A stretch of DNA of 46,236 bases from a virus. The DNA lies in the IMG/VR virus record IMGVR_UViG_3300031669_000052, positions 1 through 46,236 of that record; one strand, given 5' to 3'. Every line of letters begins with the position of its first letter. Positions within the stretch are counted from its first letter, which is position 1. The notes under the pieces are model-generated. The model did not search any database, was not told where the DNA came from, and worked only from the letters and a program-made list of their open reading frames with translations. A program made the position numbers and the translations under genes. This document shows, in pieces, positions 1 to 46,236 of the stretch.

Positions 1-180
1 TTCTCATCCAATGCTAACTTGGCATTAGCTATTACATCTTTCTTACCTGCAATATCAGCAGCTTGCTGAGCCATAACTTGATCAGCTTTCATCTTACCTA
101 TACTCTGCCCACCTAATAACATCATCTTAATTTCTTCTGGGCCTAAACCTCTAAGATCTATATCTTGCCCAGCTAGAGCA
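1..180. repeat. Left copy of 180-bp terminal direct repeat
   Basis: Positions 1-180 match 46057-46236 in the same orientation, with one difference (T at 128, G at 46184). The overlap joins the reverse-strand coding-region ends in a sensible way, so the contig closes into a circle of about 46,056 bp. On the minus strand the mismatch changes one codon from AAG (Lys) to CAG (Gln), just before the Met-Met of the coiled-coil ORF. It is either an assembly overlap across a polymorphic site or a true short terminal redundancy; sequence alone does not separate these. Confidence 0.95.
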
Positions 181-193
181 CCAGTCAAATCTT

Positions 194-236
194 GCCCTAC
201 TCCAGTACTTACTGAAGCAGGGCTTTCCAGAAAGGG
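194..236 (-). promoter_or_regulatory. Candidate programmed -1 ribosomal frameshift signal
   Basis: On the minus strand the heptamer CCCTTTC (236 to 230) is read in zero frame as C-CCT-TTC, the X-XXY-YYZ form of -1 slippery sites. Six nucleotides (TGGAAA) follow. Then comes an uninterrupted 13-bp stem, GCCCTGCTTCAGT with ACTGGAGTAGGGC (two G-U pairs), closed by the loop AAGT. The zero-frame stop TAA (211-209) lies in the hairpin. The -1 frame is open from the heptamer through the contig junction into the coiled-coil ORF. It has no ATG before the Met-Met about 35 codons later. Frameshifting would give a fusion of about 408 residues. Confidence 0.8.
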
Positions 237-676
237 GATTGCTCAACGGCTCCTCCCTTAGCACTCATATTCTCTGCAGGAACATTAGTTCCATAACTAC
301 TTAGATTTGCAGCAGAGGGCTCTTGTACAGTTGTAGTAGTTCCATCAGCAGTCCTCTTAGTAGTAACTGCATCAGGCCCAGCCATGCCTCTAGGAGTAGG
401 TGTAGGAATAGTAGTCCCACCCCCTAGAAGTTGTTTAAGAATATTCCCCCCAGCTTTCTGCACTTGCTGATTCCTTATCATCTCAGTTGTAGCACCTCCT
501 ATAGCCTCTCCAGCCCCAAGACCTTTAGAGAATCCTGAACCCATACCTGCTAACAACCTAAGAAAATTTGGATCAGTTAGAAGTTTTCCAGATGTAGAAG
601 TTTCTGTAGCTGGTGGAACTTGGCCTGGTATATCAGTAGCAGCTGTATCACTAGATAGAAAATCAAAAATGCCCAT
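209..676 (-). CDS. Virion protein, N-terminal part of a putative frameshift fusion
   Basis: This ORF of 155 residues starts MGIFDFLSS with a GAGGT ribosome site upstream. It has an Ala/Gly-rich middle (LAGMGSGFSKGLGAGEAIGG) and a Thr/Pro-rich linker. The termination codon lies inside the hairpin of the frameshift signal; slippage after residue 149 (Phe) would continue into the coiled-coil ORF at the other contig end. It is the last zero-frame ORF before the junction in the virion operon. Podoviruses keep ejection (internal virion) proteins in this position, which is the best guess here. No family was recognised by sequence. Confidence 0.75.
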   Translation of the reverse strand: MGIFDFLSSDTAATDIPGQVPPATETSTSGKLLTDPNFLRLLAGMGSGFSKGLGAGEAIGGATTEMIRNQQVQKAGGNILKQLLGGGTTIPTPTPRGMAGPDAVTTKRTADGTTTTVQEPSAANLSSYGTNVPAENMSAKGGAVEQSPFWKALLQ

Positions 677-690
677 ATCATACCTCTAAA

Positions 691-1176
691 TTAAGTAGTT
701 AACCCACCGATAATAATCTGTCCGTTATTATTGCATATAGCATTTGCTACTGGTAGAGTAGTTGATAAGCTATAAGTTTTATCTGCCACACTTCTAGTTA
801 CTGCTACCATACCATTACTCATATATACATAGTCATTAAAGTCTACTAAACTCCAAGTATTGCCAGCAGTTACAGTTAACTTCTCTATCAGCACCCCTTC
901 TACTATCTCATAAATCTTGGTCAACCCGCATACTATAATCATGCTAGTCAATACAAACACTTGAGGGTAGGGAAACCCATCTACAATAACATCAGTAACC
1001 ATTCTAGTCAACTGATCTATAGTACATAAAACTCCATCTCTACCTACTGCCCCGTTACAAACCGTTAAGAAATTACTATCCCTTTGCAGTCTCTTACTAG
1101 GGCGTAACCCCTTAGATAATTGTTCACTCTCAATAGATAATGTAAAACCACCACCTCTATCAATTACTAAAGACAT
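691..1176 (-). CDS. Tail nozzle-like protein, N-terminal type
   Basis: The product has 161 residues. The segment SNFLTVCNGAVGRDGVL resembles the opening of podoviral tail-nozzle/stabilisation proteins (P22 gp10, T7 gp12 type), followed by short beta-strand repeats (WSLVDFNDYVYMSNG) suggesting the first propeller blades. It is far too short for a whole nozzle. The 422-residue protein at 3920-5188 has propeller-like sequence without this opening, so the nozzle may be split into two genes. The start overlaps the stop of the 124-residue gene upstream. The assignment rests on weak sequence resemblance and gene order. Confidence 0.55.
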   Translation of the reverse strand: MSLVIDRGGGFTLSIESEQLSKGLRPSKRLQRDSNFLTVCNGAVGRDGVLCTIDQLTRMVTDVIVDGFPYPQVFVLTSMIIVCGLTKIYEIVEGVLIEKLTVTAGNTWSLVDFNDYVYMSNGMVAVTRSVADKTYSLSTTLPVANAICNNNGQIIIGGLTT

Positions 1177-1550
1177 TAAAGTTCTCCATTAGTAGATTTA
1201 ACTTCACCTTCTACAATTCCCATAGTACTGAAATCCCGATTAGGGCTTGGTTTAACACTATCCACATCAGCAGTTTTTAAAATGCTGATACGTTCTCTAA
1301 TCTTAGGAACTGCCTTTTTAAGAAGATCTTCGTAATTATCAATAGGATTTTCCCCCTCTACCATTTCCATAACTGCCACCACAACATCTTTCTTATCTCT
1401 AAACTCAGGATGCGCTGCATAGAATTCACTATTAAGTTTACTCATAGCCATATGATTAGCTATAAGATTACCTACAGTTTCTGGAAGAAGCAACAAAGTT
1501 CTCTCAACTGTAGCATTTATAATATCTTCTCTCTCTTCTGCAGTAATCAT
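1176..1550 (-). CDS. Paralogue of the scaffold-like protein's C-terminal domain
   Basis: The 124-residue product is rich in Glu and Lys and predicted helical. Residues about 22-93 resemble the C-terminal third of the scaffold-like protein at 12460-13362. Shared landmarks are LPxxVG, EFYxxxPE and a following helical segment. It lies between the glycine-zipper proteins and the nozzle-like gene, away from the capsid cluster, so it may be a duplicated assembly factor or minor virion protein. Function is unknown. Confidence 0.7.
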   Translation of the reverse strand: MITAEEREDIINATVERTLLLLPETVGNLIANHMAMSKLNSEFYAAHPEFRDKKDVVVAVMEMVEGENPIDNYEDLLKKAVPKIRERISILKTADVDSVKPSPNRDFSTMGIVEGEVKSTNGEL

Positions 1551-1568
1551 AGTAATCTCCTAATAGTA

Positions 1569-2447
1569 TTATTCAAAGAATAAAGTTGCTATTCCAATTA
1601 CAAAACCTACAACAGCTCCAACTACTGTTCCTACAGGCCCCCATGATGATCCAATATAAGCACCAGTTACAGTATTTGAAAGTACTAAAAGCCCTTTAGA
1701 AACTCCAGACCTTCCTACTCTATCAGCAGTTTTTTGAAATGCTCTAGTTCCCTGAAGGGCTCCAATAGCCATTAATTCAAATCCTAATACTGTAAAAGGC
1801 CATAGAATGTCTCTTGCAGCATTAGTATAATTATCATCATCTGCAGCCAACTTTGATGTAAAGTATAACTTCATAGATAATGCATATACTTTAACATTTC
1901 CTGAATTCCAATTCAACGAGGTTATAAAATCAGTTTGGATATTAGGGAGAAGTCTAAACTTTACTTCCTTACTTACATCACTCAGCATCTTTAATCTATA
2001 ATCCTCTATTACTGCTTTACCTACTACAAAGGATGATGAGTTGGTACAGTTTACATTACGCATACTTAAAGTAAATGCTGCAAGCTTTAATGTTATATCA
2101 TCATCTATAACCTGCATCCTAGATTTAATATCTGAATCTATATCTGGATTATTAAATATCTCTGAAGCTACCTTATTCCATAACTCCTCAATATCCAATC
2201 CTGCCATGTACTTTCCGAAGGTATCATAGAGAGATGGAAAACTCCCCATAATATATCCAATTCCAAAGAATGCCTCATCTGTAGTGATGTTAGTAAACCC
2301 TAAATAAGGGGAATCATCTATGATAGTATTTCTAACTGCTGTAGTATTGTTAAGAAAACTATTATGAGCTTCCTCTACATATGGAGCATACCTAGTAGTC
2401 CTTACTACATCTCCCCCAGAACTTCCCCCACTTCCACCCCCGCCCAT
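1569..2447 (-). CDS. Glycine-zipper virion protein, copy 2
   Basis: The 292-residue product starts with a Gly/Ser-rich stretch and then RYAPYVEEAHNSFL. It shares many blocks with the preceding gene (2460-3464): FPSLYD, K-MAGLDIE-LWN, SSFV-GKA-IED, LWPFTVL-FE and GALQG. The C-terminus (GAYIGSSWGPVGTVVGAVVG) is a glycine-rich membrane-type helix. Such helices occur in proteins that insert into host membranes during genome ejection, but that role is only inferred here. The tandem copy indicates gene duplication. Confidence 0.75.
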   Translation of the reverse strand: MGGGGSGGSSGGDVVRTTRYAPYVEEAHNSFLNNTTAVRNTIIDDSPYLGFTNITTDEAFFGIGYIMGSFPSLYDTFGKYMAGLDIEELWNKVASEIFNNPDIDSDIKSRMQVIDDDITLKLAAFTLSMRNVNCTNSSSFVVGKAVIEDYRLKMLSDVSKEVKFRLLPNIQTDFITSLNWNSGNVKVYALSMKLYFTSKLAADDDNYTNAARDILWPFTVLGFELMAIGALQGTRAFQKTADRVGRSGVSKGLLVLSNTVTGAYIGSSWGPVGTVVGAVVGFVIGIATLFFE

Positions 2448-2459
2448 AATTAATCCTTA

Positions 2460-3464
2460 TTAGTAAGTAAGAGCTGCAGCAACTCCTAATACAGCACCAG
2501 CTCCAGCTCCCCAAGCACTGCCTGCAGTACTTGCAGCTGTAGTTGAGGTAGCCGCAGTATTAAAATTACTACCTATAGCTGCTCCCATAGCAGCACCACT
2601 AAGAGCTCCCCCTAATACTTTAGAGGCAGTAGAGGCTCCAGCTACGTCTGTCTTCGTATTAATAGCGCCTTGAAGAGCTCCGAGAGCTGCCCTCTCAAAA
2701 TCCAAAACTGTAAATGGCCATAACCTATCCTTAGCAACCATAGAATAATTAGCATCATCTACGTCAATCTTGGTAGAATAGTAGAACTTCATTATCTCAG
2801 AATATACACCTATAACATTCTTATTCCAGTCAAGATGAGCTCTCCATCTACCATCAGCCAGTGAGATCATCTGGTACTTTAAATTAGCACTGAATAAGGA
2901 TAATGCTTTAGTTTTAGCATCTTCTATAATAGCTTTACCTATAACAAATGATGAACTCATTACAGAATTAATATCTCTAGCACCTGTCTGTAATCTAGGA
3001 ACAGAGTTGATAATTATATCTTCATCCAACATAGCAGATTGTGCAGATATTAAATCTTTAACTACTGCAGATTCTACTGTACTTCCCAATATCTCATTCC
3101 ACAAAGCTTCGATATCAAGCCCTGCCATGAACTTCCCGTACATATCATACAAGGAAGGGAAACTACTTATAATATATCCAGCCCCAAAAAATCCATCATC
3201 TACATCTATATTAACATACCCTACAAATGGAGAGTTATTTATAACAAGATTTCTTTTAGCCTGTATTGTAGATAGGAAATTACTATGGGCAGACTCTACA
3301 TAAGGAGCATATCTTACAGTAGTAGTCTGATCACCCCCACTACTACTACTGCCACCTTTACATAAAGCTACCTCTCCTACATACTCTTCATAATTAGAAG
3401 ATACTTCTATATAGGAATTAGTAACCCCATCCCATATAAACTTTATCTCAGAATATATACGCAT
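2460..3464 (-). CDS. Glycine-zipper virion protein, copy 1
   Basis: The 334-residue product is a paralogue of the next gene. It differs by a 40-residue N-terminal extension (MRIYSEIKFIWDG onward) before the Gly/Ser linker and the RYAPYVESAHSNFL block. Its Ala/Gly-rich C-terminus contains GAAMGAAIGSNF and GAGAGAVLGVAAAL, which look like a glycine-zipper hairpin. It sits 2 nt from the GNAT-like gene in the late operon. Role in the virion or in ejection is inferred from position. Confidence 0.75.
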   Translation of the reverse strand: MRIYSEIKFIWDGVTNSYIEVSSNYEEYVGEVALCKGGSSSSGGDQTTTVRYAPYVESAHSNFLSTIQAKRNLVINNSPFVGYVNIDVDDGFFGAGYIISSFPSLYDMYGKFMAGLDIEALWNEILGSTVESAVVKDLISAQSAMLDEDIIINSVPRLQTGARDINSVMSSSFVIGKAIIEDAKTKALSLFSANLKYQMISLADGRWRAHLDWNKNVIGVYSEIMKFYYSTKIDVDDANYSMVAKDRLWPFTVLDFERAALGALQGAINTKTDVAGASTASKVLGGALSGAAMGAAIGSNFNTAATSTTAASTAGSAWGAGAGAVLGVAAALTY

Positions 3465-3466
3465 AG

Positions 3467-3904
3467 TTAATCTCCTACTTTAAGACTATACTTCCTGAGA
3501 ATTTCCTTAAATCCACAAAGTTCATACAACTCCCAGCATCTTGCAATATCTGATTCACAGGTAATGTATTTACAATTCTCTTTCTTTGCAAACTTTGTTA
3601 TAAACTCGAAGTCCTCTTTCCACTCATCATTACCTGTAGGCCTCCACGAATATAAAACAGGTACAAATAATTGCTTATTACCATTAATCTTATCTACTTG
3701 AATCTCAGTAATCATAAGAGCTACAAGCATCCTTTTATCATTCAATCTAACCCAACACTGGGCCTTATCATTTAAGAGTTTATGAAGTGTATGATTGAAT
3801 ATAGATCTAAAATCCTCTGTCTTTACCTCATATACTTTAGAGATGGCAAACTTAATTAATTCCCAGAAGGGGGTAATTTGTGTAACTGGAAGTTTAACTA
3901 TCAT
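3467..3904 (-). CDS. GNAT-like acetyltransferase fold protein
   Basis: The 145-residue product has the layout of a GNAT protein. A central strand region (MLVALMITEIQVDKI) is followed by FEFITKFAKKENCKYITCES and a C-terminal WELYELCGFKEILRKYSLKV, the usual GNAT beta6-beta7 ending. The acetyl-CoA loop (Q/RxxGxG/A) is not visible, so it may not be an enzyme. GNAT-like proteins occur in virion operons of some podoviruses. It lies between the nozzle-like gene and the glycine-zipper genes. Confidence 0.6.
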   Translation of the reverse strand: MIVKLPVTQITPFWELIKFAISKVYEVKTEDFRSIFNHTLHKLLNDKAQCWVRLNDKRMLVALMITEIQVDKINGNKQLFVPVLYSWRPTGNDEWKEDFEFITKFAKKENCKYITCESDIARCWELYELCGFKEILRKYSLKVGD

Positions 3905-3919
3905 ACTATACCCCTATAA

Positions 3920-5188
3920 CTATTGTTTATTAAGAACATCCAAATATGCAAAGTTTAATACCTTGCCATATACCTTTATATAATCTATCTTAAAGTCCTC
4001 AAGTACTGGAGCTCTAAGTTTAAACTTAAACTCTATCCCAAAACACGGAAGATGAAAGATTCCATTAGGATTTACTAATACCCAGGGAGTGCTTTGGAAA
4101 GCAGCATCTTTAGAAAGTCTATAATCTATTGAACCTTCTAATAAACCACTAAGATTAGTCCCCACTTCTACATATTTAATACTCTTATTCTTCCTACTAC
4201 TAAGATCAAATATATCTGTACTTATCTCAAAGGTAGGAGTTGTTATTACAATAGGAGATCCTACATACTGAATCCCTCCCTGAGTTTCTACGCTAGTTAT
4301 ATTATTAGGACCTTTCCCAAAACTTTTACTTGAAGGATTATATATATAACCTGTAACCCCGTCACATATATATAAGAGTTTATTTAAACTATCCCAAGAC
4401 AGAGTAAGATCACCCATACTTGATAAGTACTCAGAATACCCTAAATCTTCTGGCCGCATAGTCTCTTCAAACAATGACGATTTTCTAGCTAATTCTCCCA
4501 TAGAAAATAAGTGCCCAGAAGTATCAACAAAGAAGTGTATTGAATTATCTCCATTAACAGCCCCTCTTCCTTTAATACCTATTTTATAGATAGTCTGCAT
4601 TCCATAAGTAACACCAGAAGGAAATAAACTAGAGACTCCATTCTCACCATATACTATAACTTTATTTCCTAATTTCTTAATACTGTAAACCCACCCAGCC
4701 CAATCAAGAGGTCTAGCCCCTGCTATATTATCTTTCCAGATTGTAAAATCAGAACTGCCAATATTAGACCACTTTACCCAATTCTTCTTAACAGTGTCTA
4801 CCCAAATATCTCCTAGACTTCCAATTACTAATTGGTTAAGTCCAGAAGGTATTAAGGAAATTCCTACCGTAAATTTACTAGTAGTTCCAATACCTAATTT
4901 GGAGGTACTACTTGATACAACTCCGTTATAAAATTCTCCGTAAGATACTGCTGCTAAGCCATCAATATCTACATCATACCAATTTACGTTTATAGTAGCG
5001 GTATAATCTATAGGAGCTGCAGGATACTTAGTTATTACTCCTATAGACCTGATACCAGTTTTAGAGGTAGTATTAGGAAAATTATTTCCTGGAGATTCAG
5101 TTACCAATTTTAACGCAAGTGTAGATACAGGGTATGTAGTAAATACCTTCGCTACACCTTTAAATATGGGAGTAGTAACTTGAGACAT
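3920..5188 (-). CDS. Tail nozzle / tubular-type beta-propeller protein
   Basis: The 422-residue product is almost entirely beta-strand, with blade-like repeats such as GSLGDIWVDTVKKNWVKW, DNSIHFFVDTSGHLFSMGE and SLNKLLYICDGVTGYIYNP. A C-terminal strand domain (IEFKFKLRAPVLEDFKIDYI) resembles podoviral nozzle ends. It follows the small tail genes in the late operon. The assignment to the nozzle (P22 gp10 / T7 gp12 role) is by architecture and position, not by recognised motif. The missing N-terminal opening may be supplied by the 691-1176 gene. Confidence 0.6.
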   Translation of the reverse strand: MSQVTTPIFKGVAKVFTTYPVSTLALKLVTESPGNNFPNTTSKTGIRSIGVITKYPAAPIDYTATINVNWYDVDIDGLAAVSYGEFYNGVVSSSTSKLGIGTTSKFTVGISLIPSGLNQLVIGSLGDIWVDTVKKNWVKWSNIGSSDFTIWKDNIAGARPLDWAGWVYSIKKLGNKVIVYGENGVSSLFPSGVTYGMQTIYKIGIKGRGAVNGDNSIHFFVDTSGHLFSMGELARKSSLFEETMRPEDLGYSEYLSSMGDLTLSWDSLNKLLYICDGVTGYIYNPSSKSFGKGPNNITSVETQGGIQYVGSPIVITTPTFEISTDIFDLSSRKNKSIKYVEVGTNLSGLLEGSIDYRLSKDAAFQSTPWVLVNPNGIFHLPCFGIEFKFKLRAPVLEDFKIDYIKVYGKVLNFAYLDVLNKQ

Positions 5189-5201
5189 TTATGCCTCCAG
5201 T

Positions 5202-5636
5202 TTAAATACTTACAACCGCATAAGCATCAAGTACTGAGTTAATGGCCAGGTTCCATAATACTAAACTTCCAGATACTGGAATTACTAAACCTTCAGGAAA
5301 TGTCCAAATCACCCCAGTTCCGATAGTTGCAGGAAGGGAAATTCTCCTTATTAAATTAGCAGGTACAGTAGGCCCTGTAGCCCATGCAAGAGCAGACTGG
5401 ATAGTTCCAGTAGCCAGCACATCATTCGGATCTTCAGGTTGAAAATCTACAGGGGTCGTAGGAGTATCTCCAACAGCTGCAGGCCTTCCCAGTCCAATAG
5501 TACTAGCTGTTGCAGCAGCCAGGAAGAATCCAATCTCATGAACTTTAACTCTTCCTGGAGTAGCACCAGTTCTAATCTCCCAGCCAGCTGTAGCATCCGC
5601 ACCACTTACAGTTCTAACCGCTAGACTTAATTTCAT
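5202..5636 (-). CDS. Small structural protein, beta-rich
   Basis: The 144-residue product (MKLSLAVRTVSGADATAGWEI) is beta-rich, with alternating small residues and no Cys. The block VKVHEIGFFLAAATASTIGLG and the strand-rich ending resemble capsid- or tail-attached accessory proteins of phages. It is the first gene after the palindrome at 5649-5673, whose edge is about 13 nt from the start codon and next to a GGGAGGG ribosome site. No specific function can be assigned. Confidence 0.6.
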   Translation of the reverse strand: MKLSLAVRTVSGADATAGWEIRTGATPGRVKVHEIGFFLAAATASTIGLGRPAAVGDTPTTPVDFQPEDPNDVLATGTIQSALAWATGPTVPANLIRRISLPATIGTGVIWTFPEGLVIPVSGSLVLWNLAINSVLDAYAVVSI

Positions 5637-5648
5637 AACTTAACCCTC

Positions 5649-5673
5649 CCTATGTGGATTTAATCCACACAGC
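5649..5673 (-). repeat. 25-bp near-palindrome, copy A
   Basis: In transcription sense the arms are GCTGTGTGGATT and AATCCACATAGG around a central A. The site lies in the 44-bp gap between the 146- and 144-residue genes. Ten such sites occur in the genome, all with the central A on the transcribed sense. Confidence 0.85.
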
Positions 5674-5680
5674 AATAATA

Positions 5681-6121
5681 TTATACCTTATCTTCAACCG
5701 TTTCCATAACTGCGCTAACAATAATAGGAGTACCATCCGTAGCAGTGATAGTTCCACCTGCATCCTTATAACTTACAATAATATCAGTACGTTCATAGAT
5801 AGTTCCTACGGCCGCATTCATATAGATGATAGCCCCAGAAGTAATAATACTTCCACCTGTAGCATTCCACTGTGCAGGATTCCAAGTCATCTCCACTCTA
5901 TCATCTACTATATTCAACGTACGAGTAATGCCTGAAAGTGTGAGACCTCCAGCAGTATAACCATTTCCAGTAGGAAGTTCACTAACCAACACATCTGCAT
6001 AGGTATAGTGAGTATCCTTATTAAATACAAATCCTGGACTCATTAGAATCATTTTAAAAGTAGAGGCTAGATACGGATACCACAATTGAGACTTCCATGC
6101 ATTCGGAACTTGATTAGCCAT
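5681..6121 (-). CDS. Small virion-associated protein
   Basis: The 146-residue product begins MANQVPNAWKSQLWYPYLAS. It contains beta-strand segments with Gly/Thr turns (GNGYTAGGLTLSGITRTLN) typical of small tail or fibre-associated proteins. It lies in the tail cluster between a 194-residue structural gene and palindrome A. No catalytic motif or membrane segment is visible. Confidence 0.6.
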   Translation of the reverse strand: MANQVPNAWKSQLWYPYLASTFKMILMSPGFVFNKDTHYTYADVLVSELPTGNGYTAGGLTLSGITRTLNIVDDRVEMTWNPAQWNATGGSIITSGAIIYMNAAVGTIYERTDIIVSYKDAGGTITATDGTPIIVSAVMETVEDKV

Positions 6122-6142
6122 TGGTTAACTCCTCCTGTTTAA

Positions 6143-6727
6143 CTATATATTTAACTCTAAAGAAAACTGCATCCGGAGTTTACTACTCATACCCATCTTT
6201 ATTAACCTCTTATACAACCCTGCCGTTAATATATACTCAATTAAAAATCTATCTCTTTGCTGTCTATAACATAAACCATTATTCTTTATATATGCTAAGA
6301 TTATATCTCTGTTACTATCCTGAGTAATTCTCTTATCATCTAATGCCACCCTAGGAGTTTTAGCATAAGGGATATCTATCACAGAATATGCTGGAATACT
6401 TGTATCATACCAGCGTAACTTAGGAATACTATCCTGTACAAATGCTACGGCAGGTTTCAAGTTAGAATCAAATGTAAAACTTATCTCTGTTATATTAGGA
6501 GCGCTATAAATAATTAGAGGTAAGATGCTAGGGTCATTAGGAACATCTACAGTAATATCATCTCCTATCAACCTGCATCTCCAGATTTGATAGAGTCTTC
6601 CTTGGCTATTATCTCCTATAGCAATTCCGCCATCTTCATAATCTAGTAGATTATTTACATCAAACTGTTTAGCTTGGATGAAATTACCCGCTATTACAGA
6701 AGATGATATTACATTATCTGGTAACAT
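6143..6727 (-). CDS. Tail-associated structural protein
   Basis: The 194-residue product is mixed alpha/beta. Its C-terminal half (DSNRDIILAYIKNNGLCYR, then QQRDRFLIEY) resembles a domain seen in structural proteins of podovirus-like metagenomic phages. Its start codon overlaps the stop of the 305-residue gene, which suggests translational coupling. Specific role unknown. Confidence 0.55.
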   Translation of the reverse strand: MLPDNVISSSVIAGNFIQAKQFDVNNLLDYEDGGIAIGDNSQGRLYQIWRCRLIGDDITVDVPNDPSILPLIIYSAPNITEISFTFDSNLKPAVAFVQDSIPKLRWYDTSIPAYSVIDIPYAKTPRVALDDKRITQDSNRDIILAYIKNNGLCYRQQRDRFLIEYILTAGLYKRLIKMGMSSKLRMQFSLELNI

Positions 6728-7644
6728 TATATAGTTTTCCTTCCCCAGGAATGTCTAACTACCAAGACTAGGATATCGGAAGAGGTCTTCATAATATTAG
6801 GAACAAATCCTATTTGATAGGTTCCGATACCTAAATATAATTGTAATGCCCCTAAACCATCAGCATTATTGCCTATAGTTAGGTCTGCTGTAATAGTAGC
6901 ATCAGCGTAAAATGAGTTATTTATATATGTTGCCCATGTAGGATAAATTCCGCCATATGCAGTGCCCGTAGGATAAGATTCTATAGCAGCTATTGCAGCA
7001 GTAAGACCTCCATAAAAAATAGCCCCAGAGATACTAGCATTCTCAGCCTGCCCCCTAATATTAGACCACCAAAGAGTTGTAGTACACCTACAAGCTCTAC
7101 TAGTCCAATCATGTGTAGTAGTTCTAAGTAATATACTACCAGTTAAATCTACTGTAGGTACATAATATCTACACTGATAAGTTACATCAAGAGTTTCAGT
7201 GCTTAAAATAGTAAGTGTAGTAGGGGCTCCTGTACCATCAAGAATTAAAGCCCTACTATATAGATTACCTACTGTTGCAGTAATACCTACTCCTACTTCA
7301 GAAAGAGTTCCAGTTGCGACTCCAGCAGCAAATCTATAAGTCACAGTCCTTGACGCATAATAGGGAGGAGTAGATTGTATACCCTGTACAGTACTCTGAA
7401 CTGCTGTAGTCCCAGCAACTAATGTAACTAACTGGGTATCACTAACTGCTGGGACTGTAGATCCACTCCCTACCTGGCAAGCATCTAGCCAGGTGCTTAG
7501 AGTCCCCATTTGATTCAAACCCTGATTTGTAATCAAATTAGGGAACCAGTCAGCTAGGACCCTCTTAGTACCATCCTCACTAATAGCCTCAAACTTAAAC
7601 CATCCTTCAACTTCTGTATGTAACTCTAAAATAGGCTTATCCAA
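6727..7644 (-). CDS. Tail fibre-like virion protein
   Basis: The 305-residue product carries the pattern WFPNLITNQGLNQMG ... CQVGSGS ... GTLSEVGVG ... LYSRALILD ... TLDVTYQCRYY. This arrangement is common in fibre or tail-surface proteins of diverse phages. A distinct C-terminal domain follows from about residue 170. The start overlaps the end of the 207-residue repeat protein. Probable location is the tail or adsorption apparatus. Confidence 0.65.
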   Translation of the reverse strand: MDKPILELHTEVEGWFKFEAISEDGTKRVLADWFPNLITNQGLNQMGTLSTWLDACQVGSGSTVPAVSDTQLVTLVAGTTAVQSTVQGIQSTPPYYASRTVTYRFAAGVATGTLSEVGVGITATVGNLYSRALILDGTGAPTTLTILSTETLDVTYQCRYYVPTVDLTGSILLRTTTHDWTSRACRCTTTLWWSNIRGQAENASISGAIFYGGLTAAIAAIESYPTGTAYGGIYPTWATYINNSFYADATITADLTIGNNADGLGALQLYLGIGTYQIGFVPNIMKTSSDILVLVVRHSWGRKTI

Positions 7645-8260
7645 GACTTCCTCCTATAACTGTTGAACCTAAAGATTCTGTAGCCTCAGGTAACATACTA
7701 TAACTTACTATTGTAATACCTACTCCTAAATCTCCAGATATTAAACTTGCCCCATAAGCTTCAGTAGCTTCAGGTTGATAATTACTGTAAACTTTAAGTA
7801 TAAATGCTACTCCAAGATTACCAGTAATTATAGAAGCTCCTGAAGATTCTACCCCTTCAGCCGCCCCACTAGTATAAGACACTAAGAAGAATGTCTGAGT
7901 AAGATTTCCTCCAACTAATGGAGCTCCGTATGATTCAACTCCCTCAGGTAATCCACTATTGTATGTTTGATTAGTATACCTCATACTAATCAATGTAGCA
8001 CCTAAGGATTCAGTAGCCTCAAAAACTTCAATTGGATAAGGTTTACTTGTAACTTCTGTAAAAGGATCAATTAGATCTAAAACATTATTCCAGTATCCAC
8101 AAGGATCATGAGTAGAAGTTATAGGAATTCCACTTTTATCTTTAAGATTCCACACTGGATGATTAACATCTACTATAGCATCACCAGTATTATACCTAGT
8201 ACCTGCTAAAGTCTTATCTATTTTAAAAGGCCCTGGATTTTTATAAGTTTTCCAATCCAT
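7637..8260 (-). CDS. Repeat-containing tail/fibre protein
   Basis: The 207-residue product has five tandem repeats of roughly 26-29 residues in its second half. Each is built round E-(A/G)-(T/V)-E-(S/A)-x-G-(A/S) followed by a beta strand, for example EATESLGATLIS, EGVESYGAPLVGG, EGVESSGASIITG, EATEAYGASLISG and EATESLGSTVIGG. The repeats suggest a stacked beta structure, as in fibre or surface proteins. Repeat number may vary between strains. Confidence 0.65.
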   Translation of the reverse strand: MDWKTYKNPGPFKIDKTLAGTRYNTGDAIVDVNHPVWNLKDKSGIPITSTHDPCGYWNNVLDLIDPFTEVTSKPYPIEVFEATESLGATLISMRYTNQTYNSGLPEGVESYGAPLVGGNLTQTFFLVSYTSGAAEGVESSGASIITGNLGVAFILKVYSNYQPEATEAYGASLISGDLGVGITIVSYSMLPEATESLGSTVIGGSLG

Positions 8261-8273
8261 AATATTTCCAATA

Positions 8274-9011
8274 CTAGCCTTCTAATTCAACTGCATCAGT
8301 AGTACTTTGGCTTATAAAGTCATATTCTAAATCCCTAAGATCAGTAGCCATAGCTTCATCAAAGGTTCTGAGGTTTCGTGCACTATTGTACATTATATCT
8401 AATTGCCGCAAAGCAGCAGTGATTAACAAGTTAGGGTGATTAAGAGTCCAATAGTTAGTATCAATATCAGCAACTAATTTAGGACTATAAAACAATCCTG
8501 AAACTTCAATAGCATAATCAGTTGCAGGAGGTGGGATTATTATTAACCCATTGACAGTTGAGTCAGTAGGTGAAGTTGTATCTAAATAAGATATAAGAGT
8601 TGCAGAATCAGTAAAAGTTCCAGTATCTGGTACACGTCTAAAGTTTGTAGGATAGTAGTATAAAGGCCTATCCTGAGTCATGGTAGTTAACGGTGTAGAA
8701 TATACACTATTACTTTGATATATAGATCTAAGTTCATATTCATCTAGAGGTTTGAGCTCAGTTCTACTATCAGAATTGAGAACCCATACTTCCAGGACTG
8801 ATCGACAATCAGTAAGAGGGACTTTAAAAGTACCTGCTGTCAAGTCTTTATAATATTTCCCTAATGCTGGCCCGTAGTCAAACTTACGATCTAGAAATCT
8901 CTGTCCTTCATTTATATATACGTCTGCCCCGGCATCTATAAATGCGGTGCCAACTAGATCATATCTTCCAGAAATCTTAGTAAACTGAGTTCTTACTTCT
9001 AAGAGGTTCAT
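8274..9011 (-). CDS. Head-tail adaptor (gp11-type) protein
   Basis: The 245-residue product opens MNLLEVRTQFTKISGRYDLV and has AFIDAGADVYINEGQRFLDR, then a Tyr-rich beta domain and a long C-terminal helix. This is the layout of podoviral adaptor / tail tubular A-type proteins that connect portal and nozzle. It follows the capsid gene and an 80-residue gene, the usual place for an adaptor. Confidence 0.65.
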   Translation of the reverse strand: MNLLEVRTQFTKISGRYDLVGTAFIDAGADVYINEGQRFLDRKFDYGPALGKYYKDLTAGTFKVPLTDCRSVLEVWVLNSDSRTELKPLDEYELRSIYQSNSVYSTPLTTMTQDRPLYYYPTNFRRVPDTGTFTDSATLISYLDTTSPTDSTVNGLIIIPPPATDYAIEVSGLFYSPKLVADIDTNYWTLNHPNLLITAALRQLDIMYNSARNLRTFDEAMATDLRDLEYDFISQSTTDAVELEG

Positions 9012-9012
9012 T

Positions 9013-9255
9013 TCAGAAGTCCATATTCATATTGATGTTAACAGTTACTACATCTCCACGATCTTCATTATAAGGCATAGGACCACAACATCCGCCACCT
9101 TTCTCTTCATGATCTCTCTTACGTACTGTGTCTATATATCCAACCCTAGTACCAGTTTCAGTCTCAAATTTCTGAATGGCTTCTGCTATAGTAGCGTTAA
9201 GCTCCCCTCTCTTCTTCTCAAGATCACCAATAGTTAAATTCTTATTAGGTTCCAT
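9013..9255 (-). CDS. Small virion-operon protein, Cys-Cys motif
   Basis: The 80-residue product has an N-terminal helix (MEPNKNLTIGDLEKKRGELN) and the phrase TGTRVGYIDTVRKRDHEEK, followed by GGGCCGP. Small proteins with this VGYIDT-type segment occur next to capsid genes in other phages, with no known function. It starts 8 nt after palindrome B. Confidence 0.6.
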   Translation of the reverse strand: MEPNKNLTIGDLEKKRGELNATIAEAIQKFETETGTRVGYIDTVRKRDHEEKGGGCCGPMPYNEDRGDVVTVNINMNMDF

Positions 9256-9262
9256 TGTTATC

Positions 9263-9287
9263 CCTATGATGATTTAATCAACGTAGC
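9263..9287 (-). repeat. 25-bp near-palindrome, copy B
   Basis: In transcription sense the arms are GCTACGTTGATT and AATCATCATAGG around a central A. It lies between the hairpin after the capsid gene and the start of the 80-residue gene. Confidence 0.85.
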
Positions 9288-9288
9288 A

Positions 9289-9312
9289 CCGAGGGGACTC
9301 TCATCCCCCCGG
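9289..9312 (-). terminator. GC-rich hairpin after the capsid gene
   Basis: On the minus strand CCGGGGGG and CCCCTCGG pair over 8 bp (one G-U) around the loop ATGAGAGT. It lies 15 nt after the capsid stop codon and is followed directly by palindrome B. No U-run follows, so it could be a weak terminator, an RNA-stabilising 3' end or a processing site. Confidence 0.5.
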
Positions 9313-9327
9313 CACTCATGTTAAATA

Positions 9328-10632
9328 TTAGACTGCGTTAGCAGTATTGAAACCATACAGATAACCCCAACCATCAGGGTGATGGTACTCAAGACCACAC
9401 TCAGTGAGATACTCTTCCTTGATGCCATCACGAGAAGTCCAACCACCCTTCTGCAGACGATCATCGGCTTTGTACATAGTATCCTGAATGAAGCGATACT
9501 TAATGTCCTTCGGCTCCAAGATCACCATTGCATTCCTGGTGGTGACCTCATGAGAGAAGAGTGGATGGGTCATGATGTTGATAGTACCGAAAGCAGTTAC
9601 CCACTTGGTTACTTTGATACCATAGTCCATCGTGGCCGCAGAGTAATCGAAATTACCTCCGGCCTTAATCAGGGAGTTAATACCAAGAATTGCGCCCGAT
9701 CCAGCGAATGCCAACTTCTCAGAACTTCCCTTCCTGAAGATAACTTCCAACTGAGTATCCAACCACTCCTCACCGCCCTGCAACCAAGTCTGCCCGGAGA
9801 AATCAGTATTGGCTGCAAAGTTATTGACCGTGCCGGCATCACCGCCACTTCCAGTATACCCACCCTTGATTGCAGGAATGATACCCAGAGTAGTACGTTC
9901 AGGCTTACCATTATCACCAGTACGCTCAGAAGGTACACCAAACAAGAAAGCTTTCTCCATCTCAATGGAGTGCAATTCCAGAGCTTCCCTCTTAGCTCCC
10001 TTATAATGCTCACCAGTCCGAAGACGGGTCTGCATAGCAGTACGAGTCATCTCAAGAGGGGTCCTAAAGATTTGAGTGAAGTTGTACCACTTAGCTGGGC
10101 CATAACTAATCGCATCAGGCATAGCAGCGCCCTCAGCATTAGCATTACCGATGATCAAAGCTGCATCACAATTACTGAGATCACCAGCAGTAGAGTTATC
10201 ATCAGCCTCAAGCAGTACTACCTGGATGTAAGAGTTTTCCCCACTAGAAACACGGCCAATAACCTTAGCCACTACATCAACTGTAAGATCACTTGCATCC
10301 CGAAGAAGTGCAATATGACCAGTACGGAAGTGACTAATATCATCAGAACTCATCTTCACATAGAGTTGATCATTAGCAAGAGCCCCACTTACATAAGCTA
10401 CAGAAAGGCCAGAGTCAGTGTAGACCCCAGTCACCGTTGCCCGCTGAGTGGCCAGAGATTTAGTCCACCAGTTGAACTCAGGATCAGTAGTTTTCTCACT
10501 TGTCATTTTACTCAAGATTGCAGTAAGAGGGGCGGAGCCATTGGGATAGCGATAGAGAATCGCCTCCCGCCAATTTTTCGGACGCTGATCAGTAACCCAA
10601 TCACCAGTACCACGCATACCAAGAAATGCCAT
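9328..10632 (-). CDS. Major capsid protein (HK97-fold, DUF5309-like)
   Basis: The product, about 434 residues, forms the procapsid shell. The N-terminal block GTGDWVTDQRPKNWREAILY, the middle PAKWYNFTQIFRTPLEMTRT and the C-terminal YGIKVTKWVTAFGTINIMTH match the layout of the SU10/DUF5309 capsid family. The ATG at 10632 has a GGTGA site at good spacing. The upstream ATG at 10644 has none, so the shorter start is preferred. It lies after scaffold and decoration genes. A GC-rich hairpin and a palindrome follow it, perhaps isolating its high expression. Confidence 0.88.
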   Translation of the reverse strand: MAFLGMRGTGDWVTDQRPKNWREAILYRYPNGSAPLTAILSKMTSEKTTDPEFNWWTKSLATQRATVTGVYTDSGLSVAYVSGALANDQLYVKMSSDDISHFRTGHIALLRDASDLTVDVVAKVIGRVSSGENSYIQVVLLEADDNSTAGDLSNCDAALIIGNANAEGAAMPDAISYGPAKWYNFTQIFRTPLEMTRTAMQTRLRTGEHYKGAKREALELHSIEMEKAFLFGVPSERTGDNGKPERTTLGIIPAIKGGYTGSGGDAGTVNNFAANTDFSGQTWLQGGEEWLDTQLEVIFRKGSSEKLAFAGSGAILGINSLIKAGGNFDYSAATMDYGIKVTKWVTAFGTINIMTHPLFSHEVTTRNAMVILEPKDIKYRFIQDTMYKADDRLQKGGWTSRDGIKEEYLTECGLEYHHPDGWGYLYGFNTANAV

Positions 10633-10659
10633 CTCATTCACCATTCATTAAAAGTTAGA

Positions 10660-11655
10660 TTAGACTGCCGCACTAAACGGCGAGGCAGTATCAGAACCAG
10701 CCGGACAAGATACAACACCATTTACTGCCCACACATCAGCTGCTACGTCAACCAATTCGATGAAATCTCCAAGTTGCCCACCAGTAGAAGTTCCATTAAG
10801 AGTGATGGTATCTGCATTAGCAGGAGCAGGGTACATAATCGCAGCAATAGTACCTACAAGATCAGCATCTTGATTGATTACATTACCTATGAAGTTAGCA
10901 TTAGTTGTATCCGCTACAACAATTACATAACTTGAGGTATTAAGGACACTTACGATAAACTTGTATCGTGCCCCACTTCCAGTAGCTTCAGGAAGAGTGA
11001 GAGTAACGAGAGCATTGCCGCCTACTTCCCCAAGCATACATACTCGACCTTCATGAAGAACTTCTGTAATTGCTCCAGTATCTGTTAGAGTAACTACCCT
11101 ACCAGTGAGATCACAAGTTCTGACAATCTCAGCAGCAGTGGCCGTATTACCGTCACATACTCCATTTACCTCAGCAGCAGTTGCCAGATTATTAATCTTA
11201 GCAATGGTAGCTACACCTGCATTATTAATAGTAACATCCTGACTAAGAGCTACACTAGTCATAGTAGTTCCATTACCTACTAGGATTTTACCATCACCCT
11301 TACCATCAAGAGCTGCAGCCACTCCAGCAGTACCAAGAAGAATACTGCCAGTAGCTAGGGTGATTTCACCTGCTGAAATCGCTCCGATAGCATTAAAGTT
11401 ACAGGAAGAGTTAGTCCCAATATTCTCATAGAGACCAGTAATACCTGTAGCTACATTACGATCTATGAATATGCACCCTTTTGCATATCCAGCAGTTGCA
11501 TTTGAAGGTACATCAGTACCTGTAGCCATAAGGATCTTTTTATCCTTATCGCGCATAAGAACCAAGATCTGTCCTGAGGTTCCTGCCAGCGAAGATGCTA
11601 CTGGAGCTCCCCAAGGATTAAGACCAAATTTAGCTAGCCTACCTAAAAGACTCAT
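10660..11655 (-). CDS. Head fibre / decoration-like protein
   Basis: The 331-residue product has the segment NATAGYAKGCIFIDRNVATG then LYENIGTNSSCNFNAIG. This segment recurs in phage head fibre and capsid decoration proteins. The middle is low-complexity Ala/Thr/Gly beta repeat; the C-terminal domain (about 190-331) is a separate beta fold. It sits immediately before the capsid gene in transcription order. Exact location on the virion is inferred. Confidence 0.65.
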   Translation of the reverse strand: MSLLGRLAKFGLNPWGAPVASSLAGTSGQILVLMRDKDKKILMATGTDVPSNATAGYAKGCIFIDRNVATGITGLYENIGTNSSCNFNAIGAISAGEITLATGSILLGTAGVAAALDGKGDGKILVGNGTTMTSVALSQDVTINNAGVATIAKINNLATAAEVNGVCDGNTATAAEIVRTCDLTGRVVTLTDTGAITEVLHEGRVCMLGEVGGNALVTLTLPEATGSGARYKFIVSVLNTSSYVIVVADTTNANFIGNVINQDADLVGTIAAIMYPAPANADTITLNGTSTGGQLGDFIELVDVAADVWAVNGVVSCPAGSDTASPFSAAV

Positions 11656-11669
11656 TGATTACCTCCTCC

Positions 11670-12446
11670 TTACACGTAAGAGCTTTCAAATTCACTAAGA
11701 ACAATAGCGCCGGTCTGCGAAGCATTGGCCTGCAAGAAGAACATAAACGGAATTACTACTTCTCCAGCATCGAAAGAGAAGGTAGATACTACAGAAGGTT
11801 CAGCGCCATCTACTGCAAAGGTTACACTACCATCAACAGCTACATCTACTCTAAGTTCATGGGTTTCAGTATCTGCCCAATTCTCAGTAGTGGCAGTAGT
11901 AGTAGTAGTAGCAGCATTAAGAATAGTTTCAATCTTAATATCACCACTGATTACGTTGAGAACTGCCATTTCATCATAATCATCCAGATTGGTCTGGTAT
12001 GCTTCAGCTTTACGAAAACCAAATGCACAGTCGTCAGTACCGGCTACTACTGCAATACTGAATTTAAGGCGAGCGAAAAAGGCCCGACCTACAGTATAAG
12101 AGCGAATAGCCCGAGCAGTAATACCCGCAGCAAAGTTAATTTCTCTACCATCATTATCTGCCTGGTCACCAGATACACTACAGCCAGTAGCAGCTAGAGA
12201 TCCTAGACCGATAATAGTCTGAGTACCTTTAGCTACATACTCAAATACATTAGTACCAAACTGTGCAGTATTTGCAGTATCGGCAGTACCACTGGGATTA
12301 GCAGTAGTTGCATTTACTACCTGACAGACGGGCTGAACTTTAAATTCCTCGAAGCAATACCTAGCTTCATTACCCTGCTTGATAGCACCAGGAACTTTAA
12401 GATCCCCTTTCATCAAATTATCAATAAATCCACCTTCGCCAACCAT
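11670..12446 (-). CDS. Capsid-associated protein, jelly-roll-like
   Basis: The 258-residue product is beta-rich. It has RAFFARLKFSIAVVAGTDD, ETHELRVDVAVDGSVTFAVD and a late strand VVIPFMFFLQANASQTGAI. This resembles concanavalin-like domains found in capsid-associated proteins. A Thr run (TTTTTATTENW) lies in the loop at about 175. It lies between the scaffold-like and head-fibre-like genes. Function beyond structural is not visible. Confidence 0.6.
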   Translation of the reverse strand: MVGEGGFIDNLMKGDLKVPGAIKQGNEARYCFEEFKVQPVCQVVNATTANPSGTADTANTAQFGTNVFEYVAKGTQTIIGLGSLAATGCSVSGDQADNDGREINFAAGITARAIRSYTVGRAFFARLKFSIAVVAGTDDCAFGFRKAEAYQTNLDDYDEMAVLNVISGDIKIETILNAATTTTTATTENWADTETHELRVDVAVDGSVTFAVDGAEPSVVSTFSFDAGEVVIPFMFFLQANASQTGAIVLSEFESSYV

Positions 12447-12459
12447 AACTGTCTCCTTA

Positions 12460-13362
12460 TTAATCAGTAATTAAATCGTTGATCTCATCTTGAAATCCAT
12501 TAGAAGGGGCCTTAGGAGTTTTAGAACTCTGAGTCCCTCCAGGAAGAGAAGGCTTATGTTTAGTAGTATCAGTCTTCTCTGTACTTACATCCTCTACAAC
12601 AGCCTGTAAATTAAGAGTTTCCTTAGTACGTTTAGCTGCTTCAATAAGTACCTGACTAATATTCCACTCGGGTTGTTCAGCAGATACTGTATTAGCTACA
12701 TGCGCCACATACTGTTTTACTTTCTTAAGTTCAGGATATGTAGTATAAAACTCAGTTGCTACATCCCTAATGCTAGTTTGGCGTTGAACAAAATCTCCAA
12801 CAACATTAGGAAGATTAACCAAGGTTTCTTGTTTTGCATGTTCTTTAACTACAGCCATAGCATCTTTGAAGAACTTTACGAAGTTTTCTTTAGACTCCAT
12901 AACTGAGTCGAAATCCATATCCTTGAAAAGATCATCAAGTTCTGAAATTTTTACTTCTACTGCTGGAGTCTCAGTTGTAGTAGGAACAACCTTAGCAGTT
13001 CCAGACATCGTATCCACCAAAGTGGTTAAGGTCTCAATCTGCTTCTTAAGTGCTTCTACCTCACTAAGTTCAGGAGTAGTAGTGGTTGGAGCAGGAGGAG
13101 TTGCACCTTCTGTCGCAGTAGTTGCTGGAGTTTCAGTCACAGTAGTACTCTCCACAGGCTCTTTACCCGAAGGCGTTACATCTGTAGCGAGTGCTGCATC
13201 TGAGGGTTTATCAGCAGATTCTATAGTATAAGGTGTCGCATCAGCAGCTGCACCATCACTAAACAATTCTGCAATTACTTCTACATTTCCCATACCTGTG
13301 GAATCCGTATTGTCAGTGGCCGGTGCTTCCACAATAGGATTACCATTCTCATCAAGGTTCAT
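12460..13362 (-). CDS. Capsid scaffolding-like protein
   Basis: The product is about 300 residues, acidic, with a Thr/Pro/Ala-rich disordered N-terminal half, a Glu/Lys helical middle and a Lys-containing C-terminal tail ending DEINDLITD. Disorder, helix content and a location upstream of the capsid gene fit a scaffold. The ATG at 13362 has an AGAGG site; the in-frame ATG at 13380 has none. Residues about 190-260 resemble the separate 124-residue protein at 1176-1550. Confidence 0.7.
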   Translation of the reverse strand: MNLDENGNPIVEAPATDNTDSTGMGNVEVIAELFSDGAAADATPYTIESADKPSDAALATDVTPSGKEPVESTTVTETPATTATEGATPPAPTTTTPELSEVEALKKQIETLTTLVDTMSGTAKVVPTTTETPAVEVKISELDDLFKDMDFDSVMESKENFVKFFKDAMAVVKEHAKQETLVNLPNVVGDFVQRQTSIRDVATEFYTTYPELKKVKQYVAHVANTVSAEQPEWNISQVLIEAAKRTKETLNLQAVVEDVSTEKTDTTKHKPSLPGGTQSSKTPKAPSNGFQDEINDLITD

Positions 13363-13654
13363 CTTCAATTTCCTCTTCATTTGGAGTAGTGTTATCAGTC
13401 ATAGCATTTTGCATCAAGTCTTGGAATATATCCCCTACAAGTCTTAAAGCTGCTATGGCCCCACGTGTTTCAAGATACTTCTTACTATCACAAACTTCAT
13501 TATAATCTCTAAGTTGCTCGATACGAAGAGTTAACTCATTGATGAAGTCTATATGGATAGTACTTTCGATAAAACTTCCAATAGATCCAGGTGAAGAGAT
13601 AGGTGTATAGTCTCTTACTGGATTCAATGGTAGATTTTTAAGTTCACGTTCCAT
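13352..13654 (-). CDS. Small head-cluster protein
   Basis: The 100-residue product is helical (IHIDFINELTLRIEQLRDYN) with an acidic tail ending EEEIEDEP. The 3' end overlaps the start of the scaffold-like gene. An AAGGAG ribosome site precedes the start, and upstream lies the 229-bp element shared with 25883-26065. The family is not recognised; it may be a head-assembly accessory. Confidence 0.6.
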   Translation of the reverse strand: MERELKNLPLNPVRDYTPISSPGSIGSFIESTIHIDFINELTLRIEQLRDYNEVCDSKKYLETRGAIAALRLVGDIFQDLMQNAMTDNTTPNEEEIEDEP

Positions 13655-13883
13655 AAGACTCCTTAAACTTTTCTATGCTCGCATGGTGCGTTCCGCGCCA
13701 ATGCTCGCTAAAAAAACCTACATCAAACACGTATAAAGATGAGAATACCAAATGTGCATCTAACATGCCCGTCGCAGGTACACAATGAGAATACCATGGG
13801 CTTGCCAGGCCACTGTCCTACATCAGCAGTAGTATAATACAACAGCAACAGCACCTTGAAAAAGAATAAGCATGATTTGAGAT
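13655..13883 (-). other. Conserved ~200-nt element, reverse copy
   Basis: The gap between portal and the 100-residue gene carries a minus-strand sequence collinear with plus-strand 25883-26065. Shared blocks in order are TATTCTTTTTCAA, GTTGCTnTTGTAT, AGTGGCCnGGCA, TTCTCAT or CTCTCAT, TTAGAT and TGGTnTTCTCAT, at almost equal spacings. A GC-rich imperfect hairpin ends both copies just before the next gene's ribosome site. A 40-codon minus-strand ORF (13766-13644) crosses it without a ribosome site. Function is unknown; a structured leader RNA or a degenerating small gene are both possible. Confidence 0.6.
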
Positions 13884-15830
13884 CTAAGTTAATGGCACCA
13901 AGTTACCTGCATCAACTTGACTTCTAATTCCTTCATTCGACATAGATTTCTGTTGGATGTTACCACCCTTCCTTACAAAGTCATTAACGTTCTTTGCACC
14001 CAAGTTACGGGCAATATGTGTGAAGATACGTACTACATCAAAGTTCTGCGCGAGTTCAGGATTAGATCCTAGGATCTGAAATAGTTGAACCCAAGTATCA
14101 GCGTAGTTTCCACCTGGGATGGATCCATCCCTGACCATTACATTATAGTTGATGTCTAGCTGATCAGGACTTACAATGACTCGTCCACGATCTACAGACT
14201 GTTCAAATTCCTTGAGAAGAACATCTTGCCAATCTCCAGCAAGTTTAATATAACTCTCATTAGTCATCATTTGTTTGTTATGATGGCCGAAGAACATACC
14301 TATATCTTGCAAGCCCTGCATACCTACTACTTTAGCAATTCTCTCCAGCCTGTTAAGTCCTCCAGCGCGGGTACCTTGGAATTCTGTCCCAGTAAGCCGA
14401 TCAGGACCTCCCTGCCTAAGTGATCCTGACATAGCGGAATCGGCTCCAGAAATCCGATCCATCCACTGTACGAGCCATGTTGAATCAGCAATGTTTCCCC
14501 GTGTGACGTCCGAAACCCCAAGCTGTTGAGCGACGTCTTTAACTCCCTTTCCCCAAGCTGGGCGACGGAGTCTGATGAGTTTTCCAGGAGCCGGGTTCTT
14601 AAGATCATTACTATTCACTAGGTAAGGATCGTAGATAATCATATCGTTAATGGCTTTCCTCACATTAGCAACATGACTGTTGAACATGAAGTCGAGGACT
14701 CCTTGCATTCCGTAGAGAATTTCTATCCTACTGATGGGGGCCAATGAGTATCCATCATAATCAGGGGCGATTACACTCACTGGGAACTTATTGTGATCTA
14801 GATTAGCTGGGTTAGCCCGTAGTACAATCTCATCAGACCCAAGTTCAAAGTACCACATCTCAGGGTACTCACTATCTCCCAGGCCCCAATCCTTAGGAAT
14901 GAGTCTAACGAACATTTTCACCCTGTCCAAAGCACTGGAAGTACTCTCAGCAAATTGATCCCTAGTGGACATACCACTCTTGGTATTCCTACCAGTATTG
15001 TCACCAGAGATAATCCCCGATCTTCTCCCATTCAACTGTTTGAGATACTTAACATTGAACAGGTCTGAGTCATTCCTTTCTTCACTCAACAGAGTCATGT
15101 AGTTGGTAGTGTTCAACCATCCTACATACTCCCCCCTTTGAGGTTCATGTATAGGGACATTAACATCTGGGAGATATAAATAAGGGTCAATATTTTCAAG
15201 AGAATTCCCCTCAAAAAGAAGTTGATTCTCCATTACAGTAGTAGTCTTACTACCAAATCCCAGGAATCCCCCAGAAGTCTTTTTAACAGACTTCCTCCCA
15301 TACTCAGTAACCCAAGTAGGGGTAGTAACTCCAAACCCATAAGAGAATGCATCTCTAGCTTGAGTATGTAAGTTAAGCCCCACCTTATTCTTTTGGCACT
15401 GGAGGCTGATAAGTTTTTCTAGAAGGATTGCTCCAATTACATCACTCGGTCCAGTACCTTCATATCTGAAGATAGGTTCCTGAAGAAAGGCCGCTACATA
15501 GTAACTCAGAAGAGTTTCCAATACTGTATAAGAGTATGGAAAGACTACAGAGATAGGCTTTCTTGAATCCTTCTCCTTAAGAAGATTCTCCTTCTCATCT
15601 GCAGGGATGTAGGCTGTAAGAGTGAAGTCTATCTCATTCCACGCAGCATGTCTCCTAGACATAACCTTAGCACTATTGTAGGCCCTCTCCATAACTTCAT
15701 CTCTGACGCGATTATGAAGTTTAGAGCCAGGAGTAAAATCCAATCCATCTGGATAAGCATACTCATGCTTAACTCCCATGGACGGGTTAGATGATCTATA
15801 ATTACCTTCTCCCCTTAGAACTGGAGGCAT
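13884..15830 (-). CDS. Portal protein
   Basis: The product is about 648 residues, the size expected for a podoviral portal, and makes the dodecameric ring through which DNA enters and leaves. Its sequence follows the family's pattern: an N-terminal helical region (VMERAYNSAKVMSRRHAAWN), a long central domain with PVSVIAPDYDGYSLAPISRI and FMFNSHVANVRKAINDMI, and a Gln/Asn-rich C-terminus. It lies right after the large terminase. The ATG at 15830 is preferred; an in-frame GTG at 15839 is the alternative. No strong ribosome site is visible for either. Confidence 0.85.
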   Translation of the reverse strand: MPPVLRGEGNYRSSNPSMGVKHEYAYPDGLDFTPGSKLHNRVRDEVMERAYNSAKVMSRRHAAWNEIDFTLTAYIPADEKENLLKEKDSRKPISVVFPYSYTVLETLLSYYVAAFLQEPIFRYEGTGPSDVIGAILLEKLISLQCQKNKVGLNLHTQARDAFSYGFGVTTPTWVTEYGRKSVKKTSGGFLGFGSKTTTVMENQLLFEGNSLENIDPYLYLPDVNVPIHEPQRGEYVGWLNTTNYMTLLSEERNDSDLFNVKYLKQLNGRRSGIISGDNTGRNTKSGMSTRDQFAESTSSALDRVKMFVRLIPKDWGLGDSEYPEMWYFELGSDEIVLRANPANLDHNKFPVSVIAPDYDGYSLAPISRIEILYGMQGVLDFMFNSHVANVRKAINDMIIYDPYLVNSNDLKNPAPGKLIRLRRPAWGKGVKDVAQQLGVSDVTRGNIADSTWLVQWMDRISGADSAMSGSLRQGGPDRLTGTEFQGTRAGGLNRLERIAKVVGMQGLQDIGMFFGHHNKQMMTNESYIKLAGDWQDVLLKEFEQSVDRGRVIVSPDQLDINYNVMVRDGSIPGGNYADTWVQLFQILGSNPELAQNFDVVRIFTHIARNLGAKNVNDFVRKGGNIQQKSMSNEGIRSQVDAGNLVPLT

Positions 15831-15844
15831 AGTACACACCGATT

Positions 15845-15869
15845 GCTATAATGATTTAATCAACGTAGC
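15845..15869 (-). repeat. 25-bp near-palindrome, copy C
   Basis: In transcription sense the arms are GCTACGTTGATT and AATCATTATAGC around a central A. It fills the short gap between the terminase stop and the portal start. Confidence 0.85.
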
Positions 15870-15873
15870 AAGG

Positions 15874-17391
15874 TCAAATGATCTGACCCATATCTTCCAT
15901 CTCGCCTTCGCACTCCAATGAAGCATAATCTTCATCTGGGGGAGCTTCTTCAGTATCATCTGAAGGGTCAAAGTAAATAGCATGCTTATCTAGGATGTAG
16001 TTGATGTAAGCTAATGCATCCATCGCGTCCCACAACTTACTACGGGGAAACCCCAGGAGTTGCCCCTCTAACTTTCCGCAGCCACTCTTGTTATGATACA
16101 CATATCCCATCTTGTAGAGGGGGGCAAGAGTGGCAACTCTCTCCTCTTTACTCCGCTTAGCAGGAAGCTCAATAAGCATGGGATGCTTACTTCGGATCCT
16201 ACACTCATTCTCAATCGGCTGGGTTATAAAGTTACTCAACCCCACTGCGTCGTAACCAAGAATGAAAGACCCATAGACAGTCACCTGTCTGAACATCTCC
16301 TCATATAACTCATCAGGGTAGAACTTCCTACTAGTCACTTCCCTGACATATATGCGACGACTCTTCCTATCAATGGCCACAGTAAGGATGGCCGAATCAG
16401 CACTCTGCAATTTAACTGTTCTTGCAGGATCCACTATGGTAATGTGAAGAAGATTATAAGTCCTAACCTCCTCCTCACCAATCTTCAACTTATCCATCTG
16501 ATCTTCAAAGTACTTGAAGTACTCTTGCTTGAAGACCGCATCTTCCGAGGATATAGGAATATTCATGCGCTCCATATAGAAGGCATCCAGTGTTCCCAGC
16601 CTCCTATGTTCCTCAACCTCCTTGGCAATCTCCTCATCTGTCATATAGTTGGGATCATAACTCTTGTAATCCCCATCACAGATGGACAACTGAACAGATG
16701 CCCACTCGGGAGATTCTATTAAATCAACCAGGAGAGAATCCTCATGTTTGATGGTATCTATGTAAATGAATACGCACCCCTCTGAGTATTTATCCTCTGT
16801 CTTCATCAAGTCTGAGTGAAACCATTCCTTCAGCTTCTTCCTATTCTCCTCACTCTTGATCTCATTCTTATCTTCCAAGTCATCAATGATAACTAACTCC
16901 GGGCGATGATTAGCCCAGTTGAGTCCACGTACCTGTTGACCTGCACCACGAGGTAGAATGAATGTTGATCCATAAGCAGTCCAAGCACTCTTAGCAAAGC
17001 TCTCATCCATCCCTTTATCAGTACCAATAGCATCCTTGATATTCCCGAACATCTGTTTTACTTGCTGATTACTGAGAAGATCCCTCTTAACATTCTCCGT
17101 CTGCATTTCAGCACTAGTGGCTGAATTACTCATATATACGATAAATGAGTGAAGTCGAAATAGAATCGACCTCATTACTACAGCCCGGGCTATAGAAGTC
17201 TTACCAATACCACGAGGAGCTGCAATAGCAATTCTCTTATGACCTGCATTGATCAACTCAAATATCTGATCATGTAGGGTGGAGAAGTCAGCATAGAATA
17301 TATCTGGAAAGATCACCTTACAAAAGACCTTAACATCCAGAATACAATGTGCTAGGACTTCATCTAACCCTGAGTCTTGATTAGGGTTCAT
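15874..17391 (-). CDS. terL: Terminase large subunit
   Basis: The 505-residue product is the packaging ATPase and nuclease. Walker A is APRGIGKTS at 58-66; Walker B is LVIIDD at 166-171 followed by E173. The RNase H-like nuclease domain starts with HITIVDPART (Asp321), has GYDAVG near 380 and a late WDAMDALAYI. The C-terminal tail is acidic. The start overlaps the stop of the 108-residue gene by one base. All key residues are present, so packaging of DNA into the prohead with the portal is expected. Confidence 0.95.
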   Translation of the reverse strand: MNPNQDSGLDEVLAHCILDVKVFCKVIFPDIFYADFSTLHDQIFELINAGHKRIAIAAPRGIGKTSIARAVVMRSILFRLHSFIVYMSNSATSAEMQTENVKRDLLSNQQVKQMFGNIKDAIGTDKGMDESFAKSAWTAYGSTFILPRGAGQQVRGLNWANHRPELVIIDDLEDKNEIKSEENRKKLKEWFHSDLMKTEDKYSEGCVFIYIDTIKHEDSLLVDLIESPEWASVQLSICDGDYKSYDPNYMTDEEIAKEVEEHRRLGTLDAFYMERMNIPISSEDAVFKQEYFKYFEDQMDKLKIGEEEVRTYNLLHITIVDPARTVKLQSADSAILTVAIDRKSRRIYVREVTSRKFYPDELYEEMFRQVTVYGSFILGYDAVGLSNFITQPIENECRIRSKHPMLIELPAKRSKEERVATLAPLYKMGYVYHNKSGCGKLEGQLLGFPRSKLWDAMDALAYINYILDKHAIYFDPSDDTEEAPPDEDYASLECEGEMEDMGQII

Positions 17392-17717
17392 TAAATTTCC
17401 ACAATAAGCATTACTGTAGCTGTAGCTTCATTACCTGTTATATAAAGTTTCTGAGGTTTACCCGTCAAGGAAAGTTGCTTAAGGTCATATGCATTGGCTG
17501 CTTTACACTTGAAGATCACAGGGCCAGAGGCACTACCTTCACGTACAGTAAGAATATTATCAGTAGCGGCCGGGACAAACTGTAGGGACTTTGCTCTAAT
17601 CCCATTTACCCTAGCCCCATCTGCCAACCCCAAAGTTGCAGAAGTAATATCGAAAGCCGTAGCCCCATCCAATGTCACATTGATAAAACTCTCACCAACT
17701 ACAACTGTGTTAGACAT
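17391..17717 (-). CDS. Small beta-rich protein before the terminase
   Basis: The 108-residue product (SNTVVVGESFINVTLDG onward) is all-beta with no Cys beyond one, and resembles small capsid decoration or tail-knob proteins in composition. It lies between the amidase and large terminase, tightly packed with both. No family is recognised. Confidence 0.6.
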   Translation of the reverse strand: MSNTVVVGESFINVTLDGATAFDITSATLGLADGARVNGIRAKSLQFVPAATDNILTVREGSASGPVIFKCKAANAYDLKQLSLTGKPQKLYITGNEATATVMLIVEI

Positions 17718-18125
17718 TTAGAACCTCATAATAGTATTCCACCATGATCTAACATCGAACTGTGGACAAGTCTTATTCTTATCAAGGTCACAGTGACCAA
17801 GAACTTCTGCATTTTTGTAAGTAAACTTAAGACCCTCAATCAACTTGGCAAGAGAGGCCCACTGCTCAATGGTGTAATTAGCTTTAGGCTTACCACCTAT
17901 AAGACATACTCCAATACTGTGAGCATTATGGCCTGCTACATGAGCACCTGCCACTTCAAGATCTCGACCAAACTCTACAGTACCATTCCTACGAATCACA
18001 TAGTGATAGCCAATATCTTTCCAGCCCCTCTCTTTAATGTGCCACTGACGAATCTCATCAGTACCAATATCCATAGTTGATGGAGTATCTGCGCAATGAA
18101 TGACTATTAAATTGATGGATCTCAT
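17718..18125 (-). CDS. N-acetylmuramoyl-L-alanine amidase (T7 lysozyme type)
   Basis: The 135-residue enzyme cleaves the amide between MurNAc and L-Ala in peptidoglycan at lysis. It is a single Amidase_2 domain with the T7 lysozyme zinc ligands His10 (VIHCADTP), His111 (GHCDLD) and Cys120 (KTCPQFD), plus Tyr40 and Lys118 at the catalytic positions. There is no signal peptide, so it needs a holin. The start overlaps the stop of the membrane protein gene (ATGA). In T7 the homologue also inhibits the phage RNA polymerase; no such polymerase is visible here. Confidence 0.92.
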   Translation of the reverse strand: MRSINLIVIHCADTPSTMDIGTDEIRQWHIKERGWKDIGYHYVIRRNGTVEFGRDLEVAGAHVAGHNAHSIGVCLIGGKPKANYTIEQWASLAKLIEGLKFTYKNAEVLGHCDLDKNKTCPQFDVRSWWNTIMRF

Positions 18126-18397
18126 TTTGCTAACTCCTTCACAAGAGTGGATAAATCAGAGAACCCCTTATCAATGGAAGTCTCTACTCTGGATAATCTA
18201 TCAGTTATATCTTTAAACCTGTGGTCTGAATCCTTCTGACACACAGTACAAGTATCTTTATATACTACATCTTTCTCAAGTTGAATTGCTCTATCTTCCC
18301 CTACAGCAAGTCTTTCTCTAAATCCTGCCCAAGCTAAGAGAGCTCCAAAGAGTGCGCCAATTCCTCCAATACCTCCAGATTGAATCAGATCATCCAT
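18122..18397 (-). CDS. Small membrane protein, candidate holin
   Basis: The 91-residue product has one N-terminal hydrophobic stretch (GGIGALFGALLAWAGF, about 9-24). A CTVCQKD segment and a C-terminal coiled coil (RLSRVETSIDKGFSDLSTLV) follow. This resembles XhlA-like accessory lysis proteins more than a classical multi-pass holin. It is coupled to the amidase gene, which supports a role in lysis. Confidence 0.65.
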   Translation of the reverse strand: MDDLIQSGGIGGIGALFGALLAWAGFRERLAVGEDRAIQLEKDVVYKDTCTVCQKDSDHRFKDITDRLSRVETSIDKGFSDLSTLVKELAK

Positions 18398-18782
18398 TAC
18401 TATACCCTAAGGATTCTGGCTTATTCTTAGCAGCCCAAAATGCTGGCCCACCACATAAATGTACTGCTTGATAGTATATCTTTGCTCGTCGAATTCTCAA
18501 TAGCTTCAGCCATTTCCAACTACAGCCATCATCTATTAACCGAAGCATATTGTTTAAGAAAACTCGATCCGCTTCATTTTTATCCTCTAATGTGGCCCCA
18601 CAGATATACATCCAATCGTGGATATTACAAGCTGGAGTAATACATAGTCCATAGATTGTATCTGGAACCAGTATACCAATGACCCCTCTCGTACCACATC
18701 CATTCGTAGCATTAGCACGAGCTTCTGGTGTCAACTTCCAATACTGGTCAGGGGCAAATAACTTACTCATAATCAGTTTCAT
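18390..18782 (-). CDS. Phospholipase A2-like small protein
   Basis: The 130-residue product contains the PLA2-type signature C-x2-H-D-x2-Y at Cys52, His55, Asp56 and Tyr59. Nearby are Cys47 and a downstream helix with an acidic position (LEDKNEADRVFLNNML). His/Asp is the PLA2 catalytic pair; the calcium loop is unclear. The start overlaps the small terminase stop (ATGA), and it is coupled to the lysis genes. It may attack membrane lipids at lysis, or be an inactive structural relative. Confidence 0.65.
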   Translation of the reverse strand: MKLIMSKLFAPDQYWKLTPEARANATNGCGTRGVIGILVPDTIYGLCITPACNIHDWMYICGATLEDKNEADRVFLNNMLRLIDDGCSWKWLKLLRIRRAKIYYQAVHLCGGPAFWAAKNKPESLGYSNG

Positions 18783-19393
18783 CCTGGTTCAATAGCCATC
18801 TGACCTGAAAATCCAGCTAGTTCTCTAGCTCTCTCTTTAATCCTTTCTATATCATCCAACGTAAAATGCCCATGGACATTTCTAGTGTCAATCCTCTGAG
18901 TAGGTTTCCCAATCTCACGATCCATCAGATTGTTCGCTTCCTTCATAATGGAAGACCCGCTCAGCTCACGGCCAAGAACTTGACCAGTCTCCAGAGCTTC
19001 CCTCACTCTTTGAAGAGCGATAGGAGCTAGGTCAGCAATATCCTTCGCCAGGTCGATAGTCCCAGCATCACGAGCCGCCCTCATGATGGTGATCTTATCC
19101 TGCACCACCGGAGAGTTCCTAACATTGGAAACCTGTTGAGCAGTTACATTAAGAGCTTCACCAATCTCTTGGTTATTCTGCCCGAGGATAATCCTCCTAG
19201 CAATCTCATGATGCCTATCCCACATCTCAGCTACTTGCCATCCCTTCTTCTTAGCAACTTCACCAGGCGCAGTTTTATTCTCAATCCTACGGGCATCCTT
19301 ACGATCAGGCTGTAGATACCTATCCCCTGGATAAGAGTACACTACCTCCTGCCCAGCAGCATTGATGACAGTATTTGTGATAACACTAGACAT
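18779..19393 (-). CDS. terS: Terminase small subunit
   Basis: The product is about 204 residues and would recognise the genome for packaging. A helix-turn-helix lies at NNQEIGEALNVTAQQVSNVR, followed by an oligomerisation region and a C-terminal charged segment. It is the first gene of the late arm. The ATG at 19393 has a strong GGAGGA site six nucleotides upstream. A longer frame reaching 19432 has no such site and is rejected. Other genes separate it from the large terminase, unlike most phages. Confidence 0.75.
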   Translation of the reverse strand: MSSVITNTVINAAGQEVVYSYPGDRYLQPDRKDARRIENKTAPGEVAKKKGWQVAEMWDRHHEIARRIILGQNNQEIGEALNVTAQQVSNVRNSPVVQDKITIMRAARDAGTIDLAKDIADLAPIALQRVREALETGQVLGRELSGSSIMKEANNLMDREIGKPTQRIDTRNVHGHFTLDDIERIKERARELAGFSGQMAIEPG

Positions 19394-19460
19394 AAAAGTC
19401 CTCCAATTGTGAATCCATTTTACCATGCTCATAGGAATAAATCAAGGCATCATTTGGCAC

Positions 19461-19489
19461 ATAGTAGGCTACTAGTTAGCAATTCTGAA
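19461..19489 (-). promoter_or_regulatory. Candidate late promoter
   Basis: On the minus strand TTCAGA and TACTAT are separated by 17 bp, upstream of the small terminase gene. The match to sigma70 hexamers is partial. It is the best candidate in the divergent region for starting the leftward arm. Confidence 0.35.
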
Positions 19490-19501
19490 CCTCGCCCAGT
19501 G

Positions 19502-19517
19502 GATCACCTCAGTGATC
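19502..19517. promoter_or_regulatory. Inverted repeat, operator-like
   Basis: GATCAC and GTGATC are perfect 6-bp arms around CTCA. It lies 13 bp upstream of the candidate late promoter's -35 and next to palindrome D, so it could be an operator. No regulator is identified. Confidence 0.4.
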
Positions 19518-19526
19518 TTGGCCTGT

Positions 19527-19551
19527 GCTGTATGGATTAAATCCACATAGC
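19527..19551 (+). repeat. 25-bp near-palindrome, copy D
   Basis: The arms are GCTGTATGGATT and AATCCACATAGC around a central A. It sits in the divergent intergenic region, about 150 bp upstream of the first forward promoter. Confidence 0.85.
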
Positions 19552-19704
19552 ACAAAGTGCTAAGGATAGAGTGCTAAGAGGATGGATTAATCACCAATTG
19601 GTACCAATACCAAACTTACGACACAACTTACATACAAGGATCTATGGGGTACAGCCAACCCCCAACCCCCGATGGGGGGACCATGCGGGTTTTGGACGCC
19701 TAAT

Positions 19705-19732
19705 TTGACAAATCCCTCAAATTTGGTATAAT
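19705..19732 (+). promoter_or_regulatory. Strong sigma70-like promoter for the early arm
   Basis: TTGACA (19705-19710), a 16-bp spacer and TATAAT (19727-19732) are perfect consensus hexamers. It faces the early genes; the first start codon is 184 nt downstream of the -10, leaving a long leader. Confidence 0.85.
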
Positions 19733-19739
19733 GGGATCA

Positions 19740-19915
19740 ACATCGGGGCACAATACATAACGCCCCACCGATCATTGACATAACGGGCATCGCCCGAACC
19801 AGTAGGGCTGGCGACATGGGATACGGGAGAGCCGTAGGGCATGGCGTAACAGAGCTGGAATACATGATACCTGGCCTAAAGGGCAGATGACTTTCCGACA
19901 ATAAGGAGAATCATC
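19740..19915 (+). other. Long structured leader of the first early gene
   Basis: About 175 nt lie between the expected transcription start and the first ATG. Short GC-rich hairpins are visible, for example CGGGC-ATC-GCCCG near 19790 and ACGG-GAGAG-CCGT near 19825. A phrase close to TAGGGC-TGGCG occurs twice, and an AAGGAG site precedes the ATG. No known riboswitch or tRNA is recognised. Confidence 0.45.
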
Positions 19916-20407
19916 ATGAGCACAACAACTGTGAAGTTTAAAGTGGCAATGGATGCGGAGCAGAAGGCCGCGAAGAATTTCAAGGAAGTAGAGTTTGAAT
20001 GTTCATTTGACGGGGTTGATCCCTCGATCATTCAGCGTCATGCCATTGCGAATCAGATTGTCATATGGCAGGGGCAGATCAGGAACAACTGGGATAAGTT
20101 CCTCAGTGGGAAACTCCCGAAGATTGTAACATTCGGAGTCCCTCTCTTCGAGGGCGGCCGCAATCGTACCCGCCCGATTACTGAGGACGACATTCGGGCA
20201 TACCTTGCCGGGAAGTCACCGGAGGAGGTTAGGGCTTTCTTGTGGAATGTACGAGGGGGATGGCAGGGGCAGATCAGGAACGACTGGAGTAAGTTTCTCG
20301 AAGCAGGTGGCAACGAAGTAAAGCAGGAGGAAGTGGACAACACTCCAGAGTTGGACGAGGATGGCGATCCGATCTTTGTCGATCCTGGGGACGCAGAAGA
20401 ATATTAA
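19916..20407 (+). CDS. First early protein, internally repeated
   Basis: The 163-residue product is soluble and ends in an acidic tail (TPELDEDGDPIFVDPGD). The phrase WQGQIRN(N/D)W-KFL occurs twice (near 50-63 and 115-128), pointing to an internal duplication. It lies behind the best promoter in the genome and has an AAGGAG site and above-average GC, suggesting high early expression. The 130-residue protein at 26397, also behind a TTGACA promoter, has a loosely similar layout. No family is recognised. Confidence 0.7.
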   Translation: MSTTTVKFKVAMDAEQKAAKNFKEVEFECSFDGVDPSIIQRHAIANQIVIWQGQIRNNWDKFLSGKLPKIVTFGVPLFEGGRNRTRPITEDDIRAYLAGKSPEEVRAFLWNVRGGWQGQIRNDWSKFLEAGGNEVKQEEVDNTPELDEDGDPIFVDPGDAEEY

Positions 20408-20496
20408 GTCAATCAGTAGGCTCACCAACTAACCAACCAAAGTTATCTGCTCTTTATGCTGGGTATCATCAACATTAACTTAACAAGGAGATTATC

Positions 20497-20643
20497 ATGC
20501 TATATGCAAAATGCCCAGACTGTGGAAAGTTATTATTTAAGTATGACTCTAAATTAGTAATGATATTTGGACGTGAGATATTCATCAAAGAAGGTCAGAT
20601 ATATCTAGGGGAACTTCTGTGTTCTTGTCAGGGTGGAGTGTAA
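20497..20643 (+). CDS. 48-residue zinc-ribbon-like protein
   Basis: Reading from the ATG at 20497, with AAGGAG seven nucleotides upstream, gives MLYAKCPDCGKLLFKYD and a C-terminal LLCSCQGGV. The four Cys form two CxxC/CxC-type pairs, the layout of a small zinc ribbon such as Com-like proteins. Function is unknown. It ends where a long inverted repeat begins. Confidence 0.65.
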   Translation: MLYAKCPDCGKLLFKYDSKLVMIFGREIFIKEGQIYLGELLCSCQGGV

Positions 20644-20698
20644 TGGGGTGCATTGGTTGAATTGAAAAAGCCGAAAGAATGGATTAAACGCACCCCAT
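20643..20698 (+). other. Inverted repeat with long loop
   Basis: ATGGGGTGC (20643-20651) and GCACCCCAT (20690-20698) are perfect 9-bp arms separated by 38 nt, starting at the stop codon of the 48-residue gene. No U-run follows. It may be a weak terminator or a regulatory RNA fold. Confidence 0.4.
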
Positions 20699-20856
20699 GC
20701 ACACACAAATTTAAATGGAATTGTAACGCAGTAACTGGGTAATGGCGTAACGGGAAAATGCCTTAGAGTTAAGGTGGTACCAAAAAATATTATATAACTA
20801 AGAAGGATTATATATAGATTGAATATCAACTCTCTCCATTACAAAATTTTGATTGA

Positions 20857-20973
20857 ATGGTGTGTGTATGGGGTGGATTCATTGGGTTTATGAGACTCTT
20901 GACGCTCATTCCATTTGGTGCATTCGGGACTATCGTCCCAATAGTCAGTAGAACTATATACTGGAGGAGGTAG
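20857..20973 (+). CDS. Possible 38-residue hydrophobic peptide
   Basis: The frame encodes a hydrophobic, Gly-rich segment (GGFIGFMRLLTLIPFGAFG) ending in TIYWRR, which looks like a short membrane helix with a positive end. An internal Met at codon 12 could be the real start. No ribosome site precedes it, but its last codons (AGG AGG) are the ribosome site of the next small frame, suggesting coupling. Tentative. Confidence 0.3.
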   Translation: MVCVWGGFIGFMRLLTLIPFGAFGTIVPIVSRTIYWRR

Positions 20974-20977
20974 AGAT

Positions 20978-21109
20978 ATGGATGGACTACTGGGGTGGAG
21001 TACCTACTCGTTGAGATTCTGTGGGTGGTGGATTCGGAGTGGCCGGACTTCTGAATGGGCATTAGTGGTGATTGCTACTAATGTTCGTGTCCTTAATGTA
21101 TGGAACTAA
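20978..21109 (+). CDS. Possible 43-residue Trp-rich peptide
   Basis: The ATG at 20978 follows a perfect GGAGGAGG site at 7-nt spacing. It encodes MDGLLGWSTYSLRFCGWW and a hydrophobic C-terminal half. The strong ribosome site is the main support; the sequence has no recognised relatives. Confidence 0.4.
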   Translation: MDGLLGWSTYSLRFCGWWIRSGRTSEWALVVIATNVRVLNVWN

Positions 21110-21112
21110 TGG

Positions 21113-21178
21113 GATTCCGCAAGGAATCATGCTGACCTCTCCAGTCAGACTTTCTCATCTATTAGCCTGACTAGGAGA
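21113..21178 (+). other. Cluster of alternative hairpins
   Basis: GATTCC-GCAA-GGAATC (21113-21128) is a 6-bp stem with a GNRA loop. CTGAC-GTCAG (21132-21148) and the longer TCTCCAGTCAG with CTGACTAGGAGA (21138-21178) share bases, so they exclude each other like attenuator arms. They precede palindrome E and the second forward promoter. Confidence 0.45.
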
Positions 21179-21187
21179 AGTTGGAAT

Positions 21188-21212
21188 GCTATGTGGATTA
21201 AATCATCATAGC
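21188..21212 (+). repeat. 25-bp near-palindrome, copy E
   Basis: The arms are GCTATGTGGATT and AATCATCATAGC around a central A. It lies 40 bp upstream of the -35 box of the promoter at 21252. Confidence 0.85.
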
Positions 21213-21251
21213 ATAACCATCTCCACTACTCAAATTAAAATTGGTTAGATA

Positions 21252-21280
21252 TTGACAACTGGTGTAATGTGGTGTATGGT
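21252..21280 (+). promoter_or_regulatory. Sigma70-like promoter
   Basis: TTGACA (21252-21257), a 17-bp spacer and TATGGT (21275-21280). The downstream DNA has repeated GGTGTAATG-like phrases. It would transcribe the run of small early genes starting at 21344. Confidence 0.65.
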
Positions 21281-21343
21281 GTAATGGTATGAATGGGGTA
21301 ATGGATTTGCCCTTAGATCAACAATAACTGGGAGGAAATATTC

Positions 21344-21592
21344 ATGGGACATGAAATGTTACTCATCTGGACTGTACGAGTGGGGATGCTAATCATTGCC
21401 ATAGTCATGGGAATTTGCATCTATGTCATTAACTTTCCTTATAAATGTATCAGAACATTTGGCTTACCTGCTAAAGGTCGATCTTTTGGTAAGATAGATC
21501 CTCATGTTAACGAGTGGGAAGTCCTCTACATTAACAGTGATGGGGATACTCTCAACCGGTGTAAACACTGTCCTGCGGAGACTTGGTCATGA
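21344..21592 (+). CDS. Small membrane protein
   Basis: The 82-residue product has an N-terminal membrane helix (LIIAIVMGICIYVINF, about 16-31). A soluble tail follows with CKHCPAETW at the end, a single CxxC. A GGAGG site precedes the ATG. The stop overlaps the next start (ATGA). Function unknown; early phage membrane proteins of this size often modify the host envelope. Confidence 0.65.
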   Translation: MGHEMLLIWTVRVGMLIIAIVMGICIYVINFPYKCIRTFGLPAKGRSFGKIDPHVNEWEVLYINSDGDTLNRCKHCPAETWS

Positions 21593-21807
21593 TCGTCTAT
21601 GAAGTAGTTGAAGAAGGCTTTAATGGTGGTACTGATGCTACGGATGAAAAGATTATATGGATTATATCTAAGGATAAAGAATCTGTAATAAGGTTCTGTA
21701 ATTCTAAAGATATAATTTATACATCTATTGAAGTTACATCTATCAGTATTGACAGTATAGGCATTGACTATGTTATTATAGGAGGTAATTTCTATGAGAA
21801 AATCTAA
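21589..21807 (+). CDS. Small soluble early protein
   Basis: The product is 72 residues from the ATG at 21589, which overlaps the preceding stop. It has an alternating strand-helix pattern (MIVYEVVEEGF ... KIIWIISKDKESVIRFC ... VTSISIDSIGIDYVIIGG) of a compact alpha/beta fold. No motif is recognised. Confidence 0.6.
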   Translation: MIVYEVVEEGFNGGTDATDEKIIWIISKDKESVIRFCNSKDIIYTSIEVTSISIDSIGIDYVIIGGNFYEKI

Positions 21808-22054
21808 GAAATCAAAATTCCCTGACATGGATCGTTCTCCAGAAGTTCGACGTGGAAAGGAGATGGGATTCTTAAACTTCCAGCCTCTCCACGTGAATCG
21901 ATGGCAGTGGTCGGATCAAGTGATCTTCTGGACCTGGAGGGATGCTCAGAGGGAGTTCTTCGAGTCTAAGCGTAGAACTGTAAGGGGGAAGAGGTTGATA
22001 GTACTCACTGGGCTGGCTATAGTGATTGGCTCAATAATCTGGATGGTAATTTAG
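21794..22054 (+). CDS. Tail-anchored small membrane protein
   Basis: The 86-residue product is highly basic and aromatic, with a C-terminal helix (LIVLTGLAIVIGSIIWMVI) as its only membrane segment. The soluble N-terminal part would face the cytoplasm. A GGAGG site lies upstream and the start overlaps the previous gene. No family recognised. Confidence 0.6.
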   Translation: MRKSKKSKFPDMDRSPEVRRGKEMGFLNFQPLHVNRWQWSDQVIFWTWRDAQREFFESKRRTVRGKRLIVLTGLAIVIGSIIWMVI

Positions 22055-22062
22055 GAGGTTAT

Positions 22063-22245
22063 ATGAGAAAGCCTAAATCATGTAGTATTACTACTTTAAA
22101 AGATTTTCCTGACTCTATCAATATAACTGTTGATAGATATAGGACTTTCGATATTATAGAGAGTCTTCTTAGACAGTTACGAAATGGAGAAACTAAAATT
22201 ACTTATTCATTTGTAGGAAGATTAACAATTCATAAGGAGGATTAA
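22063..22245 (+). CDS. Small early protein
   Basis: The 60-residue product (MRKPKSCSITTLKDFPDSIN) has two strands around one helix (FDIIESLLRQLRNGE). AGGAGG precedes the start. No recognised family. Confidence 0.55.
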   Translation: MRKPKSCSITTLKDFPDSINITVDRYRTFDIIESLLRQLRNGETKITYSFVGRLTIHKED

Positions 22246-22248
22246 CTC

Positions 22249-22476
22249 ATGTCTCTCAGAATCTGTAATAATTGTACTCGTGTGGAATGTAAAGGTATTG
22301 CCTCTATCGGGCCTTGTGGCAAGTATAAGGCTCCCAAACTTCCCACCACCACCCTTCTTCATCACATAGTATCCAAGCCCAACGGACTGGGTACTTTGTA
22401 CATCCTTCTAGCCGCTTATAAGATGGAGATTGGAGAAACTCCTCGCTACCCTGGATTCTCCCTCATTCTTCACTGA
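22249..22476 (+). CDS. Cys-containing small early protein
   Basis: The 75-residue product opens MSLRICNNCTRVECKG with ASIGPCGKY, giving a CxxC-x4-C-x8-C metal-binding-like cluster, followed by a helical tail. AAGGAGG precedes the ATG. Function unknown. Confidence 0.6.
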   Translation: MSLRICNNCTRVECKGIASIGPCGKYKAPKLPTTTLLHHIVSKPNGLGTLYILLAAYKMEIGETPRYPGFSLILH

Positions 22477-22497
22477 TAACTTGGGAGGCCTAAGGTT

Positions 22498-22665
22498 ATG
22501 GATTCCAAAGAGATTCTCTCCGAAGTGGTCTATGAGATTAAGAAGCACTCTTTGTATCGTCCGCATCCTAAGCCTACCTACCGACGGACTCGATCCTCTC
22601 CTCGGAGTGGCAGAGTCCATCGGATTCCTATTGAACTTTACATGAAGGAGAAGAACAGTGAGTGA
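22498..22665 (+). CDS. 55-residue basic protein
   Basis: The frame from 22498 encodes MDSKEILSEVVYEIKKHSLY and then an Arg/Pro/Ser-rich stretch ending in IPIELYMKEKNSE. GGGAGG lies upstream, and the stop overlaps the next GTG start. The basic tail could bind nucleic acid; no family is recognised. Confidence 0.55.
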   Translation: MDSKEILSEVVYEIKKHSLYRPHPKPTYRRTRSSPRSGRVHRIPIELYMKEKNSE

Positions 22666-22849
22666 ATTATCTAAAGCCATACAAGAAAGTGGCATCAATC
22701 GTTTAAGTCTCGACACTGACACTATGAAAATAATGAAGGATGCTTTCAAGGGTGGGTGGGAGGCTAGAGAGGCACTCTTAAATCGAAGAGTATCTGAGAT
22801 AGAAAAAGCTGCTGTTAAGAGATATAAGGAGAAGAACAATGCTACTTAA
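22658..22849 (+). CDS. Small helical early protein
   Basis: The 63-residue product starts at GTG 22658, behind AAGGAG. It contains DAFKGGWEAREALLNRRVSE, a pattern seen in many small phage proteins of unknown function (residues in a GGWEAR-type helix). The overlap with both neighbours suggests coupling. Confidence 0.6.
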   Translation: MSELSKAIQESGINRLSLDTDTMKIMKDAFKGGWEAREALLNRRVSEIEKAAVKRYKEKNNAT

Positions 22850-22931
22850 AATCATCTACCTACTCGTAGTCCTTCTACTTTACATCTGTCTGACTGGGTG
22901 GAGTAGGAGGAAATTCAAGGAGGATATTTAA
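22839..22931 (+). CDS. 30-residue single-pass membrane peptide
   Basis: The ATG at 22839 lies inside the end of the previous gene, with AAGGAG at proper spacing. It encodes one hydrophobic helix (IIYLLVVLLLYICLTGW) followed by the basic SRRKFKEDI. Its last codons carry the AAGGAGG site of the next gene. The architecture resembles tiny phage toxins or lysis regulators, without sequence support. Confidence 0.55.
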   Translation: MLLKIIYLLVVLLLYICLTGWSRRKFKEDI

Positions 22932-22933
22932 CT

Positions 22934-23089
22934 ATGTATAATTATGAAGGATTTACACCCTCTGATATAAATATACTTAAAGAAATTTTAAGTGAAATAC
23001 CATCAGAAATTACTCGTAATAAATTATTAGATTTACTTAAGTCTTATGATATGATTTCTGAGGAGGTCTTCAATGAAGGTATATCCTGA
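22934..23089 (+). CDS. 51-residue acidic helical protein
   Basis: AAGGAGG precedes the ATG at 22934. The product (MYNYEGFTPSDINILKEILS onward) is an acidic helical peptide; the last codons overlap the next gene. No family recognised. Confidence 0.55.
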   Translation: MYNYEGFTPSDINILKEILSEIPSEITRNKLLDLLKSYDMISEEVFNEGIS

Positions 23090-23336
23090 ATGTCCTATAC
23101 CTTTTAACACTGTCGAATGCAAAGGTCTCTGGTATCGCATTAGTAAGGAGTCCTACCGTACTGGGCGAGGATTCTCAGTTCGCATCCAAGCTAGATTCCT
23201 TAAGAGTGAATCCTGCTCTGGATGTCCTGAGTGTGAGGAGATCAGAATTAAGGCTAAAGAATATCTTTTAAAAGTGAATAATCTCCACACTAAAGAGCAT
23301 GGTCAGAAGTACCGATTACGGCTGATTAAGAAATAA
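23073..23336 (+). CDS. Cys-motif small early protein
   Basis: The 87-residue product has a CSGCPEC cluster near residue 48 (CxxCxxC) in a basic, strand-rich context, and ends KYRLRLIKK. GAGGAGG precedes the start. The Cys cluster suggests metal binding; the role is unknown. Confidence 0.6.
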   Translation: MKVYPECPIPFNTVECKGLWYRISKESYRTGRGFSVRIQARFLKSESCSGCPECEEIRIKAKEYLLKVNNLHTKEHGQKYRLRLIKK

Positions 23337-23345
23337 GGAAATCTT

Positions 23346-23696
23346 ATGAATTTAACAAGAGATGCTGCTATAGAACTTTCTGCATCATTATGGAGAGAGG
23401 TTGCAGAGACTGGAAAGTTAAAGAGTCGTATTCTATATGAATGGTATTTTGATCCCATGCTACATGACTGTCCTTGTTGTGAGTATGTAAGTCAGGAATA
23501 TCCTAGGATGTATGTAGGATACCCTGAACTTCAATGCCAAAAAGTATGCCCTCTGTGCAGTTTGTGGCCTTCTGGCTGTGCAAGGGAAGGAGAGTTATAC
23601 ATGCAGTATGTAAGACTTGAGCATGATCCTGAAGCACAACTAAAAGTTGCTAACGAAATTGCTACCAGAGCAGCTAAATTAGCCAAACTTATATAG
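23346..23696 (+). CDS. Zinc-binding-like early protein
   Basis: The 116-residue product is helical at both ends with a Cys-rich middle: CPCCEY near 42 and CQKVCPLCSLWPSGC near 64-78. This spacing suggests a zinc-coordinating knuckle. No family is recognised. Confidence 0.6.
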   Translation: MNLTRDAAIELSASLWREVAETGKLKSRILYEWYFDPMLHDCPCCEYVSQEYPRMYVGYPELQCQKVCPLCSLWPSGCAREGELYMQYVRLEHDPEAQLKVANEIATRAAKLAKLI

Positions 23697-23705
23697 GTGC
23701 ACAAG

Positions 23706-23981
23706 ATGCCCTCCTACACCTTAATCGAACTATCCAATAAATCTCTCGAATTCACAACTCGAAAGGTAACTAGCCCTGAGAAGTTCACAACTCAAGTCCA
23801 TAGGACTTCTTGGGGCTACTTTGTTTACACCCTCCTCACCAAGGAAATAGATATAGAATTCAACAAGCAGAGACTCCTGGACAATATGATTTCGGATACT
23901 GCCACTGCCATGAAAGAATGTGGAGAGTGTCTTAAGAAGCTCAATAAGATTAAGAAAGAAAGAGGAGAAAGAATACCATGA
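23706..23981 (+). CDS. Small early protein
   Basis: The product is 91 residues from the ATG at 23706, which has AGGTG upstream; a GTG nine bases earlier is an alternative. The C-terminal half is a long helix (DTATAMKECGECLKKLNKIK). It overlaps the next gene's start by four bases. Function unknown. Confidence 0.55.
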   Translation: MPSYTLIELSNKSLEFTTRKVTSPEKFTTQVHRTSWGYFVYTLLTKEIDIEFNKQRLLDNMISDTATAMKECGECLKKLNKIKKERGERIP

Positions 23982-24304
23982 AAACTGACTACCCTGAACT
24001 TGAAGGAGTAGAAATTGACTATATCTATAATGATGGATCAGTTTGTAAGTCCAAAGTAGTAGGAGTTAACTATCACATAGGCATTACTATAGTAAGAATT
24101 GCAAATGCTTCAAGATTTACTGTATGCCTTAATAAGAAACTTCATGATCCTAAAATAAATATTAAGAGTGCTTTGAATAATTATAGGAAATACTTTCATG
24201 AAGTTGTAAAAGGTATTAAAGCAGGTCAGATAAAAGGTACTGATCTTGATAAGCATTATGAAAGACTCAGCTGTTATATAAACACTAACTGTGCATTTCA
24301 ATAG
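23978..24304 (+). CDS. Small early protein, SH3-like N-terminus
   Basis: The 108-residue product opens with strands (LEGVEIDYIYNDGSVCKSKV) that could form a small barrel, followed by a basic helix (FHEVVKGIKAGQIKGTDLD). Coupled to its upstream neighbour. No recognised family. Confidence 0.55.
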   Translation: MKTDYPELEGVEIDYIYNDGSVCKSKVVGVNYHIGITIVRIANASRFTVCLNKKLHDPKINIKSALNNYRKYFHEVVKGIKAGQIKGTDLDKHYERLSCYINTNCAFQ

Positions 24305-24313
24305 GAGATCCTC

Positions 24314-24565
24314 ATGAAAGATCTAACCATGGCTCAAGTAACCGCCCAACTGAGCAAGCTCACCGAGCATCCATGCTCATTGCAGAATTCCTATCTTCAA
24401 TATCCTTGGTATTCTAAGGAAGAGATGGCTCAAATCAATAAGAAACAGAAGAAAGGATTCATCAACTTTCCTAATGACTGTCAGATATCTCCTGGATTCC
24501 ATACATGGAGAGAAGTTCTGGATTACTTTAAGGATTTGATTGAAAAGAGGAAAACTAATGAGTAA
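24314..24565 (+). CDS. Small early protein
   Basis: The 83-residue product (MKDLTMAQVTAQLSKLTEHP) ends with FHTWREVLDYFKDLIEKRKT, an amphipathic helix. An AGGAG site precedes the ATG and the end overlaps the next gene. Function unknown. Confidence 0.55.
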   Translation: MKDLTMAQVTAQLSKLTEHPCSLQNSYLQYPWYSKEEMAQINKKQKKGFINFPNDCQISPGFHTWREVLDYFKDLIEKRKTNE

Positions 24566-25067
24566 ACTATCCGAAGTAAAGAACCGTCCTGCAACCCTCA
24601 TCCTCACCAGTCGAGTGGATGCTCGTTACCTGGCGACCCTCGCTCTTTATTGGGCCTCAGTCGGTGAGACTCCCTCCTCCATTAGTGAACTTATCCGACT
24701 AAGTATGGAGAGTTTCGCTGAACTCCTCACACTCTCAGGTAAAGCTGACTTCCCGCAGACCCAAGAAGAGGCCATGATGGTGTTGGAGAGAATGAGCCTC
24801 AAGGTTCAGAAGATAAACCCTCGGAATATGGCCACTGCTATGATTGCCGAAGGTATGTCTCTTGACTCTTTGACCACATCCCTCCAGCCTTCAGCCGCCC
24901 TTACTACTCCTAAGACTAAAGTAAGTAAACCTACCCATCAGATGGCTCTGGCTAATCTGGAGAACCGACTGAGTGAGGAACTCCAAGAGAGAGTGGCTGA
25001 ATCTAATGAAAGAACTGAGGAGTTCAAGAAATCTCTTGGGATGATTCCTGAGCAGGCTAAAGAATAG
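24558..25067 (+). CDS. Early protein with possible ribbon-helix-helix
   Basis: The product is 169 residues from ATG 24558. Residues 14-55 (ILTSRVDARYLATLALYW, then SISELIRLSMESF) have the strand-helix-helix rhythm of ribbon-helix-helix DNA-binding domains. The C-terminal part is a charged coiled coil. It could be an early regulator. The ribbon residues are not strongly diagnostic. Confidence 0.5.
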   Translation: MSKLSEVKNRPATLILTSRVDARYLATLALYWASVGETPSSISELIRLSMESFAELLTLSGKADFPQTQEEAMMVLERMSLKVQKINPRNMATAMIAEGMSLDSLTTSLQPSAALTTPKTKVSKPTHQMALANLENRLSEELQERVAESNERTEEFKKSLGMIPEQAKE

Positions 25068-25075
25068 GGGGAGTT

Positions 25076-25100
25076 GCTATGTTGATTAAATCCATACAGG
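25076..25100 (+). repeat. 25-bp near-palindrome, copy F
   Basis: The arms are GCTATGTTGATT and AATCCATACAGG around a central A. It overlaps the first possible ATG (25079) of the next gene, so occupancy or folding could affect that start. Confidence 0.8.
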
Positions 25101-25312
25101 AATCCACTCTCAACTTATTGGAAGAAAGCCTGGAGACTGGGAAGATGAAAACCTATATTTGTGGGCACCTACATTGCCCGTCCTGCAAGAACCAACTAGA
25201 TATCGACCTTGTGTGTAGTGTTTGCGGCAAGGCTTGGACAGAAAGAATAATAGAGCAATATATCGGAACAGTACAGATAGACATTACGAAACTGTATGAG
25301 GATAAACTATGA
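25079..25312 (+). CDS. Zinc-ribbon protein
   Basis: The longest frame is 77 residues. It starts inside palindrome F; the core begins at the internal ATG 25145 (MKTYICGHLHCPSCKNQLD). Cys pairs CPSC and CSVCGK form a classic zinc ribbon. The N-terminal 22 residues encoded by the palindrome and its flank may be spurious. The end overlaps the next gene. Confidence 0.6.
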   Translation: MLIKSIQESTLNLLEESLETGKMKTYICGHLHCPSCKNQLDIDLVCSVCGKAWTERIIEQYIGTVQIDITKLYEDKL

Positions 25313-25524
25313 GTGAATATAAACAAAGTGAGCTTTACTGGCATGAAGCTCTGGACAGGTCAAGTCTTGCTGTTGATTTTTTCAGTGATAACGTAGCCAA
25401 CCATGAAGCCGTGTCACATGATGAAGAGTTGAAAGCCGCCGCTGAGAAAATAACTGAGCTTATGGCCGATTTCTATCAAGCTGTGGGAAGAAAAGCTTTT
25501 GCGTTTAAGGAGGATAAATCATGA
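25309..25524 (+). CDS. Small helical early protein
   Basis: The 71-residue product is helical and acidic (ELYWHEALDRSSLAVDFFSD onward). It contains HDEELKAAAEKITELMADFY. It is of a type common in phage early regions, sometimes near nucleotide metabolism genes, but unassigned. Overlaps both neighbours by four bases. Confidence 0.6.
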   Translation: MSEYKQSELYWHEALDRSSLAVDFFSDNVANHEAVSHDEELKAAAEKITELMADFYQAVGRKAFAFKEDKS

Positions 25525-25877
25525 GTGAAAAATTACAATCTAATCCCCGTCTCCAAGAGTTGGCCATAGTTCTTAAAGAACTTCGTGAGGAAATCCAAGA
25601 TATTAAGGATAAACTAGCCTCTCGTCAGAAACTCTTCCAATCTCTGGATAGGGAGAGAATCAACCTCCAGATCAACATCTGGGAATCAGCTGGTAAGATC
25701 ACTAAACTTCCTACTATAATCCCTAAAGTCCGTCGATCTACAATCCCCACCGCACCACTTCGTGAGGAGGAACTCTTCGCATCCCTCGACAGCATGACTA
25801 CTGAAGCCCGTGAGAGTCTCATCCACTCTCTACTTGAATCCAATAGGAAGGAAGCTAGCATCAATCCAACAACTTAA
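25521..25877 (+). CDS. Coiled-coil early protein with shared C-terminal motif
   Basis: The 118-residue product has an N-terminal coiled coil (LAIVLKELREEIQDIKDKLA), a basic Pro-rich linker and a C-terminal helix LFASLDSMTTEARESLIHSL. That last segment is close to LFALANGMTTEAKAALAASL in the 83-residue protein at 32233. The common tail could be a docking motif. No enzymatic motif. Confidence 0.6.
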   Translation: MSEKLQSNPRLQELAIVLKELREEIQDIKDKLASRQKLFQSLDRERINLQINIWESAGKITKLPTIIPKVRRSTIPTAPLREEELFASLDSMTTEARESLIHSLLESNRKEASINPTT

Positions 25878-25882
25878 AGAAT

Positions 25883-26065
25883 CATGATCTTATTCTTTTT
25901 CAAAAGCGCAGTTGCTTTTGTATGTCGGGTAGTACCGATAGGAAAGTGGCCGGGCAGACGGACTGGCTCTCATGTATGGCGGCGGATACTCGCTTTAGAT
26001 CGAAGCGGTACACTGGTTTTCTCATGTATGTTGTTGCGCAGGGCGGAGCTTGCGACGCCCGCGCA
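25883..26065 (+). other. Conserved ~200-nt element, forward copy; hairpin array
   Basis: Three hairpins are visible: CAAAAGC/GCTTTTG (25901-25920), CGCTT/AAGCG extended by TAC/GTA (25986-26009), and GCGC-A-GGGCG with CGCCC-GCGC (26035-26063). The region is collinear with the minus strand of 13655-13883. A 61-codon frame crosses it (25884-26069) but has no ribosome site or recognisable fold. It ends just before the ribosome site of the 68-residue gene. Confidence 0.6.
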
Positions 26066-26089
26066 CTGATAAATAATTAGGAGACTTCA

Positions 26090-26296
26090 ATGACTAAGAA
26101 AACTAAGAAGAAGAAATTCTACATTAACAATCAGTATAAGAGAGTTCAGATATTCTGTGCTTGTGATAGGGAATATGATTATGCTAATAAGGTTGGTCTC
26201 CAGTCTGGTGATAGATGCCCATCTGATATAAGTAGTTCAGAAGAGCAGTGTCCTATTTGTAATTACTACTATTGGATTCATAAGCCCAAAAAATAA
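26090..26296 (+). CDS. Basic Cys-containing protein
   Basis: The 68-residue product opens MTKKTKKKKFYINNQYKR, has CACDREYDY near 23 and CPICNYYYW near 53. It is a possible zinc-binding peptide. It shares an 18-nt identity and the peptide KVGLQS with the next gene. Ribosome site AGGAG. Function unknown. Confidence 0.6.
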   Translation: MTKKTKKKKFYINNQYKRVQIFCACDREYDYANKVGLQSGDRCPSDISSSEEQCPICNYYYWIHKPKK

Positions 26297-26309
26297 TTTC
26301 ACCAAGATG

Positions 26310-26338
26310 TTGACAACTGTACATTCATATGGTATTGT
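26310..26338 (+). promoter_or_regulatory. Sigma70-like promoter
   Basis: TTGACA (26310-26315), a 17-bp spacer and TATTGT (26333-26338), upstream of the 130-residue gene, which is followed by a strong terminator. The gene therefore looks like a separate transcription unit. Confidence 0.65.
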
Positions 26339-26396
26339 GTATTCAACAAATGGCAATTATGCCGATTCACTTCAATTCAAACAAGGAGTCTCAATC

Positions 26397-26789
26397 ATGG
26401 CTATGGAAACTGTAGAAGCAAAGTATCAGGTAAAGGACAAAGACGGTAATGTTGTACTGAATGAGGAAGGTCAGCCGTCCTGGAAGCAGGCTACTGTTGA
26501 ATTTGACTTTGGTGACAATCTGGATTCTGCAGTTGAAATCTGTGGTGCTGAGGCCGTGCACTCCAACTACAAGGCCAATGCCAAGGTTGGTCTCCAGTCT
26601 ATCATTCGTGCCAAGTTGAAAGCTGGTCTCTCCGTAGATCAGATTCAGACCCTCGTATCCGCTTGGAAGCCCGGTATGGTTATCGAGAAGACTCAGGTCG
26701 ATCCTGCTGTGGCAATTCAGAATGCCTTCTCTTCTTGGTCTCCTGAGAAGCAGGCTGAGTTCCTGGCCTCTCTGGGTGTGCAGTCCTAA
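26397..26789 (+). CDS. Monocistronic early protein
   Basis: The product is 130 residues from the ATG at 26397 (ACAAGGAG site). It is soluble; the middle has YKANAKVGLQSIIRAKLKAG and the C-terminal tail FSSWSPEKQAEFLASLG resembles the tails of the proteins at 25521 and 32233. It has its own promoter and terminator and GC-balanced codons, suggesting strong expression. A 31-codon longer frame lacks a ribosome site. Function unknown. Confidence 0.7.
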   Translation: MAMETVEAKYQVKDKDGNVVLNEEGQPSWKQATVEFDFGDNLDSAVEICGAEAVHSNYKANAKVGLQSIIRAKLKAGLSVDQIQTLVSAWKPGMVIEKTQVDPAVAIQNAFSSWSPEKQAEFLASLGVQS

Positions 26790-26854
26790 CCCCCTGTAGG
26801 ACTGTATTAAAGGTGTGGTCCCGTGCCTTCTTCATCAACGGGACTTTTATTTTA
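26781..26854 (+). terminator. Double hairpin with Rho-independent terminator
   Basis: CAGTCCT/AGGACTG (26781-26804) is followed by GTCCCG/CGGGAC (26818-26844, 15-nt loop) and TTTTATTTTA. This is the clearest forward terminator after the 130-residue gene. Confidence 0.85.
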
Positions 26855-26894
26855 CTCTTAGATTGTACCAACCCGATCATTTGAGGTTACTTAT

Positions 26895-27068
26895 ATGGAA
26901 TTTAATTTAAAGACTATATTCAGAATTAAGGAGACAGGAAAAGTCCTGTGCTTCAAACATGCAGTTATGGAAGTAATTACAAATGATACTAATATAGAAG
27001 TTATAACCGATGAGTTTGGACAATCAGGTAATGATATGAGAACTTATTGGTGTCAGGAGTGTAACTAA
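26895..27068 (+). CDS. 57-residue protein before the ligase
   Basis: The ATG at 26895 has GAGG upstream. The product (MEFNLKTIFRIKETGKVLCF onward) ends TYWCQECN, a CxxC. The stop overlaps the ligase start (TAATG), so the two are translationally coupled. Function unknown. Confidence 0.6.
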   Translation: MEFNLKTIFRIKETGKVLCFKHAVMEVITNDTNIEVITDEFGQSGNDMRTYWCQECN

Positions 27069-27958
27069 TGGCTATCCGATCTGGAATCCAACTTGCTGAA
27101 CCATTCTCAGAACGTCGCATCCTTAATCAAGGGCGCTTCAAAACCACTTGGTCTCAGCCCTGGATAGTTCAACCCAAGTTGAATGGTGAACGCTGCCGCC
27201 TTATTAAGGAAGGTTCTCGCTGCCTTCTCCTATCTTCAAGTGAAGACATTATTCCCGCAGTGCCTCACATAAATCAGGCTGGCCTATCCTTACCAGACGG
27301 TGAGTATGATGGTGAACTCTACGTCCACGGTATGTCTTGGAGTGAAATCCACTCTATCGTCAGCCGTGAAACTAACATGCACTCTAATTCAGGAGTGATG
27401 GAACTTCATCTATTCGACTTGATAGATAACTCTCCCCAATGGTTTCGTCTACAAAATCTCAACAAGATATTACAATCAATCCCTAATGGCCCAATCAAGT
27501 CAGTGCCAGTAAGAGTTTCCGATAGTTTGGAGAAACTCTACTCCCTATATGAACAGTATATAGAGATGGGCTATGAGGGATTTATTGTACGAGAGATGAA
27601 CTCTTTCTATACGCGCCGCAGAGTTGGTGCGATGATGAAGTTTAAACCTAAGAAGACCGATCACTATATGATTGCTCGTGTGATTGAGGCAATCTCTGAA
27701 GAAGGTAAACCTCTTGGAATGATTGGCGCTTTCGAGTGTGTAGATACAGAAGGTACTTATTTCAAAGTAGGAGCCGGTAAACTTTCTCATGATGCCCGCA
27801 GAAATAGTTGGATAGACTATAAAATATTCCCCGAACATTTTAAAGGGGAGTATCTTGAGATAGAATACCAAACTATGTCTGATGCCAAGGGAGTCCCCCT
27901 ATTCTCCCGGGCTGTACGGATTGTATCAGATAAACCTGAGTGCGGAAATGAGGACTAA
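27068..27958 (+). CDS. ATP-dependent DNA ligase
   Basis: The 296-residue enzyme seals nicks in duplex DNA. The adenylated lysine is Lys37 in motif I (PKLNGERCR). Further motifs are LPDGEYDGELYVHG (III), YEGFIVRE (IV) and MMKFKPKK (V), followed by a short OB domain (AFECVDTEGTYFKVGAG). It is the compact T7-like form. It heads the recognisable replication/recombination run and would join Okazaki fragments and recombination products. Confidence 0.92.
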   Translation: MAIRSGIQLAEPFSERRILNQGRFKTTWSQPWIVQPKLNGERCRLIKEGSRCLLLSSSEDIIPAVPHINQAGLSLPDGEYDGELYVHGMSWSEIHSIVSRETNMHSNSGVMELHLFDLIDNSPQWFRLQNLNKILQSIPNGPIKSVPVRVSDSLEKLYSLYEQYIEMGYEGFIVREMNSFYTRRRVGAMMKFKPKKTDHYMIARVIEAISEEGKPLGMIGAFECVDTEGTYFKVGAGKLSHDARRNSWIDYKIFPEHFKGEYLEIEYQTMSDAKGVPLFSRAVRIVSDKPECGNED

Positions 27959-27960
27959 TT

Positions 27961-28143
27961 ATGGAACGTCAACTTTTAGATATTAGAATTCAATTAGAAA
28001 TGTGTATAACTGAACGTGAAGGTATGATTGCTGAAAACTTACAACGTGCTGCCTGTAGCCAGTCTATGGCTTATGTAAGTACAGACTTTGAATCAGTTAA
28101 TATAACTCTTTCTGGCCTAATGGATGTTATACGTAATCTTTAG
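27961..28143 (+). CDS. Small helical protein after the ligase
   Basis: The 60-residue product (MERQLLDIRIQLEMCITERE) is mostly helical. It lies 2 nt after the ligase and just before palindrome G. No family recognised. Confidence 0.55.
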   Translation: MERQLLDIRIQLEMCITEREGMIAENLQRAACSQSMAYVSTDFESVNITLSGLMDVIRNL

Positions 28144-28151
28144 AAAATATT

Positions 28152-28176
28152 GCTATCATGATTAAATCAACATAGG
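28152..28176 (+). repeat. 25-bp near-palindrome, copy G
   Basis: The arms are GCTATCATGATT and AATCAACATAGG around a central A. It lies 8 nt after the 60-residue gene and 56 nt before the next start. As at copy F, AATCC follows the right arm. Confidence 0.85.
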
Positions 28177-28232
28177 AATCCGCCACCCTAGAGGATGAAG
28201 TCAATCCTTAATTATAAAGAAGGAGAATTGTC

Positions 28233-28451
28233 ATGACCACTAAGAAAGTAGTAAGCGTTAAATTTTCAGAGAAACGTAAGATCAATGAGCTTCGGCATCA
28301 ACTCCGTGCTCGTAAAGAAGAATATGAATATCTTATATATCAACAACTTGCTAAGATTGACCCTTCAATAAAAGCTCTTATGTCTGAGTTGTATGATCTT
28401 GATCCTGAGGCATGTCTTATGATTGAAGCTCCTAAGAAGGGGATAAAGTAA
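28233..28451 (+). CDS. Small coiled-coil protein
   Basis: The 72-residue product has a basic N-terminus and a coiled coil (KRKINELRHQLRARKEEYEY). AAGGAGA precedes the ATG. It immediately precedes the nuclease gene and may partner it; unassigned. Confidence 0.6.
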   Translation: MTTKKVVSVKFSEKRKINELRHQLRARKEEYEYLIYQQLAKIDPSIKALMSELYDLDPEACLMIEAPKKGIK

Positions 28452-28452
28452 T

Positions 28453-29421
28453 ATGAACATCTCTGAACTACCCCTCCCCATCTCATACCATTCAAGTATG
28501 GACATTCTCGATAGCACCAAGATTCAATCCTATCAGGATTGCCCGCGTGCTTTCTTCTACGAGTACGTCCTCGGGTGGAGATCCTCCTATCCCAATAACC
28601 ACTTGCACTTCGGCAAGGCAGTCCACATAGCAATGGAGCATATCATCCTCCACGGCTATCGAGTGGAAGCAGTAATGGAAGCTCTCACCCTCTTCAACGA
28701 TGAATATCGTAGTGCATTTCCTGAATCTACTGATGAAATCTTTTCACCTAAAACTCCGGGAAGATTTTTCGAGATGTTGATCCTATATCTCAAACAGTAT
28801 GCAGATGATCTCACCAACTACAAAGTCTACAAGACAGAATTCGGAGGAACTATCCACCTTTCACCTAAGCACAAGATTGCCTTCAAGATGGACACCGTAC
28901 TCCAAGATCAGCGTGATGGAAAATACTGCTCACTTGAGCATAAGACCAAGGGTGGAAACTATATCTCCGACTCCTACCTATACGAACATATGATGGGAAT
29001 TCAGTGCGGTACCTATACTCACGTCCTCAACTGCCTCTTCCCGCCTGAAGAAGTAAGTGGTATCATCATCAACTGTATGTGCTTTAAGAAAACCAAAATC
29101 GCTGATTATATTCTCAAAAGATTCCCTATTAACTATTCCAACTCCCAGATGTTCAACTGGCTGGAGAATACAAAGAGTTGGATGGATCGCATCTATAAAG
29201 ACTTCGCTCTGTTGGCGGGTACTACTATTGGAGCTGACCGTATGGATTGCTTCCCTCTGAATGGTAGGAGTTGTTGTAACTGGGGGAGGACTTGCACCTA
29301 TTTAGGCCTCTGTAATAGTTGGAATAACCCTATTCAGCATCAGGAGAAACTTCCTGCTGATATGAAGGTTGAGTTTTGGAATCCGTTGGAAGAAGATCTT
29401 CGAGAGGTACTATCCTTATGA
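28453..29421 (+). CDS. PD-(D/E)XK nuclease with Fe-S-type cysteines
   Basis: The 322-residue product is a Cas4/AddB-type exonuclease. It has Cys30 in SYQDCPRAFFYEY, FGKAVHIAMEH, KMDTVLQD with SLEHKTKG (the E-x-K core), and a C-terminal triple SCCNWGRTCTYLGLC. Together these four cysteines fit a 4Fe-4S site. It probably resects DNA ends for the neighbouring Sak4-like ATPase. All catalytic positions are present. Confidence 0.85.
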   Translation: MNISELPLPISYHSSMDILDSTKIQSYQDCPRAFFYEYVLGWRSSYPNNHLHFGKAVHIAMEHIILHGYRVEAVMEALTLFNDEYRSAFPESTDEIFSPKTPGRFFEMLILYLKQYADDLTNYKVYKTEFGGTIHLSPKHKIAFKMDTVLQDQRDGKYCSLEHKTKGGNYISDSYLYEHMMGIQCGTYTHVLNCLFPPEEVSGIIINCMCFKKTKIADYILKRFPINYSNSQMFNWLENTKSWMDRIYKDFALLAGTTIGADRMDCFPLNGRSCCNWGRTCTYLGLCNSWNNPIQHQEKLPADMKVEFWNPLEEDLREVLSL

Positions 29422-29672
29422 GCACTTCATATAATCTAACACATAAAACATTTCACAATCTACATATTAATGAGAGTTCTAATACACTTGAGTTAGCTGT
29501 AGATATTAAAGATTCTAATGGAGATTTAGTAGAATATTATCCAATAACTAAATATTTAACTCCTAGAGATATGGTAGTTATATTTCTTGAGGGTTTAAAA
29601 GTCTGTTCTTATTGGATGGATTCTAAGGATTTTAAGGATGCTTTAAGTAAGTTGGAGGACTACTCATTATGA
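29418..29672 (+). CDS. Small protein in the recombination cluster
   Basis: The product is 84 residues from the ATG at 29418, which overlaps the nuclease stop (ATGA). It has strands (NTLELAVDIKDSNGDLVEYY) and a C-terminal helix. Coupled to both neighbours. Function unknown. Confidence 0.55.
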   Translation: MSTSYNLTHKTFHNLHINESSNTLELAVDIKDSNGDLVEYYPITKYLTPRDMVVIFLEGLKVCSYWMDSKDFKDALSKLEDYSL

Positions 29673-29959
29673 GTAATGATCATCTAATTCTATCTGAGAC
29701 AAAGCCAGAACTAATCGGAGGACTAACCATTGAAGACGAACGTCAGGCTGAGTTGACTCTTCTGATGCTCCTTGAAGATATGCTTCAATCAGAGAGAGTC
29801 CCCTTCCTACAAGAAGCCGGAGTTTCTTTCGACGAGTTTAATAGAATTTACGAGAAATGGTTTAGAGTTCTTGAACGTTATAGAAAGGAGAAAGCAAATG
29901 GCAGAACCGACAAAACCCCCAGTCCCACCAATAACTCAGACTACAGTGAAACCTATTGA
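29669..29959 (+). CDS. Small acidic protein overlapping the Sak4-like gene
   Basis: The 96-residue product is helical and acidic (ELTLLMLLEDMLQSERVPFL). Its last 20 codons overlap the start of the ATPase gene in another frame. The overlap suggests tight co-expression. Function unknown. Confidence 0.55.
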   Translation: MSNDHLILSETKPELIGGLTIEDERQAELTLLMLLEDMLQSERVPFLQEAGVSFDEFNRIYEKWFRVLERYRKEKANGRTDKTPSPTNNSDYSETY

Positions 29960-30692
29960 GGCCAACCTAACTCAGGCTGCTTCTGAGAATGCAGAGTCTA
30001 TGTACAAAGGTCAGAAGTCCCAACTCATTCTTGGTATATCCAAAAGTGGGCGAGGAAAGTCTAACTCCATTCGTAACTTGAACCCGGAGAATACCTTTCT
30101 AATAAACGTGGTGGGAAAGTCTCTTCCCTTTCCCAAAGGTATGCAATACCAAGAGAAGAAGAACATGCTGAACTCAGCCGATCCTGCTACCATCTCTCGG
30201 ACTATGATGGAAGTATCACGGGATGAGAAGTGGAAACACCTAGTCATTGATGATGCCCAGTACATCATGGCTACTGAGTTCATGGCTAAAGCCCTTGAGA
30301 AAGGATTCGATAAGTTCACCCTTATGGCTAAACACATCTTCGATGTGGTAATACTAGCTACTAAATTAAGAGGTAGCCTTAAGGTATTCATTCTTACACA
30401 CGAAGAAGATACTGGCACTGAGAGGAAGATGAAAACTCTGGGTAAACTCCTTGATGATAAGGTAACTCTTGAAGGCCTGAGTACCATCGTCCTATTTGCC
30501 GAAGTAGTAGCCGACGATACCAAGCGATCCTATTACTTCACCACACAAAGTGATGGTTACACCACTGCTAAAACTCCATTCGATATGTTTCCATATCGGA
30601 TTGATAATGACTTGGACTTAGTGTCTAAGAGGATAGATGAGTATTATAAGGGAGTCCCTCTAAAGGATTCTAAACTGAAGTTCATTCCATAA
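29898..30692 (+). CDS. Sak4-like RecA-fold ATPase
   Basis: The product is 264 residues from the ATG at 29898 (AAAGGAG site). Walker A is GISKSGRGKS at 46-55, Walker B is HLVIDDAQ, and a helicase-like IVLFAEVV follows. This is the phage Sak4/ATPase family, which acts in single-strand annealing recombination with an SSB. Here it sits between the PD-(D/E)XK nuclease and a DUF669-like SSB, the expected set. A longer frame from 29772 is rejected because it lacks a ribosome site. Confidence 0.8.
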   Translation: MAEPTKPPVPPITQTTVKPIEANLTQAASENAESMYKGQKSQLILGISKSGRGKSNSIRNLNPENTFLINVVGKSLPFPKGMQYQEKKNMLNSADPATISRTMMEVSRDEKWKHLVIDDAQYIMATEFMAKALEKGFDKFTLMAKHIFDVVILATKLRGSLKVFILTHEEDTGTERKMKTLGKLLDDKVTLEGLSTIVLFAEVVADDTKRSYYFTTQSDGYTTAKTPFDMFPYRIDNDLDLVSKRIDEYYKGVPLKDSKLKFIP

Positions 30693-30702
30693 GGAGGAAG
30701 TT

Positions 30703-31107
30703 ATGCCTGAGACTAAGAAGTATTGCACACCATTGCCTGAAGAAGTAATTAAAATCTCTGGGGTAGAAATCACTTACGGTGGAGAGTTTGATGAAACTCT
30801 ACTTGAAAAATGTTTAGACATGTTACCAGACAGTGAACTTGATGAGCCTAAGTATGAAGATGGCCCTGGAGTTCCTGGATGGGAAGATCGTAGTAAGGAT
30901 ATTGAGCTTGGCATAACTGATGAATCCGCTCCTCAAGCTCAGTGTGAAACCACTCCTAAATCCATTGGGTGCAAAGTGCTCGGAGATCAATTCATATATG
31001 CAATTCAAGGTCTCATCACCGACCTCGAATCAACAAAACCTCCTGGCTATATCCTCGCTATAGGAAAGCTGAAAGGTGCAATCATCAAACTTCAGGCTGG
31101 CGACTAA
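30703..31107 (+). CDS. Recombination-cluster protein
   Basis: The 134-residue product is acidic, with an N-terminal domain (YCTPLPEEVIKISGVEITYG) and a C-terminal helical part (FIYAIQGLITDLESTKPPGY). AAGGAGG precedes the ATG. No family recognised. Confidence 0.6.
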   Translation: MPETKKYCTPLPEEVIKISGVEITYGGEFDETLLEKCLDMLPDSELDEPKYEDGPGVPGWEDRSKDIELGITDESAPQAQCETTPKSIGCKVLGDQFIYAIQGLITDLESTKPPGYILAIGKLKGAIIKLQAGD

Positions 31108-31123
31108 GCCTGTCCTGACAATC

Positions 31124-31137
31124 AGCGCATTAGCGCT
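31124..31137. promoter_or_regulatory. Short inverted repeat before the SSB gene
   Basis: AGCGC-ATTA-GCGCT is a perfect 5-bp hairpin 23 nt before the SSB start. It overlaps a weak CTGACA at 31115. It may be an operator or RNA hairpin. Confidence 0.35.
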
Positions 31138-31160
31138 AATCAACAACAAGGAGTATTGCA

Positions 31161-31607
31161 ATGAGTGAAGAAATCTATCAGGATGTAGCAAGTGAAATGG
31201 GTGAGAGTATTCTGGACATCGACACAGGTGATGCAGTTGAGCCTACCTGTGTTGAGGATGGGGAATATAAGATCCGGATTACTGGATTCAAGAAGGACAC
31301 TGATGGTAAGATCGTTCGAACCAAAACTGAGACCGGCAACAAGTTCTTCATCGTGAACTTTGATATTCCTGATGAAGCTAGTTCCAGAAACTTCAGTAAG
31401 ATCTTCTCTGTGCCGGTCGAAGGTATGGATGCCAAGAAGTTGAACGGTGTTAAGTGGGATCTGGAGTGCCTCAAGCGTGCATTCAATCTCACCGAGCTGA
31501 ACTTCAATGAGATGGTAGGGAGGGAAGGCTATGCTATCCTACGCAAGTCCCACTCCGAGCAGTATGGTGATCAGAATGATGTTGTAAAGTTTATCATTGG
31601 TGCGTAA
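31161..31607 (+). CDS. ssDNA-binding protein, DUF669-like
   Basis: The 148-residue product has the block DGEYKIRITGFKKDTDGKI, then NKFFIVNFDIPDEASSRNFS and WDLECLKRAFNL. This is the layout of phage DUF669/single-strand binding proteins found beside Sak4. It would coat ssDNA during replication and annealing. AAGGAG precedes the ATG. Confidence 0.75.
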   Translation: MSEEIYQDVASEMGESILDIDTGDAVEPTCVEDGEYKIRITGFKKDTDGKIVRTKTETGNKFFIVNFDIPDEASSRNFSKIFSVPVEGMDAKKLNGVKWDLECLKRAFNLTELNFNEMVGREGYAILRKSHSEQYGDQNDVVKFIIGA

Positions 31608-31688
31608 GTAAGTTAGCAAACTGGTTAAGGCTCTCGTACGAAGTAGGTAAGGCAAGCCGGGCGCTCCGGTAATCCTTAACCATGTTTT
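31608..31688 (+). other. Structured intergenic RNA candidate
   Basis: GGTTAAGG (31623-31630) pairs with CCTTAACC (31674-31681) over 8 bp. Inside are TCGTACGA and CCGG-GCGCT-CCGG hairpins, giving a three-way-junction-like fold. TTTTG follows at 31684. It may be a terminator after the SSB gene or a small RNA. It is not a convincing tRNA (no T-loop). Confidence 0.5.
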
Positions 31689-31713
31689 GCTACATTGATT
31701 AAATCCACATAGC
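31689..31713 (+). repeat. 25-bp near-palindrome, copy H
   Basis: The arms are GCTACATTGATT and AATCCACATAGC around a central A. It lies between the structured element and the zinc-ribbon gene. Confidence 0.85.
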
Positions 31714-31744
31714 AAGGAGGGGATAGAATCCCCCTTAACTAATC

Positions 31745-31957
31745 ATGCCCCCTGAGAAAGTAGACGAGTTGTATAAGAAGATGGACTGCCTATGCCCTTT
31801 ATGTAGAGAAACCCATGTGATGGAACTCTACTGGACAGGTATCGGCATTCCCCGAAAGTATTGCAAACCCTGTCTATCCACAGTCTCAGGAACTTTCAAT
31901 GCTATAAAAATAGGTATAAGGAGGGCCCTCATACGTGAGCACGGATCAAAAGAGTAG
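31745..31957 (+). CDS. Zinc-ribbon protein
   Basis: The 70-residue product has Cys pairs CLCPLC and YCKPC flanking a beta hairpin, as in small DNA/RNA-binding zinc ribbons. The basic C-terminal helix (IGIRRALIREHG) overlaps the next gene. Function unknown. Confidence 0.6.
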   Translation: MPPEKVDELYKKMDCLCPLCRETHVMELYWTGIGIPRKYCKPCLSTVSGTFNAIKIGIRRALIREHGSKE

Positions 31958-32246
31958 CTCAGCAGGTGGAGATTATCGTCCACGTCTAGCAGCTGAACTC
32001 ACTCCCGAACAGCACCAAAAACTTCTGCAGATCCTACCTCATGGTATGCAGAAACCACTATTTCAAGCTCTTGTGCAGGGAGTCTTAGATCTCTACGACA
32101 AGGGAGGTCTTCCCGCTATAGGAGCCATCGTATCAAACCACATCGGAATTACCCAAGTAGTAACTTGTGGCCTGTCCCGATCTCGTAACAGTCAGATAGA
32201 ATTCTTTGAGAATAAACTAAAGGAACTTAGGAATGGCCACGATTGA
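31935..32246 (+). CDS. Small replication-arm protein
   Basis: The product is 103 residues from GTG at 31935, with AAGGAGG upstream. It has ELTPEQHQKLLQILPHGMQK and a helical C-terminus ending KLKELRNGHD. It overlaps both neighbours. It resembles small phage proteins of unknown function. Confidence 0.6.
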   Translation: MSTDQKSSSAGGDYRPRLAAELTPEQHQKLLQILPHGMQKPLFQALVQGVLDLYDKGGLPAIGAIVSNHIGITQVVTCGLSRSRNSQIEFFENKLKELRNGHD

Positions 32247-32484
32247 TTCCTTAGGAATATCCATATCAGATATGAGTCGGCCTGAACTTATGGTTAAGAT
32301 CCACAAGATCAGAGCCACTCGTCGTACTCGACCTGCTGCTCGTAAATCTGCACCGGCTAAGGTCTCTCGTGCACCTAGCAAGAAAGCTCCAAAGCAACAA
32401 GATTTATTTGCCCTAGCTAATGGTATGACCACTGAAGCAAAGGCCGCCTTAGCGGCATCCCTCATGAAAGGAGTTAAGAAATGA
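32233..32484 (+). CDS. Basic protein with shared C-terminal motif
   Basis: The 83-residue product has a Lys/Arg/Ala/Pro-rich middle and a C-terminal helix DLFALANGMTTEAKAALAAS, matching the tail of the 118-residue protein at 25521. The basic segment suggests nucleic-acid binding. Coupled to the next gene (ATGA). Confidence 0.6.
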   Translation: MATIDSLGISISDMSRPELMVKIHKIRATRRTRPAARKSAPAKVSRAPSKKAPKQQDLFALANGMTTEAKAALAASLMKGVKK

Positions 32485-32660
32485 CACCAGAAGAAAAGAA
32501 AGAATTCCTTAAAGAGTTCCTTGATTTTATAATGGGAGTGGAGGATACAGTTCTCTGCATTGAGTCTAATGATCCTGAATCTGATCAGCAATACAGTGAA
32601 ACTACTAAGGATGAAGTCGAACTTATTGATAGTTTCCTCAGTGCAAGAGAGGGGTGCTAA
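32481..32660 (+). CDS. 59-residue acidic protein
   Basis: The frame from ATG 32481 encodes MTPEEKKEFLKEFLDFIMGV and an acidic helix-rich remainder. The start overlaps the previous stop and the stop overlaps the methyltransferase start (TAATG), so it is coupled on both sides. AAAGGAG lies upstream. Function unknown. Confidence 0.6.
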   Translation: MTPEEKKEFLKEFLDFIMGVEDTVLCIESNDPESDQQYSETTKDEVELIDSFLSAREGC

Positions 32661-33991
32661 TGGATACTCCGGAAATTCCTATAACTTCCATAGAACTGGG
32701 AGAACGCTTCCGTAAAGATTACGGAAACATTGAGCAACTCATGTTCTCAATCAAGAAGAATGGCCTAATCACTCCAGTCGCTGTAGGCGTAGCCGACAAG
32801 GTTAAGGTGGGAAGAGAGACTGATCTCCCTTATATCCTACTTGCTGGGGGTCGAAGGATGGCGGCCCTAACTGCTATGGGCTGGACTTCTATCCCTGTCC
32901 GGATTTACGACCAACCTATCTCCGAACTAGACTTACGTTCCATTGAGTTGGCTGAGAACTTTGATCGAAAGAGTATGGAGTACGCAGAAGAGATTGCTCT
33001 CATGAGACAGATCAACAATCTCCAGATTGAAATTCATGGCCCTAAGATAACTAGAAGTCCTGATGCGCCTGGCTGGAGCCAGGCAGACACCGCTAAGTTA
33101 GTGAAGAAAGATCCCTCAACCGTGGCTAAGGATCTTCAACTAGCCGAGGCCATCGAAAGATTTCCTGAACTCCAACTAGACAAGTGTAAGAATAAGGCTG
33201 ATGCTTTTAAGCGCCTTAAGAATGTAACCAAAACTCTAAACAATTCAGCCCAAGCTTCCGCATATACCAAGAGTGCCGGGGCCAATGATAAAGTATTCAA
33301 GAGACTCTCTTCTTCCTACATCATTGGAGATTGTCTTGAGACCTTTAAGAAGATTCCTAACAACACACTAGACTTCATTGAGATTGACCCTCCGTATGCA
33401 ATCGACCTACAGAAGGTTAAGAAAGATAACGAGTGTATGGGATACAACGAGATAGACAAGATGGAATATGCTTCCTTTATGTCTAAAGTATTCCAAGAAT
33501 CCTATCGAGTACTCCGTGAGGGGTCATGGCTAGTGTGTTGGTTCGCTGCTGATCCTTGGTTTCAGGAGATTGCATCTCTGATGCAGGGTGTGGGATTTAA
33601 GATGAATCTAATCCCTGGGATTTGGGCCAAGCCTAATGGTCAAACTGCTCAGCCCGAAACCTTTCTAGGTAATGCTTATGAGATGTTCTTTTATGCTCGT
33701 AAGGGGCAGGCTAAGTTACAGAGACCAGGACGCTCCAATATCTTCCAGCACAATCCAGTGCCCCATACCAAGAAGTATCATCCAACTCAGCGTCCCATTG
33801 AGTTGATGCAAGATGTATATACCACATTCGCTAAGCCTGGAACTAATGGGTTTATTCCTTTCTTAGGAAGTGGAGTGGGTCTTATAGTTGGGCATAACAA
33901 CTCTATCAACATGATAGGTACAGACTTAACTCAACAATTCAAAGATGGTTACATTCTTCAACTTAAAGAAATGTTAGGAGCGACAGAATGA
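32660..33991 (+). CDS. ParB-HTH-DNA methyltransferase fusion
   Basis: The 443-residue product joins two parts. Residues 1-110 are a ParB/Srx-type domain with LLAGGRRMAAL (GGRR at 63-66) and ENFDR at 99-103. Residues about 139-160 (WSQADTAKLVKKDPSTVAKD) form a KorB/ParB-like helix-turn-helix. From about 215 a beta-class N6-adenine/N4-cytosine methyltransferase follows: SYIIGDCLE, DPPY at 243-246, PTQRPIELMQ, and the late FLGSGVGLIVG SAM loop. ATG at 32660 follows GAGAGGGG. It probably methylates phage DNA, perhaps guided by its ParB-HTH part. Confidence 0.85.
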   Translation: MDTPEIPITSIELGERFRKDYGNIEQLMFSIKKNGLITPVAVGVADKVKVGRETDLPYILLAGGRRMAALTAMGWTSIPVRIYDQPISELDLRSIELAENFDRKSMEYAEEIALMRQINNLQIEIHGPKITRSPDAPGWSQADTAKLVKKDPSTVAKDLQLAEAIERFPELQLDKCKNKADAFKRLKNVTKTLNNSAQASAYTKSAGANDKVFKRLSSSYIIGDCLETFKKIPNNTLDFIEIDPPYAIDLQKVKKDNECMGYNEIDKMEYASFMSKVFQESYRVLREGSWLVCWFAADPWFQEIASLMQGVGFKMNLIPGIWAKPNGQTAQPETFLGNAYEMFFYARKGQAKLQRPGRSNIFQHNPVPHTKKYHPTQRPIELMQDVYTTFAKPGTNGFIPFLGSGVGLIVGHNNSINMIGTDLTQQFKDGYILQLKEMLGATE

Positions 33992-34587
33992 TACTCTTCT
34001 TCGATACTGAAACAACCGGCCTACCTAATGGAAAGCTTCCCTTCAATCACCCTAATCAACCAGCTCTTCTCCAACTTGGAGCAGTCCTCACTGATGATAA
34101 GGGAGAAGTAATTGAAGAGTATGCCACTCTGGTAAAGATAGGTTCTAAACCCATCCATCCTATGGCTCTAGCTGCACATGGAATCTCCAGTGAGAAGGCA
34201 AACTCTGAAGGTATCCATCCTATGGAAGCTCTCACTAAATTCCACTCTATGTCCCAAGATGCTGAGTTCTTTGTCTGTCATAACTTTGACTTTGACTATA
34301 AGTTGATTCAAATCTTGGCACATTCTCTCACTCAAACCCATGGAGATGAACCTACTCTCATTCTTGATGAGATCAATGAACTCCCTTACAAATGCACCAT
34401 GAAGAGTACCATTCAGTTTTGCGCCCTACCTTTCCCGTCCGGTAGGAAGGGTTGTAAGTTTCCAAAGCTTGAAGAACTTCATCGAATCTTATTTAATGAA
34501 GAATTCTCTGGTGCTCATGATGCTCTAGCTGATGTACTCGCAACTAAACGTTGTTACTTTGAACTTGCTAAGAGGGGGATACTCTAA
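33988..34587 (+). CDS. DnaQ-like 3'-5' exonuclease
   Basis: The 199-residue product is a DEDDh exonuclease: FFDTETTGLP (Asp6, Glu8), CHNFDFDYKL, and SGAHDALADVLAT (His and Asp). It would trim 3' ends or proofread. The polymerase below has its own exonuclease domain, so this one may serve repair or degradation. It overlaps the upstream stop (ATGA) and the downstream start. Confidence 0.85.
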   Translation: MILFFDTETTGLPNGKLPFNHPNQPALLQLGAVLTDDKGEVIEEYATLVKIGSKPIHPMALAAHGISSEKANSEGIHPMEALTKFHSMSQDAEFFVCHNFDFDYKLIQILAHSLTQTHGDEPTLILDEINELPYKCTMKSTIQFCALPFPSGRKGCKFPKLEELHRILFNEEFSGAHDALADVLATKRCYFELAKRGIL

Positions 34588-35177
34588 TGGATGCTATGCA
34601 AAAGCCTACACATTACACAACTACAGAAAGCGGATTCTGGGAGCCTTGGCCTTTTGGATACCTAAATACTAATGATATTACAACACATATTAAAGACTTA
34701 GTAGATCTTACAAAACTTCCAATCTATGCAGTTAAATTTAAAGATGATACTATCTTTGAGATGCCCATTGAAAGTACATCCTTTTTAACTTCAGAAGATG
34801 TAGAGAGTCTGAAGAATGCAATAAGGCCTGGTAAGGTTATAGAAATTGATGCAACTACTCTTCCTGAATATCCTATAAAAAAGATTATTAAAAAGAAACT
34901 AGGAGACTCTCTCAACGAAGCCCACTCTATCATCAATGGTGAGCGTCAGGATTCTTATGGAAATCCTGAGGATTCCTTCTCATTAATTGCTCAGTATTGG
35001 AACGCTTATTTTTCTGAGGGTAATATGGATTTAAAGAAACTAACTGCACTCGACGTAGCCCACATGATGATGCTATTCAAGCTCGCTCGATGTTCAGGCC
35101 AACAGTCTAAGCGTGACAACTACATCGACATCCAGGGGTATGCCGCTATTGCTGCGGATAGATTAGTGAAGGAGTAA
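34587..35177 (+). CDS. DUF6378-like protein
   Basis: The C-terminal half of this 196-residue product (INGERQDSYGNPEDSFSLIA, then DVAHMMMLFKLARCSG and DNYIDIQGYAAIAADR) is the phage DUF6378 domain, often near nucleotide metabolism genes. The N-terminal half is a separate beta-rich domain. It lies upstream of thyX, consistent with a nucleotide-related role, which is unproven. Confidence 0.7.
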   Translation: MDAMQKPTHYTTTESGFWEPWPFGYLNTNDITTHIKDLVDLTKLPIYAVKFKDDTIFEMPIESTSFLTSEDVESLKNAIRPGKVIEIDATTLPEYPIKKIIKKKLGDSLNEAHSIINGERQDSYGNPEDSFSLIAQYWNAYFSEGNMDLKKLTALDVAHMMMLFKLARCSGQQSKRDNYIDIQGYAAIAADRLVKE

Positions 35178-35180
35178 GAT

Positions 35181-35387
35181 ATGAAGATTCTAGAAGATGG
35201 ATTCTATGCTTTAACCATTCTCATAATTTTAATTCTTATGACAATCTCTCATGTAGAACAAGACAAGAGACTCGATATTCTTGAACAGTCAAGACTTGAA
35301 CAGGTTGAGAAAGAGAAACTGGTAGTAGGCTACTGGACTTGGAATCCTCAGTACTGCCAATATTTCTATGGAGCCAAAGATGAATAG
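35181..35387 (+). CDS. Single-pass membrane protein
   Basis: The 68-residue product has an N-terminal helix (FYALTILIILILMTI) followed by a coiled coil (HVEQDKRLDILEQSRLEQVE) and an aromatic tail. This is the shape of small inner-membrane accessory proteins, including some spanin-like ones, but it lies in the replication arm. Ribosome site GGAG. Confidence 0.6.
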   Translation: MKILEDGFYALTILIILILMTISHVEQDKRLDILEQSRLEQVEKEKLVVGYWTWNPQYCQYFYGAKDE

Positions 35388-35484
35388 TATAACTTACACC
35401 TGCCCTAGATGTGGCCATGTACACTCAATGTCACGATGCCCTAAGTGTGGGTATTGTGCAACTTGTGATTATAAGGAGAATTGA
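35380..35484 (+). CDS. 34-residue zinc-ribbon peptide
   Basis: The ATG at 35380 overlaps the membrane gene's end. The product MNSITYTCPRCGHVHSMSR continues CPKCGYCATC, giving six Cys in CxxC pairs. Its last codons carry the AAGGAG site of thyX. Probably a real metal-binding mini-protein. Confidence 0.6.
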   Translation: MNSITYTCPRCGHVHSMSRCPKCGYCATCDYKEN

Positions 35485-35485
35485 G

Positions 35486-36337
35486 ATGAAGATTATCAAA
35501 CCATCTGTAGAGTTTTTTGGCGCCGTACCGACAGACTATGCTGGGGCACTGGCTTTCATTGAGAAGGCCGGGAGGACTTGCTACAAGTCTGAGGACAAGA
35601 TCACTGCCGACAGTGCCGAGGGGTTTGTCAAGCGCTTGATTAAGGCTAGGCATCTGGCCATGGTGGAGCACAGTAATTTTGTGGTGCGCATCCCGCTAGG
35701 TACTGGGGCCTCCGAACGGATACAGTCTGCCGACAAATACTTGAACGTGTTTAATGATGAAGACTACGGCTATATCGGTGGGAGCTTAACCGCGTGGGTA
35801 CAAACTCCATACCTAGCTGCAAAGGGAATGTTATTGTTCCGAGGGGTATACGGAGAGTTGTTTGGTCTGAATGTCGTTGATGGGAAAACTGACTGGCAAG
35901 TCTGCCCCCACAACGAAATCCCCAAAGCCCTCCACCGCTACTCGGCCAAGTTCATCTGCGACCGGGGAGTCAGCCACGAACTTGTCCGGCACCGGCCTTG
36001 CAGTTTCGCTCAGGAGTCCACCCGCTATGTCAACTACGGCGGCAAGGACATGGAGTTCATTGAGCCTGCTGGGTTTGAGGAGTGGAGTCCTGGCAACCAG
36101 CAGAAGTTTGCAAATGCCTGTGGGCGATCTGAGGAGCTGTACAAGGCAATGCTTTATGGTGGACTATCCCCCCAACAGGCTCGGGCTGTGCTGCCGAACT
36201 CCCTCAAAACCGAGATCATCATCACTGCCGATGCCGCTGAGTGGGCGCACATCAAGAAGTTGAGAACACATCCATCTGCCCATCCTGACATGGTGCGGAT
36301 TATGAACATGATGCCTTGGAATGATTTCCTGTGTTGA
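35486..36337 (+). CDS. thyX: Flavin-dependent thymidylate synthase
   Basis: The 283-residue product converts dUMP to dTMP with FAD and methylenetetrahydrofolate. The ThyX motif RHRPCSFAQESTRY is intact (RHRxxSxxxxSxRY), and LVEHSNF-like VEHSNFVVRI precedes it. The gene is visibly richer in GC than its neighbours, which suggests recent acquisition. The stop codon lies within palindrome I. It would supply dTTP for replication. Confidence 0.93.
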   Translation: MKIIKPSVEFFGAVPTDYAGALAFIEKAGRTCYKSEDKITADSAEGFVKRLIKARHLAMVEHSNFVVRIPLGTGASERIQSADKYLNVFNDEDYGYIGGSLTAWVQTPYLAAKGMLLFRGVYGELFGLNVVDGKTDWQVCPHNEIPKALHRYSAKFICDRGVSHELVRHRPCSFAQESTRYVNYGGKDMEFIEPAGFEEWSPGNQQKFANACGRSEELYKAMLYGGLSPQQARAVLPNSLKTEIIITADAAEWAHIKKLRTHPSAHPDMVRIMNMMPWNDFLC

Positions 36338-36352
36338 TTAAATCCACATAGC
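36328..36352 (+). repeat. 25-bp near-palindrome, copy I
   Basis: The arms are CCTGTGTTGATT and AATCCACATAGC around a central A. It overlaps the last codons of thyX (TGA at 36335-36337). Confidence 0.85.
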
Positions 36353-36367
36353 AATATGGAGACATAT

Positions 36368-36544
36368 ATGAAACGTATAGAAATTAAAAAAGAAATACGA
36401 ATAGTATTAGAACTTACTGAAATAGAGGCTAATACACTTAAAGGGTTAATTCAAAATCCTATAACAAATAATGAGGAAGAGTGTATATCTAAATTTCGTT
36501 CAGAATTATTTAACTTATTAGATATTGAAGCCTGGGATAGGTAA
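36368..36544 (+). CDS. Small protein after thyX
   Basis: The product is 58 residues from ATG 36368 (TGGAG site); the in-frame ATG at 36356 lacks a ribosome site. It is a Lys/Glu-rich alpha/beta peptide (IRIVLELTEIEANTLKGLIQ). No family recognised. Confidence 0.55.
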   Translation: MKRIEIKKEIRIVLELTEIEANTLKGLIQNPITNNEEECISKFRSELFNLLDIEAWDR

Positions 36545-36549
36545 ACAAG

Positions 36550-36735
36550 ATGAAATCATTAAAAAGAAAAGAGTTTGAAAAAGCTAAATGGATTCCAGAT
36601 CGTCTTGGCTATCCTATAAATCCAAAGGCTGATCTTAAATGTAAAGAATGTGGCGGACACGGAATAGTTGATGTAGGTTATACTGGATGCTCATTAGAAA
36701 ATTGTCCCTCATGTCATATAAAGGATACTGTATGA
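36550..36735 (+). CDS. DnaJ-like zinc-finger peptide
   Basis: The 61-residue product has CKECGGHGIVDVG (CxxCxGxG-like) and CSLENCPSC. It resembles half of a DnaJ-type zinc centre. The end overlaps the polymerase start. Probably a small zinc-binding protein of unknown role. Confidence 0.6.
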   Translation: MKSLKRKEFEKAKWIPDRLGYPINPKADLKCKECGGHGIVDVGYTGCSLENCPSCHIKDTV

Positions 36736-39269
36736 TACCCAAAGCAACATACGTCCCATCTTCGGGCGACAAACTAACTGCCAAGTACATCGTGATAGGC
36801 GAGCAACCTGGTCGATCTGAAGTAATGAAAGGTCGTCCATTCTGTGGACTATCAGGCTTGGAGCTTGATGATAATCTTCACAAGGCAGGGATCACTAGGA
36901 GTGAGTGTTACTTTACTAATGTCATTAAAGATATAGACCGCCCTATTGCTCACTACATAGAGTTCACGAAGAAAGGTCCGGTAATCCATCCTGAAGGGCA
37001 GGAGTATATCAACCAACTGGCCGCTGAAATCAACTCATGTTCAGCTAAGGTAATCATAACCCTGGGAAATATACCTCTCTTTGCACTCACCGATAGGTGG
37101 GGTATTAACCGCTGGCGTAGTTCCATTCTCCGCTCCAATCTAATTGGTGGAGATAAGATAGTAATCCCTGCACTTCACCCAGATACTATCACTTACAAGT
37201 ATGTCTACAAGAACAAACGTCTTCTGATCATGGATCTTAAACGGGCTAAGAAGATCCAAGAGAATGGGCACATTCCTACCCCTCGTCAGATAACAATACG
37301 TCCTACCTTCTCACAATCTATGCAGTTCCTCACAGCCTGTGAGCAGTATGGTCTGATGGGGAATCCCATCTCATACGACATTGAAGTAGATGTATTCAAC
37401 GGAGAAATGACCTGTATCTCCTTTGCCTACGATGCTGAGAATATCATCAGCATTCCTTTCACATGTGAACATGGAGATTACTTTACCATTGATCAAGAGA
37501 TAACCATTCTCCTTAAGATAGCCAGTCTACTAGAAAATGCTGAGATAGAAAAGTGTGGGCAAAATCTCTGCTTTGATTCCCACTATATGCTTCGTAAGTA
37601 TGGGATCAAGGTAAGGAATATGCACGACACTATGATAGCTCAGAAGACCCTCCTCCCTGACTATGCTGTAGGTCTGCATTTCATCTGCTCTCTTTATACT
37701 GACATCCCATACTACAAGGATGATGGTAAGTATTGGCTGAAGGGAATAGGAAACTTTGAGAGTGGTTGGAGATACAATGCTCTTGACTCAGCAGTCTGTG
37801 CTGAAGCCCTGCCTAAGCAACTCCAAGATCTGATCCGTCAGCAGAACTACTATGCTTATGAGCGTAAGTGTAAAACTATCCCTGCCTACGTCTACATTAT
37901 GGAGAAGGGAATTCGAATAAACGTAGCCTCCATGACTCAGGCTTACAATGAGATGGGCCATGAGATGGAGGATACTCTAAAGGAACTTCACAAGGTTTGT
38001 AAGTTTGACATCAATCCCAACTCACCTAAACAGGTAGCTAGTTATTTCTATAAACAGAAAGGCTTACCAGCATATAAGAATAAAACCGGAGGAGACACTA
38101 CAGATGAGAAAGCACTTAAGAGGATTGCAAGAAAAGGTTATGGAGAAGCTTCACTCATCCTTAGACTCCGGGGACTTTCAAAAGAGCGAAGCACTTTCCT
38201 CGACCCTGCTAAAGTTGATGTAGACGGAAGAATGCGGTGCTCATATAATCCCGTCGGAACCAGATTCTCCAGAGTTTCTTCCTCTGAAAACATATTTGGA
38301 ACAGGAAATAACTTGCAAAATCAACCTCACAGAGTCCTCACCCATTTCTTAGCAGACCCTTGGCATATCTTTTATGGGCTGGACTTAAGTCAAGCTGAGA
38401 ATAGATTGGTCGCCTACATCGGCCGCATCACTCAGATGATTGAAGCCTTTGAAAGAGGTGAGGATATTCACGGACTGACTGCCAGAATTATGATGAACAT
38501 CTTCTTCAATGGTAAGTCTGATCACTTAACTGTGAAGGACTTAGCCCCTATTGGCGATGGTAAGAAGACATGGCGTGACTGGGGAAAGAAAGCCAATCAT
38601 GGTCTTAACTATGACCTCGGCTTTAAGACCTTCTCCTTGTATAATGAGATCCCTGAACGTGATGGTAAGATGATTGTTGACATCTATCACAAAGCATATC
38701 CTGGGGTGCGAAGTGGCTTTCATGCTTACATCAAACAATGCATCAACAAGAATAGAACCTTAACTAATTACATGGGTCGTAAGACTCTCTTTACTGATCG
38801 CCTTGACGACGCACTCTATAAGGATGGCTATGCTTGCATACCTCAAGGAACAGTTGGAGATGTGATTGATCAGAGGGGAATCAACTATGTATATTATAAT
38901 ACTAACCCACTCTTTAAATATGTTCAACTATTAATTCAGGTACATGATCAGATAGGATTTCAAATCCCATCTCCTCTGCATCCTGAAACTCCAGTGAGTT
39001 GGGAAGATCACTCAAGGATTCTGACCATGGTTAAGCAGAGTCTTGAGACACCACTCTATACTCACTATGGACAGCGGTTTATAATCCCTGCTGATGTAAC
39101 TATGGGAGTTTGTCTTAATAAAGAATTAACTTTTGAAAATCTGCGAAAGAAATATCCTTCAAATATGGCAGCAAATATGACAAAGGCTAAGGATCTTAAA
39201 TCTATTGATCCTCAATCTATTGAACAATCTTACTATGAGGTAACACAAGGATGGCTACCGACGGTATGA
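36732..39269 (+). CDS. Uracil-DNA glycosylase-like / DNA polymerase I fusion
   Basis: The 845-residue replicative polymerase starts with a UDG-family-4/5-like domain (VIGEQPG at 21-27, GRPFCGLSG). The exonuclease domain has DIE at 216-218, GQNLCFDSH and YNALDSAVC. The family A palm has motif A LDLSQAENR (Asp551, Glu556), motif B KKANHGLNY and motif C VHDQ (Asp739). The E. coli Phe762 position is His623, and HDE is HDQ. The Fe-S cysteines of family-4 UDG are not evident. Start ATG 36732 follows AAGGA. Confidence 0.9.
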   Translation: MIPKATYVPSSGDKLTAKYIVIGEQPGRSEVMKGRPFCGLSGLELDDNLHKAGITRSECYFTNVIKDIDRPIAHYIEFTKKGPVIHPEGQEYINQLAAEINSCSAKVIITLGNIPLFALTDRWGINRWRSSILRSNLIGGDKIVIPALHPDTITYKYVYKNKRLLIMDLKRAKKIQENGHIPTPRQITIRPTFSQSMQFLTACEQYGLMGNPISYDIEVDVFNGEMTCISFAYDAENIISIPFTCEHGDYFTIDQEITILLKIASLLENAEIEKCGQNLCFDSHYMLRKYGIKVRNMHDTMIAQKTLLPDYAVGLHFICSLYTDIPYYKDDGKYWLKGIGNFESGWRYNALDSAVCAEALPKQLQDLIRQQNYYAYERKCKTIPAYVYIMEKGIRINVASMTQAYNEMGHEMEDTLKELHKVCKFDINPNSPKQVASYFYKQKGLPAYKNKTGGDTTDEKALKRIARKGYGEASLILRLRGLSKERSTFLDPAKVDVDGRMRCSYNPVGTRFSRVSSSENIFGTGNNLQNQPHRVLTHFLADPWHIFYGLDLSQAENRLVAYIGRITQMIEAFERGEDIHGLTARIMMNIFFNGKSDHLTVKDLAPIGDGKKTWRDWGKKANHGLNYDLGFKTFSLYNEIPERDGKMIVDIYHKAYPGVRSGFHAYIKQCINKNRTLTNYMGRKTLFTDRLDDALYKDGYACIPQGTVGDVIDQRGINYVYYNTNPLFKYVQLLIQVHDQIGFQIPSPLHPETPVSWEDHSRILTMVKQSLETPLYTHYGQRFIIPADVTMGVCLNKELTFENLRKKYPSNMAANMTKAKDLKSIDPQSIEQSYYEVTQGWLPTV

Positions 39270-39457
39270 CACAGTGCATAAAATGTAAAAGGCCTATAAA
39301 AGATATAGCTATTAGAGATGCACTAGTAACTTTAGGATGGACTCCTCCTAAAGAGAAAGAAATACCTAAATGTTGTGTATGTGGCACTACTGAAAATTTA
39401 CGTAAGGATGGATGGTATGGTTATAGATGTAGTTCTCCAGACTGTATATGTTTTTAG
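39251..39457 (+). CDS. Zinc-ribbon protein
   Basis: The 68-residue product has TQCIKCKRP and CCVCGTTENL with a C-terminal CSSPDCICF. The start overlaps the polymerase end; ATG 39266 is an alternative. Function unknown. Confidence 0.55.
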   Translation: MATDGMTQCIKCKRPIKDIAIRDALVTLGWTPPKEKEIPKCCVCGTTENLRKDGWYGYRCSSPDCICF

Positions 39458-39468
39458 GAGGGTAGAGA

Positions 39469-40671
39469 ATGCCTCGTAGACTTGCCGACTGGCTGGACTC
39501 TTACATGGAGTTCACTGATCAAAGTGAACCTCCAGAACTCTTTCATATATGGACAGCTATCTCCACAGTCGCTGCTGTTCTCCAAAGGAAATGTGTAATT
39601 AACTGGGGGCCTATCCGCTTCTTCCCCAATATGTATGTAGTGCTATGTGCCCCTCCTGGTAAGGCTCGTAAGGGTACAGCCATGGCTTATGGTTCCACAT
39701 TCCTTTCTCGCATTGGAGTGAAGGTAGCTGCGGAATCTATAACCAGGGAGGCTCTAGTCCGTGAGATAATGGAAGCTGCAACTACTGAGATTAATGATGA
39801 GACTGGAGAGCTTACTTTCCATTCTTCACTTACCATTTTCTCTCAGGAGTTAACAGTATTTCTTGGCTATAATCAGCAGCAACTGATGATGGATCTTACT
39901 GACTGGTTCGATTGTGGGAGAGGGCCAGAAGGAAAGTGGACTTACCGTACCAAGCATCAAGGTACTGATGACATCACCGGGATTTGGATTAACCTGATTG
40001 GGGCCACAACTCCTGGCCTACTTAGATCAACCCTTAGTATGGATGCTATCGGCGGTGGATTAACTTCACGAATTATCTTCGTGTATCAAGAGGAGAAAGG
40101 AAAGTCTTGCCCAGTTCTCTTTCAAACTCCGGAGATAATTAAACTTGGTGAGGATCTCTATTCCGACCTTGAGCAAATCTATTTACTCAAGGGACAGTTC
40201 AAACCATCCTCAGACTTCATTGACTTATGGGTTGAGTGGTATGTTAAGCAAGAGGGTAGAACTGTATTCAACACCCCTCATCTTGAAGCCTACTGTGAAC
40301 GCCGCCCAGTTCATGTAATGAAACTATCCATGATCCTAAACGCTTGTCGCACAGATAGCATGGTGATTACATCTGTGGATCTTCAGAGGGCTATCAGCCT
40401 ATTGGAAAAAACTGAATGCCACATGCCTAAGGTCTTCTCAGGTATAGGTAAATCTCAACATGCTGAAGTACTCAGCAAGATAATGAATGAGATTGGTTTG
40501 ACTGGTACAATCTCACTCAGAGAACTTCAGAACAAATTCAAGTACGATGCCGATGCTAGAGTCCTAGATCTTATTGTTCAAACTCTGAAGAGCATGGGCT
40601 TTATCTCCACAAGAGATACAGAGAGTGACACAATCCTTATACATAATACTAAGGGAGGTGTCCAGTCATGA
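39469..40671 (+). CDS. DUF3987-like helicase/ATPase
   Basis: The 400-residue product resembles phage DUF3987 proteins thought to act as replicative helicases or primase-helicase partners. It has an N-terminal ELFHIWTAISTVAAVLQRK, a Walker A-like APPGKARKGTA near 61-71 (degenerate, KGT instead of GKT) and NLIGATTPGLL with GGGLTSRIIFVY. It ends with a winged-helix-like tail. GGAGGG precedes the ATG. It is a core replication gene next to the polymerase. Confidence 0.7.
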   Translation: MPRRLADWLDSYMEFTDQSEPPELFHIWTAISTVAAVLQRKCVINWGPIRFFPNMYVVLCAPPGKARKGTAMAYGSTFLSRIGVKVAAESITREALVREIMEAATTEINDETGELTFHSSLTIFSQELTVFLGYNQQQLMMDLTDWFDCGRGPEGKWTYRTKHQGTDDITGIWINLIGATTPGLLRSTLSMDAIGGGLTSRIIFVYQEEKGKSCPVLFQTPEIIKLGEDLYSDLEQIYLLKGQFKPSSDFIDLWVEWYVKQEGRTVFNTPHLEAYCERRPVHVMKLSMILNACRTDSMVITSVDLQRAISLLEKTECHMPKVFSGIGKSQHAEVLSKIMNEIGLTGTISLRELQNKFKYDADARVLDLIVQTLKSMGFISTRDTESDTILIHNTKGGVQS

Positions 40672-40985
40672 AAGCCCTAGTGGATATGCTTCACTTACTT
40701 CTCTGTCAGATGCCTCATATCTATGACATTATGAAGATTGTTCATAGGGAAGAAGGTAACTGTTACTACTATCTGGAAAATGATATAGCACATGGTGATA
40801 CCCTTCCAGACCACTTGAAGTGGCGTAAGGTAGTAGAAAACTTTAAAGCCTCCACCGGAATGGTTACCGATAAGGAGGCTCTAGAGTTTATTAAAAGAAG
40901 TATAGAATGTACTCAAAATATTAAAAGGTTAGTAGGTACTAATGAAGCTAAAGTAAATTTCATTCGTACTCTTATAGACCTTTAG
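40668..40985 (+). CDS. Last early-arm protein
   Basis: The 105-residue product is helical (MKALVDMLHLLLCQMPHIYD onward) and unrecognised. Its start overlaps the helicase stop and its 3' end overlaps the opposing 1511-residue gene by 14 bp. The forward terminator lies just beyond. Confidence 0.6.
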   Translation: MKALVDMLHLLLCQMPHIYDIMKIVHREEGNCYYYLENDIAHGDTLPDHLKWRKVVENFKASTGMVTDKEALEFIKRSIECTQNIKRLVGTNEAKVNFIRTLIDL

Positions 40986-43900
40986 GTAATTTAAGGGAGG
41001 GGCTTTCTAATTTAAAATTAGGAGTTCCTCCCTTCTTCTTTTTCTTTTCATCTATATAAATCCCCAAGATAATCTGATAAGGATCTCCCCCTCTGCTAGC
41101 AGTCTTAACTCCCTTAAGTATCTGATTAGTCATAGGAATACCCCAAGCATATCCAACCGACTTAGCTATCAACATGCTAGCATTCAACTTCTGACGTTTA
41201 GTCATACTGCCCCAATCCATAAGATCATTAACAGCCTTAGCAGCCTCTGGCACATCCTGTGCAAACTCTCCAATTACCCCACCAAGACTACTTCCATACT
41301 TAGTTGATCCGCCCCATACTGGAAGCTTTTCAGTGAACTCTAACAAAGCACTAAAGGTGGCAGAAGGAATTCCTTTACCTTCATCTCTTGATTCCATAAA
41401 CGCATCAACAGGTGTAGGAAATGGAGAGTTAAGTCCCGCTGCTTTGAACATTTCTCCTATAACCATTACACCTATGCTGTACCTAAAAGCTCTACTTACC
41501 TGTTGAGGTTTAGTTATATCAGGATTTTTAACCCCAGCTATATCCTGTAAGATATAATTAAAATCTGCGATTCCAAAGGTCTGAAGAAGCGTAAGCCATT
41601 TGGTAGCAATGCTGGCCTGAATAGGAGAAACAGCTCCTCTAGTTCCCATACCTTGAGTTCTCTCTACAAGATCATCAGCATAGGCTATAGCATCTTTTTC
41701 CCTTAACTTCAATTTACCTTTAGCATAATGAAATCCAGCATTCCATCCAATCTCAGCTACCACACTATCGATTAGGTCCATAGGGGCAAAAGCCATCTTA
41801 GTGGCTATAGCCTTTCCTCCCTTCAGAGTTCCCAACCTCATCTGTTCTACAAAATCACTCCATATCAATTCAGCTTTACGGATATGAAGAGAGTTGGAAA
41901 GAGTCTGAGCTTCTGACTTACTTCCCTTAAAAGGTTTCTCAATCATATACCTACCTGCCCCATATAAAGATGCAAGTAAACCAAGGTTAGCATATACACC
42001 TATGAGGGCCGTAAATTGTTTGACAAATGTCTGAAGATTCCCACCTATAATTCCCACAACTATATTCTTACTCAACTGTTGAGCCACATTCCTGATGAAT
42101 GGATTCTCAATAGCCATAATAGAAGAGGTTCTATCTATTCCCATTATCTCATCAGACCACTTAAGAAGAAGTTGAGACAGTGCTGGGTTATGATTCTTAA
42201 GTATAACAGTACCTTTACCTCCAGGCTTAGGTAGTGGTACTGTAGCTAATTCCTTAAGTTGTGCAGCAAGAGGCCCAGTATAAATCTCCTCCAGTGTGTA
42301 ATTAAGATAAGACTCCATTACTTTGAATACATCCAACTCAATAGGAATATCTGATACCTTACGTACCTTAGCATGAGGATTAAAAATCCCATGGTAGTCA
42401 CTAGATATGGATGAAATTCTACGAGCGTCCGTAGTGGTGATTCCCTCTAGTACTCCCATCTCTCTGAGAACATTCATCTGTCTCATGAGAGGGAGATAGT
42501 TCTCTTTACCATTTTTATCAAGGAGTCTAGGAATAGGCTTCTGTCCTGTATGAGTACGGACATAGTTAACTCTATCCAACATCTTAGAGGTAGTCTTAGT
42601 CATCCAATTGAATACTTCCATTTGCTTAGCATTCATAATAGGAATATCTTCAGGCTTAATTCCCATAGCAGTGAAGGCTTCCTCTCCACCCTTCATATTT
42701 GCATAAGCAGCCAGAGCTAATCCTTCTCTTTCTTTTTTAGTAAGACTATCCTTCTTAAGTGTAATCTCCTTACCTAAAGAGTTATACTCCAACTCTTTTT
42801 TAGTCTTAAGCTCTCTCCAATCACGATAGATTTCAGAGAGTCCAAATCTTCTAAAGGCATTAATCCTAGTTTCAGTAGCCTGAAGATACCGCTGAATAGT
42901 TCCTGTGTGAACGTTAGTTATTTCCCTCCCACTAACAGGATCAACCTTAACATTCAAGTCTCCCCAGATATTATGTCTAGTAGCATTCATTATCTTAGAA
43001 GATAATACTTGAGTGATAGGAGGCATTACACTTTTAATCTCACCTAACTTATTCCTCTTAACAGTTTGATGTACTACGGGGCCACTTGGATTAAGGATCC
43101 TTTCAGTAATAGGATCTAAACTTCTAAGCGTTTCCTTATCCTTAGGCATTTGTGCTAAGGCTACTTTGAACTGGGCAATAGATTCAGGACTCATACCTAT
43201 CATATCTAAGAATTCATCAACACTCTTCCCTGCTTTCTTAGATGCCTCAACAACTTGTTCCATTTTATCTACCGCTATACGAAGAGGGGTTACATCTACT
43301 GACCCTCTCTCATTACTGAATATACTGAAGAGATCTCTAGTTCCATCCTCACTCATCTCACCATAGTCAAGAGTCTCATCTGAGATCCTATTCCTATGTT
43401 CAGAAGTAAGACTCTCCACTCCATCTTCCCATCCAAGATCTTCAAATCCTTCCAACTCAGGTTCAATAAACCATTCTTTACTCAAGGGATCTTGAATCAA
43501 CTCCCCCTTTTTTCCAGTAGCTTCCTTGTAAGTATTACCCTCAGCCTCAGACTTGAAGGTAGCAAAGTTAGAATCAATGACCGGAAGATCTTTCGGTGTT
43601 ACTGGAACTTCTTTTGCTACGTTGATTTTATCCACATAGCGTTCTTTATACTTCTTAAAAGCATCTGCAATCTCTGGACGGATTGTTTCTTTAGGAGCAT
43701 CTACCTTCTTACTCTCCTTAACTAAAGCCTTAAGATCCTTTTTCAACTGAACCTCTTCAGCCTTAAGAACCTCAGGAGTAGGTTCAATCTCAGACTCTAC
43801 ACCTTTAACTTCTTCAGGTACAAAGTCTACATTAGGACGTACAGGAGCATTAGGATCTTTAATAACAGTCCTATAATATTTATCCCCTACCTTAGCCACC

Positions 43901-45507
43901 CAGAATTCCGAACCCTCTGGCTGCTCAGCTTCTATCTTGGCTTTAGCATAGGGGATTTCACTCATAACTTCAAGATCAGCTTTAAGAGCATCCATCGAAG
44001 CATATTCAGGAATATCAGTTTCAATGAACTTTCCTACTGCATACTTGTCACCTATCTTAATCACTTCATGATCTGCGCCTTTACGTTCAGCAACCTTTTG
44101 TGCTGACTCAGGAGATTCAAATCTTCTCTTATCTCTAATCTCATAACCCTCACCTTTGGCCAGAGATGTATTGTCGAATTCAGAGATTATCTTATCAACA
44201 GTAATCTCAGATTTATTAACTCCGCCTAGTACTTCTAACTTCTTTCCAGTCCTCTTCTCATAAACTCCACCTACCATATTAAATAGCTGTTGAGGAAAGG
44301 ATACCTGCTCGTGTAATTTATTATCCCTAATATTCTTAAACACATCAACCATTATAGCCTGATCTTCAACTGGAATAGAGTTCTCAAAATGTTTAAGAGC
44401 TACATCAGGATTATCCATTTCAGAAGTTAGAATATCAGTGCCTGTAGGTTCTAACTTCTTACCCATTTCTGGAAGATTAATAGGAGTTGCAGTCTCCTCA
44501 ACAGGGGAAATCTCAGGAGTAAGTACAGCATCTCTATCTTTAATAAACTTCTCAATCAAAGCCTGAGACTTCGGACCTACACCTTTCATACTTTTAAAAT
44601 CTACTCCTTTTGCGTCTCCTTCAAGATCACTGATAATCTTAGCAGTTCTATTCAATGCCCCCTTAGCATGGCCCTCTCTCTTAAGAGCCTCAGTCATAAG
44701 ACCTTCAGCTATAGACTGATTACCTTCAAACTTAGTCTTAACATTTGAAGATACAGCTTCCTTAATATTGAAATTCCTCAATGCCTCTAATGCTGCGGAT
44801 GCTACATCAGGAGGTGTATCAACTGGGATAGCCTTCTCAACTTCCTTGAAATCTGAGATAGTTAAAGGTTTACCTTTCTGCAATTTACCAGTAACTAATG
44901 GAAGTCCAAGAAGAAGTGAATTAGTAACATAATGAGATGCTTGAACTCTTTTATCAACCTCTTCTTTTGGAGTGGTAGGATCTGCCAACTGTCTTACAGT
45001 ATTCCCTACTGATCCAAGAAGAGTTCCAAATACTAAATCAATAGGCTTCATTAACAGTTTGCCTGTATCAGTAGTAGGATGATAAGTTCCGGCAGCACTT
45101 ATCTTCTCTGCAACTTTCTGTCCTTCAGCAAAACCTCCAGCTACATCAAACTTATCACCCCTACTTTGAGGAAGCATAGCTGTAAGAGCTGTAGGAGCTG
45201 ATGCAACTTGCCCAAATGGGAAAGCTATAAGTCCAGAGATCATTCCTGCAATAGCTTCAGGAACTCCCAATGCTACATCCTTAGCAGCCCCATATAATCC
45301 AGGTTCTGCAACAGAAGGCTCAGACTTAGTTAGAGATTCCATCAATGCAGGAACTACTGCATCTCCAAAGAGAGTCTTAGGTTGAACTTTAGGAGCCTCA
45401 ACTTTAACTGGAGCTGCAGGAGTAGCAACTATAGGAACTTCATCAAACTGATCAAAAGCATTACTCCCAGTTGCTACAGAGTCAAACTGATCAAACGGGT
45501 TTGCCAT
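40972..45507 (-). CDS. Large candidate ejection / polyvalent virion protein
   Basis: The 1511-residue product starts with the duplicated phrase NPFDQFD / NAFDQFDEVP, an N-terminal signature of large phage virion proteins. It then has a long disordered and helical region, an alpha-rich part from about 860, and hydrophobic helices near 1160-1200 (GVYANLGLLASLYGAG). Size, helix content and position at the end of the late arm fit an internal virion protein such as T7 gp16 or polyvalent DarB-like proteins. No lysozyme or protease motif was seen. It contains palindrome J. Confidence 0.75.
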   Translation of the reverse strand: MANPFDQFDSVATGSNAFDQFDEVPIVATPAAPVKVEAPKVQPKTLFGDAVVPALMESLTKSEPSVAEPGLYGAAKDVALGVPEAIAGMISGLIAFPFGQVASAPTALTAMLPQSRGDKFDVAGGFAEGQKVAEKISAAGTYHPTTDTGKLLMKPIDLVFGTLLGSVGNTVRQLADPTTPKEEVDKRVQASHYVTNSLLLGLPLVTGKLQKGKPLTISDFKEVEKAIPVDTPPDVASAALEALRNFNIKEAVSSNVKTKFEGNQSIAEGLMTEALKREGHAKGALNRTAKIISDLEGDAKGVDFKSMKGVGPKSQALIEKFIKDRDAVLTPEISPVEETATPINLPEMGKKLEPTGTDILTSEMDNPDVALKHFENSIPVEDQAIMVDVFKNIRDNKLHEQVSFPQQLFNMVGGVYEKRTGKKLEVLGGVNKSEITVDKIISEFDNTSLAKGEGYEIRDKRRFESPESAQKVAERKGADHEVIKIGDKYAVGKFIETDIPEYASMDALKADLEVMSEIPYAKAKIEAEQPEGSEFWVAKVGDKYYRTVIKDPNAPVRPNVDFVPEEVKGVESEIEPTPEVLKAEEVQLKKDLKALVKESKKVDAPKETIRPEIADAFKKYKERYVDKINVAKEVPVTPKDLPVIDSNFATFKSEAEGNTYKEATGKKGELIQDPLSKEWFIEPELEGFEDLGWEDGVESLTSEHRNRISDETLDYGEMSEDGTRDLFSIFSNERGSVDVTPLRIAVDKMEQVVEASKKAGKSVDEFLDMIGMSPESIAQFKVALAQMPKDKETLRSLDPITERILNPSGPVVHQTVKRNKLGEIKSVMPPITQVLSSKIMNATRHNIWGDLNVKVDPVSGREITNVHTGTIQRYLQATETRINAFRRFGLSEIYRDWRELKTKKELEYNSLGKEITLKKDSLTKKEREGLALAAYANMKGGEEAFTAMGIKPEDIPIMNAKQMEVFNWMTKTTSKMLDRVNYVRTHTGQKPIPRLLDKNGKENYLPLMRQMNVLREMGVLEGITTTDARRISSISSDYHGIFNPHAKVRKVSDIPIELDVFKVMESYLNYTLEEIYTGPLAAQLKELATVPLPKPGGKGTVILKNHNPALSQLLLKWSDEIMGIDRTSSIMAIENPFIRNVAQQLSKNIVVGIIGGNLQTFVKQFTALIGVYANLGLLASLYGAGRYMIEKPFKGSKSEAQTLSNSLHIRKAELIWSDFVEQMRLGTLKGGKAIATKMAFAPMDLIDSVVAEIGWNAGFHYAKGKLKLREKDAIAYADDLVERTQGMGTRGAVSPIQASIATKWLTLLQTFGIADFNYILQDIAGVKNPDITKPQQVSRAFRYSIGVMVIGEMFKAAGLNSPFPTPVDAFMESRDEGKGIPSATFSALLEFTEKLPVWGGSTKYGSSLGGVIGEFAQDVPEAAKAVNDLMDWGSMTKRQKLNASMLIAKSVGYAWGIPMTNQILKGVKTASRGGDPYQIILGIYIDEKKKKKGGTPNFKLESPSLKLPKGL
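40993..41048 (+). terminator. Forward terminator inside the opposing gene
   Basis: AAGGGAGG (40993-41000) pairs with CCTCCCTT (41027-41034); inside, CTAATTT and AAATTAG pair with a one-base loop. CTTCTTTTTCTTTT follows on the plus strand. It ends the early arm while also encoding the Lys-rich C-terminus of the 1511-residue protein. Confidence 0.85.
43616..43640 (-). repeat. 25-bp near-palindrome, copy J (intragenic)
   Basis: In transcription sense the arms are GCTATGTGGATA and AATCAACGTAGC around a central A. It is the only copy wholly within a gene (residues about 623-631 of the 1511-residue protein) and the only one with GATAAAATC in the core. Confidence 0.75.
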
Positions 45508-46236
45508 TAGATTCCCTCCGGCAAGTATCCATATTTCTTCTTGAATTGATCTTTAAGTGCAGGATTCTTTTTGAGCAAGTCTAATGCCTCTGCAGGAGCT
45601 ACTCCAGTCTTAGGAACTTTAACATATCCACCTTTCTCACCGGTGAAAGGAATCTCCACCCCGCCAATAGTCTTAGGGGAAGTATCAGGAGCTTTAACAT
45701 ACTTATCATTAGGTGAGTGTTTGTTATACAATGCTACATAACTATCAAGTGAGGCAGGATCAAGAGTATTTCCTTTACTATCCTTACCACTTGCGATAGC
45801 AGCACCTATTCCAGCTATCTGAGTATCCATATCTAACTGCTGAGCAGGAGTAACAGGCTTAGGGGCATTAGCATCCCTAGTAGTCTTATCTGATATATCA
45901 GCTCTCCTACTAGCAATATCTGCATTCCTCATAGCCACTGCAAGCAGGCCCTGACTAACTGCAATCTGAGCATCACGGTCAGCTTGACTTGCACGATCTC
46001 TAGCTTCCTGTGCAGTAATTCTTTTCTCTGCAAGTTCCTGCTGAATATTAGCCTTCTTCTCATCCAATGCTAACTTGGCATTAGCTATTACATCTTTCTT
46101 ACCTGCAATATCAGCAGCTTGCTGAGCCATAACTTGATCAGCTTTCATCTTACCTATACTCTGCCCACCTAATAACATCATCTGAATTTCTTCTGGGCCT
46201 AAACCTCTAAGATCTATATCTTGCCCAGCTAGAGCA
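45507..46236 (-). CDS. Coiled-coil virion protein, C-terminal part of the frameshift fusion (runs off contig)
   Basis: From the Met-Met at 46181 the frame has 224 residues with an Ala/Gln/Lys-rich coiled coil (KMKADQVMAQQAADIAGKK ... IQQELAEKRITAQEARDRAS) and a C-terminal domain ending KKYGYLPEGI. On the circular molecule the frame stays open upstream of 46181, through the contig junction, to the slippery site at 230-236, and has no ATG there. It is therefore most likely made as a -1 fusion to the 155-residue ORF. The stop overlaps the large protein's start. Confidence 0.75.
   Translation of the reverse strand, partial: ALAGQDIDLRGLGPEEIQMMLLGGQSIGKMKADQVMAQQAADIAGKKDVIANAKLALDEKKANIQQELAEKRITAQEARDRASQADRDAQIAVSQGLLAVAMRNADIASRRADISDKTTRDANAPKPVTPAQQLDMDTQIAGIGAAIASGKDSKGNTLDPASLDSYVALYNKHSPNDKYVKAPDTSPKTIGGVEIPFTGEKGGYVKVPKTGVAPAEALDLLKKNPALKDQFKKKYGYLPEGI
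46057..46236. repeat. Right copy of 180-bp terminal direct repeat
   Basis: Identical to positions 1-180 except at 46184 (G here, T at 128). It lets the contig ends be joined and the minus-strand virion operon be read through. Confidence 0.95.

Follow-up and report, generated by a model that had tools for sequence, protein, structure and literature searches.

Evidence for a conserved programmed −1 frameshift signal in a likely gp20-type ejection gene of a podovirus clade

How would a ribosome enter a long reading frame that overlaps the end of another ORF and offers no nearby ATG of its own? The question is raised by the DNA of an uncultured podovirus (46,236 nucleotides), i.e., IMG/VR record IMGVR_UViG_3300031669_000052 at its full length (hereafter, the window), where an ORF of 155 residues (ORF1) stops within a hairpin while the −1 frame continues across the contig ends. 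Known phage cases of −1 frameshifting mainly concern tail chaperones and coat proteins (PMC5009743, PMC9965538), and a review of ejection proteins goes without mention of it (PMC8954989). The evidence presented here argues for a programmed −1 frameshift signal that is genuine and conserved, to which a probability of about 0.92 is given; frameshifting itself, as well as its efficiency, we infer from sequence comparison.

The signal and the two reading frames

On the minus strand of the window, to which all coordinates of the locus refer, ORF1 occupies the zero frame at 209-676 and its N-terminal 149 residues would be common to the short product and to a longer fusion. From the letters alone, an earlier note had described a slippery C-CCT-TTC in the correct frame together with a 6-nt spacer and a 13-bp hairpin (two G-U pairs) holding the zero-frame stop, and each of these elements was recovered exactly as claimed. 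The heptamer C_CCT_TTC lies at 230-236, the spacer TGGAAA at 224-229 and the hairpin at 194-223, with its arms (223-211 and 206-194) closing a loop of 4 nt (210-207), a predicted stability of −23.1 kcal/mol and the TAA stop (209-211) within the stem-loop. Up to this stop, the zero-frame sequence reads TC C_CCT_TTC TGG AAA GCC CTG CTT CAG TAA, the zero-frame codons at the heptamer being TCC CCT TTC, i.e., the correct phase for X_XXY_YYZ. Folding of the 56 nt from the heptamer onward gave a z-score of −4.0, with 1 of 200 shuffles folding equally well, and a search of Rfam returned no match. In terms of codon usage in this phage, the codons TCC, GCC and CTG at the signal are rare, making up 8%, 12% and 9% of their respective synonymous sets, and no tRNA gene was found in this phage.

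The −1 frame opens two codons 5′ of the heptamer, after a TGA, and a shift after residue 149 would give access to an extension in two parts, the first running from CCC at 236 off the left contig end (1-236) and the remainder lying at 45507-46235, closing with the gp20-type C-terminal motif ..KDQFKKKYGYLPEGI. Positions 1-180 recur at the other contig end (46057-46236), a 180-bp overlap in which a single position differs (128 T / 46184 G); whichever copy is used, the −1 frame is open across the join as far as 45507. The resulting fusion of 408 residues reads ..AVEQSPFLESPASVSTGVGQ.. over residue 149 (SPF-LES for residues 147-152), the zero-frame product ending in ..SPFWKALLQ. The joining of two ORFs over the contig junction into a protein of about 408 residues, as proposed in the earlier note, is confirmed by this reconstruction, and so is a −1 frame free of ATG for about 35 codons, the first ATG occurring 37 codons past the shift. 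As a side observation, the mismatch between the two repeat copies decides between Lys and Gln in the −1 frame; since Gln is found in all four relatives described below, the left copy (window position 128) is probably an error or a minor variant.

This signal is poorly explained by chance. Of the 46 in-frame X_XXY_YYZ heptamers present in ORFs of 100 codons or more (circularised genome, 46 kb), the one at this site alone has a strong hairpin 4-9 nt away together with a long open −1 frame and a zero-frame stop close by, and synonymous redraws of both overlapping frames produced an equally stable hairpin in only 5 of 20,000 cases. Given the residues Ser-Pro-Phe and the codon usage of this phage, the probability of the heptamer itself is 0.07, and no comparable heptamer-hairpin pair was met at unrelated loci in a scan of 490 kb.

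Conservation of the signal among relatives

The comparison set comprises five sequences, i.e., the window and four IMG/VR contigs from other samples, namely L011 (3300037722_000028), L042 (3300025000_000486), L047 (3300024999_000018) and L048 (3300024999_000153). Relatives were reached through the neighbouring gene of 1511 aa, an 18-base DNA pattern, ORF1 protein patterns and two alignments, L047 and L048 being reached by the ORF1 protein patterns. ORF1 of the window is 48-53% identical to its counterparts in the four contigs (about 53% for L011), and the large terminase of the window has 75% identity with those of L047 and L048. Conservation of heptamer and stem in related phages, put forward in the earlier note as a check, was found in four of four. 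The heptamer C_CCT_TTC is identical in L011, L042 and L047, and is C_CCT_TTT in L048, with a synonymous Phe codon, so that ORF1 ends as SPFWxAL..stop throughout. In all five sequences, the spacer measures 6 nt, the hairpin is stable (−21.6 to −27.4 kcal/mol) and the zero-frame stop follows 25-34 nt past the heptamer start. The heptamer C_CCT_TTC is not known to have been measured in bacteria; C_CCU_UUY appears functional on bacterial ribosomes.

The stem further shows covariation. Across the five sequences, all 45 cells of the 9-bp lower stem are paired, a figure falling to 49-62% when the partner strand is slid, and two pairs of the lower stem have changed on both sides (G-U / U-G / U-A for the one, C-G / U-A for the other); the covariation score of the stem was matched by 14 of 500 shuffles. 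The upper stems vary in sequence and length, yet fold in every case. While the −1 extensions span 256-278 residues, the predicted fusions are of near-constant length, i.e., 408 aa in the window, 418 in L011, 409 in L042, 409 in L047 and 407 in L048. Of note, the five sequences are of unequal independence, with the −1 extension of L042 being 96% alike to that of L047 and 75% to that of L048; because L042, L047 and L048 form one sublineage, the signal would be carried by about three independent lineages.

Upstream of the heptamer, a Shine-Dalgarno(SD)-like element, AAGGGAGGA, is located at 251-259 of the window, 14 nt before the heptamer, as a putative 5′ stimulator. Its predicted anti-SD pairing of −11.3 kcal/mol ranks among the best 2 of 438 ORF1 windows. 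All five sequences have a GGAG or GGAGG at 11-14 nt before the heptamer, with a predicted pairing of −8.4 to −11.3 kcal/mol, and the element is among the strongest anti-SD sites in ORF1 as well as stronger than the start site of the gene itself. It probably belongs to the signal and would act by stimulating the shift. With this putative element included, the order of parts would be that of dnaX of Escherichia coli, namely an internal SD, an X_XXY_YYZ heptamer and a hairpin after a short spacer; dnaX likewise yields from one gene two products with a common N-terminus, as proposed here (PMC5600365, PMC5009743); dnaX differs in its heptamer (A_AAA_AAG), in its frameshift product being the shorter one and in encoding a host protein.

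A further scan with the −1 protein matched only these same contigs, all of which bear the signal, and no close relative lacking it came to light. With ORF1 or the −1 ORF alone as a single protein, IMG/VR gave no match, neither alignment detected a relative among GTDB genomes, and no ORF1 homologue was found in INPHARED phages by protein or DNA search. In 30 IMG/VR records sharing only the first residues of the neighbouring gp16-type protein, there was no match to the ORF1 profile and no comparable signal at the scanned loci. A single uninterrupted frame, anticipated in the earlier note as an observation that would speak against frameshifting if seen in relatives, occurs only in distant podoviruses (Skarpretter, ZP9, 4_4512 and several IMG/VR contigs), in which it is the apparent counterpart of the fusion, without contradicting the frameshift.

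Routes into the −1 frame

In the interval from the zero-frame stop to the first ATG, the substitutions at the first, second and third −1 codon positions number 6, 3 and 10 for the window and L011, 0, 0 and 4 for L042 and L047, 3, 3 and 7 for L042 and L048, and 7, 3 and 12 for L011 and L048. Because they favour the third position, the −1 frame is very likely translated over this stretch. An improbable way of achieving this is for the downstream ORF to encode a separate protein, with an internal start (e.g., the TTG at 188) used by translational coupling or reinitiation after the ORF1 stop. Each phage indeed exhibits a −1 frame TTG with moderate SD pairing, i.e., −5.9 kcal/mol in the window, −5.2 in L011, −8.9 in L042, −9.8 in L047 and −8.4 in L048, but these TTGs sit at non-homologous codons, which makes internal initiation unlikely as the sole route, and neither ATG nor GTG is found near the stop. 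While the earlier note had considered a start with a ribosome site for the downstream ORF as a finding that would count against a fusion, no homologous start codon is common to the five −1 ORFs. Moreover, coding constraint in the −1 frame precedes the first ATG, the ORF1 stop is buried in a strong hairpin, and a separate protein leaves unexplained the in-frame heptamer, the fixed 6-nt spacer and the covarying stem.

Much less credible is a frame broken by a sequencing or assembly indel, or by gene decay, as could be prompted by a site near the contig end and by terminal repeat copies differing at one base; in the four contigs from other samples, the two frames are related in the same way at this codon, the site lies far from the contig end in L011, L047 and L048, and coding constraint bears on both ORFs. 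With the signal conserved in four of four relatives and the fusion lengths constant (407-418 residues), both an error and a pseudogene are ruled out. A change of frame by transcriptional slippage on the C4T3 run is equally rejected, since bacterial slippage uses stretches of some nine A or T residues (PMC5009743), against which this run is short, and since the exact codon phase and the 6-nt spacer favour the ribosome. Programmed −1 frameshifting is retained as the reading of the locus.

A likely gp20-type ejection protein, its proposed isoforms and known systems

Directly downstream of the fusion is a gene of 1511 aa (40972-45507, minus strand) for a gp16-type large ejection protein, which shares 77% identity with the L011 gene in the C-terminal 875 aa and has the SLT-domain gene of L047 and L048 as a homologue. 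An SLT transglycosylase domain stands at the start of the gp16-type protein in L047 and, by sequence, in L042 and L048, a Pfam search with the window and L011 versions finding no domain. The neighbouring genes follow a P22-type order, and ejection (tunnel) proteins of the P22 gp20, Sf6 gp12 and T7 gp15 kind likewise immediately precede the gp16-type gene. At 408 residues, the fusion is close in length to gp20-position genes of other phages, i.e., Skarpretter (414 aa), ZP9 (404), 4_4512 (445) and a Desulfofustis phage (487), and to Sf6 (431) and P22 (471) (PMC8954989). Its last 40 residues or so (..ALDLLKKNPALKDQFKKKYGYLPEGI) have matches at the C-terminal ends of single-frame genes that occupy this position in Skarpretter, Aeromonas phage 4_4512, Shewanella phage ZP9 and IMG/VR contigs such as L018, L013, L012, L038 and L036. 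With the C-terminal part of the window protein, tblastn against 50,697 phages hit DNA transfer proteins with E-values from 1e-4 to 3e-4, and phmmer gave 2.7e-9 to L018 and 9.8e-9 to Skarpretter; the matches in Skarpretter and 4_4512 are annotated as DNA transfer proteins and belong to P22-like modules. L011, L042, L047 and L048 lack the KYGYLPEG-type C-terminus. The closest named phage by terminase (50%), Desulfofustis phage LS06-2018-MD01, has a single ORF of 487 aa at the place of the fusion, and the N-terminus of this gene was the best ORF1 profile match, at a non-significant E-value of 0.36. Neither half of the fusion received a name from Pfam and PHROGs. AlphaFold models were of low confidence, that of the L011 extension (pTM 0.32) suggesting a helix of about 110 residues.

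Judged by position and length and, for the window, by the C-terminal motif, the fusion is probably the gp20-type ejection protein of these phages, the suggestion of an ejection-type gene in the earlier note being borne out by position and motif. A tail-chaperone homologue was considered and rejected in view of the 1511-aa gp16-type protein encoded next and of the P22-type gene order. P22 gp20-type proteins are encoded by single uninterrupted frames, in contrast to the two frames joined by frameshift here, and the frameshift would most likely be a derived feature of the clade.

As a mechanism, it is proposed that ribosomes would start at 676 and translate ORF1 up to C_CCT_TTC, where tRNA-Pro and tRNA-Phe would slip back in tandem by one base, re-pairing from CCT_TTC to CCC_TTT, under stimulation from the hairpin 6 nt downstream and, probably, the SD-like sequence 11-14 nt upstream. 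Most ribosomes would presumably stop at the TAA, releasing the 155-residue protein, and a minority would enter the −1 frame and complete the 408-residue fusion, presumably located in the virion. The short form would then be an extra N-terminal isoform, in a ratio to the long form set by frameshift efficiency. At a guess, it could bind the procapsid or the portal, or serve as a chaperone-like or spacer subunit. In P22, whose virion contains about 30 copies of gp20, procapsids take up N-terminal fragments of both gp20 (1-314) and gp7 (21-154) (PMC8402733), so that packaging of the short form is plausible here. Tentatively, and with some doubt, the short protein might be a virion or procapsid component assembling with the full-length tunnel protein, the frameshift efficiency fixing the number of tunnel subunits packaged. 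Were this ratio model true, it would be the first well-supported example of a phage DNA-ejection machine relying on programmed frameshifting, and would bring a three-part signal around C_CCU_UUY to bacteria.

Several known systems bear comparison. In the tail assembly chaperones G/GT of lambda and in their relatives, a −1 frameshift near the end of a morphogenesis ORF similarly gives a minor, C-terminally extended product, but the phages in question have long tails and virions of lambda do not contain the products (PMC5009743), whereas here a podovirus is concerned, with a gp16-type gene next and a gp20-type C-terminus on the extension. Gene 10 of T7 and T3, Lactobacillus phage A2 and the Kuravirus MCP provide −1 frameshifts in structural genes of dsDNA phages, podoviruses included (PMC5009743, PMC9965538); the proteins concerned are coat proteins, whose C-terminal extensions are accessory, while here the full-length ejection protein would depend on the shift. 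The earlier note had called frameshifting in a podovirus ejection-type gene unusual, which it is, with one earlier suggestion to be acknowledged, i.e., a −1 frameshift leading to an internal virion protein from genes 39/40 of Alteromonas phage H4/4 (PMC5658483). In that case, the zero-frame gene is an endolysin and the “putative slippery sequence” appears without comparative evidence in a genome announcement (PMC5658483). The heptamer of the West Nile virus NS1′ site, C_CCU_UUU, is the same as in L048 and one base from that of the window (PMC11507841), the site differing in its eukaryotic ribosomes, its pseudoknot and its unrelated virus. Within the open-licence literature, and as far as shown, the frameshift signal is new for gp20-type ejection genes. 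A conserved, covarying signal in such a gene adds a gene class to dsDNA phage frameshifting. It would also imply two isoforms of a protein whose virion copy number and assembly are poorly understood, and gene callers will miss or truncate the fusion protein clade-wide.

Besides the fusion, two other features of the window were noted. The gp10-like tail gene is one ORF in L011 and is split in the window, where an N-terminal piece (691-1176), together with 1176-1550, adjoins ORF1 and a C-terminal piece (3920-5188) lies apart; the pieces are split in L042, L047 and L048 too, in a different order. Window genes 1569-2447 and 2460-3464 are tandem paralogues, i.e., a duplication within the ejection/tail module, both of which match a single 281-aa gene of L042, L047 and L048, with identities of 37-39% and 49-53%.
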